From: Geobacteraceae bacterium
GTDB lineage: Bacteria; Desulfobacterota; Desulfuromonadia; Geobacterales; Pseudopelobacteraceae
Length of the DNA stretch: 39,623 nt
Direction of reading: 5' to 3'
Assembly: GCA_025355325.1 (NCBI GenBank)
Contig: JANXZX010000043.1
Span: 1-39,623 of the forward strand
Part shown: positions 1 through 39,623 of the stretch, in pieces
Position numbering within the stretch: the stretch's first letter is position 1
Layout: every line of letters begins with the position of its first letter
Translations under genes and position numbers: made by a program
Notes under the pieces: model-generated
Seen by the model: the letters and a program-made list of their open reading frames with translations, nothing else
Database searches by the model: none
What the model was told of the DNA's origin: nothing

Positions 1-113
1 GAGACAGAAAACTTGAAGAAGCCAGAGAACTGAGAAAACAAAAACGACAGCAAGCTTATTCTGAAATCAGGCATTCAGGGGAAACTTACTTACCATTAGA
101 TCAAGCGGCCTGA
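1..113 (+). CDS. C-terminal end of an unidentified protein (partial)
   Basis: The reading frame beginning at base 3 is open from the window edge to a TGA at 111-113 and encodes about 36 residues. The peptide is highly charged at first (several Lys/Arg/Glu, Gln-rich) and ends in LPLDQAA. Only the tail is present, so no domain can be named. It is followed 43-49 bp later by the MucR-like gene on the same strand, so the two may be co-transcribed. The call rests only on an open frame with gene-like composition at a window edge; it could be a chance ORF. Confidence 0.4.
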   Translation, partial: DRKLEEARELRKQKRQQAYSEIRHSGETYLPLDQAA

Positions 114-162
114 AAGTCCAATTCCGACTGAGGCGTTACAAGAGTTCCAGCAGGAAATGAGT

Positions 163-660
163 ATGATCTATTCATTCCTCAAAGGAGTGGAAACAGGGGA
201 TGTTCCTTCGACCCAAGCACCAGCAGAGGAGGCCAAACCTCAGAAGATAAACTTTAAGCAGTACTTCAAGAAAGATGAGGTAGTCTGTCTCATCTGTAAC
301 AAAGGCTTTAAAACCCTCAAGAGACATCTTGCTATAGCTCATGATCTTAAACCGGGAGCATATCGGAAACAGTTCAATATTCCTGCTAAATATAAGTTTG
401 TAGCTACTGCATATTCTGAACAGAGAAAGAAGGATGCTCTTGATAGAGGACAGGGAGAGATACTAGCTAAAGCCAGAGCTGTTCGTGCAGCAAAGAATGC
501 TAAGCCAGTTGTGGTTGCTGCACCAGTTGCACCGGCTGTTAAGGCAAAAGCAAAAGTAGTAAAGGCAAAAGCACCAGTTCCAGCAGTAAGAGTAAAACCT
601 GCTGTACCCGCTGTGAAAGTGAAAGCAGCTGTACCTGCTAAGGTAGCTAAGAAGAAGTAA
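163..660 (+). CDS. MucR/Ros-family zinc-finger transcriptional regulator
   Basis: Family role: DNA-binding regulators with a prokaryotic C2H2-type zinc finger. Counting from the ATG at 157, the finger ligands are C44, C47, H57 and H62, followed by the family block around GAYRKQFNIP and a basic stretch (YSEQRKKDA). I prefer the ATG at 163 because AGGAA (152-156) lies 6 bases before it, whereas it abuts the ATG at 157. The last 60 or so residues are a low-complexity Ala/Val/Lys/Pro tail of repeated PAVKVKA-like units ending in KKK, probably a disordered DNA-contacting tail. The N-terminal helical part usual in MucR is short. It sits in the AT-rich island, where such regulators often control mobile-element or surface genes; the targets here are unknown. 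Confidence 0.85.
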   Translation: MIYSFLKGVETGDVPSTQAPAEEAKPQKINFKQYFKKDEVVCLICNKGFKTLKRHLAIAHDLKPGAYRKQFNIPAKYKFVATAYSEQRKKDALDRGQGEILAKARAVRAAKNAKPVVVAAPVAPAVKAKAKVVKAKAPVPAVRVKPAVPAVKVKAAVPAKVAKKK

Positions 661-749
661 TCTGATTTCTGAACGAAATACTGATTTTACTATTGCCTGC
701 TTTTGTATTAGTCACATTTCCAATCCATGACATAGAAGGAACAGAAGTT

Positions 750-1115
750 ATGCCGATCATTTATACACTCTCAGGCCGCACAACATTTTCATATAGGGGT
801 AATGTGCCAAGTGGAGTTGTATTGGAGATGCAAAGCGAGTATGAAATATCCTCCGTGCTATTTAGTGCAGTCATAAACAGTTTTTCTGGATCAAGTGTAC
901 CTTTAGGTGCAAACATGACAGATCCTATTCGAGGTGGCTTGGGTGAGTGGACTGCTATAAACTCTAAGAATATAAATAAGATTAGTCTAACACCAAAACA
1001 CGCATCTTTTTTAGCTGCTATATTAGTTCACGAGGGATTTGCCACCAGCACTAAGGATGGAAATAGAATAATGTTGGTATTTCCGACTGTGGCAGGGAAA
1101 GTGATTGCTACTTGA
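750..1115 (+). CDS. Hypothetical protein, translationally coupled to the phosphatase
   Basis: Not recognised. The protein is 121 residues from an ATG at 750, which has an AAGGA at 736-740 with a 9-base spacer. A longer frame exists from a TTG at 693 but has no comparable ribosome site. The sequence is mixed alpha/beta in character, with no signal peptide, membrane segment or metal motif; a hydrophobic segment near HASFLAAILVHEGF is probably a buried helix. Its TGA (1113-1115) overlaps the TTG start of the next gene (1112-1114), so translation is probably coupled and the two products may act together. An accessory or inhibitor role is only a guess from position. Confidence 0.6.
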   Translation: MPIIYTLSGRTTFSYRGNVPSGVVLEMQSEYEISSVLFSAVINSFSGSSVPLGANMTDPIRGGLGEWTAINSKNINKISLTPKHASFLAAILVHEGFATSTKDGNRIMLVFPTVAGKVIAT

Positions 1116-1837
1116 GATATGCGATAGCTGATATTCATGGATGCAGTAAAACTTTTGAACGATTGCTTGCTAGATCAGGATTACGAAAGGCTGATACACT
1201 ATACTTGCTTGGTGATTATGTTGACCGTGGACCAGATAGTTGTGGTGTATTAACTCTTATAATGGAGTTGTTGGAAGGAGGATTTGATGTTCGCCCACTA
1301 AGAGGCAATCATGAAGAAATGATGCTATGTTCGTACAAACAGGCTCATGGCATTGATTCTGATTGGTGGACAGATGGTTGGCTAAGTGAATGGGGAATAG
1401 AAGTTGTCAAGTCTTTCGGGGTAAAGGAGCTTAGAGATATTCCTAACAGATTTTGGAAGTTCTTAGATGGATTGCCACTGACTAAAGAAACAGATGACTT
1501 TATTTTTGTACATGCTAGTCTTGACATAACAAAAAGTAATCCTGTTTGTGATACTGAGCCAAACACAATGCTTTGGGATAATTCATGGCATAGTGGTGGT
1601 GTTAATGGAAAAACAATAGTTAGTGGACATGTAGTGTGCACACTTAGTAAAATAAAATCAACAATAGATACTGGACACATACTGTTAGATAATGGCTGCT
1701 GTATGCCATATGAGAATGAGCTTGGCAGTCTGGTAATGTTAAACCTCGATACAAAGGAATTGCTAGTTCAGCCACTTATAGATAATTTAACAAATAGCTT
1801 ATATGATTCCTATATCATAAGTAACAAAATAACATAA
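1112..1837 (+). CDS. PPP-family metallophosphatase (ApaH/PrpE/PP1-like)
   Basis: A 241-residue calcineurin-like metallophosphatase. All core metal-binding motifs are visible in order: D7-x-H9 in DIHG, G34-D35-x-x-D38-R39-G40, G65-N66-H67-E68, a later FVHASL histidine, and an SGHVV histidine. Members hydrolyse phosphoserine/threonine or dinucleoside polyphosphates with a two-metal centre; the substrate cannot be told from sequence. The start is a TTG that overlaps the stop of the upstream gene, and it places DIHG at the usual distance from the N-terminus. The gene is AT-rich like the rest of the island and unlike the core genes to the right, suggesting acquisition with the island, possibly from a phage or plasmid. 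Confidence 0.88.
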   Translation: MRYAIADIHGCSKTFERLLARSGLRKADTLYLLGDYVDRGPDSCGVLTLIMELLEGGFDVRPLRGNHEEMMLCSYKQAHGIDSDWWTDGWLSEWGIEVVKSFGVKELRDIPNRFWKFLDGLPLTKETDDFIFVHASLDITKSNPVCDTEPNTMLWDNSWHSGGVNGKTIVSGHVVCTLSKIKSTIDTGHILLDNGCCMPYENELGSLVMLNLDTKELLVQPLIDNLTNSLYDSYIISNKIT

Positions 1838-1959
1838 AATGTTTAAACGAATAGATAAGCATTATGTTTGAGATATAAATTAATCTAAAATACTATATAT
1901 AAAACTTTATAATCATAAAATTAGCGTAAAATACAAATATATTTCTGAGTTGAGAGACA

Positions 1960-2178
1960 ATGGATTGGTTTGACTACCTAATAAAAGTAATAACTTTTGG
2001 AATACCGTTCTTCATGGGATTTTTTATAGCTCAAGGAATATTTAGCCCGCCAAAATCTTTTTCTTGTTCAGCTATGGATTGTTTCAATAATCATTGTAAC
2101 GAATGTAGTATTTTCAAAGATAACAAGTTCCCATCAATAAATAATCAGGGCAAATGTGATTATTACAAACAAAGTTAG
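1960..2178 (+). CDS. Small membrane protein with cysteine-rich tail
   Basis: A 72-residue unrecognised protein. Residues about 5-28 form one hydrophobic helix, followed by a hydrophilic tail with five cysteines (36, 41, 46, 49, 66) spaced like a small metal-binding or disulfide-rich knuckle. A GAGAG-type ribosome site lies just before the ATG. The 122 bp before it are very AT-rich and hold no visible gene, so the promoter is probably there. Its stop overlaps the stop of the convergent minus-strand gene by 4 bp. Confidence 0.5.
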   Translation: MDWFDYLIKVITFGIPFFMGFFIAQGIFSPPKSFSCSAMDCFNNHCNECSIFKDNKFPSINNQGKCDYYKQS

Positions 2179-2342
2179 AACTCTGTTGCATATACAACAA
2201 GCCCATGAAAATAGGTTTCAGGATATGGAATTGAATTACCTTTACATGATTGGACAGTTGATGGTAACTCTCTAGCTGTATACACTTTAGTCATGGAGTT
2301 TTCCATGTTCCGAATAGTTGCCATCTGCATTATATTATTCAT
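2175..2342 (-). CDS. Hypothetical 55-residue protein
   Basis: Not recognised. On the minus strand an ATG at 2342 is preceded by AGAGGTGAG, a near-perfect Shine-Dalgarno sequence 5 bases from the start. That is a much better start than the ATG 12 codons further upstream at 2378. The product (begins MNNIMQMATI, ends VVYATEF) has no membrane segment or obvious motif. It is the only minus-strand gene proposed in the island before the tRNA and converges on the small membrane-protein gene with a 4 bp overlap. The strong ribosome site is the main support. Confidence 0.45.
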   Translation of the reverse strand: MNNIMQMATIRNMENSMTKVYTARELPSTVQSCKGNSIPYPETYFHGLVVYATEF

Positions 2343-2469
2343 ACTCTCACCTCTTACAGAATCATTGAACAAATCCAATCTGCAGGTACTATATGGAACA
2401 TTCTGAGAGATACCATGACAATTTAAGGTTATGTGTACCTATTTAACATTCATTTGAAAGGGGGGTTAT

Positions 2470-2745
2470 ATGCAGGCAACAAGAGAACAACTAATAAATT
2501 TTCTTGAAGAAAGCGTCTTTTCACCAGTTGAGAATCATTTACTTGCAACTGAAGTAATAAAGAAAAAAATTCGAGCGACTAGAATGCGAATCAATAATAT
2601 GCAATCACCTGAAAAGGTCGAGGAGTTTTTCTGGAATGCAATGTCCACAGATAGGGGAATAGATAGCTATACTAGAATTAAAGAAATCTGTGATTTTACT
2701 TTTGAAGATGTTAGGGCTCAATTTAAGTCATTATGTGGAAGGTAG
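2470..2745 (+). CDS. Hypothetical 91-residue protein
   Basis: Not recognised. The ATG is preceded by AAAGGGGGG, a strong ribosome site. The product is predicted largely helical and charged, with no membrane helix, and begins MQATREQLINFLEES. It is separated by 102 bp from the T5orf172 gene downstream on the same strand and could share its transcript. Function unknown. Confidence 0.6.
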   Translation: MQATREQLINFLEESVFSPVENHLLATEVIKKKIRATRMRINNMQSPEKVEEFFWNAMSTDRGIDSYTRIKEICDFTFEDVRAQFKSLCGR

Positions 2746-2747
2746 CA

Positions 2748-2819
2748 ATGCCAAACACCATGCCCCATTATGGTTCTAGAAGGCATGAATGTGTCATATC
2801 AGCAAAAACAGGTGCTTAA
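2748..2819 (+). CDS. Possible micro-ORF (23 residues)
   Basis: An ATG at 2748 has GGAAGG (2737-2742) 5 bases upstream and reads 23 codons to a TAA. It fills most of the gap between the 91-residue gene and the T5orf172 gene. Such a leader could couple or attenuate downstream translation, but short ORFs with a decent ribosome site also occur by chance in purine-rich sequence. There is no homology evidence. Confidence 0.2.
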   Translation: MPNTMPHYGSRRHECVISAKTGA

Positions 2820-2847
2820 AAATAACAGCCTGTTAATGAGGTGAGTA

Positions 2848-3873
2848 ATGTCAAAAGCAGGATATATCTACGCACTTATTAACCCGTTGCTCGAAGGATC
2901 TGTAAAGATATGTAAATCAGCAACTAATCCTGAAAAGCAGGCAAACGATATATATTCAGATACTGCCGCTGGGGTCCCAACGCAGTCCCTTGTAGCCTAT
3001 AGTGTTCTCGTTACTGATTGTGACCTCGCAGAGAAGTATATTCACGGTCTTCTGGAAAAGAATGGTTGCCACATCGGGGTTAATCATGACTTTTTCCAGG
3101 CACCATTACCAGTTGTAATTGATGCTATCAATAATACTGCTAAATTTGTTGGGTCACTTACCGAAAGCCAGTTTCATCAAATATATAGTGACTCCTCTCT
3201 GGATGCAGCTGAAGAGGATTGTTGGCAAAACCCAGTAGTAGGCATGGGGCTTAGTAAGGTCACTGATATACGTAGTGTTTATCAGGTGAATCAAGCAAAC
3301 GTATCCGATGGCAGCCTGTGGGCTGCTGGTCTGAAGTCCAGTAGATCTTCCAGTTTTAATTCCAGAGTATTGTGTGTGGTAATTGCTTTAATTACTGGTG
3401 GAGTCATTCTCGCCGGTGTAAAACACAATGTGTACATTTCATCTGGGCAGGCAGCTAAGGATGCCGCTGATCAGAAGTCAAGGCAAGATTTAATTCAGCA
3501 ACAACAGCACAAAATAGCCGATGATCTAAAGGAGAAAAAAGAATCTGCACAAAGAGAAGAATCAACAAAGAGAATGGAGGCAGAGAAAACACAGAAAGCT
3601 ATTGAAGACCTATACAACCTGCGAGAGTCCGTGAAACATGCTTGTGAAGAAGAAGTGAGACGAGAAATGAAATATGAATGCACATTTTCTACAACGAACG
3701 CTAAATGGGGCATAACGGACGCTGGTTTTTGGGTCAATAAGAATTCGTTCTTGGTCAACGTTGGTGACTCCCATAAAAGTGCTTATTATTGTCTTGTCGA
3801 TGCAAGCAATGGGCAAAATGGAGTATTTATCGTCAAGAACTTGAATATTGGAATGACGCCAGAGTTTTACTAA
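2848..3873 (+). CDS. T5orf172 (GIY-YIG-like) domain protein with membrane anchor and coiled coil
   Basis: A 341-residue protein. Residues 4-88 match the T5orf172/MUG113 pattern, a GIY-YIG nuclease relative: GYIYAL at 5-10, VKIC at 19-22, AEKYIHGLLE at 61-70 with the Glu and His of the family, and DFFQAPL at 81-87. The position where GIY-YIG enzymes usually carry the catalytic Arg reads Lys-Gln (30-31), so activity is doubtful. Residues 173-192 form one membrane helix, 205-275 are a Lys/Glu/Gln-rich probable coiled coil, and the last 65 residues form an unrecognised domain with cysteines at 278 and 315. The ATG has AGGTGAG just upstream. The membrane-tethered arrangement is unusual; a defence or DNA-processing role for the island is inference. 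Confidence 0.7.
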   Translation: MSKAGYIYALINPLLEGSVKICKSATNPEKQANDIYSDTAAGVPTQSLVAYSVLVTDCDLAEKYIHGLLEKNGCHIGVNHDFFQAPLPVVIDAINNTAKFVGSLTESQFHQIYSDSSLDAAEEDCWQNPVVGMGLSKVTDIRSVYQVNQANVSDGSLWAAGLKSSRSSSFNSRVLCVVIALITGGVILAGVKHNVYISSGQAAKDAADQKSRQDLIQQQQHKIADDLKEKKESAQREESTKRMEAEKTQKAIEDLYNLRESVKHACEEEVRREMKYECTFSTTNAKWGITDAGFWVNKNSFLVNVGDSHKSAYYCLVDASNGQNGVFIVKNLNIGMTPEFY

Positions 3874-4228
3874 ATCTCGTAAGCTTCCCTGTCAAGCAGA
3901 CAGTTTAACTATCTAAAGCTGCTAAGAAGAAATGAGTGTATCCATATTGTGAACCAATATTCTCATTTCAATTCAAAATGACCTTTTGACCGATATTGGC
4001 ATATTGGAATTCTGACTTTCTATTTCACTCACCTGCTACCCCCACCCTCTGAATATATCAAATTGAAGCATATCTCGAAAAGTCTGGTATTCAATATATA
4101 ACATTCCATCACTCATATACTGCTTGACCCCACCCCTCAGAATTAAGAGACATTGCCATCCGGCGGTGTTTCTTTTTTATTTTCGCCAAGCAAAGACTGC
4201 AAGTCACCCAATCGAAGAAGGTAACACC
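3874..4228. other. Gene-poor AT-rich interval
   Basis: No convincing gene is seen in these 355 bp. Two things stand out. At 3916-3936 a short frame reads SKAAKKK followed by TGA, resembling the Lys/Ala-rich end of the MucR-like gene at 163-660, possibly the remnant of a second copy. Around 3950-4010 there are several CCAATAT/ATATTGG half-sites in both orientations. The last 100 bp presumably hold the promoter of the following small gene, but no clear -35/-10 pair could be assigned. Confidence 0.35.
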
Positions 4229-4501
4229 ATGCAAGTCAAGGCGGAGGAAGTCATGTGGAAGAACATCAAGCATCTTGCAAAAGCAGCAGGGAACATCGTA
4301 GCAATCAGTTATGCAGAGACGGCATATCGTCTCAATCAAGTATCAGACTCAACAGAAAGCGTAACAGCCAAACTGGAAGCAAAGACAGAAGCACTCCGTA
4401 AGTCCTATGAGCAGAACCTTGCTGATAGGAAATCCGGAGTAATCAAACCTGAGGTAGTATCCGAAGAATCAACACCCAAGGACATCGTACCAGTCAACTA
4501 A
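4229..4501 (+). CDS. Hypothetical 90-residue helical protein
   Basis: Not recognised. The ATG at 4229 is preceded by AGAAGGT, a reasonable ribosome site; the in-frame extension back to 4124 runs through gene-poor sequence and is not credible. The product is Ala/Glu/Lys-rich and probably a long helix or coiled coil (core segment around SVTAKLEAKTEALRKS), with a polar C-terminal tail. No membrane segment. It is followed by a terminator hairpin, so it is probably monocistronic. A structural or DNA-associated accessory protein of the island is possible but not shown. Confidence 0.55.
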   Translation: MQVKAEEVMWKNIKHLAKAAGNIVAISYAETAYRLNQVSDSTESVTAKLEAKTEALRKSYEQNLADRKSGVIKPEVVSEESTPKDIVPVN

Positions 4502-4519
4502 CATCCAGCATCACCAACT

Positions 4520-4566
4520 GGCAAAAGGGATAGATTTCCGCAAGGAGACTGTCCCTTTGCCTTTTC
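4520..4566 (+). terminator. Rho-independent terminator after the 90-residue gene
   Basis: GGCAAAAGGGA (4520-4530) pairs with TCCCTTTGCC (4552-4561) with one bulged A, and is followed by TTTTC. It lies 19 bp after the stop codon. Confidence 0.65.
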
Positions 4567-4571
4567 AAGCG

Positions 4572-4699
4572 TGAGACACTTGTGACATTGAGACACGCAG
4601 AAATAATTGTAATTCGAAAAATGGATCTTGGTCTTTCAGAACTCAGCATAAAAACCGAATCGTGTTTTTTACCAATGTCTCAGTGTCACGGATGTCTCA
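4572..4699. repeat. Inverted pair of composite TGAGACA/GTGACA sites
   Basis: Left site, plus strand: TGAGACA at 4572-4578, GTGACA at 4582-4587, TGAGACA at 4589-4595. Right site, read on the minus strand: TGAGACA at 4699-4693, GTGACA at 4689-4684, TGAGACA at 4682-4676. Spacers are identical in both (3 and 1 bases), so a 24-bp composite site is present twice as an inverted repeat around an 80-bp AT-rich core. The exact conservation of spacing argues for a protein-binding array, such as a replication initiator, recombinase or repressor site. Confidence 0.7.
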
Positions 4700-4726
4700 G
4701 AAAAAAACACCCACCACCCCTCACAA

Positions 4727-4895
4727 ACTCCCTACCACTCTCTACCTCTCGCTTAAAGCCGCATGGAATAAGGCTTTTGTCTGGTAGGGAGTCAAGTAGG
4801 GAGTTGAATTGCCTTGTAACTCTCCACCAGCACTCACCCCAATAAAACATAGCAATATCAGCAACTCTTGAGAGTAGTAGGGAGTGGTAGAGAGT
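4727..4895. repeat. GTAGGGAGT-type iteron cluster
   Basis: GTAGGGAGT occurs directly at 4784-4792, 4796-4804 and 4877-4885, and as GTAGAGAGT at 4887-4895. The inverse, ACTCCCTAC followed by CACTCTCTAC, occupies 4727-4745, and a one-mismatch inverse copy lies near 4818-4828. The stretch between has no convincing gene. The iterons lie directly before, or within the first codons of, the RadC-like gene. Confidence 0.6.
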
Positions 4896-5353
4896 TATGG
4901 GAGTACCCGCACCTAAAAAACAGAACAACACGACAGGCGCTTTCCATAAATGAAGACATTACCAGTTATCTGAAAACCGGAACCCGCTATACATCACCTC
5001 AGCAGATATACGACACATTCTCATTCCTGATTCAGGAGACAAAGGAAATGTTCATCACAGTTCACCTTGACGGTAAGAACCGGATTCTCTGTATGGATAT
5101 TGTGTCAATCGGATCGCTAAACCAATCGATAGTAAACCCAAGGGAAGTGTTCAAGACTGCATGCCTATCAAGCGCAGCAGCTATCCTGTGTATCCACAAT
5201 CACCCTACAGGAGACCCAACGCCATCAAGTGAGGATATCGCCATTACCAGACGACTTAAGGAGGCAGGGGATATTTTATCAATAAAGGTTTTGGACCATA
5301 TCATTATCGGTGACGGAGAGTATTTGAGCTTTGTAGAGAGGTGTTTACTGTAA
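4868..5353 (+). CDS. RadC-like JAB/JAMM domain protein
   Basis: A RadC/DUF2466-family protein with an MPN+ metal site: HNHPTGDPTPSSED carries the HxH...D ligands, downstream of NPREVFK and followed by LLDHIIIGDG-like sequence (here VLDHIIIGDGEYLS). RadC relatives of about 150 residues are common cargo of plasmids, prophages and islands; despite the name a role in DNA repair is not established. The start is uncertain. The only in-frame usual start before the conserved region is TTG at 4868, which lies inside the iteron cluster. An ATG at 4897 in another frame gives only 18 codons before a stop next to the same segment. Either the start is TTG, or the 5' end has been altered by a frameshift. 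Confidence 0.85.
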   Translation: MRVVGSGRELWEYPHLKNRTTRQALSINEDITSYLKTGTRYTSPQQIYDTFSFLIQETKEMFITVHLDGKNRILCMDIVSIGSLNQSIVNPREVFKTACLSSAAAILCIHNHPTGDPTPSSEDIAITRRLKEAGDILSIKVLDHIIIGDGEYLSFVERCLL

Positions 5354-5434
5354 CCATCCGATATCACATTGTTATTGTAATGGTCGTTTAATAAATAATC
5401 GATCTGAATAGATAGTTGTCTTACGCACGAAAGA

Positions 5435-5638
5435 TTGAATCTGAATAATTACGATAGAGCTTCAGTTGAACTGGGTCATAAATTTGAGAGAAGGGAGGAG
5501 GTGGCAAAAATATTGATGATTTCGGCAGAAATATGTTCGGAGATAAAAAACCGCAGTATCCATGCCAAAATAAACATTGAGGAGATAGCTACACTAACGC
5601 ACTCCGTTTGTTTCCTCGCTCCTCAAAGCAAACGATAA
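5435..5638 (+). CDS. Possible small protein (start uncertain)
   Basis: An open frame of up to 67 residues with no recognised family. The region contains GGGAGGAGG at 5493-5501, a strong ribosome-site-like sequence, upstream of in-frame TTG (5513) and ATG (5516) codons, so the real product may be only about 40 residues (beginning MISAEICSEI). The spacing of 11-14 bases is longer than ideal. The peptide looks helical and charged. It is the last candidate gene of the island before the tRNA; no integrase motif is visible in it. Confidence 0.3.
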   Translation: MNLNNYDRASVELGHKFERREEVAKILMISAEICSEIKNRSIHAKINIEEIATLTHSVCFLAPQSKR

Positions 5639-5743
5639 ACCCGTTTGCATTTCGTCACGAGGGGTTTTAAGGCTGGTAATACTATGCAACTGTACTGAGT
5701 TTTACAGGGCTATGACTCTGCGAATTGATGCAACACTGATACA

Positions 5744-5783
5744 ACAGAAAAAAGAAAGCACCTACGATTTCTCGTAAGTGCTT
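5744..5783 (-). terminator. Terminator of the tRNA-Phe gene
   Basis: Read on the minus strand, a 12-bp stem (5772-5783 with 5756-5767, one G-T pair) with a 4-base loop is followed by TTCTTTTTTCTG. It begins 9 bp past the tRNA CCA end. Confidence 0.8.
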
Positions 5784-5791
5784 GATTTTAG

Positions 5792-5867
5792 TGGTGCCCA
5801 GGGACGGAATCGAACCGCCGACACGAGGATTTTCAATCCTCTGCTCTACCGACTGAGCTACCTGGGC
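5792..5867 (-). tRNA. tRNA-Phe (anticodon GAA)
   Basis: A complete 76-nt cloverleaf can be read on the minus strand: acceptor stem GCCCAGG paired with CCTGGGC, D-arm AGCTCAG, anticodon stem GAGGA/TCCTC with loop TTGAAAA (anticodon at 5832-5834 on the plus strand), T-arm containing GGTTCGATTCC, and an encoded 3' CCA at 5792-5794. It stands at the switch from AT-rich accessory DNA to core-like sequence, and tRNA 3' ends are common integration sites. Confidence 0.97.
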
Positions 5868-5880
5868 AAAAGGATTTTTC

Positions 5881-5909
5881 TTATAACGTTTATCGGCGGA
5901 CGTTGTCAA
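5881..5909 (-). promoter_or_regulatory. Sigma-70 promoter of tRNA-Phe
   Basis: On the minus strand a perfect -35 TTGACA (5909-5904) and a -10 TTATAA (5886-5881) are separated by 17 bp, ending 13 bp before the tRNA 5' end. Confidence 0.75.
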
Positions 5910-5921
5910 TAAGAAAGTTTT

Positions 5922-6998
5922 CTATTTCGACTCTTCCCGTTGCATTTTAATCGGAACATAGTTGCAGAAAGGTTCTTCTTCCATATAATCGCCGTGCACG
6001 GCATCAGCGCGGGCACGGCATCCTCCGCAGACGTTGAGGTATTCGCATTGTCCGCATTTTCCTTTGTATGACTTGAAGTCGCGCAGGTCTTTAAAGATTT
6101 CAGAATTCTCCCAAAGTTCACGGAAGGGGGTCTGCTTGACATTACCGGCGGTGCGGTGGAAATAGGAACAGGGCTTGAGGTTGCCGAAACAGTCAATCAG
6201 ACAGATAGACTGCGCGGCAATACAGCCCTTTCCGCCACCTGTTGAGAACGTCAGCGAGCGCCGTTCGAATTTAGTGCCTTCGGCTTTGGCTTTCTGCGGT
6301 ACAATTCTGTAATAGTGCGGTGCACAAGTCGGCCGCATCAGAATTTCGTCCTCCATCCTTTCCTGGTTGTAGTGCCAATCCAGAATTTCCTCATAGTCCT
6401 CTTTTGAAATCAGCTCGCTCATAATATCTTCACCACGCCCGGTCGGAACAATCATGAACATGTACCAGGCTGTAGCTCCCAACCCTTTTGCGGTTTTAAA
6501 CGTGGCAGCAATGTCGGTCTGGTTGCGCTTGGTAAAGGAAGAGTTGATCAGAAACTTCTGGCCGTTCTTGCGAAAAAGTTCGGCCGCCCGCACAACACCT
6601 TCAAATGAGCCGGGGGACTGGCGAAAGTTGTCGTGCACCTCAGCGTTTGAGCCATCAAGTGAAAGAGAAACCATTTTTATGTCAGCCTTCTTCATCTTCT
6701 GACAAACTTCATCGGTAACCAGAGAACCATTGGAAGCCATACACATCCTGAGGCCAAGTGATGTTCCGTACTCAGCCAGTTCAAAGATGTCGGGACGCAG
6801 TAACGGCTCACCCCCGGAAAGTACAACGACCGGTTTTGAAAAATCGGCGATATCCTTGAGAAGTTTCTTTCCCTCTTCAGTGGTAAAGTCACCTTCCGAA
6901 GAAGTCAGATCAGACGAACAGCGACAGTGTACACAGTGGAGGTTGCATTTTTGCGTGGTTTCCCAGGCAATCCATTTCGGAATAAATTCAGTACTCAT
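5922..6998 (-). CDS. Radical SAM/SPASM protein, AhbD/NirJ-like
   Basis: A 358-residue radical SAM enzyme. The [4Fe-4S] motif C18-x3-C22-x2-C25 sits in a typical N-terminus ([15 protein letters not shown]), followed by the SGGEP motif. The C-terminal SPASM-type cysteines lie in [25 protein letters not shown] and EPFCNY. The overall look, including [12 protein letters not shown], fits the NirJ/AhbD group; AhbD makes haem b from iron-coproporphyrin in the sirohaem-dependent route. An exact substrate cannot be proven here, and no other haem genes flank it. I chose ATG 6998 (GGGAG four bases upstream) over the in-frame ATG at 7034, which lacks a ribosome site. It is divergent from the ppiD-like gene. 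Confidence 0.85.
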
Positions 6999-7125
6999 AT
7001 GGCTCCCGTAACGTAATTCTGTGGTGAAAGACAATTTGCCTGCAACTTGTTGATCGTACCTGAATGGCTATGCAAACTCAAGAATATATTCCGGTTGCAA
7101 CAGGCTTCCGGATGAGTGAAATCAG

Positions 7126-7210
7126 TAAAAACAAGCGTTAAAAACAAGCGCTTGCAATCACGCCTTACGTATAGTAGTATGACGCTCCCGCCGCCCATCA
7201 GCGGCGTTTT
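7126..7210 (+). promoter_or_regulatory. Promoter region of the ppiD-like/purC unit
   Basis: A -35 TTGCAA (7152-7157) and -10 TAGTAT (7175-7180) are spaced by 17 bp. Directly upstream are two perfect copies of TAAAAACAAGCG (7126-7137 and 7139-7150, period 13), and the second merges into the palindrome CAAGCGCTTG (7145-7154) that touches the -35. Just after the expected start site, CGCCGC-6-GCGGCG followed by TTTT (7189-7210) forms a hairpin in the leader, perhaps a weak attenuator or mRNA-stabilising element. Confidence 0.5.
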
Positions 7211-7244
7211 ACGTACATTTATCCCTCTCAAGGAGTTCTAATTC

Positions 7245-8831
7245 ATGCTTGGTATTATTCGTAAACAAAAAGAATCAATCATCATCAAGATTGTCTTCGT
7301 CATCATTGTGCTTTCCTTTGTCGGCACCATTTTTCTGGTGTGGGGAAAGGGCAGCGACGGTATTGGCGGCGGCAAGGGCGGTTTTGCTGCTAAAGTAAAT
7401 GGCACAAGAATTTCTCTCGAAGATTATCAGAACGCCTATCAGCGTATCAGAACCATGTACCAGCAGATTTATGGCCAGTCCATTCCTCCCGAGATGGAAA
7501 AAATGCTCGGCTTGAAGAAGGTTGCGCTTGATGGCCTGATTGATAACCTGCTGGCATTGAAGGAAGCAAAGTCACTTGGCATCAAGGTTTCAAAAGATGA
7601 AATTTCCGCTTCAATTGAAGCCATGCCGGTGTTTCAAAAAGACGGGAAATTCAACTTCGATCAATACCAGCAGATGCTGAGATCGAATCGCATGACGCCA
7701 AAGGATTTTGAGGGAGGTCAGGAAGCAGAAGTAATACTCAAAAAAGTTCGTCAGGCGATCAAGGACAAGGCTGCTGTCACAGATGCCGATGCCCTGGCTC
7801 AGTACAAAAAGGAAAATGACAAGCTTGAGCTTGAGTATGTTGCCTTTGCTCCTGCAGATGTCGCTGCTGAAGTTAAACTGACCGATGCCGACCTCAACGA
7901 ATATCTGCAGAAAAACCCGAATGATTTTAAAACGGCTGAAAAAGTTGCGCTTTCGTATATCCTGCTCGACCCTGCTTCACAGGCTGCCAAAACAACGGTA
8001 TCTGATGAGGAAATTCAGACATTCTACCAGAAGAATATTGATCGTTGGCAGGGGAAAGACGGCATTTTGCCTCTGGGCGAAGTGAAAGAAAAGGTTAAGG
8101 CAGAAGCCATTAAACAGAAAACCGCCAAGCAGGTGTTTGAACTGGCCGCCGACACCCTGTACAAGAATATCAAATCGGGAGATTTGAACCTGATTGCCGG
8201 TGTTTTAAAACAAAAGGTTCAGGAAACGCCGTTGTTTGCGGCAAACGCACCGGCTCCTGCCCTTGCCGGAGAAGCTGCCGTCATCAAAAAGGCTCTTGAG
8301 TTGAAGCAGGGAGAACTTGGCGGACCGGTTGAAACTGCAAAGGGCATATATATCCTTAAAGCCAAAGAGCGCAAAGCAGCAACCGTACCTGCTCTGGCAG
8401 AAATAAAAGGGGCGGTTGAAGAAAAAACCAAGGCTGCAAAAGCGGTCGAACTGGCGAAGAAAAAAGCTGATGATGCGGCAAAACAATTGTCAACCAAGGC
8501 AGCACTCAAAACCCAAACAACCGGAAGTTTCGGTTTCTCCGCAAAAGGCGATATCCCCGCAATTGGTGCTTCTCCCGAGCTTGTAGAGGCTGTGTTCAAG
8601 CTGGCGGTTGCACAGGCTCCTGCAACTCCGTACAAGATCGGCAACCGCTGGTACGCTGTGCGGGTAAAGAGTCGTACAGAAGCGCCAAAAGAACAGTTTG
8701 AAGCAACCAAGGAAGAGCTGAAAAAGAAAATGCTGCCTAAAAAGCAGGAAGATGCCTTGGCAGAATGGGCAAAAGGGCTGCGGGACAAGGCCAAAATTGA
8801 GCTTAATCCAAATATTACACTCGACAAGTAA
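7245..8831 (+). CDS. PpiD/SurA-like periplasmic foldase, membrane anchored
   Basis: A 528-residue protein. Residues 12-33 are one membrane helix with a short cytoplasmic Lys/Arg-rich start, then a SurA/PpiD N-terminal helical domain (about 47-190: [19 protein letters not shown]..., [19 protein letters not shown]...). PpiD-type proteins chaperone newly exported polypeptides at the inner membrane. The middle part (200-400) retains spacing and a [20 protein letters not shown] segment like the end of a parvulin domain, but the usual parvulin core motifs are not clear, so peptidyl-prolyl isomerase activity may be absent. The remainder is Ala/Lys-rich. AAGGAG precedes the ATG. The purC start is 11 bp after its stop, implying one transcript. 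Confidence 0.82.
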
Positions 8832-8842
8832 GGAGACCCGAT

Positions 8843-9733
8843 ATGTCACAACTCGTAATGCAGACCGATTTTCCCGGTTTGAACCTGATAGCTCGCGGCA
8901 AGGTACGCGATATTTATGACCTTGGCGAAACGCTGCTACTGGTGACGTCAGATCGTATTTCCGCTTTTGACGTGATAATGAATGAGCCGATTCCGGATAA
9001 AGGTTTTGTACTGACTCAGATTTCAGCGTTCTGGTTCCGCCAGATGGAAGACATCGTCCCGAACCACATTATTTCCATTGATGTTGCCGACTACCCCGCA
9101 GAATGCCAGCCCTACGCCGAAATTCTCAAAGGGCGCTCAATGCTGGTCAAAAAAGCAACCCCCTTGCCGGTCGAATGTATCGTGCGTGGGTATGTTTCCG
9201 GCTCAGGCTGGAAGGATTACAAGGCAACCGGCAAAATCAGCGGTATTACGCTGCCTGTCGGCCTGAAAGAATCTGACCGTCTGCCGGAACCGATTTTTAC
9301 ACCCTCTACAAAAGCTGATCTCGGTGCCCACGATGAAACAATCTCGTTTGAAAAAATGATTGAACTGTGCGGCCGCGATCTGGCGGAAAAAGCACGTGAC
9401 TATACCCTTAAAATTTATCGCCGGGCGCACGAACTGGCCGACAAAAAAGGCATCATCATTGCCGATACCAAATTCGAGTTTGGCGTATATAACGGTGAGC
9501 TTATCATTATCGATGAGTGCATGACCCCTGATTCAAGCCGTTTCTGGCTGAAGGACGCCTATCAGCCGGGTGGTGCGCAACCCAGCTTTGACAAGCAGTT
9601 TTTGCGGGATTATCTGGAAACTCTCGATTGGGGCAAGTGCGCTCCGGCACCGGTACTTCCACAGGAAATCCTGGATAAAACCGCCGATAAGTACCGCGAA
9701 GCATTGCAGAAAATTGCGGGAATAACTGCCTAA
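8843..9733 (+). CDS. purC: Phosphoribosylaminoimidazole-succinocarboxamide synthase
   Basis: SAICAR synthetase of de novo purine synthesis: joins CAIR and aspartate using ATP. Diagnostic segments are [10 protein letters not shown] near the N-terminus, the nucleotide-binding [37 protein letters not shown], and [12 protein letters not shown] near residue 230. At 296 residues it belongs to the longer form also seen in yeast Ade1. AAGGAG lies before the ATG, only 11 bp after the ppiD-like gene. A terminator follows, closing the two-gene unit. All expected motifs are intact. Confidence 0.97.
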
Positions 9734-9775
9734 TTATCTGCCGCTGCTATCCGAAGTTTTTTTCTGAATCCTCAC

Positions 9776-9810
9776 AAAGAGGCGGTTCGTAAATGAGCCG
9801 CCTCTTTTAT
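9776..9810 (+). terminator. Terminator after purC
   Basis: A 10-bp perfect stem AAAGAGGCGG (9776-9785) with CCGCCTCTTT (9798-9807), extended by two further pairs, runs into TTTTATTT. Confidence 0.85.
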
Positions 9811-9821
9811 TTCACGGAGCA

Positions 9822-9849
9822 TTGACTCTTGATAATAATGCGATAAAAT
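9822..9849 (+). promoter_or_regulatory. Sigma-70-like promoter of the SAP-like gene
   Basis: TTGACT (9822-9827), 16-bp spacer, TAAAAT (9844-9849), followed by the ATG at 9895 with AGGAGA upstream. Confidence 0.55.
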
Positions 9850-9894
9850 GCTTCTATTGACTTTTTTATGACGTACTACACAGGAGAAATTAAA

Positions 9895-10074
9895 ATGAAA
9901 CTTGAAGAGATCAAGGAAATTGCAAAACAGCACGATATCAAGGTCGGAAAACTGAAAAAAGCCGATTTGGTGAAAGCTATTCAGGCCGCCGAAGGGAACG
10001 ATACCTGTTTTGATAGTGGCAAGGCTTCTAAATGTGGTCAGGCAGAGTGCCTGTGGCGGGCCGACTGTAACTGA
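9895..10074 (+). CDS. Small SAP/Rho-N-like domain protein with four-cysteine tail
   Basis: A 59-residue protein. The first 35 residues (MKLEEIKEIAKQHDIKVGKLKKADLVKAIQ) have the helix-turn-helix spacing of SAP or Rho-termination-factor N-terminal domains, which bind nucleic acid. The C-terminal 20 residues hold four cysteines (CFDSGKASKCGQAECLWRADC), a likely metal or disulfide site. I believe such proteins are widespread in Geobacter relatives, but no function is established as far as I know. ATG 9895 is chosen over the in-frame ATG at 9868 because CAGGAGAAAT directly precedes it and the conserved-looking part begins there. Confidence 0.8.
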   Translation: MKLEEIKEIAKQHDIKVGKLKKADLVKAIQAAEGNDTCFDSGKASKCGQAECLWRADCN

Positions 10075-10101
10075 GCTGCGGTGAAGGACTGGAATTATAC
10101 G

Positions 10102-10139
10102 GCAAGAGGGGCGCAGCGGATGCACACCCCTCTGCTTGC
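10102..10139. terminator. Hairpin between convergent genes
   Basis: GCAAG-AGGGG (10102-10111) can pair with CCCCT...CTTGC (10127-10139, small bulge) around a 15-base loop between the SAP-like gene and the convergent hemerythrin gene. There is no good U-tract on either strand, so termination is plausible but weakly supported. Confidence 0.35.
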
Positions 10140-10149
10140 ACAATCAGGC

Positions 10150-10548
10150 TCAGGACTTTAAAAATGTTCCCAGCTTCGTGTCAACTTTTGAGATGTGATT
10201 CAATAGCCATTTCAGAAGCATGTTGTTGGTTTCAATGACGTGGTGGGTGGAAACACCCTCTTTTTCGGTTTCCTGTTTCAGAGCTTTGATTTGCTCGGTA
10301 AAAAACAGGTGCTCCGCGTGGTGAGCTTCATAATCAGGATAGTGGTGCTGCCGCTGCAGTGCTTCCTCATCGTTAAAATGAGTATGAACATACTCCTCCA
10401 GAAACGCCTGTAACTTCTTTAACTCTTCAATCCCCTGTCCAGCCTGGCAGGCGCTCAGCAGCCGGTCAAAACGGCGCAGAAGCTCCTTGTGCTGATTGTC
10501 GATTGCATCGACTCCGATTGATAATGATTCTCGCCATTCAATGGCCAT
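10150..10548 (-). CDS. Bacteriohemerythrin
   Basis: A 132-residue single-domain hemerythrin, an O2-binding di-iron protein used for oxygen sensing, storage or delivery. All seven iron ligands are present: H20 (DNQHKEL), H57 and E61 (HTHFNDEE), H76 and H80 (AHHAEH), H118 and D123 (NHISKVD). ATG 10548 is preceded by GAGGAG with a 6-base spacer; the frame extends upstream to 10590 but adds no conserved sequence. It is transcribed away from the nearby REPIN-like copy, which occupies the upstream region from 10577, so its promoter must be within or beyond that element. Confidence 0.95.
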   Translation of the reverse strand: MAIEWRESLSIGVDAIDNQHKELLRRFDRLLSACQAGQGIEELKKLQAFLEEYVHTHFNDEEALQRQHHYPDYEAHHAEHLFFTEQIKALKQETEKEGVSTHHVIETNNMLLKWLLNHISKVDTKLGTFLKS

Positions 10549-10576
10549 AGCCTGCTCCTCTGCAATTAATAGTAGT

Positions 10577-10740
10577 GGAGCTTCTTGCAAAAGTCCATTT
10601 AAGTCCCCTCCCCCCTTGCGGGGGAGGGTTAGGGTGGGGGGGCGTTTGCTATGAAATTAGCCTGTTGCAACTTCACCCACCCCCTAACCCCCTCCCGTCA
10701 AGGGAGGGGGGACTTATTTTGATACTTTTGCAAGAGCCTC
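10577..10740. repeat. REPIN/MITE-like palindromic element, copy 1
   Basis: Two G/C-rich hairpin units (CCCCTCCCCCCTTGCGGG... and CCCCCTAACCCCCTCCCG...) lie in inverted orientation around a 35-bp core containing TTGCAAC and ATGAAATT. The outer arms are also inverted: CTTCTTGCAAAAGT at the left and CTCTTGCAAAAGT read inward from the right. Total about 164 bp. It separates the divergent hemerythrin start from the 3' end of the Lon-like gene. Confidence 0.8.
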
Positions 10741-10746
10741 ACGTGG

Positions 10747-13176
10747 TTAGATTTTTTTTGAAACTGCCCGTTTCTTTGTTTTCGGGCTCTGCTTTTGCTC
10801 TTTCAATCGTTCTCCCATTGCCTGCAAACGGGCATCGACCAGCTGGTAAATCGAGCCTTTGGGGAACTTCCGGTTTTTACCCCGCTGCCCGGCTTTGACA
10901 CCGGTAAGAATTTCAATTCCCTGCTCGATAGTTTCTACACTCCAGACATGAAATTGTCCACTATTGACCGCCTGAACAACATCCTCATGCAGCATGAGAT
11001 GGCGCTCGTTTGATTTCGGAATCATGACACCCTGTTCGCCGGTAAGTCCCTGAGCCTTGCAGACCTCGAAGAACCCTTCGATCTTGTGGTTCACCCCGCC
11101 GATCGCCTGAACCATGCCGCGCTGATTGACACTGCCGGTTACCGCAATTCCCTGTTTGATAGGAACACCCGATAGGGCCGACAGGAGCGCGTACAACTCG
11201 GTGGAAGAGGCGCTGTCGCCCTCAATACCGTCGTACGATTGTTCGAAGCAAATTGATGCCGACAATGATAGCGGACGTTCCGATGCGAACATTCCTCCCA
11301 GATATCCGGTCAGGATCAGAACGCCTTTGTCATGAATTGGCCCCGAAAGCTTGACTTCGCGTTCGATGTTGATCATGCCGTCCTGTCCGGTATAGACGGT
11401 TGCGGTGATACGGGTTGGCCGGCCAAAGGTGTGGTCTCCGAGACCGATAACCGACAGGCCGTTGATCTGCCCGGCAACGGCGCCAGCCGTGTCAACCATG
11501 ATGATGCCGTCCTCGTACAGCTCCTGCATCCGTTCCTCGATACGGTTAACGCGATAGAGGCTCTCTTTTACTGCGGCACGCACGTCGTCGCCGTTGATAA
11601 TGGTGCGGTCGGCTTTGGTCGCCCAAAAACTGATTTCGCGGATGAGATCGCCGATCTCCATAAAGTGCGATGAGAGCTTGGACTGGTCGTCAGCCATGCG
11701 AGCCGTATGTTCCAGCAGAGCCGCCACACCGGTATTGTGAAATGGCAGCAGACCTTCGGTCCGGCAGTGGCTGGCAACAAAAAGTGCATAGTCGTACATG
11801 ATTTCCGGTGTCCGTGCGACGCGGCTGTCGAATTCGGCTTTGACTTTGAAAAATTTACGATAGTCCGGATCGAGGTGGAACAGCAGGTAATAAATCCAGG
11901 GGGTGCCAATCAACACGATTTTTGCCCGCATCTGGACCGGTTCCGGCTTAAGCGACACCATGGTCATGAAACGGTATTGTTCGAGCACATCTTCAATTCT
12001 TATTTCGTTATTGCGAATACAGCGTTTGAGCGAATCCCAGACAAAAGGATTGATCAGCACCTCACGGGCATCGATGACCAGATAGCCGCCATTAGCACGA
12101 TGGAGCGCTCCGGCGCGGATCATTGAAAAATCCGTAACCGCCACGCCACCGTACTGCATAACGTGTTCAATCCGCCCGAAGAGGTTGTTGTAAGTCGGGT
12201 TTGTTTCGAACACCACCGGCGCACCGTCGGTCTCCTTGTTATCCACCAGCACATTTACCAGATAACGATCAAAGGTCGGTTCCTGACGCGGCATCTTGAT
12301 ACCGGGAATCTGGGGTTGCAAGGACTGCGGCTTGAAATCCTCCAGGGTATTCAGGATGTCTTCCTGAACGGAATCCAGATACCCGAGCACTTTTTCAAGC
12401 CCCTCATACTTTTCTCTCAGCGGATCAAGCCGATGTCCAAGACAGGACATGCCCAGATCACGATCAGCCTGCGCCAGAGACTCCTTGGTAACCTTTTCCT
12501 GTTCACGCACCTGGCGCAGAACATCATTCAACTTTTCTGTCAGCTCTTTCCCCAGCTTCTCAAGCTTCAGCCTTTTCTTCTCATTGAGAGCGTCATACTC
12601 TTCCTGAGTGTAGTTGCGTCCGGCCCTCTGGGGCACAATCACCAGTCCGGATACGGTACGCTGCAACGAGAAACCGAGCTTTTCTGCCCCCTTTTCCAGA
12701 TCCTGGAAAAGATCGTTTGAAGCGGCCTGATAATTTTCGAGCAGTTCGGCGCGCCGATTTTCGTATTCGCTGCTCTCAAGCGCTTTAGGGATATCCTTGC
12801 GAAAGGCCTCAATCAACTCCTTCATATCAGCGGCAAGTTCACTCCCTTTTCCGGCGGGAAGATCAAGCGAAAGAGCGGAGTCGGAATCCTTGAAGTTATT
12901 CACATACACCCAGTCGTGCGGCCTGGGTTCACTTTTGGCACGTTTACTGAGAATGCTGGCTATTGTTGAAGTGCGACCGGTCCCGGTTTCACCGGATATA
13001 TACAGATTAAAACCGGACCCATCAACGCCCAGCCCGAATTCGATCGACCGGAGGGCCCGCTGCTGGCCTATGGCGTCATTGAAATCGGGGAGCTCAGCTG
13101 TCGTTTCAAAGTTGAGGAGGCCCGGGGCGCACGTCCAGCGCAGTTTGTCAGCAGGTATCAGGTGTTTATCTGGCAT
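10747..13176 (-). CDS. Lon-like AAA (AAA_32) ATP-dependent protease
   Basis: An 809-residue protein of the LonB/LonC-like group. Counting from ATG 13176: a P-loop GETGTGRTS at 62-70 with Arg where most AAA proteins have the Walker-A Lys, a charged coiled-coil insertion (about 110-280), a Walker-B-like GGYLVIDARE at 363-372, and a C-terminal Lon protease domain with the Ser-Lys dyad S655 (EGDSASS) and K698 (NHKIEG). Family members degrade damaged or specific substrate proteins in the cytoplasm. The start is set by GGAG six bases upstream; the frame extends 20 codons further but without a better site. The upstream HD gene ends 56 bp away on the same strand, suggesting one transcript. The Arg in the P-loop may be a feature of this subfamily. 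Confidence 0.92.
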   Translation of the reverse strand: MPDKHLIPADKLRWTCAPGLLNFETTAELPDFNDAIGQQRALRSIEFGLGVDGSGFNLYISGETGTGRTSTIASILSKRAKSEPRPHDWVYVNNFKDSDSALSLDLPAGKGSELAADMKELIEAFRKDIPKALESSEYENRRAELLENYQAASNDLFQDLEKGAEKLGFSLQRTVSGLVIVPQRAGRNYTQEEYDALNEKKRLKLEKLGKELTEKLNDVLRQVREQEKVTKESLAQADRDLGMSCLGHRLDPLREKYEGLEKVLGYLDSVQEDILNTLEDFKPQSLQPQIPGIKMPRQEPTFDRYLVNVLVDNKETDGAPVVFETNPTYNNLFGRIEHVMQYGGVAVTDFSMIRAGALHRANGGYLVIDAREVLINPFVWDSLKRCIRNNEIRIEDVLEQYRFMTMVSLKPEPVQMRAKIVLIGTPWIYYLLFHLDPDYRKFFKVKAEFDSRVARTPEIMYDYALFVASHCRTEGLLPFHNTGVAALLEHTARMADDQSKLSSHFMEIGDLIREISFWATKADRTIINGDDVRAAVKESLYRVNRIEERMQELYEDGIIMVDTAGAVAGQINGLSVIGLGDHTFGRPTRITATVYTGQDGMINIEREVKLSGPIHDKGVLILTGYLGGMFASERPLSLSASICFEQSYDGIEGDSASSTELYALLSALSGVPIKQGIAVTGSVNQRGMVQAIGGVNHKIEGFFEVCKAQGLTGEQGVMIPKSNERHLMLHEDVVQAVNSGQFHVWSVETIEQGIEILTGVKAGQRGKNRKFPKGSIYQLVDARLQAMGERLKEQKQSPKTKKRAVSKKI

Positions 13177-13232
13177 TTGAGGCTCCTTCATGACTGTTAA
13201 TGCCGGCATTGTGTAAAGCTGCTGCACATATG

Positions 13233-14009
13233 TCAAGCCGAAAGCGCAACAAGCGCCTTTGCCACGGCTTCGCGGATATCGGCCCGCTCAGGAAGCGTCG
13301 CGGCCAATGCCGGAATATAGCCGCGTTCGGACAATATTCGCCGTGATGTGTCGCTGGTAAGATCATAGATCCAGGAGATCTGCAGCAATTTGAAGTCATT
13401 GAAACACTTGATGGTGTCAAGGTGAACGATGCCGCCGGTGTTCAGCGCGGCGATACAGGCATCGGAGACGGTTCCGGGGAGATCCTCCAGTCCGAGGACA
13501 GCAGCAGTGGGGCGATCTTCAGGCGGTTGCGCCAGCAACTCGACGAACACGCGCCAGATATCAAGCTTATCGGCATCCCGAATCAGGTTGATATACTGCC
13601 GGGTGGGCGATTTGACCGTGGCGGGAGGGGCCAGCATATTGTGGCACCTGACCGCCTCCTCGATCAATATCTGTTCAGCCGGATCTATGCCGGCCAGGAT
13701 GTTTTCCTCGCGAATGACATCAATAGCAAGCCGGGCATGATTATCCGAATCACTGTCCAGAAACGTACGCCATTGCCGATACTGCGGAAAACGTCCGACA
13801 TCGTGCAGCAGGGCAACGGCGGCTGCGATACGGGCTTCGCTCTCGGAAAGGCCCTCGCCGACGGCTAACAACGCCATCGCCTCGCATACTTTACGGGTAT
13901 GCTCGATTTTGAGCCGAATATTTTTTATGCCTTCGTGGTCGGTATCCAGAAACGGTTCGACATAGCTGTCGAACCAGGAGAAAAGGTCGGTGAGTTGTTG
14001 TGTATTCAT
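13233..14009 (-). CDS. HD-domain phosphohydrolase
   Basis: A 258-residue HD-superfamily protein with the ordered metal ligands H37 (EHTRK), H69-D70 (LLHDVGRFPQ) and a later Asp in LIRDADKLDIW. HD domains usually hydrolyse phosphate esters such as nucleotides; the substrate is not evident. It begins near a GGAG in the sequence that is also the left copy of a 25-bp direct repeat (14020-14044). It lies upstream of the Lon-like gene with a 56-bp gap. In an ancestral arrangement it was probably directly divergent from ligA, before the 653-bp insertion discussed in the findings. Confidence 0.88.
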   Translation of the reverse strand: MNTQQLTDLFSWFDSYVEPFLDTDHEGIKNIRLKIEHTRKVCEAMALLAVGEGLSESEARIAAAVALLHDVGRFPQYRQWRTFLDSDSDNHARLAIDVIREENILAGIDPAEQILIEEAVRCHNMLAPPATVKSPTRQYINLIRDADKLDIWRVFVELLAQPPEDRPTAAVLGLEDLPGTVSDACIAALNTGGIVHLDTIKCFNDFKLLQISWIYDLTSDTSRRILSERGYIPALAATLPERADIREAVAKALVALSA

Positions 14010-14019
14010 ACTGCGAGAT

Positions 14020-14044
14020 GGCTCCGTTTGGATTGATATTGTCT
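14020..14044 (+). repeat. 25-bp perfect direct repeat, left copy
   Basis: Begins GGCTCCGTTT and ends TATTGTCT. It is identical to 14673-14697, and the identity ends abruptly at both sides. The copies enclose the antitoxin-like gene and REPIN-like copy 2. Confidence 0.85.
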
Positions 14045-14072
14045 CACTTCAATAAAATAGAAAAAAACTTGT

Positions 14073-14315
14073 TCAAAATATTTGTCTGCTGTAAATGCCA
14101 GAGTAATGATCGTGCTGCGAAGCAAGGTCGCTTATTCCGGTTTCTACAGCCAGCAAATCCAGATCCGCAAGTGTGGTCAAGTGTTTTTTCTTAGGCTTAC
14201 TCTTAACCGGTATAAAGATTTCAGTTTTCAGGAAATGTACCATTTTCAAAATCTTTTCCTGCACGTCCAGCGGTAAGGTTTCAATTTCTTGGTAAAGTTG
14301 CTGCTGGATATTCAT
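14073..14315 (-). CDS. DUF2281/VapB-like orphan antitoxin-type protein
   Basis: An 80-residue protein. Its start, MNIQQQLYQEIETLPLDVQ, and the LKMVHFLKTE segment resemble DUF2281 and related antitoxin-like proteins, whose N-terminal helices follow the pattern of two helices around a conserved LP. The middle is Lys-rich and the C-terminus holds a HDHYSG segment. No toxin (PIN or RelE-like) gene is adjacent on either side, so if it is an antitoxin it is solitary. GGAGG six bases before ATG 14315 sets the start; the longer frame runs into the repeat element and is not real. It lies wholly between the two copies of the 25-bp direct repeat. Confidence 0.6.
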   Translation of the reverse strand: MNIQQQLYQEIETLPLDVQEKILKMVHFLKTEIFIPVKSKPKKKHLTTLADLDLLAVETGISDLASQHDHYSGIYSRQIF

Positions 14316-14344
14316 ATCGACCTCCGTTTTTGTCCATTTTCCCT

Positions 14345-14512
14345 CAGTATTGTCAGTTTGGTCTTTGCATCTAGCCTCCCCTCCCTTGACGGGAGGGGAT
14401 TGAGGGGTGGGTGAAAGTGCCGACAGCTTCAAATGTGGCAAATTCCCCCACCCCCTAACCCCCTCCCGCAAGGGGAGTGGGGACTTTTAAGGCAACAAAC
14501 CGGACAACACTG
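14345..14512. repeat. REPIN/MITE-like palindromic element, copy 2
   Basis: The inverted outer ends are CAGTATTGTCAG (14345-14356) and, on the other strand, CAGTGTTGTCCG (14512-14501). Inside are the paired G/C-rich hairpins (CTCCCCTCCCTTGACGGG... and CCCCCTAACCCCCTCCCGC...) around a 38-bp core containing GCCGACAG and AATGTGGCAAATT. About 168 bp. The central part is nearly identical to copy 3. Confidence 0.85.
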
Positions 14513-14669
14513 ATTTTTCCAATAAATTTGATCTATTTGTACAAATACTTCAAAACTTTCAGGAAGGCAATTTTGACTTTCCCAATGTGAAGAATGGGTA
14601 TCATACTCCTGAGCGATTCTCTGTTCAATACTCGTTTTGACTCAATCAATCAACTCCGGCAAACCGTAA

Positions 14670-16790
<2,121 letters not shown>

Positions 16791-16804
16791 CGAGAGGGAC
16801 TACC

Positions 16805-17707
16805 GTGGAAAAAGTTGCAATGATGATAAATGCCCGCAAACTTTTTAAGGACATCAGCGACCTGCCGACAATTCCTGCGATCGTGTCAAAAGTAGTCTCC
16901 CTGCTTGACAACCGGGACGCCGATCCGGATGAAATTGCCGACCTGATTCTGTCCGACCAGGTATTGGCTGCCAGGGTCATCAGGGTTGTCAACTCACCGC
17001 TGTATCGCGTGACCACCCCGATTTCATCCGTCAAACGCGCTTTGCTGTTCCTCGGCTTCAAGAGCGTCCGCGAAATGATTCTTACCAGCTATTTTGTGTA
17101 TGGCTTCAGATATAAGGAACAGCCGTTCGACATGAAGATGTTCTGGATGCACTCCTTCTACGTCGGGGCGATATCCCGCCGCATTGCCCGCCAGATTGAA
17201 TATTCTGATGTGGAAAAGGCCTATCTGGTCGGCATTATTCATGACCTCGGAAAGGTCTTCCTCGGGCATTACTGCAAGGACGAATACGGCAGAATGCTGG
17301 ATAGTATCAGGAATTCAAGCATTACCACGTACGACGCCGAATACGATTTTTTCGGCACTACCCACTGTGAAGTCGGGCTCTGTCTGGCAAAGCGCTGGCA
17401 CTTCCCTGCTGAATATTGTGATGTCATTCTTAACCATCACACCTCGGAAGCTGGCACCGAAGATCTGCTGCTGACGGCAATCGTCGCACTGGCGGATTTC
17501 TTCTGCCTGTCACATGCCACTGCCGACTGCGTGGCACAGGCCAGCATACCGGGGCAATCAGAGGAAAATGCCTGGGAAGTACTCAAGCTATTTGCATCAG
17601 GCTCCATTCCGGACAGCCTGGAACATTTTCTGACCAATTTGAATGAAGAATATGACATCATCACCGAGGAAGTTGATCTGTTGTTCAATACCATGACTGC
17701 TGATTAA
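16805..17707 (+). CDS. HDOD-domain signalling protein
   Basis: A 300-residue protein with an HDOD domain, a catalytically degenerate HD relative used in signalling. The N-terminal part has the typical LPTIPAIVSKVVSLL and SDQVLAARVIRVVNSPLYR segments, and the middle keeps GIIHDLGKVFLGHY and a second NHHT motif, so some metal ligands are retained. GTG 16805 is chosen because AGAGGGA stands 6 bases before it; the TTG at 16787 overlaps the ligA stop. It lies between ligA and the DUF1847 gene with gaps of 14 and 19 bp. Its partner is unknown. Confidence 0.88.
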   Translation: MEKVAMMINARKLFKDISDLPTIPAIVSKVVSLLDNRDADPDEIADLILSDQVLAARVIRVVNSPLYRVTTPISSVKRALLFLGFKSVREMILTSYFVYGFRYKEQPFDMKMFWMHSFYVGAISRRIARQIEYSDVEKAYLVGIIHDLGKVFLGHYCKDEYGRMLDSIRNSSITTYDAEYDFFGTTHCEVGLCLAKRWHFPAEYCDVILNHHTSEAGTEDLLLTAIVALADFFCLSHATADCVAQASIPGQSEENAWEVLKLFASGSIPDSLEHFLTNLNEEYDIITEEVDLLFNTMTAD

Positions 17708-17726
17708 CCAGTCCGGAGGCCTCCCC

Positions 17727-18443
17727 ATGTCAGAACAGAAATCCGTCACTTGCGCCAAGTGCAGTTCAGTATGGCAGAATCTCGGCACCACCAATTGCTG
17801 GAGCAATGATCCTGCCCAGGCACCGCCCAAACCTGGCAACTGCCCGTCTGACATGTATGAAGAGGTCGTGAAGGAGTCGTTTGACGAATATCGGGGCGAC
17901 AGCGAGGATGCAAAAATTGCCTTCGTAGCGGCGCGGGTTGAAGGGCTATGCTATCAGCCGGTTCCGGGGAGTGATGCGGTCAATGCCCGCTGGACACGGG
18001 TAGAGGACACCATCGCCTTTGCCAAGCTGATGGGATACAAAAAAATCGGCATGGCGACCTGTATCGGGCTGTTGGACGAAAGTGAAAAACTCTCGAAGAT
18101 TCTTGCGGCACAGGGGTTTGAGCCGGTCAGTGTCTGCTGCAAAGCCGGCAGCATTGACAAACTGGAACTGGGCTTGGCGGAAGCCGACAAGGTCAGGCCG
18201 GGTACGTTCGAGCCTGCCTGCAATCCGATCGCCCAGGCTGAAATCTGCAACCGGATGGAAACCGATATGAACATCATAGTCGGTCTCTGCGTCGGGCACG
18301 ACATGCTTTTCAACAAACACTCCTCGGCTCCGGTTACCACCCTGATTGTCAAGGATCGCGTAACCGGTCACAATCCTATTGTCGTGCTGTACGGGCAGAA
18401 TTTTTATTACAAGCGCCTGCAGAAGCAGAAGATGGTGGTTTAA
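17727..18443 (+). CDS. DUF1847 cysteine-rich protein
   Basis: A 238-residue protein matching DUF1847: an N-terminal TCAKCSSVWQ cysteine pair and further cysteines (NCW, NCPS, GLC, ATCIGL, VCCKAG, ACNPI, EICN, GLCVGHD), suggesting an Fe-S or other metal centre. The family occurs mainly in anaerobes and I know of no assigned function. The KIGMATCIGLLDE and MNIIVGLCVGHD strands suggest a Rossmann-like fold. CGGAGG precedes the ATG. It is the last gene of the ligA-HDOD unit and is followed by REPIN-like copy 3. Confidence 0.88.
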   Translation: MSEQKSVTCAKCSSVWQNLGTTNCWSNDPAQAPPKPGNCPSDMYEEVVKESFDEYRGDSEDAKIAFVAARVEGLCYQPVPGSDAVNARWTRVEDTIAFAKLMGYKKIGMATCIGLLDESEKLSKILAAQGFEPVSVCCKAGSIDKLELGLAEADKVRPGTFEPACNPIAQAEICNRMETDMNIIVGLCVGHDMLFNKHSSAPVTTLIVKDRVTGHNPIVVLYGQNFYYKRLQKQKMVV

Positions 18444-18514
18444 TCCAAAGAAAAAGTCCTCTTGCTGCCATATCTTCAATGCATATCTCTCCATCATTTT
18501 TCCATCAATTTTGC

Positions 18515-18685
18515 AACATCTTCCGGTTTGGTCATTACATTAATCCTCCCCTCCCTTGACGGGAGGGGATTGAGGGGTGGGTGAAGCTGCCGACAGTATC
18601 AAATGTGGCAAATTCCCCCACCCCCTGACCCCCTCCCGCAAGGGGAGGGGGGACTTTTTGGCAATTGCAAATACGGACAACGCTG
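18515..18685. repeat. REPIN/MITE-like palindromic element, copy 3
   Basis: Same architecture as copy 2 with a nearly identical centre. The right outer end, read inward on the minus strand, starts CAGCGTTGTCCG (18685-18674), and the left end contains TTCCGGTTTGGTC. About 171 bp, between the DUF1847 gene and the phoB promoter. Confidence 0.85.
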
Positions 18686-18752
18686 TCAATTTTACGAATT
18701 CTTATTGACTGAAACCCGATCAGGATGCAATTTCTACACAATCTTTATACGT

Positions 18753-18781
18753 CTGCAACATGGCTGTAACAATTGTATGGT
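18753..18781 (+). promoter_or_regulatory. Putative Pho box upstream of phoB
   Basis: CTGCAAC (18753-18759), 4 bases, CTGTAAC (18764-18770): two 7-bp direct repeats with an 11-bp period, the architecture of a PhoB binding site. A TATGGT (18776-18781) could be the -10. This suggests phosphate-responsive autoregulation. Confidence 0.5.
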
Positions 18782-18844
18782 ACAAATGATCGGGTAAAAT
18801 CCGGCACCACGAGGCCGTTGCCATTAAAAATGCAGGAGCATGAC

Positions 18845-19528
18845 ATGAAGAAAGTGCTGATTATAGAGGACGAGAAAGATCTGGCGGAACTTCTTGCTTT
18901 CAACCTGGAAAAGGAAGGACACGCCACGACCTGCGTTCATGACGGCAAACTGGGCCTTGAGCGGGCCGTTGCAGACCTGCCGGATCTGATCCTGCTCGAC
19001 CTGATGCTGCCCGGGCTGTTGGGGACGGAGGTCTGCAAGGCGCTGCGCAAAGACCCCAGGACCGCCCGGATTCCGGTTATCATGATAACGGCAAAAGGTG
19101 ACGAGATTGACCGTGTCGTCGGGTTTGAGGTCGGCGCCGACGATTACATCGTGAAACCGTTTTCGATGCGCGAAGTCACATTGCGGGTCAAAGCGGTCAT
19201 GAGGCGATTTGATACTGACGTATCGGCAACGGATTCCGACCAGGTGACTATCGGCGACATCATCATCGACAAGAAGCGTCATACGGTAAAAAGTGCCGGT
19301 GCCGAGATTGATTTAACCAGTACCGAATTCAAGCTATTGCTCTATCTGACCGAAAAAAAGGAATGCGTACAAAGCCGTGAACAGCTGCTGCAAAGGGTTT
19401 GGGGGTATAACAGCACGGCAGACACCAGAACCGTGGATACGCATGTCACACGTCTGCGCAGCAAACTGGGACTGCCGGGCGACATAATCAAGACCGTGCG
19501 CGGTTTCGGCTACAAGATCGAGGAGTAA
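18845..19528 (+). CDS. phoB: PhoB-type response regulator (OmpR/PhoB family)
   Basis: A 227-residue regulator. The receiver domain (1-120) has the acidic pair in IIEDEKD, phosphoacceptor D52 (LLDLMLPG), T82 and K104 (VKPFS). The C-terminal winged helix (130-226) has the LTSTEFKLL, REQLLQRVWGY, TRTVDTHVTRLRSKLG and VRGFGYKIEE signatures. AGGAG lies before ATG 18845. The sensor kinase begins 3 bp after its stop. The assignment to phosphate control rests on the similarity of both partners to PhoB/PhoR and the Pho-box-like repeats; no pst or phoU genes are in the window. Confidence 0.88.
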   Translation: MKKVLIIEDEKDLAELLAFNLEKEGHATTCVHDGKLGLERAVADLPDLILLDLMLPGLLGTEVCKALRKDPRTARIPVIMITAKGDEIDRVVGFEVGADDYIVKPFSMREVTLRVKAVMRRFDTDVSATDSDQVTIGDIIIDKKRHTVKSAGAEIDLTSTEFKLLLYLTEKKECVQSREQLLQRVWGYNSTADTRTVDTHVTRLRSKLGLPGDIIKTVRGFGYKIEE

Positions 19529-19531
19529 CCA

Positions 19532-21289
19532 ATGGGATTCCGAACGAAACTGATGCTCTCCTACATATTTCTGATTGCCCTGGTTACCGGAAGTTTTTAT
19601 CTCTACTTCGATCACACTCTGCAAAAAGAGATGATTGAGGAGAGCCGGGCCAACCTTGCCAGTCAGATTCAGCTGGCCCGCATGCTGGTGATGAACAACA
19701 AATCCGGAACCTCGCCGCAGCAGCTTGCGGCATCAATCGGAACCGTCATCAAGGCCAGAGTTACCCTGATAGCACCAAACGGCACGGTCATTGGTGATTC
19801 GGATGTGGGACAAGAGCGCTTGTCACAACTGGAAAATCATCTCCAGCGGCCTGAAGTGCAGGAGGCGATCAAAACCGGCAGCGGCAGCGCGCTTCGCCAT
19901 TCGGACACTCTAAGGACATCGATGCTGTACTCAGCTTTGACCTATGGCAGCGGCGCCCCGGAAGGTATCATTCGTCTCGCAATGCCTCTGGAATACCTGA
20001 CGTCCACCCGAAAGGCCCTGCACACGATGGTAGGAGGAGCAGCCGCGGTAACAATTCTGATCGCGCTCCTGTTCAGCTACATCCTTTCCAATCTGACCAT
20101 CAAACCCCTGCGTGATATGGCCGATGCCGCTGCCCGCATCGGCAAAGGCGGGAACAAAGCCCGGATCCCGGTGGTATCCTCCGACGAGATCGGTATGCTG
20201 GCTACCGTTCTTAATGACATGTCGGAGCGCATTGAAGATCAGGTGCAACGGCTTTCATCCGAAAAACAGCGGCTGGACACTATTTTGCGCAGCATGGGAG
20301 AAGGGGTCATGGTTACAACGCCAGATGGTGTCATAACCATGGTCAATCCCGCGTTCTGCAGCCTTTTTTCTATAACCGGCGATGTAAAAGACAAAAAACT
20401 GGTCGAAATCTCCCGTCATCCTGATCTGCTGGAGGCATTACAAGCCCTTCAATCACCGGGCGTAGACGAACTGGTACGTGAAATATCAATTCAACCGAAC
20501 GATACGACCCTGTTCACCCACTGGGTCCCATTGCATGTAAATGGCGCCAGACAAGGCATCGTAGCGGTATTTCACGACATCAGCGACTTGAAGAAGGCTG
20601 AAAATATGCGCAGGGACTTTGTTGCCAACGTCTCCCATGAATTACGAACACCGGTGACCATCATCAAAGGATACGCCGAAACCCTGCTTGACGGTCTTCT
20701 GGAATCTGACCCGAAACGGGCCACCCGCTTCGTCGAGATCATTGCCAGCCACTCGGAACGGCTGACTAATCTGGTTAACGATATCCTTACACTCTCAAGC
20801 CTTGAGTCAAAAGATGCGCTTATGGAACTCCATCCGCTTGATGCGGCAGGAACGATTACCAAGGCATGCATGCTGCTTCAAGAACGGGCCGTGCAAAAGA
20901 ATATCACCATAGCCAATGAAACGGTTGGCGGCGCATTGCCGACGGTTCTGGCAGATCAGGGGCGACTGGAACAGGTTGTTATCAATCTGCTGGAGAACGC
21001 CATCAAGTACACTCCCGATGGTGGTACGATCAGGTTGTTTGCCGAAGAGAGTAGCGAACAGGTCATGGTTTCGATTGCGGACACCGGCATCGGCATCCCC
21101 TTCAAGGATCTGCCGCGCATCTTTGAGCGCTTTTACCGGGTTGATGAAGCGAGAACCCGCGAACAGGGAGGCACCGGCCTCGGACTGGCCATTGTAAAGC
21201 ATATCGTGCAGTTACAGGGTGGCACTGTTTCGGTGACAAGTGAGCCGGGCAAAGGATCACTGTTTTCATTTACGCTGCGGAAGGCGTAA
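19532..21289 (+). CDS. phoR: PhoR-type sensor histidine kinase
   Basis: A 585-residue inner-membrane kinase. TM1 about 7-27, periplasmic part 28-165, TM2 about 166-186, HAMP 187-240, PAS 245-350 (GEGVMVTTPDGVITMVNPAF), HisKA with phospho-acceptor H369 (VSHELRTPVT), and HATPase_c with N-box (LLENAIKYTPDGG), ADTGIGIP and GGTGLGLAIVKH. It should phosphorylate the adjacent PhoB-type regulator. The 3-bp gap implies coupled expression. The periplasmic region of some 140 residues is large compared with E. coli PhoR, which has none, but is usual in PhoR of many other phyla. Confidence 0.9.
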   Translation: MGFRTKLMLSYIFLIALVTGSFYLYFDHTLQKEMIEESRANLASQIQLARMLVMNNKSGTSPQQLAASIGTVIKARVTLIAPNGTVIGDSDVGQERLSQLENHLQRPEVQEAIKTGSGSALRHSDTLRTSMLYSALTYGSGAPEGIIRLAMPLEYLTSTRKALHTMVGGAAAVTILIALLFSYILSNLTIKPLRDMADAAARIGKGGNKARIPVVSSDEIGMLATVLNDMSERIEDQVQRLSSEKQRLDTILRSMGEGVMVTTPDGVITMVNPAFCSLFSITGDVKDKKLVEISRHPDLLEALQALQSPGVDELVREISIQPNDTTLFTHWVPLHVNGARQGIVAVFHDISDLKKAENMRRDFVANVSHELRTPVTIIKGYAETLLDGLLESDPKRATRFVEIIASHSERLTNLVNDILTLSSLESKDALMELHPLDAAGTITKACMLLQERAVQKNITIANETVGGALPTVLADQGRLEQVVINLLENAIKYTPDGGTIRLFAEESSEQVMVSIADTGIGIPFKDLPRIFERFYRVDEARTREQGGTGLGLAIVKHIVQLQGGTVSVTSEPGKGSLFSFTLRKA

Positions 21290-21309
21290 CAGCCCGCACC
21301 AGGAATCGC

Positions 21310-22578
21310 ATGAACAGATCCCCGTCACACAACCGTTCCCGCTGGACCATCTTCGCCACCCTCGCGTTGATGTACATTCTCGTCTATTTTTACCGCGTGT
21401 CACTGGCGGTTGTCGCCAGCGACATTTCTCGTGAACTCCACCTGTCTCCGGCGCAGCTCGGCTCGCTTTCCGGAGTTCTCTTCTATGTCTATGCCGCCGC
21501 TCAACTCCCCCTGGGGCCGATGATCGACCGCCTGGGAAGCAGGCTGGTCATCAGCGGCTGCGGGGTGCTGACTACCGCTGGCGGCATTCTGTTCTCTCAG
21601 GCCGATACGCTTTTTGTCGCCATGATTGCCCGGGTGTTGATCGGCGTCGGCACCGCATCGGTATTGATGGCGACATTTACGCTCTTCAGCCACTGGTACA
21701 GCAAGCAGGAATTCGGGCGGGTTTCCGGTTTTATGGTGGCGCTCGGCAACCTCGGCAACCTTGCGGCTACGGCGCCTCTGGCGCTGGCGGTCGGCGCCTA
21801 TGGCTGGCGCAATTCTTTTCTGGCGGTCGGCGGTGTGCAGGCGCTGGTAACGCTGCTGGTTTTTATGAGGGTGCAAGACAGACCGCAAACCGGCACCGTT
21901 CATGACCAAACTGTTCATGACAAATCGGAAACAGACCGGAAGGCGCCCATGATGGCGGCGTGGGGTGAAATTTTCGGCAGCCGGGATTTCTGGCTGCTTG
22001 GAGGACTGGCGTTTTCCTGGTATGGCAACTACCTCGCACTGCAGGCGTTATGGGGAGGGCCGTATCTGATGGAGGTGCTCCATCTGTCCCGCGAGGCCAC
22101 CGGCAGCATGCTGATGTTCACATCATTCGGATTTATCGTCGGCAGTACTTTCAACGATGCTGTTGCCCGGCGTTTTTTTAAATCCTACAAGAAGACCCTG
22201 CTGACGGGGCAACTGGTGCTGCTGCTGTTAATGACAGCCTTTCTGGGATGGGCGGAGGCCATACCGCAGCCGCTGTTGGCGGGGGTGTTTTTTGCCATCG
22301 GCCTGGCCGTTTCCAGCGGCGTGATGATTTATCCGATTATCCGTTCCATGTTCCCGGTGAACATTGTCGGCACGGCCCTGACGTCACTTAATTTCTATGT
22401 GCTGATGGGAGCTGCGGTGACGCAGCAGGTAATGGGGATTATTATCGGATCGTGCGGAGGTTCGGCTGGCGGCGTTTCGCCGGGAGCCCTTCATACCGCC
22501 TTTATCTTTCCTATCGTCTGCCTGGTGCTCACTATCGCTCTGTATTCCCGTGCCCGCGAGTATGGCCAGCTCAAGTAA
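21310..22578 (+). CDS. MFS transporter
   Basis: A 422-residue protein with about 12 membrane segments and the MFS loop signature between TM2 and TM3 (LGPMIDRLGSRLV). It has no signal peptide. A central hydrophilic linker (about 195-215) separates the two six-helix bundles. The substrate is not identifiable; the N-terminal YRVSLAVVASDI pattern recalls the organic-anion/glycerol-3-phosphate type of MFS. AGGAAT precedes the ATG, 20 bp after phoR, so it may be in the same operon and phosphate-controlled, in which case a phosphorylated organic substrate would make sense (inference). Confidence 0.85.
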   Translation: MNRSPSHNRSRWTIFATLALMYILVYFYRVSLAVVASDISRELHLSPAQLGSLSGVLFYVYAAAQLPLGPMIDRLGSRLVISGCGVLTTAGGILFSQADTLFVAMIARVLIGVGTASVLMATFTLFSHWYSKQEFGRVSGFMVALGNLGNLAATAPLALAVGAYGWRNSFLAVGGVQALVTLLVFMRVQDRPQTGTVHDQTVHDKSETDRKAPMMAAWGEIFGSRDFWLLGGLAFSWYGNYLALQALWGGPYLMEVLHLSREATGSMLMFTSFGFIVGSTFNDAVARRFFKSYKKTLLTGQLVLLLLMTAFLGWAEAIPQPLLAGVFFAIGLAVSSGVMIYPIIRSMFPVNIVGTALTSLNFYVLMGAAVTQQVMGIIIGSCGGSAGGVSPGALHTAFIFPIVCLVLTIALYSRAREYGQLK

Positions 22579-22850
22579 TACGGGAAGTTTTTCACCGGAC
22601 GCCTCCTGTGTGACTGCATCTGTTACATGCTTGTATTATGTGTTCACATTTCTAAACCTGCATCACTTTTATGAAGTCCAATTCTCTCGACAAACCTCAC
22701 CAGAATTCAATTAAAACTAAACTCTGTTTCGCAATTCCAAACCAACTGCTATAAAACCTCCGTACCGCTTCTAAAAGCTTTACTCCACGGAAGTTAGTGG
22801 TATATTCGTGTTTTAATGAGTGGAGAATTCTGTTGTAGAAGGGGCCGGGA

Positions 22851-24977
22851 ATGACATCGAGAAATCTTGTTTCATGCATTGTGCTTGCCGGTTGTTTGAG
22901 TGCCGTTCCGGTGTGGAGTACAGCGATGGCTGCCGCAGATGCACCCCCTTTGGAACAGGATCAAGTCGAGGCGACAACCGGCACTTCCAAGCAGGAATTG
23001 CTCATGGTCATGGAAGAGAAGGACCTGGTCACCGCCACCAAGCGCCACACAACCGTGCGTAAGGCCCCGGCCATCGCCACCGTCATCAGCGCCGACGAGA
23101 TCAGGAACATGGGGGCGCGCAACCTATTGGATGTGCTGAAGATGGTGCCCGGCATTGGCATTTCAACCAATGAGTTTGGTGCTCTTATGATTGAGGTGCG
23201 GGGTATCAGAACGACACTAAATGAAAAGATCCTGTTTCTTATCGATGGCCACTCCCTGAACAGGAATATCAACGGCAGTGCTCTGTACAATTTTGCCGAT
23301 ATGCTCCCGGTAGAGAACATCAAACAGGTAGAAGTAGTGCGGGGCCCCGGTTCGGCCCTCTACGGCAACAGCGCCTTTGTAGCCACCATAAACGTCATTA
23401 CCCGTGATGCCGCTGAGATTGACGGCCTGGAGGCGAAAGTGGGCGGTGGCAGTTTTGATGCCTGGAAGGCAAACATGGTTGGCGGCAAGGCCATCGGCGA
23501 TAAACTTACCGTTTCCGGCAGTCTGGACCATTCTCAAACTAAAGGTCCGAAGTTGTCGGTCGAGGCCGACGCCCTTACCGGCACACCGTTTTCGCTGGCT
23601 CCCGGATCCCCCTACCTCGGTTCCAAACAAACTGACGCCTTCCTGAAGATTGCATACGGCGACCTCTCCTTCCGCGGCCACTATCTCACTCGGAAGAAAG
23701 ATGCTTTTATTGGTGTGGCATCTGCTCTTACTGATGAACGGAGCGTGGATAATGTCGATAACTACTGGGGTGAACTTGCCTATGCCATGAGCTTGAAAGA
23801 AGGACTCTCCACGAACTTTAAGTTTACATATGATCATTACGAGCAAGACCCGTTTGTGAAAGTTTATCCAAACGGGTTTGGTGGTGTGTATCCTGCCGGC
23901 TTGATCGGCAAACCGCTGGTTAAAAACAACACTATTGGCGGTGAAATGCAGGTCGATTGGGAAATATTCAAGGGAAATCATCTGATTGCGGGCTTATCCT
24001 TCGAAGAGTTGCGTCAGTATGATGTCAAACAACTGGCTAATTTTGATCCATTGACCGGTGCTCCGCTCGCTTCGGTTCAGGAGGTAGCCAACTGGAACAA
24101 GGACGCCACCCGCCAGATCTGGGCTACCTACCTGCAGGACGAATGGCAACTGCCGTATAACGTCAACCTGACCGCCGGTCTGCGCTACGACCATTACAGC
24201 GATTTTGGCGAAACCGTCAACCCGAGGATCGGCCTGGTTTGGAGTTTCCTGGATAACGCCGATCTGAAGCTGCTCTATGGCACGGCCTTCCGAGCCCCCA
24301 ATTTCCAGGAACTATACGACATCAACAACTCGACGATAGTCGGCAATCCCAACCTCAAACCGGAAAAGATCCAGACCTACGAAGCCGGCCTGGCCTGGCG
24401 ACTCAACCGCTTCTTTGCCGCCAACCTGAATTACTTTTACAGCTTGATTAATGACCAGATCGGCTGGGCACCGTCATCAACACCAGGCGCACCAGCTGTT
24501 GATGCCAACATTGGAAAAAGCGAGACCCAAGGGGTTGAGTTTGGGTTGAATGGAGCCTACGGGACTGACTTGTACTGGAAGCTGAGCTATGCGTATCAGA
24601 ACCCGCGAAATGCCGATACCGACCAGCGGCTCCCCTATGTCCCATCCCAGCGCGTTTCAGGCAGCATTAACTACGCACCGGTCAAGTATCTGAACCTGCA
24701 TACCGACGTGCTCTGGACCGGGTCGCGGCCACGTGACACGGGAGATAGCCGCCCCGATGTCCCGGCCTATGCCACCGTAGATCTGGCAGTGACGCTGAAA
24801 AATTTCTACAAATCCCTGGAGATCCAAGGAACGGTACGCAATCTCTTCGACCAGCGCTACAAAGACCCGGACACCTCCGGCGGCAATGTCAACTTGCTTG
24901 GCACCGGCCCGAAAACACCCGGCGATTTCCCGCGCGAGGGCATCTCGGCCTTTGTGACCGCGATGTACAAGTTTTAG
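22851..24977 (+). CDS. TonB-dependent outer-membrane receptor
   Basis: A 708-residue receptor. Signal peptide about 1-28 (cleavage after AMA), plug domain about 65-175 (APAIATVISADEIRNMGARNLLDVLKMVPGI, VEVVRGPGSALYGNSAFVATINVIT), then a beta barrel with LTAGLRYDHYSDFG, YGTAFRAPNFQELY and NPNLKPEKIQTYEAGL, ending in the outer-membrane terminal Phe (MYKF). It resembles vitamin B12, colicin-I or siderophore-type receptors, but the ligand is unknown. It heads a run with a periplasmic binding protein and two hybrid kinases, and no ABC permease or ATPase accompanies it, suggesting sensing rather than simple uptake. The 272 bp before it have no gene and no riboswitch I can recognise. Confidence 0.93.
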   Translation: MTSRNLVSCIVLAGCLSAVPVWSTAMAAADAPPLEQDQVEATTGTSKQELLMVMEEKDLVTATKRHTTVRKAPAIATVISADEIRNMGARNLLDVLKMVPGIGISTNEFGALMIEVRGIRTTLNEKILFLIDGHSLNRNINGSALYNFADMLPVENIKQVEVVRGPGSALYGNSAFVATINVITRDAAEIDGLEAKVGGGSFDAWKANMVGGKAIGDKLTVSGSLDHSQTKGPKLSVEADALTGTPFSLAPGSPYLGSKQTDAFLKIAYGDLSFRGHYLTRKKDAFIGVASALTDERSVDNVDNYWGELAYAMSLKEGLSTNFKFTYDHYEQDPFVKVYPNGFGGVYPAGLIGKPLVKNNTIGGEMQVDWEIFKGNHLIAGLSFEELRQYDVKQLANFDPLTGAPLASVQEVANWNKDATRQIWATYLQDEWQLPYNVNLTAGLRYDHYSDFGETVNPRIGLVWSFLDNADLKLLYGTAFRAPNFQELYDINNSTIVGNPNLKPEKIQTYEAGLAWRLNRFFAANLNYFYSLINDQIGWAPSSTPGAPAVDANIGKSETQGVEFGLNGAYGTDLYWKLSYAYQNPRNADTDQRLPYVPSQRVSGSINYAPVKYLNLHTDVLWTGSRPRDTGDSRPDVPAYATVDLAVTLKNFYKSLEIQGTVRNLFDQRYKDPDTSGGNVNLLGTGPKTPGDFPREGISAFVTAMYKF

Positions 24978-25053
24978 CTTGTAGCCTCTCTGTGATAACG
25001 GGCTCTTTGTTTAGAATGTTTCAGAAGGTATACTTTTACATGGAGCCGACCGG

Positions 25054-25950
25054 TTGACGAACACCACTTCACATGCATTACGACACTTCCTGCGAATCTC
25101 GCTGCTGCTGGCAGTCCTGCTCGTATGCACCTCCCCGGCCTGTGCCGCCAAGGTGCTTATCCTGGGGGACCTGCAGTACCCCTTCGTGGCCGGTATAGCC
25201 GATGAAATCCGCTCGTCGCTGAGGACCCAGACCAGCGAATATCCCATTGCCGACATCAAAGGCAGAGTCGGCAGTGTTGTAGACCGTGAAGGAGCGGAGG
25301 TGGTGATTGCTCTTGGAGCGGATGCCGTGGCCGAAGCATTGCGGCTGCCTCCGGAAATTTCTGTCGTCTACGGCCTCGTGCTTACCCCGCCCCGAAGCTC
25401 TCGAACCAACCTGACCGGCGTGTACATGTCACCATCGGTACCGGAATACATCTCCACCCTTCGGCGTTACTTTCCCGCCATCGGGAGGGTCTCCGTCATC
25501 GGCAGCCCCACCATGATCAAGACACTGTCAGCCGGCGGAATTTCACAGGTATCAACCTTCCCGGTAAACAGTTCCGTCGAATTGATCAACACCGTCTCCC
25601 ATTTGCCGGAATCCGGTGCCGTGCTGTTGCTTCCGGATGTCAACCTGCTCACCTCGTCAGCCATGGAAAACATCTTTGCCTATTCCTTCCGAAAAAGCGT
25701 ACCGCTGATCGGCGTCTCGGAAGCAAGTGTGAAACAGGGGTCGCTTTTCGCGCTGGTATTTGACGCCAAGTCTGTCGGCTCACAGATCAGCGAGAAGGTG
25801 CGGGAGATATTGAACGGTGATGCCACCTCAGATATTCCTGCCTCGCCGCCCGGAAAATACAACCTGTTCATTAACAGCAATACCGCACGAAAGATGGGCA
25901 TCTCTGTGCCGGCTGATGTCCTGAGAAGAGCGAAGAAGGTCTACCAATGA
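25054..25950 (+). CDS. Periplasmic ABC_sub_bind-type solute-binding protein
   Basis: A 298-residue secreted protein: hydrophobic signal about 12-32 ending SPACA, then two Rossmann-like lobes as in the ABC_sub_bind (PF04392, TrpX-like) family (VVIALGADAVAEALRLP, VSVIGSPTMIKTL, GAVLLLPDVNLLTSSAMENIF, VPLIGVSEASVKQGSLFAL). The start is a TTG with GGAG 8 bases upstream; the nearby ATG at 25040 is out of frame. There are no transporter genes beside it. Its stop overlaps the ATG of the following hybrid kinase (ATGA), so the protein probably presents a ligand to that kinase or links it to the TonB receptor (inference). Confidence 0.85.
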   Translation: MTNTTSHALRHFLRISLLLAVLLVCTSPACAAKVLILGDLQYPFVAGIADEIRSSLRTQTSEYPIADIKGRVGSVVDREGAEVVIALGADAVAEALRLPPEISVVYGLVLTPPRSSRTNLTGVYMSPSVPEYISTLRRYFPAIGRVSVIGSPTMIKTLSAGGISQVSTFPVNSSVELINTVSHLPESGAVLLLPDVNLLTSSAMENIFAYSFRKSVPLIGVSEASVKQGSLFALVFDAKSVGSQISEKVREILNGDATSDIPASPPGKYNLFINSNTARKMGISVPADVLRRAKKVYQ

Positions 25951-28352
25951 GCGCCGACACGATTGTGACCGACGATGGCTTAAAACAGAATGGTCCGCTC
26001 AACCGGCTCCGGGAAAAGCTGCCGCTGACCTTCAGGGGGCAGGCGATGCTGTTCCTGATTCCCGTTATTGTCGTGATCTCGCTGGTGTACACCCTGGTCT
26101 CGATTTCCACCGGGAAACAGATTCTCAGAAACGAGATCATAAAAAAGGGCGAGACCATCGCCACTTTGGCAGCCAGAAATGCCGAAATACCGCTTCTGTC
26201 CGAGAATCGTGAACAGTTGAAGACTTCTGCCTCATCGGTCATGGAAATCAAGGATGTGGCCTATGTAAGCTTCTACAACAAGCATAAAGACCAACTGCTC
26301 CACGAAGGACGGTCTCAGGCCGCAGAGTTAACGCTCCCCCGTGACAGCGAGACGACCATCAGCTTCTCGGAACATGGCACCGTCTTTGAGTTCATTGCGC
26401 CGGTGTACACTCTACAGTCCCAGGAGGGACTGTTCCTGCTGGAGGGAAGCGGTTCCCCTCCTCCGTCGAAAGTTCATATAGGCTGGGTGCGTCTCGCCCT
26501 GTCAAAGGATGTCATGGTCAGGTCGGAACATGCTCTTCTCCAGCGGGGAGCCATCCTGGCGGTCCTGTTCACCCTCGTCGGCATCGGGCTTGTCTACGTG
26601 TTCATCTCGCTGGCCATGCGCCCGCTTCATGCCTTGATTTCCGCGGTCAAGGAGATCAGGGAGGGGGAGCATTCCGAGGTGAAGATTGTATCGCCAAAAT
26701 CTGAAATCGGCCGGCTGTCCAGCGAATTTAACCGCATGAGCCGCGCGATCAGGGAGCGGGAAGAAGATCTTCAGGAAAATGTGCAGGAACTGGAACAGAT
26801 GCAGGATTCCCTGCAGGAAAACGTGCAGGAACTGGAAACGCAGATTGATGCACGTGAAACTGCCGAAGCGGAACTGCGGGAGCACCGAGACCATCTTGAA
26901 GAACTGGTCAATGAGCGTACCGCAGAATTAACCATCGCCAAAGAGCAGGCCGAAGCGGCCAATAAGTCGAAAAGCGATTTTCTCGCCAGCATGAGCCATG
27001 AACTGCGGACTCCGCTCAATGCGATTCTGGGCTATGCCCAAATCATGAGACATCATGAAAATCTGACCGAAACGCAGCGCCAGCAATTAAGTATCATGCG
27101 CGGCAGTGGCGAGCATCTGCTGACGCTGATCAACGACATTCTGGATGTCGGCAAAATCGAAGCTCAAAAAATGGATGTTGAAGATGTTGTTTTCGACCTC
27201 CCGGCACTAGTGCGACAGGTTTTTAATCTCACCAGACTGCATGCCGAGGAAAAGGATTTGCGTTTTGAATGTGAAACCGAAACCCTGCTGCCGTCCTATG
27301 TCCGCGGTGATGAGCGCAAACTTCGTCAAATCCTGTTAAATCTGCTGAGCAACTCTGTCAAGTATACCCGCCGTGGCGGAGTCACCCTGCGTGTCCGGTA
27401 TGATCTGGGCAGCAGCCTGTTCCTCTGCGAAGTTACGGATACCGGCATCGGCATTCCCGCTGACAAGCTGGAAACCATCTTTGAGCCATTTACGCAATTG
27501 GTATCGGACCGTCAAATCACCGTGGGAACCGGCCTTGGCCTGAATATTACCAAACGTCTGCTGGAACTGATGAATGGACGGATCACTGTTGACAGCATCC
27601 CGGGCAAAGGGAGCACCTTCCGGATTGAAGTTGAATTGCCGGCGCTGGTTGACAATGATACTGTGCTGGAAAACACCGAGAGCTACATTGTCGGCTATAC
27701 CGGTGCCCGGAAAAAAATTCTGGTAGTCGATGATAATATTGGCAACACCGCAATGCTTGTTTCGTTGCTGGAACCATTGGGTTTCAGGATTGATACGGCT
27801 CAAAACGGCCAGGAGGCGCTGGTGCGGGCGGAAGAACAGTGCCCTGACCTGGTAATGATGGATCTGGTAATGCCGGAGATGAACGGCCTGGAGGCGGCAA
27901 CGGAAATGCGGAACCGCCCTGATCTGGCAGGAGCGAAGATCATCGGCGCCTCCGCTACCGCGACTGACAGTGCCCATAAAGAGGCTTTTATGGCCGTGTG
28001 CGACGCTTTTGTTACCAAGCCGATCCGCATCGATATTCTGTTGGAAAAGATCGGGAGGCATCTTGATATCGAATGGGAGACCGCTTTACCGGACGCCGGG
28101 ACTGTTCAGAACGTTCGGGTTGCCGCAAATGACGGTGATTTATTGGTCGCTCCCGGTAGTGAAAAAATTGAAGAGCTGTATCGACTGGCCATGATGGGTG
28201 ATATGAAGGAAATTGCGGCATGGGCAGCCGAACTTGAATCGGGAGATCGGATATTCAGCCTCTTTGCAGACAAACTGCGTGATCTGGCAGGAGGATTCAA
28301 GACCAAAGCTGTTCTTGCTTTGGTTGAGCAGTACAGAGGAGAAAGTACATGA
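25947..28352 (+). CDS. Membrane hybrid sensor histidine kinase
   Basis: An 801-residue kinase. TM1 about 33-54, periplasmic sensor 55-198, TM2 about 200-222, HAMP 223-275, coiled coil 275-345 containing a 14-residue exact-phase duplication (LQENVQELE twice), HisKA with H351 (MSHELRTPLNAI), HATPase_c with NLLSNSVKYT, TDTGIGIP and GTGLGLNITK, then a receiver domain (588-705) with D639. The last 80 residues (EELYRLAMMGDM..., ALVEQYRGE) are helical and could be a degenerate four-helix phosphotransfer-like tail. It overlaps both neighbours by ATGA, so the binding protein, this kinase and the next are translationally coupled. No DNA-binding output is present. Confidence 0.93.
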   Translation: MSADTIVTDDGLKQNGPLNRLREKLPLTFRGQAMLFLIPVIVVISLVYTLVSISTGKQILRNEIIKKGETIATLAARNAEIPLLSENREQLKTSASSVMEIKDVAYVSFYNKHKDQLLHEGRSQAAELTLPRDSETTISFSEHGTVFEFIAPVYTLQSQEGLFLLEGSGSPPPSKVHIGWVRLALSKDVMVRSEHALLQRGAILAVLFTLVGIGLVYVFISLAMRPLHALISAVKEIREGEHSEVKIVSPKSEIGRLSSEFNRMSRAIREREEDLQENVQELEQMQDSLQENVQELETQIDARETAEAELREHRDHLEELVNERTAELTIAKEQAEAANKSKSDFLASMSHELRTPLNAILGYAQIMRHHENLTETQRQQLSIMRGSGEHLLTLINDILDVGKIEAQKMDVEDVVFDLPALVRQVFNLTRLHAEEKDLRFECETETLLPSYVRGDERKLRQILLNLLSNSVKYTRRGGVTLRVRYDLGSSLFLCEVTDTGIGIPADKLETIFEPFTQLVSDRQITVGTGLGLNITKRLLELMNGRITVDSIPGKGSTFRIEVELPALVDNDTVLENTESYIVGYTGARKKILVVDDNIGNTAMLVSLLEPLGFRIDTAQNGQEALVRAEEQCPDLVMMDLVMPEMNGLEAATEMRNRPDLAGAKIIGASATATDSAHKEAFMAVCDAFVTKPIRIDILLEKIGRHLDIEWETALPDAGTVQNVRVAANDGDLLVAPGSEKIEELYRLAMMGDMKEIAAWAAELESGDRIFSLFADKLRDLAGGFKTKAVLALVEQYRGEST

Positions 28353-30490
28353 ACAGTGACACGCGGACTCCGGATATGGATGAGCGGCGCAAGCCGGTTA
28401 TTCTTGCTGTCGATGATGATCCCAATAATCTCTCCGTGTTACATGACTGCCTGGAGGCGTTTCACTATACCATTCTGGCAGCCGAGGACGGTGAGAGTGC
28501 AATTTCGCGAGCCGAATATGCGCAGCCGGATCTTATTTTACTGGATGTCATGATGCCGGGGATTGATGGGTTTGAAACCTGCCGCAGGCTCAAATCCGTT
28601 GAATTCACGAAAGATATTCCGGTGATCTTCATGACAGCGCTGGCTGAGACCGGACATAAGGTAAAAGGGCTTGAAGTGGGGGCGGTTGACTACATCACGA
28701 AACCGTTCCAGCGGGAGGAGATGCTGGCACGCATTGCCGTGCACCTGCAAAACCGCCAACTGACGAAAGAACTTCAAAAAGCGAAGGACGAGCTCGAACG
28801 GCGGGTTGAAGAACGCACCACCGATTTGGCGATCGCAAACCGCGAGCTGGAAGATGAGATTGCCGAACGGCAGATGGCTCAGGAACAGTTGCAGGAGCAA
28901 ACTCTCCTCCTTGAAGAAAAAGTGGAAGAGCTGCAGTTGACCCAAACAGCCCTGCAGAAAAGCGAGCGAAAGTTTCGCGTCATTTTTGAACAGACGTTCC
29001 AGTTGATAGCGCTGCTGACTCCGGATGGTGTTTTGCTGGAAGCCAATGAGACCGGCCTCGGTTTTTGCGGCGTTGCGGCACCTGAAGTCATCGGAAAACC
29101 GTTTTGGGAAACTCCGTGGTGGTCGTTTTCTGAGGAGCAGCGGCAAAGGCTGCGTGAAGGGATTATCTCGGCGGCTTCAGGAATGCTGGAGCGTTTTGAA
29201 GCGAACTATCTTGATGGGAAAGGCAAGCTCTACAGCGTAGATTTTTCTTTAAAACCGGTGCTCGACGAGCAGGGCAACGTTACTCAGATCATTGCCGAGG
29301 GACGTGACATTACTGATCTTAAAAAGCTCGACAAGGATTTGCGTCAGTCACAGAAAATGGAGGCGATCGGCACGCTTGCCGGTGGGATTGCCCACGATTT
29401 TAATAATATCCTGACCGCTATGATCGGTTACACTTACATGGCACAGTGTAAAGCCGCTCATGACCCCCCTATATCACGTGACCTCGAACGGGTGCAGGAG
29501 GCTAACTTACGAGCGAAAGAACTGGTAAGTCAGATTTTGACCTTCAGTCGCCGGGGTGAGCAGGAGTCAAAACCTCTAAATTTGACGACCATTATTGAAG
29601 AGGTATTCAGGCTGCTTCGTGCCTCGCTGCCTACCTCGATTGAAATCCACCGGCAGATTGACACCTTTCCGAATGGCGACATGGTTCTGGCCGATCCGAC
29701 CCAGCTTCATCAGGTTTTGATGAACCTCGGGACAAACGCGGCCCATTCCATGCGTGCCCATGGCGGAACGCTTACGATTTCCCTGGATGATATCGAAGCT
29801 GATGCCTCTCTCATCGAACGTTACAACGATTTGCTGCCGGGGCCCTATGTGCGGTTAACGGTCAGCGATACCGGCCATGGCATGGATTCAGCTATCAGGG
29901 AACGAATTTTTGAGCCGTACTTTACCACCAAGAGTGTTGGTGAAGGAACCGGTATGGGACTTGCGGTAGTCCAGGGGATCATCAAGAGTCATGGTGGAGC
30001 AATTTCCGTATATAGTGAGCCCGGGCATGGAACCTCGTTTCATATTTTCCTGCCGAGAATTGTCAGTGAGTTTGTTCCGGACGATGATGAAGACGAGCAC
30101 GTTTTCGGGGGCATGGAACATATTCTGTTTGTTGATGATGAGCGGTCGCTTGTGGAATTGGGGCAGGAACTTTTGGGATCTCTTGGATATGCGGTTTCAG
30201 TCGCGTCCGGCAGTCATGAGGCGCTGGAGTTATTTCGTTCCGCTCCTTCCGGATTTGATCTTGTTATAACCGATTTAACAATGCCGGGAATGTCCGGAAA
30301 GGAACTGGCCAGAGAAATCATTGCTATCAGACCGGATATGCCGATAATCCTCTGCACCGGTTTTAGTGATATGACGACCGAACAACAGGCCAGGGAAACC
30401 GCTATCAAAGGGTTTATCATGAAACCGTACTCAATCATCAGTCTTGATAAAGTCATCCGCGAGGTTTTGGCACCGCCAGCGTTGCCCTAG
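28349..30490 (+). CDS. Cytoplasmic REC-PAS-histidine kinase-REC hybrid protein
   Basis: A 713-residue soluble protein with no membrane segment. N-terminal receiver (17-132, D66 in LLDVMMPG, K118 in TKPF), long coiled coil 135-205, PAS 206-325, HisKA-like dimerisation domain with H349 (GIAHDFNNILTAMIGY), HATPase_c with NLGTNAAHSM, SDTGHGMD and GTGMGLAVVQG, and a C-terminal receiver (590-710, D642 in ITDLTMPGM). The N-terminal receiver is a likely acceptor for phosphate from the upstream membrane kinase, making a multi-step relay; the final effector must be elsewhere. Its start overlaps the upstream stop by 4 bp, and its stop touches the left end of REPIN-like copy 4. Confidence 0.93.
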   Translation: MNSDTRTPDMDERRKPVILAVDDDPNNLSVLHDCLEAFHYTILAAEDGESAISRAEYAQPDLILLDVMMPGIDGFETCRRLKSVEFTKDIPVIFMTALAETGHKVKGLEVGAVDYITKPFQREEMLARIAVHLQNRQLTKELQKAKDELERRVEERTTDLAIANRELEDEIAERQMAQEQLQEQTLLLEEKVEELQLTQTALQKSERKFRVIFEQTFQLIALLTPDGVLLEANETGLGFCGVAAPEVIGKPFWETPWWSFSEEQRQRLREGIISAASGMLERFEANYLDGKGKLYSVDFSLKPVLDEQGNVTQIIAEGRDITDLKKLDKDLRQSQKMEAIGTLAGGIAHDFNNILTAMIGYTYMAQCKAAHDPPISRDLERVQEANLRAKELVSQILTFSRRGEQESKPLNLTTIIEEVFRLLRASLPTSIEIHRQIDTFPNGDMVLADPTQLHQVLMNLGTNAAHSMRAHGGTLTISLDDIEADASLIERYNDLLPGPYVRLTVSDTGHGMDSAIRERIFEPYFTTKSVGEGTGMGLAVVQGIIKSHGGAISVYSEPGHGTSFHIFLPRIVSEFVPDDDEDEHVFGGMEHILFVDDERSLVELGQELLGSLGYAVSVASGSHEALELFRSAPSGFDLVITDLTMPGMSGKELAREIIAIRPDMPIILCTGFSDMTTEQQARETAIKGFIMKPYSIISLDKVIREVLAPPALP

Positions 30491-30664
30491 TATTACGTGA
30501 CACTTTGTTTTTCATAAAGTCCCCCCGCCCCTTGCGGGAGGGGGCTAGGGGGTGGGGGAAGCTGCAACATGCAAATTTCATGGCAAACTCCCCCCCACCC
30601 TAACCCTCCCCCGCCAAGGGGGAGGGAGTTATTATATGTTGATTTAAGAGTTACGGTGTACTAG
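30487..30664. repeat. REPIN/MITE-like palindromic element, copy 4
   Basis: The outer ends are inverted: CTAGTATTACGTGACACTT from the left and CTAGTACACCGTAACTCTT read inward on the minus strand from 30664. They enclose the two G/C-rich hairpins and a core that is the reverse of copy 1 (TGCAACATGCAAATTTCATGG). About 178 bp. It starts at the stop codon of the kinase and separates it from the convergent DUF2062 gene. Confidence 0.8.
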
Positions 30665-30710
30665 TACCACGCAACATCTGAATCCAACCCCTTTTAGCCG
30701 GGAAGCGCAA

Positions 30711-31193
30711 CTAATCGAGCTCTTCACCGACCTCTTCCATTTCCCGCGTAATTTCCTGTAATGCCGCATCCTTGCGCCTGAAAAAAGTCACCAGCCAGTA
30801 GCAGAGGAAATAAGCCGCTACCGCAGCCACAAAACCGAGAATTGAACTTCCGAGCAGAATGGATTTTGCGTACGGCTGGAGGCTGTGCCAGTCAAGACTC
30901 TTGAAGGTAAGCTCTTTCACCGGTTTGCCGCGCAGGAACCGCCCCAGGTTGTAGCTGGCCACCAGAACCGGCACCACCGTCAGAGGAGTGTTGGCCCAGG
31001 CCCCGGTGATGCAGGCAACCTTGTTGAGGCGAAACAGAAAAGCGAGCGCAATGGCCAGTGGTGTATGCAGACCGAAAAAAGGGGTAAAGCTGATAAAAAC
31101 GCCCACGGCAAATCCTACGGAGATGTGTCCGGGGTGGGCATCCAGCGAAAGGATCTTTTTAAATTGGAGTTTTAGTTTGTCGATATTGATCAT
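30711..31193 (-). CDS. DUF2062 membrane protein
   Basis: A 160-residue protein of the DUF2062 family. It contains the typical HPGHISVGFAVGVFISFTPFFGLHTPLAIALAFLFRLNKV segment and ANTPL motif, with about three membrane helices (two near 25-60 and one near 112-138) and a charged, acidic C-terminal tail. Function is not established; members are often near glycosyltransferase or polysaccharide genes, but not here. It begins 129 bp from the divergent mtnP-like gene, and its ribosome site is weak (GGAAA). Confidence 0.85.
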   Translation of the reverse strand: MINIDKLKLQFKKILSLDAHPGHISVGFAVGVFISFTPFFGLHTPLAIALAFLFRLNKVACITGAWANTPLTVVPVLVASYNLGRFLRGKPVKELTFKSLDWHSLQPYAKSILLGSSILGFVAAVAAYFLCYWLVTFFRRKDAALQEITREMEEVGEELD

Positions 31194-31322
31194 AGAGTTT
31201 CCGGTTGCCGGTAACTCTACTTTCTTGATGCCCGCTTTGTCAATTTAATAGACTTCACGATCCGGTGCATCTCTGATATACACAGGGGGGATATCGAACC
31301 ACATACGAAAGGAATTACCAAC

Positions 31323-32189
31323 ATGAGTGAAACAACCATCGGCGTCATCGGCGGCAGCGGCCTCTATGACATGGAGGGACTGGAACAGGTCGAACGCATC
31401 ACGATTGAAACACCATTCGGAGCGCCGTCCGACGAATATGTCACCGGGATATTGAACGGAGTGAAGTTGGTTTTTCTTCCCCGCCACGGTCGCGGGCACC
31501 GACTGCTCCCTTCTGAAGTCAACTACCGCGCCAATATCTACGGCATGAAGAAGCTTGGGGTGGAGCGGATCATCTCTGTTTCTGCCGTGGGGAGTTTGAA
31601 GGAAGCCATCGCACCCGGCCATATTGTTATTCCGGACCAGTTTATCGACCGGACCAAAGGAATCAGGAAGGATACTTTTTTCGGCGACGGGATTGTTGCT
31701 CATGTCGGTTTTGCCGACCCGGTCTGCTGCGATCTATCCACGACACTTTTTAGTGCCGCACAAAAAGCCGGAGCAACGACCCATAAGGGAGGCACCTATA
31801 TCTGCATGGAAGGCCCCGCCTTTTCCACCCGTGCCGAATCCTTTTCCTATCTGGCGCTGGGAGCCTCCGTCATCGGCATGACCAACCTGACCGAAGCCAA
31901 ACTGGCTCGTGAGGCCGAAATCTGCTACGGCATCATCGCGCTCTCAACTGACTATGATTGCTGGCACGACTCACACGATGACGTCACCGTCGAAGCGATC
32001 ATCAAGATCATCCATCAGAATGTGGCCATGGCCAAAAACATCATCCGTCATGCTGTGGCGGAAATCGGCACTGCACGCCCCTGCTCCTGCGGTAGCGCCA
32101 TGCAGTATGCCGTCATTACCGACAAGTCTGTGATACCGGAAGCGACCAGACAGAAACTGGCACCGATAATCGGGAAGTATTTGAAATAA
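31323..32189 (+). CDS. mtnP: S-methyl-5'-thioadenosine phosphorylase (MTAP/PNP family)
   Basis: A 288-residue type I purine nucleoside phosphorylase family enzyme: IGVIGGSGLYDMEG at the N-terminus, FLPRHGRGHRLLPSEVNYRANIYGMK, the phosphate/base site around YICMEGPAFSTRAES, IGMTN, and STDYDCWHD near residue 220 whose Asp is typical of adenosine-type specificity. It probably cleaves 5'-methylthioadenosine to adenine in sulfur-nucleoside salvage. AAAGGA lies 9 bases upstream of the ATG. It converges on the amidohydrolase gene with 9 bp between the stops. Related phosphorylases can act on other adenine nucleosides, which matters for a possible link to the menaquinone genes further on. Confidence 0.9.
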   Translation: MSETTIGVIGGSGLYDMEGLEQVERITIETPFGAPSDEYVTGILNGVKLVFLPRHGRGHRLLPSEVNYRANIYGMKKLGVERIISVSAVGSLKEAIAPGHIVIPDQFIDRTKGIRKDTFFGDGIVAHVGFADPVCCDLSTTLFSAAQKAGATTHKGGTYICMEGPAFSTRAESFSYLALGASVIGMTNLTEAKLAREAEICYGIIALSTDYDCWHDSHDDVTVEAIIKIIHQNVAMAKNIIRHAVAEIGTARPCSCGSAMQYAVITDKSVIPEATRQKLAPIIGKYLK

Positions 32190-32198
32190 CCGGCGACA

Positions 32199-32960
32199 TC
32201 ATCGTGGAAGTCGATAAAACTCCGCCGCATTATCGTAAAATACCGCCCGCGCCGCCTCGTCCCCCAGCGTCTCTGCCACCAGCAGAAAATCATTGTCGTG
32301 GTAGGGGCGCGGGGCACGGGTGGAAGGCAGATCCGTGCCGAACATCAAGGCATGGGGATTGGCAGAATACAGCTGCCTGAGAGCAGTCGGCACGTCAAAA
32401 TCCACTCTGCCGAAGCCGGTGGCCTTCACCCGTACACCACGCTCTGCCAGCTTCAACAGTGTCCCGAAACCTTCTCGCGACAGCCCCAGGTGGTCAATGC
32501 TGACCGCCGGAAGTTTTACCAGCGTTTCAAACAATTCGCCGAGCTCACGGGAATCCGCGTACAGTTCCACGTGCCAGCCAACGAGTTCATGCACCCGTCG
32601 GGCCATCGCACCCAGGTGCTGCACATCTTCGGAGCCGCCCCGTTTGATGTTGAAGCGCACCGCACGCACCCCGGCCCTGTCAAGCACCAGAATTTCATCG
32701 TCAGTGACCGTAGTCGGAAGCTGGGTAACACCGACAAAGCCGGGGCCAAGTGTTTTTAAAGCGTTCAGCAGATAGCTTTGATCAAATGCCTGGAATGAAC
32801 CCGACACAATCGCACCGCCATGAAGATTATATTTGTCCATCTGTGCCAGGTATTCGTGACAGGTCAGATCGTCCGGTAGATAGCCATTATTGGGGGTTAA
32901 TGGAAACCGGCGATCAATAATATGAAAATGACTGTCAAAGAGCGGGAAAACGGGAAGCAT
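32199..32960 (-). CDS. Amidohydrolase-family TIM-barrel hydrolase
   Basis: A 253-residue amidohydrolase-2-type protein. The metal-binding HxH is in FDSHFHIID at the N-terminus, a barrel histidine is in VSIDHLG, and the C-terminal FGTDLPSTRAPRPY carries the catalytic Asp. The closest general resemblance is to 2-pyrone-4,6-dicarboxylate lactonase/decarboxylase-type members; the substrate is unknown. AAAGGA lies 6 bases before the ATG. It is divergent from the cytochrome gene across 239 bp of AT-rich DNA that contains the inverted repeat at 33118-33141. Confidence 0.85.
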   Translation of the reverse strand: MLPVFPLFDSHFHIIDRRFPLTPNNGYLPDDLTCHEYLAQMDKYNLHGGAIVSGSFQAFDQSYLLNALKTLGPGFVGVTQLPTTVTDDEILVLDRAGVRAVRFNIKRGGSEDVQHLGAMARRVHELVGWHVELYADSRELGELFETLVKLPAVSIDHLGLSREGFGTLLKLAERGVRVKATGFGRVDFDVPTALRQLYSANPHALMFGTDLPSTRAPRPYHDNDFLLVAETLGDEAARAVFYDNAAEFYRLPR

Positions 32961-33117
32961 ACAGTTTCCTTTCTTGGTGGAAGCTCCGTGAAATAGAGCT
33001 TCAAGGGTGATCTACTTCATTAGAGACTCCAACATCAGTATAAATATATCATGATATATGATTTATAATAATTAAAAACGTCATTTTGTTTTTCCAACAA
33101 ACGTATAAAACGCTTGA

Positions 33118-33141
33118 CAAACCACTGCGTTACGTGGTTTG
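33118..33141. promoter_or_regulatory. Inverted repeat overlapping a -35-like box before the cytochrome gene
   Basis: CAAACCAC (33118-33125), 8 bases, GTGGTTTG (33134-33141), a perfect 8-bp inverted repeat. A TTGACA (33114-33119) overlaps its left edge, but no good -10 stands 17 bp on, so the arrangement suggests an operator at a regulated promoter. Confidence 0.45.
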
Positions 33142-33199
33142 AAGACCTATTGTAATGTATACGTTTGATGTATTTCTGCAAAAAAGGAGGGTACAAATT

Positions 33200-34549
33200 G
33201 TGCTAAGTAAACGCTTCAGGTTTATCTTCTTGGTGGTTGCCGTCACGGCTTTCCCGCTGTTTTTAGGCCTTTCCCAAAGTTTTTCAGCGGTAGGCGGCAA
33301 AGCAGCCGGCCCAAAAGAAACATGCAAGACGTCGGATTGCCATGATCGCATGGGAACGGATAAATATGTTCACGGTCCAGTGGCAACAAGTGATTGTGTA
33401 TTCTGCCACAAACCCACTCGAAAGCACAGTTTTGCAAAAATTGAAAACACCGGAAAACTGTGTGCGGAATGTCACGAGCGGCTTGATACCCAGAAATACG
33501 TCCACCTGCCGGTCAAGGAAGGCAAATGCTATACCTGCCATGATTCGCACCAGGCTCCCAATAAATTCATGCTTCGTGCCGCCGGTGCCGAACTCTGCTT
33601 CAAATGCCACAGCCGTTCCATAATGAAGGGCAAATTCGCCCACGGACCTGCAGCTGTCGGCAGCTGTACAACCTGCCATGCGGTACATCAGGCAGAGTTC
33701 CCCAAATTGCTGCGCAACACAGCCAGCGCCATCTGTTATGATTGCCACGCCGACAAGGCTGAGGCTTTCAAGAACAAGAAGTTTTCCCATGCCCCACTCC
33801 AAAAATCCTGCATGGAATGTCATGATCCCCACAGCGGCGATTTCAAAAACAACTTCAAGGCTGATGGAGCGCAAGATCTCTGCCTGACCTGCCACAAAGA
33901 CAAGCAGAAGGATATCAGCACGGCAATGGTAAAACATAAGGGACTGGATACGGAAAAAAAATGTCTTGCCTGCCATGACCCGCACGTATCTAACTACATT
34001 AAACAGTTGACCATGCAACCGGCCGAACTGTGCATGACCTGCCATGACAAGGAGTACGTGTCAAGCAAGGGGCGTATTGCCGATATGAAATCGCTTCTGG
34101 AGAAGAATACTGTAGCTCACGGTCCGATCAAGCAGAAAGACTGCTCTGGATGTCACAACACCCACGGGTCAAACAATTTCAGAATGTTGCGTGAAAACTT
34201 CCCGGCCAAGTTTTATGCCGGTTATGATCCGGAGAACTATAAACTCTGTTACATGTGCCACGAGAAGACACTGGCCAGTGATGAAAAGACCACCAAGCTG
34301 ACCGCATTCCGGAATGGCGATCAGAATCTGCACTTCGTACATGTCAACAAAACCCCCAAGGGGCGTACCTGCAGGGCGTGTCATGATGCTCATGCAACCA
34401 ATAACCCGCGTCATATTCGCGATGCAGTTCCTTTCAATGCCTGGCAGTTGCCGGTAGGCTTCGAGAAGACTGCCGACGGTGGGACGTGTCTGCCCGGCTG
34501 TCACAAGCTGTACACCTATAACCGGAAGAGTGCGGCCAAGAATCTCTAG
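33200..34549 (+). CDS. Multihaem c-type cytochrome (about 15 haems, paired CXXCH)
   Basis: A 449-residue secreted cytochrome. GTG 33200 is preferred because AAGGAGG (33184-33190) stands 9 bases upstream and the signal peptide (VLSKRFRFIFLVVAVTAFPL..., ending near SFSA) starts there; the ATG at 33155 has no ribosome site. There are 13 canonical CXXCH motifs plus CKTSDCH (CX4CH) near the N-terminus and CLPGCH (CX3CH) near the C-terminus, 15 possible haems, arranged as paired repeats with HGP and CHDPH/CHDAH spacing of the doubled-CXXCH family. A periplasmic or outer-surface electron-transfer role fits the family. The following genes encode a TPR protein and a TlpA-like/TPR protein, probably co-transcribed and involved in its assembly. 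Confidence 0.93.
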   Translation: MLSKRFRFIFLVVAVTAFPLFLGLSQSFSAVGGKAAGPKETCKTSDCHDRMGTDKYVHGPVATSDCVFCHKPTRKHSFAKIENTGKLCAECHERLDTQKYVHLPVKEGKCYTCHDSHQAPNKFMLRAAGAELCFKCHSRSIMKGKFAHGPAAVGSCTTCHAVHQAEFPKLLRNTASAICYDCHADKAEAFKNKKFSHAPLQKSCMECHDPHSGDFKNNFKADGAQDLCLTCHKDKQKDISTAMVKHKGLDTEKKCLACHDPHVSNYIKQLTMQPAELCMTCHDKEYVSSKGRIADMKSLLEKNTVAHGPIKQKDCSGCHNTHGSNNFRMLRENFPAKFYAGYDPENYKLCYMCHEKTLASDEKTTKLTAFRNGDQNLHFVHVNKTPKGRTCRACHDAHATNNPRHIRDAVPFNAWQLPVGFEKTADGGTCLPGCHKLYTYNRKSAAKNL

Positions 34550-34591
34550 TATTTGAATACTATCGGTACCTTCGGTAGAGGGATGTATACT

Positions 34592-35107
34592 ATGAACATT
34601 AAACATATATTTTTTGTAACTCTCTGTGCCCTGTCTTTTTCGGCCTCTGCATTTGCTGCACCGGCAGAAGCCGAAAAAGCCAAGGCGGAACCGACCTCGG
34701 TCAAGCCGGCTTCACCGCCGGTATTGACCGAAGATTCCCTCGATAAGGATATCCGCTCATTGCGGGAACAGATTGCGGCAGCTCCCGCCGACGCCATTCT
34801 TCAGGTGCGTCTCGGTTATCTCCTGTTGAAAAAAGGTGCGCTGGATGAAGCGCAGACCGTATTTACCGAAGCCCTCAAACTCAACCCCCGATCTCATTCC
34901 GCTATGACCGGAAAAGGCATCATACAGGCCGGCAAAGGCGATCTCAAAGGGGCCGAAGAGACATTGAAGGCTGCACTTGCCCAAAACCCCAATCCGGTGA
35001 GAACCCATTATGAACTGGGCGTCGTCTACGAGAAACTCGGCAATTTGGAAAGTGCTCTTCAAGAGTACAAGGAAGGTATCAAAAAACACCAGCAGGGCAG
35101 AAAATAG
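34592..35107 (+). CDS. Secreted TPR-repeat protein
   Basis: A 171-residue protein with a signal peptide (MNIKHIFFVTLCALSFSASAFA), an Ala/Lys/Pro-rich linker, then about three TPR units (ILQVRLGYLLLKKGALDEAQTVFTEALKLNP, HSAMTGKGIIQAGKGDLKGAEETLKAALAQNP, RTHYELGVVYEKLGNLESALQEYKEGI). TPRs mediate protein contacts in the periplasm. The ATG at 34592 has AGGGA 9 bases upstream; the frame open from 34553 is longer but would bury the signal peptide. It begins 42 bp after the cytochrome stop, suggesting a role in cytochrome maturation or complex assembly. Confidence 0.85.
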   Translation: MNIKHIFFVTLCALSFSASAFAAPAEAEKAKAEPTSVKPASPPVLTEDSLDKDIRSLREQIAAAPADAILQVRLGYLLLKKGALDEAQTVFTEALKLNPRSHSAMTGKGIIQAGKGDLKGAEETLKAALAQNPNPVRTHYELGVVYEKLGNLESALQEYKEGIKKHQQGRK

Positions 35108-35160
35108 CAGTTTATTCAGTCAATTCGCAATTTTCGAACTTATTGAAAGGATTCATACCC

Positions 35161-36288
35161 CTGAAACTATCATCTCGCTATCCATTTTTTAAAAGAACCA
35201 CACTGTTGGTAACCCTGTTTACCTGCTACAGCATTTTTCTGTTCACACCTGCCGCCGCCACCTTGCAGCAACTACAGGTCGGCATGCCGGTGCCGGATTT
35301 TTCCCTTAAACTGATTTCTGGCGAAACAAAGACGTTAACCGATGTCAGTGGAAAAAAAATGACCGTTATCGTCTTCTGGTCAACGTGGGACAAGAATTCC
35401 GAAAAAGCTTTGATCAGGCTCCAGAAACAGTATCAAAAGTATCAAAACCAGGGGCTTTCCGTTGTTGCGGTCAATTGCGACGGCCAGAACTTCACTGATG
35501 CCTCCATGGAAAAGGTCAAAGCATCGATACAACGGCTCGGACTTACGTTTCCTGTCTTTATCGATCACGGTTTGTCGTATTTTCACGAGGTCGGCATAAT
35601 AGCACTTCCTTCAACCGTGATTATCGACAAGGACCGGACCATAACCTATGAACTCTCGGGTTACCCGCTGGTAGGGTCGGAAGATATGGCGGACTATATC
35701 GCTGCGACGGTGGAGGGTAAGGTACAGACTGCGGCTGTCGTTAAAAAGGGCTACCAGCCAAACAAACAATCCCTTCGCCTGTACAACATGGGCAAAAATA
35801 CGCTTAAATCGGGCCGGATGGCAGACACTGCCGAAATGTGGTTCAAAAAGGCTCTTGATGCCGATGCCAGGTTTGTCATGCCACACATCAGCCTTGGAAA
35901 ATTCTATCTGGAGCGGGGTGATAAGGTTGCGGCTGCGGCTCAGTTCAAGGAGGCAATCACCAAAGAGCCCACTCATGTCATCGCATTATGCGAGTCGGCC
36001 CTGATATTGATCTCCGACGGCAACTATTCGGAAGGTCAGGCTATGATAGCGCAGGCCCTTAAAACGGATGAATACTACACACCATGCTATTATTATTCGG
36101 CATTTGCCTATGGGAAACAGGGCAAACTGGACGAAGCGGCAAAATTGTTTGATGAGGCCGAAAAGATCAACCCGGCTGACTATAATATCCATTTGTTTAA
36201 GGGGCGCATGTTTGAAGAATTGAAAACCCAGCCTAAAGCTGTAGAAGCGTACCGCAAAGCTCTGGAGACGGTATTGTCGATCCATTGA
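35161..36288 (+). CDS. Exported TlpA/thioredoxin-like protein lacking the CXXC, with TPR tail
   Basis: About 375 residues: signal-like hydrophobic N-terminus, a thioredoxin/AhpC-TSA fold (VGMPVPDFSLKLISGETKTLTDV..., VIVFWSTWDKNSEKAL, VVAVNCDG, LTFPVFIDHG, IALPSTVIID), then three or more TPR units. The position of the usual WCxxC reads W-D-K-N-S, so both redox cysteines are missing and the domain cannot do dithiol chemistry; the cis-Pro loop (ALPSTVIID) is kept. Start is uncertain: a TTG at 35143 has no ribosome site, whereas AAAGGA (35145-35150) stands 10 bases before a CTG at 35161 that would give a classical signal peptide (MKLSSRYPFFKRTTLL). It is the third gene of the cytochrome cluster and may be a binding scaffold. 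Confidence 0.83.
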   Translation: MKLSSRYPFFKRTTLLVTLFTCYSIFLFTPAAATLQQLQVGMPVPDFSLKLISGETKTLTDVSGKKMTVIVFWSTWDKNSEKALIRLQKQYQKYQNQGLSVVAVNCDGQNFTDASMEKVKASIQRLGLTFPVFIDHGLSYFHEVGIIALPSTVIIDKDRTITYELSGYPLVGSEDMADYIAATVEGKVQTAAVVKKGYQPNKQSLRLYNMGKNTLKSGRMADTAEMWFKKALDADARFVMPHISLGKFYLERGDKVAAAAQFKEAITKEPTHVIALCESALILISDGNYSEGQAMIAQALKTDEYYTPCYYYSAFAYGKQGKLDEAAKLFDEAEKINPADYNIHLFKGRMFEELKTQPKAVEAYRKALETVLSIH

Positions 36289-36344
36289 TTAGAGCTATCC
36301 TTCAGCCTCATAAAGCTTACTCAGCAGGATAAAAACAGCACGTT

Positions 36345-36404
36345 AAAAAACCGGGCGTCAGCAATTTTGTTATTAACAATTTTGCTATACTTTCCGGTTT
36401 TTTT
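36345..36404 (+). terminator. Nested-palindrome terminator after the cytochrome cluster
   Basis: Three inverted pairs share one centre near 36373: TTGTTA/TAACAA (36367-36379), AGCAA/TTGCT (36360-36386), and AAAAAACCGG/CCGGTTTTTT (36345-36354 and 36394-36403), ending in a T-run. It fits an extended intrinsic terminator. The loop region also contains a TATACT (36386-36391) that could serve as a -10 for ubiD. Confidence 0.6.
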
Positions 36405-36466
36405 GATATTTACTCTGTGTCTCCTGCATCCTCGGCGGTAAATTTGCTGTTTTAGGTCTGACCATT

Positions 36467-37867
36467 ATGCCGATACATAATCTGCGCGAATTCATCACCC
36501 TTCTCGAATCTGACGGTGATCTTGCCCGCATATCTGTGCCCGTTGATCCCATTCTGGAAATAGCCGCCATTACGAATGCGGTGTGCAAGCAGCCGAATGG
36601 CGGCACTGCACTGCTCTTCGAACAGCCGGACGGAGGCGATTTCCCGGTAGTAACCAATCTGTTCGGCTCAACGCAACGGGTCTGCCGGGCACTTGGAATC
36701 CCGGATTTAAACGAACTGACCCTCCGCCTGAGCACTCTGCTTGAGCAGATTCCTGAACTTGATGTTACCTCACTGGATCGTCAGATTACCGCACTGCCTG
36801 CATTCAGCCGCTTTTGCCCGCTCGCCGCTCCCGAACCGGATCAGACACTGATCCAGATGAATCCCCCAGACCTGTCCCGCTTTCCTTTTTTACAGAACTG
36901 GCCGGGAGATGGCGAGGCATCCGGCAATGGTCGCTACATCACGCTGCCGCAGGTTTTTACGGCAGATCCCGCTGGGCACACACCTAATTGCGGAATGTAC
37001 CGGGTGCAACTGCGCAGCAAAAAAGAAGTGGCTATTCAATGGAAAACCGGCAGTGGCGCGGCGCGGCACGCAGAGCTGCACCGTCTCGCTGGAAAACCGA
37101 TGCCGGTGGCGATTGTCCTCGGCGGCGATCCGGCAACCCTGTTCAGTGCCCTGATCCCGCTTCCCGGTGATCTCGATGAATTGACCTTCGCCGGTTTTCT
37201 GCGCTGTGCGCCACTTACGACTGTCCCGTGCCGGAGTGTCCCGCTGCGGGTTCCGACTGGTGCTGAAATGATCATTGAAGGGTATGTCGAATCGGGTGAC
37301 ATCGCGATGGAAGGACCGTTCGGCAATCATACCGGTTTTTACGCTCCTGCCGCACCTGCTGCCCTGATGCGGGTTACCGCCATCAGCCATCGCCCCGATG
37401 CCATTATTCCGGCAACCCTTGTCGGGCCGCCGCCGATGGAAGACTGCTGGATAGCACAGGCGTGGGAGCGGCTGTTGCTGGCTTTTCTCAAGAAGCTGGT
37501 TCCGGTCGTAACGGACATCCGCTTCCCCTTTGAGTGGATTTTCCATCAAAGCGCCATCATTTCCCTTGATAACCCGCAGCCCGACATGGTACGGAACATT
37601 TCCGCCCGATTATGGGAACTGCCGTGGTTTGCTTCGGCACGGATTCTCCTGTTCGTTGCTGCCGGTGAGGAGAAAAGTTCGCTGTCGCACGCTGCCTGGA
37701 GAGCCATCAACACGACTGACAGCCCCGACGACATTATCCGTGACGGGGCAACCGGACGGATTGCCATCGATGCAACCGGCTGCCGCCAGACACGGACTGA
37801 AGTAAAAACATCACATGAAATCGCAGACCTCGTCGCATATCGCTGGAAGGAGTACAGGTTACCGTGA
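36467..37867 (+). CDS. UbiD-family prenyl-FMN-dependent decarboxylase
   Basis: A 466-residue UbiD-family enzyme (reversible decarboxylation of aromatic or unsaturated acids using prenylated FMN). Visible are LREFITLLESDGDLARI at the N-terminus, NGRYITLPQVFTADP and NCGMYRVQL, the flavin/metal region IQWKTGSGAARH, PMPVAIVLGGDP, and the catalytic-Glu block EMIIEGYVESGDIAMEGPFGNHTGFY. It is immediately followed by UbiA- and UbiX-family genes; UbiX makes the cofactor. In futalosine-pathway organisms this trio finishes menaquinone (MqnL/MqnM/MqnP-type), decarboxylating and prenylating the naphthoate; in other bacteria it is ubiquinone-type. The former is more likely in a Geobacter relative (inference). 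Its stop overlaps the GTG of the next gene. Confidence 0.9.
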   Translation: MPIHNLREFITLLESDGDLARISVPVDPILEIAAITNAVCKQPNGGTALLFEQPDGGDFPVVTNLFGSTQRVCRALGIPDLNELTLRLSTLLEQIPELDVTSLDRQITALPAFSRFCPLAAPEPDQTLIQMNPPDLSRFPFLQNWPGDGEASGNGRYITLPQVFTADPAGHTPNCGMYRVQLRSKKEVAIQWKTGSGAARHAELHRLAGKPMPVAIVLGGDPATLFSALIPLPGDLDELTFAGFLRCAPLTTVPCRSVPLRVPTGAEMIIEGYVESGDIAMEGPFGNHTGFYAPAAPAALMRVTAISHRPDAIIPATLVGPPPMEDCWIAQAWERLLLAFLKKLVPVVTDIRFPFEWIFHQSAIISLDNPQPDMVRNISARLWELPWFASARILLFVAAGEEKSSLSHAAWRAINTTDSPDDIIRDGATGRIAIDATGCRQTRTEVKTSHEIADLVAYRWKEYRLP

Positions 37868-38739
37868 CCGCCATCAACACAAGCATATTCACCAGAATCG
37901 GCATCTTTCTGGAGATGATCAAATTTGCCCATACGATCTTCGCGCTTCCGTTTGCTCTGACCGGCGCGCTGCTGGCGGCAGGTGGGTTGCCCTCCCTCCG
38001 TCAGACGGCATGGATTATCCTGGCCATGGTTGGTGCCCGTACCGCAGCCATGGCCATGAACCGGCTGATTGATGCAGAAATTGACGCACGCAATCCCCGC
38101 ACCGTCGTCAGGGCCATTCCGGCAGGGCTCATAAGCAAGGGGTTAACGCTGTTTTTCATTATTGCGGCAACCGCCTTGATGCTGCTGGCGGCGCAGATGC
38201 TAAACCCGCTCTGCCTCAAGCTTTCGCCGATTGCCCTGTTTTTCCTGATGCTCTACTCCTACTGCAAACGCTTCACGGCGCTGGCCCATGTTGTGCTCGG
38301 TATCTGCCTGGCCGCAGCCCCGATCGGGGCCTGGGTCGCAATTCGCGGCACGATTGACGCACCGGCGCTGGTTTTGGGTGGCGTCGTGCTGTTCTGGGTG
38401 GCCGGGTTTGACATCCTCTATGCGCTCCAGGATCTTGAATTTGACCGCACGGCAGGGCTGCACTCCATTCCGGTACTGCTCGGTGTAAACGGCTCGCTAT
38501 GGGCTGCACGGCTTTTTCACATTGTTATGATCGGCCTGCTTTTTACCCTGTTCAATCTCATGCATCTGGGAACATTTTTTCTGGTCGGCATCCTGGCGGC
38601 GATAGCCATGCTGCTTTACGAACACTGGCTGCTGAAGGACGGAGATCTGACAAAGCTCGATGCGGCTTTTTTCAACATGAATGGATACATCAGCGTTGCC
38701 ATTGTGCTGTTTACGACTGCTGATGTTCTGGCGAGGTAA
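37864..38739 (+). CDS. UbiA-family aromatic prenyltransferase
   Basis: A 291-residue integral membrane prenyltransferase with about eight hydrophobic segments. The two Asp-rich Mg-diphosphate motifs are present: NRLIDAEIDARNPRT (about 60-75) and DILYALQDLEFDRTAGLHSIP (about 180-200). It transfers a polyprenyl chain to an aromatic acceptor in quinone biosynthesis. The GTG start overlaps the UbiD stop (GTGA) and has AAGGAG upstream, so translation is coupled. Together with the UbiD and UbiX homologues it probably acts in menaquinone synthesis, corresponding to MqnP if this bacterium uses the futalosine route. Whether it is UbiA or MqnP cannot be decided from motifs alone. Confidence 0.93.
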   Translation: MTAINTSIFTRIGIFLEMIKFAHTIFALPFALTGALLAAGGLPSLRQTAWIILAMVGARTAAMAMNRLIDAEIDARNPRTVVRAIPAGLISKGLTLFFIIAATALMLLAAQMLNPLCLKLSPIALFFLMLYSYCKRFTALAHVVLGICLAAAPIGAWVAIRGTIDAPALVLGGVVLFWVAGFDILYALQDLEFDRTAGLHSIPVLLGVNGSLWAARLFHIVMIGLLFTLFNLMHLGTFFLVGILAAIAMLLYEHWLLKDGDLTKLDAAFFNMNGYISVAIVLFTTADVLAR

Positions 38740-38744
38740 CCGAT

Positions 38745-39350
38745 ATGAAGCAGAAACATATTTTTATCGCCCTGACCGGCGCATCCGGTTCAATGTACGG
38801 TCTTCGCCTGGCAGAGCAGCTCTGCCTCAACGAAATCAAGGTAACGTTCAGCGCCAGCTGCAGCGGCACAGCCGTCTGTCTGGAAGAAACCGGGCTTGAC
38901 CTCTCGGGAGATCTGGACAGGGCGCAGCAACGCCTGTATGACCACCTCGAAGTTGATTCCGGGATCACACTGGTACATCCCGAGGATCTGTTCTGCGGAG
39001 CCGCCAGCGGTTCGTCCGCCCCCGACGCTCTGGTAGTGTGCCCCTGTAGCATGGGCACCCTGGCGCGGATCGCCGCCGGAACCTCCGGCAATCTGATCGA
39101 GAGGTGTGCCGACGTCATGCTGAAAGAACGGCGACCGCTGCTGCTGGTGCCGCGCGAAACACCACTTTCCGACATTCATCTGGAGAACATGCTGAAGCTG
39201 TCTCGCGCCGGCGCACGGATCATACCGGCCATGCCGGGCTTCTACGGCAGACCGGAATCGGTGTTGGAGCTGGTTGATTTTGTCGTCGGGAAGATTCTTG
39301 ACCAACTGGGGATTGAGAACGACCTCTACAAACGTTGGGGCACGGAATGA
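38745..39350 (+). CDS. ubiX: Flavin prenyltransferase, UbiX family
   Basis: A 201-residue flavoprotein: the N-terminal IFIALTGASGSMYGLRLAEQL is the FMN-binding motif of UbiX/Pad1, followed by CPCSMGTLARIAAGTSGNLIERCADVMLKERRPLLLVPRETPLSDIHLENMLKL, a hallmark of the family. It prenylates FMN with dimethylallyl phosphate to supply the UbiD-type enzyme encoded two genes upstream. GAGGT precedes the ATG, 5 bp after the UbiA-family gene, so the three form one operon. Nothing is missing. Confidence 0.95.
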   Translation: MKQKHIFIALTGASGSMYGLRLAEQLCLNEIKVTFSASCSGTAVCLEETGLDLSGDLDRAQQRLYDHLEVDSGITLVHPEDLFCGAASGSSAPDALVVCPCSMGTLARIAAGTSGNLIERCADVMLKERRPLLLVPRETPLSDIHLENMLKLSRAGARIIPAMPGFYGRPESVLELVDFVVGKILDQLGIENDLYKRWGTE

Positions 39351-39374
39351 TCAAATTCAAAATTCAATGGAACG

Positions 39375-39412
39375 CGGATCAAATCTGATTGAGCGGATTT
39401 TCACGGATCAAA
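39375..39412 (+). repeat. Degenerate CGGATCAAA direct repeat
   Basis: CGGATCAAA occurs at 39375-39383 and 39404-39412 within GCGGATTTTCACGGAT-type sequence of a kind I have seen as dispersed non-coding filler in related genomes. No convincing gene is seen from 39351 to the window end. Confidence 0.4.
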
Positions 39413-39481
39413 CCAAAGAAAATATTTTATCTGCGTCGTCCACGTTCTCTGTGCCATTCATCCTAAAATCGGCAATTCATG

Positions 39482-39623
39482 AACCACAGAGCAACTGAGC
39501 AACAGAGGAATCAAACAGTTACATCAACAACAGGCATAACCAAAATGGTGAGTTATTATTTATGGTTTTAACCTGAATTCTTCTTTGTTTTTTGCTCAGT
39601 TGCTCAGTTGCTCTGTGTTTCAA
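39482..39623. repeat. Inverted repeat with CAGAGCAACTGAGCAAC ends
   Basis: CACAGAGCAACTGAGCAAC (starting 39486) recurs inverted at the window end: 39592-39623 reads TTGCTCAGTTGCTCAGTTGCTCTGTG. About 85 bp of AT-rich DNA lie between. The right arm contains an extra CAACTGAG unit. It looks like a small non-autonomous repeat element, cut by the window edge. Confidence 0.6.

Follow-up and report, generated by a model that had tools for sequence, protein, structure and literature searches.

The window, by which we mean the whole 39,623-nucleotide stretch of DNA analysed here (contig C63 of a genome of 241 contigs, taken from that contig's first base), carries at 4572-4699 a pair of mirrored composite sites that we regard, with good confidence, as a replication-origin array of the SaPI/PICI type. 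The array consists of two oppositely oriented sets of short iterons around a moderately AT-rich core, in a relative of the same genus a DUF927 gene has a near-identical array directly behind it, and inverted iteron arrays are associated with DUF927 genes across the class. The array is an orphan, as no initiator gene was found beside it or by genome searches for DUF927 and DUF3987. We infer that the three short iterons of each arm would bind a DUF927 initiator helicase (SaPI Rep / Cch) as two facing complexes, one per arm, between which the 80-bp core would be melted, and that the helicase would then start replication of the excised island. The first-pass annotation had proposed a protein-binding array in a mobile region, with an origin as one of several options; the general idea is supported and an origin is now the best of these options, with binding as a prediction.

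Anatomy of the composite site

The spaced motif TGAGACA-N3-GTGACA-N-TGAGACA is present once on each strand with no mismatch, exactly at the coordinates first given for an inverted pair of 24-bp sites. The earlier remark that the spacer lengths are conserved and the spacer bases are not is borne out in full, since all 20 motif positions are identical between the arms and the four of the 24 positions that differ (8, 9, 10 and 17) are all of the spacer bases. The enclosed stretch is exactly 80 bp as described, and its A+T richness, noted at the same time, is moderate only. The parts of the site are as follows.

4572 to 4595, forward strand: left arm, iterons TGAGACA, GTGACA and TGAGACA, spaced 9 and 8 bp
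4596 to 4675, no strand: core, candidate melting region, 80 bp, 66% A+T
4676 to 4699, reverse strand: right arm, the three left-arm iterons inverted (spacings 8 and 9 bp), with one change in 24 relative to the array of G045:C731

None of 100 dinucleotide shuffles contained a copy of the motif, even with up to three mismatches allowed. The rest of the genome (241 contigs) holds no further copy with up to two mismatches, and the single extra match at up to three is a 3-mismatch place on contig C95. A grammar test, in which three sites spaced 8-9 bp are sought on both strands with one mismatch allowed (maximum score 6), was applied to the window in 263 overlapping tiles of 300 bp. The maximum is reached in a single tile, the one with the 4572-4699 site; two tiles score 5, and one of 200 shuffles of 4560-4860 likewise scores 6. 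A cruder test on exact 6-mers gives this region a borderline result, with p about 0.04. The two mechanical ORFs that run over the arms (4582-4845, forward; 4686-4931, reverse) matched no family in a Pfam search.

A same-genus DUF927 gene with a near-identical array downstream

With up to two mismatches, the motif is found in three of 76 family genomes, viz., the genome of the window, G014 and G045. The G014 match, which by eye lies inside a coding sequence that looks like that of a pilus ATPase, was set aside as probable chance. In G045, an uncultured Geobacteraceae bacterium (contig C731, taken to be CAIYZD010000731.1), the 24-mer equals the right arm of the window with one change, spacers included, and the array begins 7 bp past the stop codon of a DUF927 gene that encodes 676 aa. 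The same contig also encodes a Prim-Pol/DUF5906 protein, and a further ORF starts behind the array. The layout is compact in this relative, with a 6-bp gap and, by eye, diverging arms, as against the window's arms around 80 bp. Sequence searches with the G045 DUF927 protein against the PDB found 5dgk ('Active helicase', 1.5e-17) and 8tch ('Pathogenicity island protein', 3.2e-13), which we presume to be SCCmec Cch and SaPI Rep, respectively. No relative of this protein was found in the viral contigs scanned, and tblastn against phage records gave 19 matches with an identity of at most about 32%. A MucR-like protein had been put forward as a candidate binder of the motif; nothing ties MucR to it, and in G045 the near-identical 24-mer follows a DUF927 gene.

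Inverted iterons follow many DUF927 genes across the class

DUF927 is present in 35 of 277 class genomes at 43 places. From these, 30 loci were obtained, and after removal of two whose longest ORF fell short of 450 aa the analysis covered 28. An exact-word test, which asks whether a single 6-mer recurs in inverted copies over the first 300 bp past the stop codon beyond what shuffles give (p<0.01), identifies inverted iteron arrays within 300 bp downstream of 16 of these 28 genes, against 0/28 in coding stretches and 0/26 at 301-600 bp downstream. Two more genes show a weaker signal (L092, p 0.12; L104, which is the G045 locus, p 0.047), and for 10 of the 28 an array within 300 bp downstream is absent by the same test. 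The array words vary by gene and include GGTAAC, GGTGAC, GTGACA, GGGAAC, GGAACA and others. When words were picked by hand at 17 loci, a procedure that yielded no arm for L104 and L106, the within-arm spacing was 9 bp in 47 of 78 cases and 8 bp in 13, together 60 of 78. In the grammar test, 12 of the 28 DUF927 flanks reach 6 and four more score 5, the G045 locus being among the latter, and the score of 6 is reached in none of the controls (0/28 coding stretches, 0/26 at 301-600 bp downstream, 0/22 downstream and 0/19 upstream of RadC genes, one of the upstream flanks scoring 5). The RadC controls derive from 29 loci, of which seven in which the gene was not located were excluded and three more had less than 300 bp upstream.

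Arrays beyond the class

A loosened pattern identified 25 stretches in the genome collection, seven of which have a DUF927, DUF3987 or Toprim-type gene adjacent. Five of them, from Chloroflexota (L018, L024, L027, L028 and L040), share a DUF927-type gene family whose stop codon is followed by the array at a distance of 36-37 bp; L018 and L024 are assigned to DUF927 by Pfam, and the proteins of L027, L028 and L040 are 73-86% identical to that of L024. The others are the G045 locus (L033) and L022 from Herpetosiphon, in which the adjacent gene is of Toprim type and for which a matching viral contig (L043) has a DUF3987 gene that ends 165 bp from the array. L036 is similar, by eye, to L018 around the arrays. 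Near the other 18 stretches, no primase-helicase was recognised when neighbour ORFs were compared by BLASTP with six reference proteins, nor when a single ORF from each of L017, L023, L029 and L030 was scanned with Pfam. About ten of those 18 are arrays in mostly Bacteroidales genomes. Arrays of the TGTGACAGTTGTGACAGTGTGACA type (L017, L025, L031, L032, L034, L035, L038 and L041), again mostly from Bacteroidales, lie outside recognised primase-helicase surroundings, and several of them adjoin AT-rich stretches and housekeeping-like genes by eye. The pattern is also found in six viral contigs, one of which repeats the Herpetosiphon sequence, against none for a reversed control pattern; for three of the six viral arrays, the gene 254-263 bp upstream belongs to a single large family that is poorly characterised.

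Comparison with known origins

According to the available part of the source (PMC7581432), the Rep protein of SaPIs recognises an iteron origin directly downstream of its own gene, and Cch contains DUF927 and is related to the Rep of SaPIbov1. The array at 4572-4699 resembles SaPI/PICI origins with a SaPIbov1-type Rep, to the extent that the accessible descriptions cover them, in that two oppositely oriented sets of short iterons enclose an AT-rich region, and the nearest relative of the array, in G045, shares with them the position directly 3' of a DUF927 gene. The array differs in that it has no adjacent rep gene, in that the genome around it has no DUF927 or DUF3987 match, in the second, differently worded inverted array that adjoins it, and in its host, which is Geobacter-like to judge from the same-genus record CAIYZD010000731.1. 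Because the site does not lie directly behind a rep gene, we do not class 4572-4699 as a member of the PICI/SaPI origins. The origin of SCCmec cch2 is comparable in that it belongs to the initiator helicase of an integrated element and has direct repeats just behind the gene; it differs in that, in the accessible portion of the text, direct repeats alone are needed for Cch2 binding and 'AT-rich' is not mentioned (PMC7581432), and the island part of the window, unlike SCCmec, has no recognised recombinase or cch-type gene. The oriV of SGI1 is likewise an island origin with iterons downstream of rep, but its direct repeats are four in number and 17 bp long, and it has a putative DnaA box (PMC7433901). 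A DnaA box beside the iterons, as in the origins of iteron plasmids, is absent from the window in its exact form (TTWTNCACA) near 4500-4910. The literature searched, outside which most subscription papers lie, contained no account of such arrays in this bacterial group and no paper pairing DUF3987 with iterons.

The island and the initiator

The array lies in a part of the contig with the following features.

1 to 141, no strand: end of a multi-copy repeat common to the starts of contigs C239, C86, C107 and C6
4229 to 4501, forward strand: small ORF upstream of the arrays, function unassigned (ATG at 4229 inside the ORF 4124-4501)
4520 to 4561, forward strand: terminator-like inverted repeat after this ORF, by eye
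4868 to 5353, forward strand: RadC/JAB-domain ORF, with the arrays just upstream
5792 to 5867, reverse strand: tRNA-Phe, whose 3' end faces the island and which is a likely attachment site

Two further partial matches to the 3' part of the tRNA-Phe are present on contig C2 (56 bp at 100% and about 90 bp at 90%), and the 56-bp match adjoins an ORF, integrase-like by eye, that runs off the contig start and that we infer to be linked to the window's island. Given the tRNA-Phe at 5792-5867 and these partial copies, one of them beside the integrase-like ORF, positions 1-5790 probably belong to an island at this tRNA. On C2 (L009) the copies lie at 1150-1207 and 16589-16678; the roughly 15 kb between them contain ORFs that by eye are vsr-like, methylase-like and HipA-like, and this region probably represents tandem islands at one tRNA.

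The island part on the contig amounts to only about 5.8 kb and cannot be followed past base 1 of the window, because 1-141 is a multi-copy repeat found at contig starts, probably the end of an insertion sequence. Pfam scans of eight island ORFs revealed one ROS/MUCR protein, one calcineurin-like phosphoesterase and one RadC protein, with five lacking a match above the cut-off; no helicase or primase is among these eight, nor did we see a recombinase or a cch-type gene in as much of the island as the contig contains. The ORF at 2848-3873 (341 aa) is a good match to two PHROGs of unknown function, and the only phage match found by Blastn with 3900-5400 was weak and 34 bp long. The other end of the contig, 39479-39623, is formed by an inverted repeat whose arms, each about 36 bp long, lie about 73 bp apart.

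The genome, rated 99.84% complete, has no match to DUF927 or DUF3987, the two families searched. No relative of the G045 DUF927 protein was found in it either, in a search that had no positive control and hence shows little. It does encode one D5_N/DUF5906 primase-helicase, on contig C43, and directly 3' of this gene lies a similar inverted iteron array (L145, 4880-5260) built on the word TCGGAGA; since this word differs, we argue that the C43 helicase is not the partner of the window's array. The Rep of the island may be encoded on the part of the island missing from this contig, may have been lost, or may be supplied in trans by another element.

The second of these possibilities would make the site a dead origin, i.e., the relic of a satellite or integrative element without its lost rep gene. 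We consider this a real possibility, if somewhat less than an even one, and it is compatible with the origin reading, as it concerns present activity. It would account for the missing DUF927 and DUF3987 matches in so complete a genome, and agrees with the repeat end at 1-141 and with the start of the RadC ORF, for which the sole ATG, GTG or TTG ahead of the domain is, by eye, a TTG inside the region of the second array. The intact motif positions in both arms, among spacers that differ at every base, speak against a long-dead site and suggest upkeep until recently.

A second inverted array adjoins the first

The neighbouring iterons mentioned in the first-pass annotation are real and constitute a second inverted array at 4726-4904 (array 2), which adjoins the first and has 10-bp units (GGTAGGGAGT/GGTAGAGAGT).

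4726 to 4750, reverse strand: outer left arm, units ACTCCCTACC and ACTCTCTACC
4783 to 4805, forward strand: inner units GGTAGGGAGT and GTAGGGAGTT, seen in the sequence and aligned with relatives
4872 to 4904, forward strand: outer right arm, units GTAGGGAGT, GGTAGAGAGT and TATGGGAGT

Array 2 could be aligned with three copies from G037 over about 170-190 bp with a mean column identity of 79% (four sequences, some gapped), and its core pattern, with one mismatch allowed, occurs in nine of the 277 class genomes. In six genomes (G012, G013, G021, G028, G038 and G047) this pattern forms part of the 3' coding end of genes from a single family, represented in G038 by a fragment only, whose proteins carry by eye a P-loop-like GKSRTGKS. 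This protein has no match in Pfam, PHROGs, NCBIfam, PDB sequences, plasmids, phages or viral contigs, and the structure predicted for it is unreliable (mean pLDDT 35.7); none was found in the genome of the window, again by a search that lacked a positive control and shows little. In G047, single array 2-like units are present on contig C93 behind an ArdC-like ORF and before radC, by eye. A match of array 2 to Lactococcus plasmids (36 bp, E 0.03), which lies among polysaccharide genes in the one record inspected, was dropped as chance. One guess is that array 2 is a second origin.

On contig C380 of G037 (L138, 7458-7922), a partial and a full copy of array 2 flank an orphan array of the first type, with iterons near GTCTGG and a core of 80 bp (70% A+T). 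This makes at least two instances of the pairing found in the window. No helicase ORF was recognised beside this array, with one neighbour scanned; a small ORF, AlpA-like by eye, follows it. The pairing of an orphan 80-bp-core array with copies of array 2 leads us to consider a rep-less satellite that keeps two origin arrays, 4572-4699 for a DUF927-type initiator and 4726-4904 for a second initiator family, and that would rely for its replication on an initiator provided in trans by any other element that happens to be there. We think such an arrangement unlikely.

The downstream RadC gene and other readings of the site

The SaPI/PICI-type origin reading is also to be weighed against one in which the mirrored sites are the target of an island repressor or activator that would control the radC-like gene downstream. 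The arrays do lie just upstream of the RadC ORF, array 2-like units are seen by eye upstream of the RadC relatives L051 and L052, and copies of array 2 in G037 also lie upstream of surface-protein-like genes. However, the RadC upstream flanks never reach the maximum array score, and in G045 the motif directly follows the DUF927 gene, though the further ORF there does start behind it, so that we hold an operator to be improbable. The motif does not track RadC islands as had been suggested, for it is confined to three of the 76 family genomes (one match probably due to chance), against RadC relatives in 70 of them, a count that includes ordinary chromosomal radC. RadC relatives are also present in viral contigs (12 loci) and on plasmid pPRO1.

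An oriT, a resolution or recombination site, or a structured single-strand element is the least probable reading in our view: both arrays are inverted repeats, and 4560-4910 as single-stranded DNA folds better than all 100 shuffles (z -4.2), but such a fold is expected of any long inverted repeat, the direct 8-9 bp repeats within the arms are left unexplained, and the gene linked to the closest relative is a DUF927 helicase. For none of the alternatives named at the outset, i.e., oriT, resolution site or operator, did we find specific support.

Implications for mobile elements

The survey shows that many DUF927 helicase genes of the window's class, and some of Chloroflexota, have mirrored-iteron arrays like the origins described for PICIs, and that the iteron words differ between helicases. 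A practical rule, viz., a DUF927 gene and then inverted iterons, holds for 16 of the 28 genes tested, and DUF927 together with inverted 8-9 bp iterons would provide a testable rule for finding origins across mobile elements. The orphan array of the window may in turn offer a cheap test of whether islands borrow the initiator of another element.
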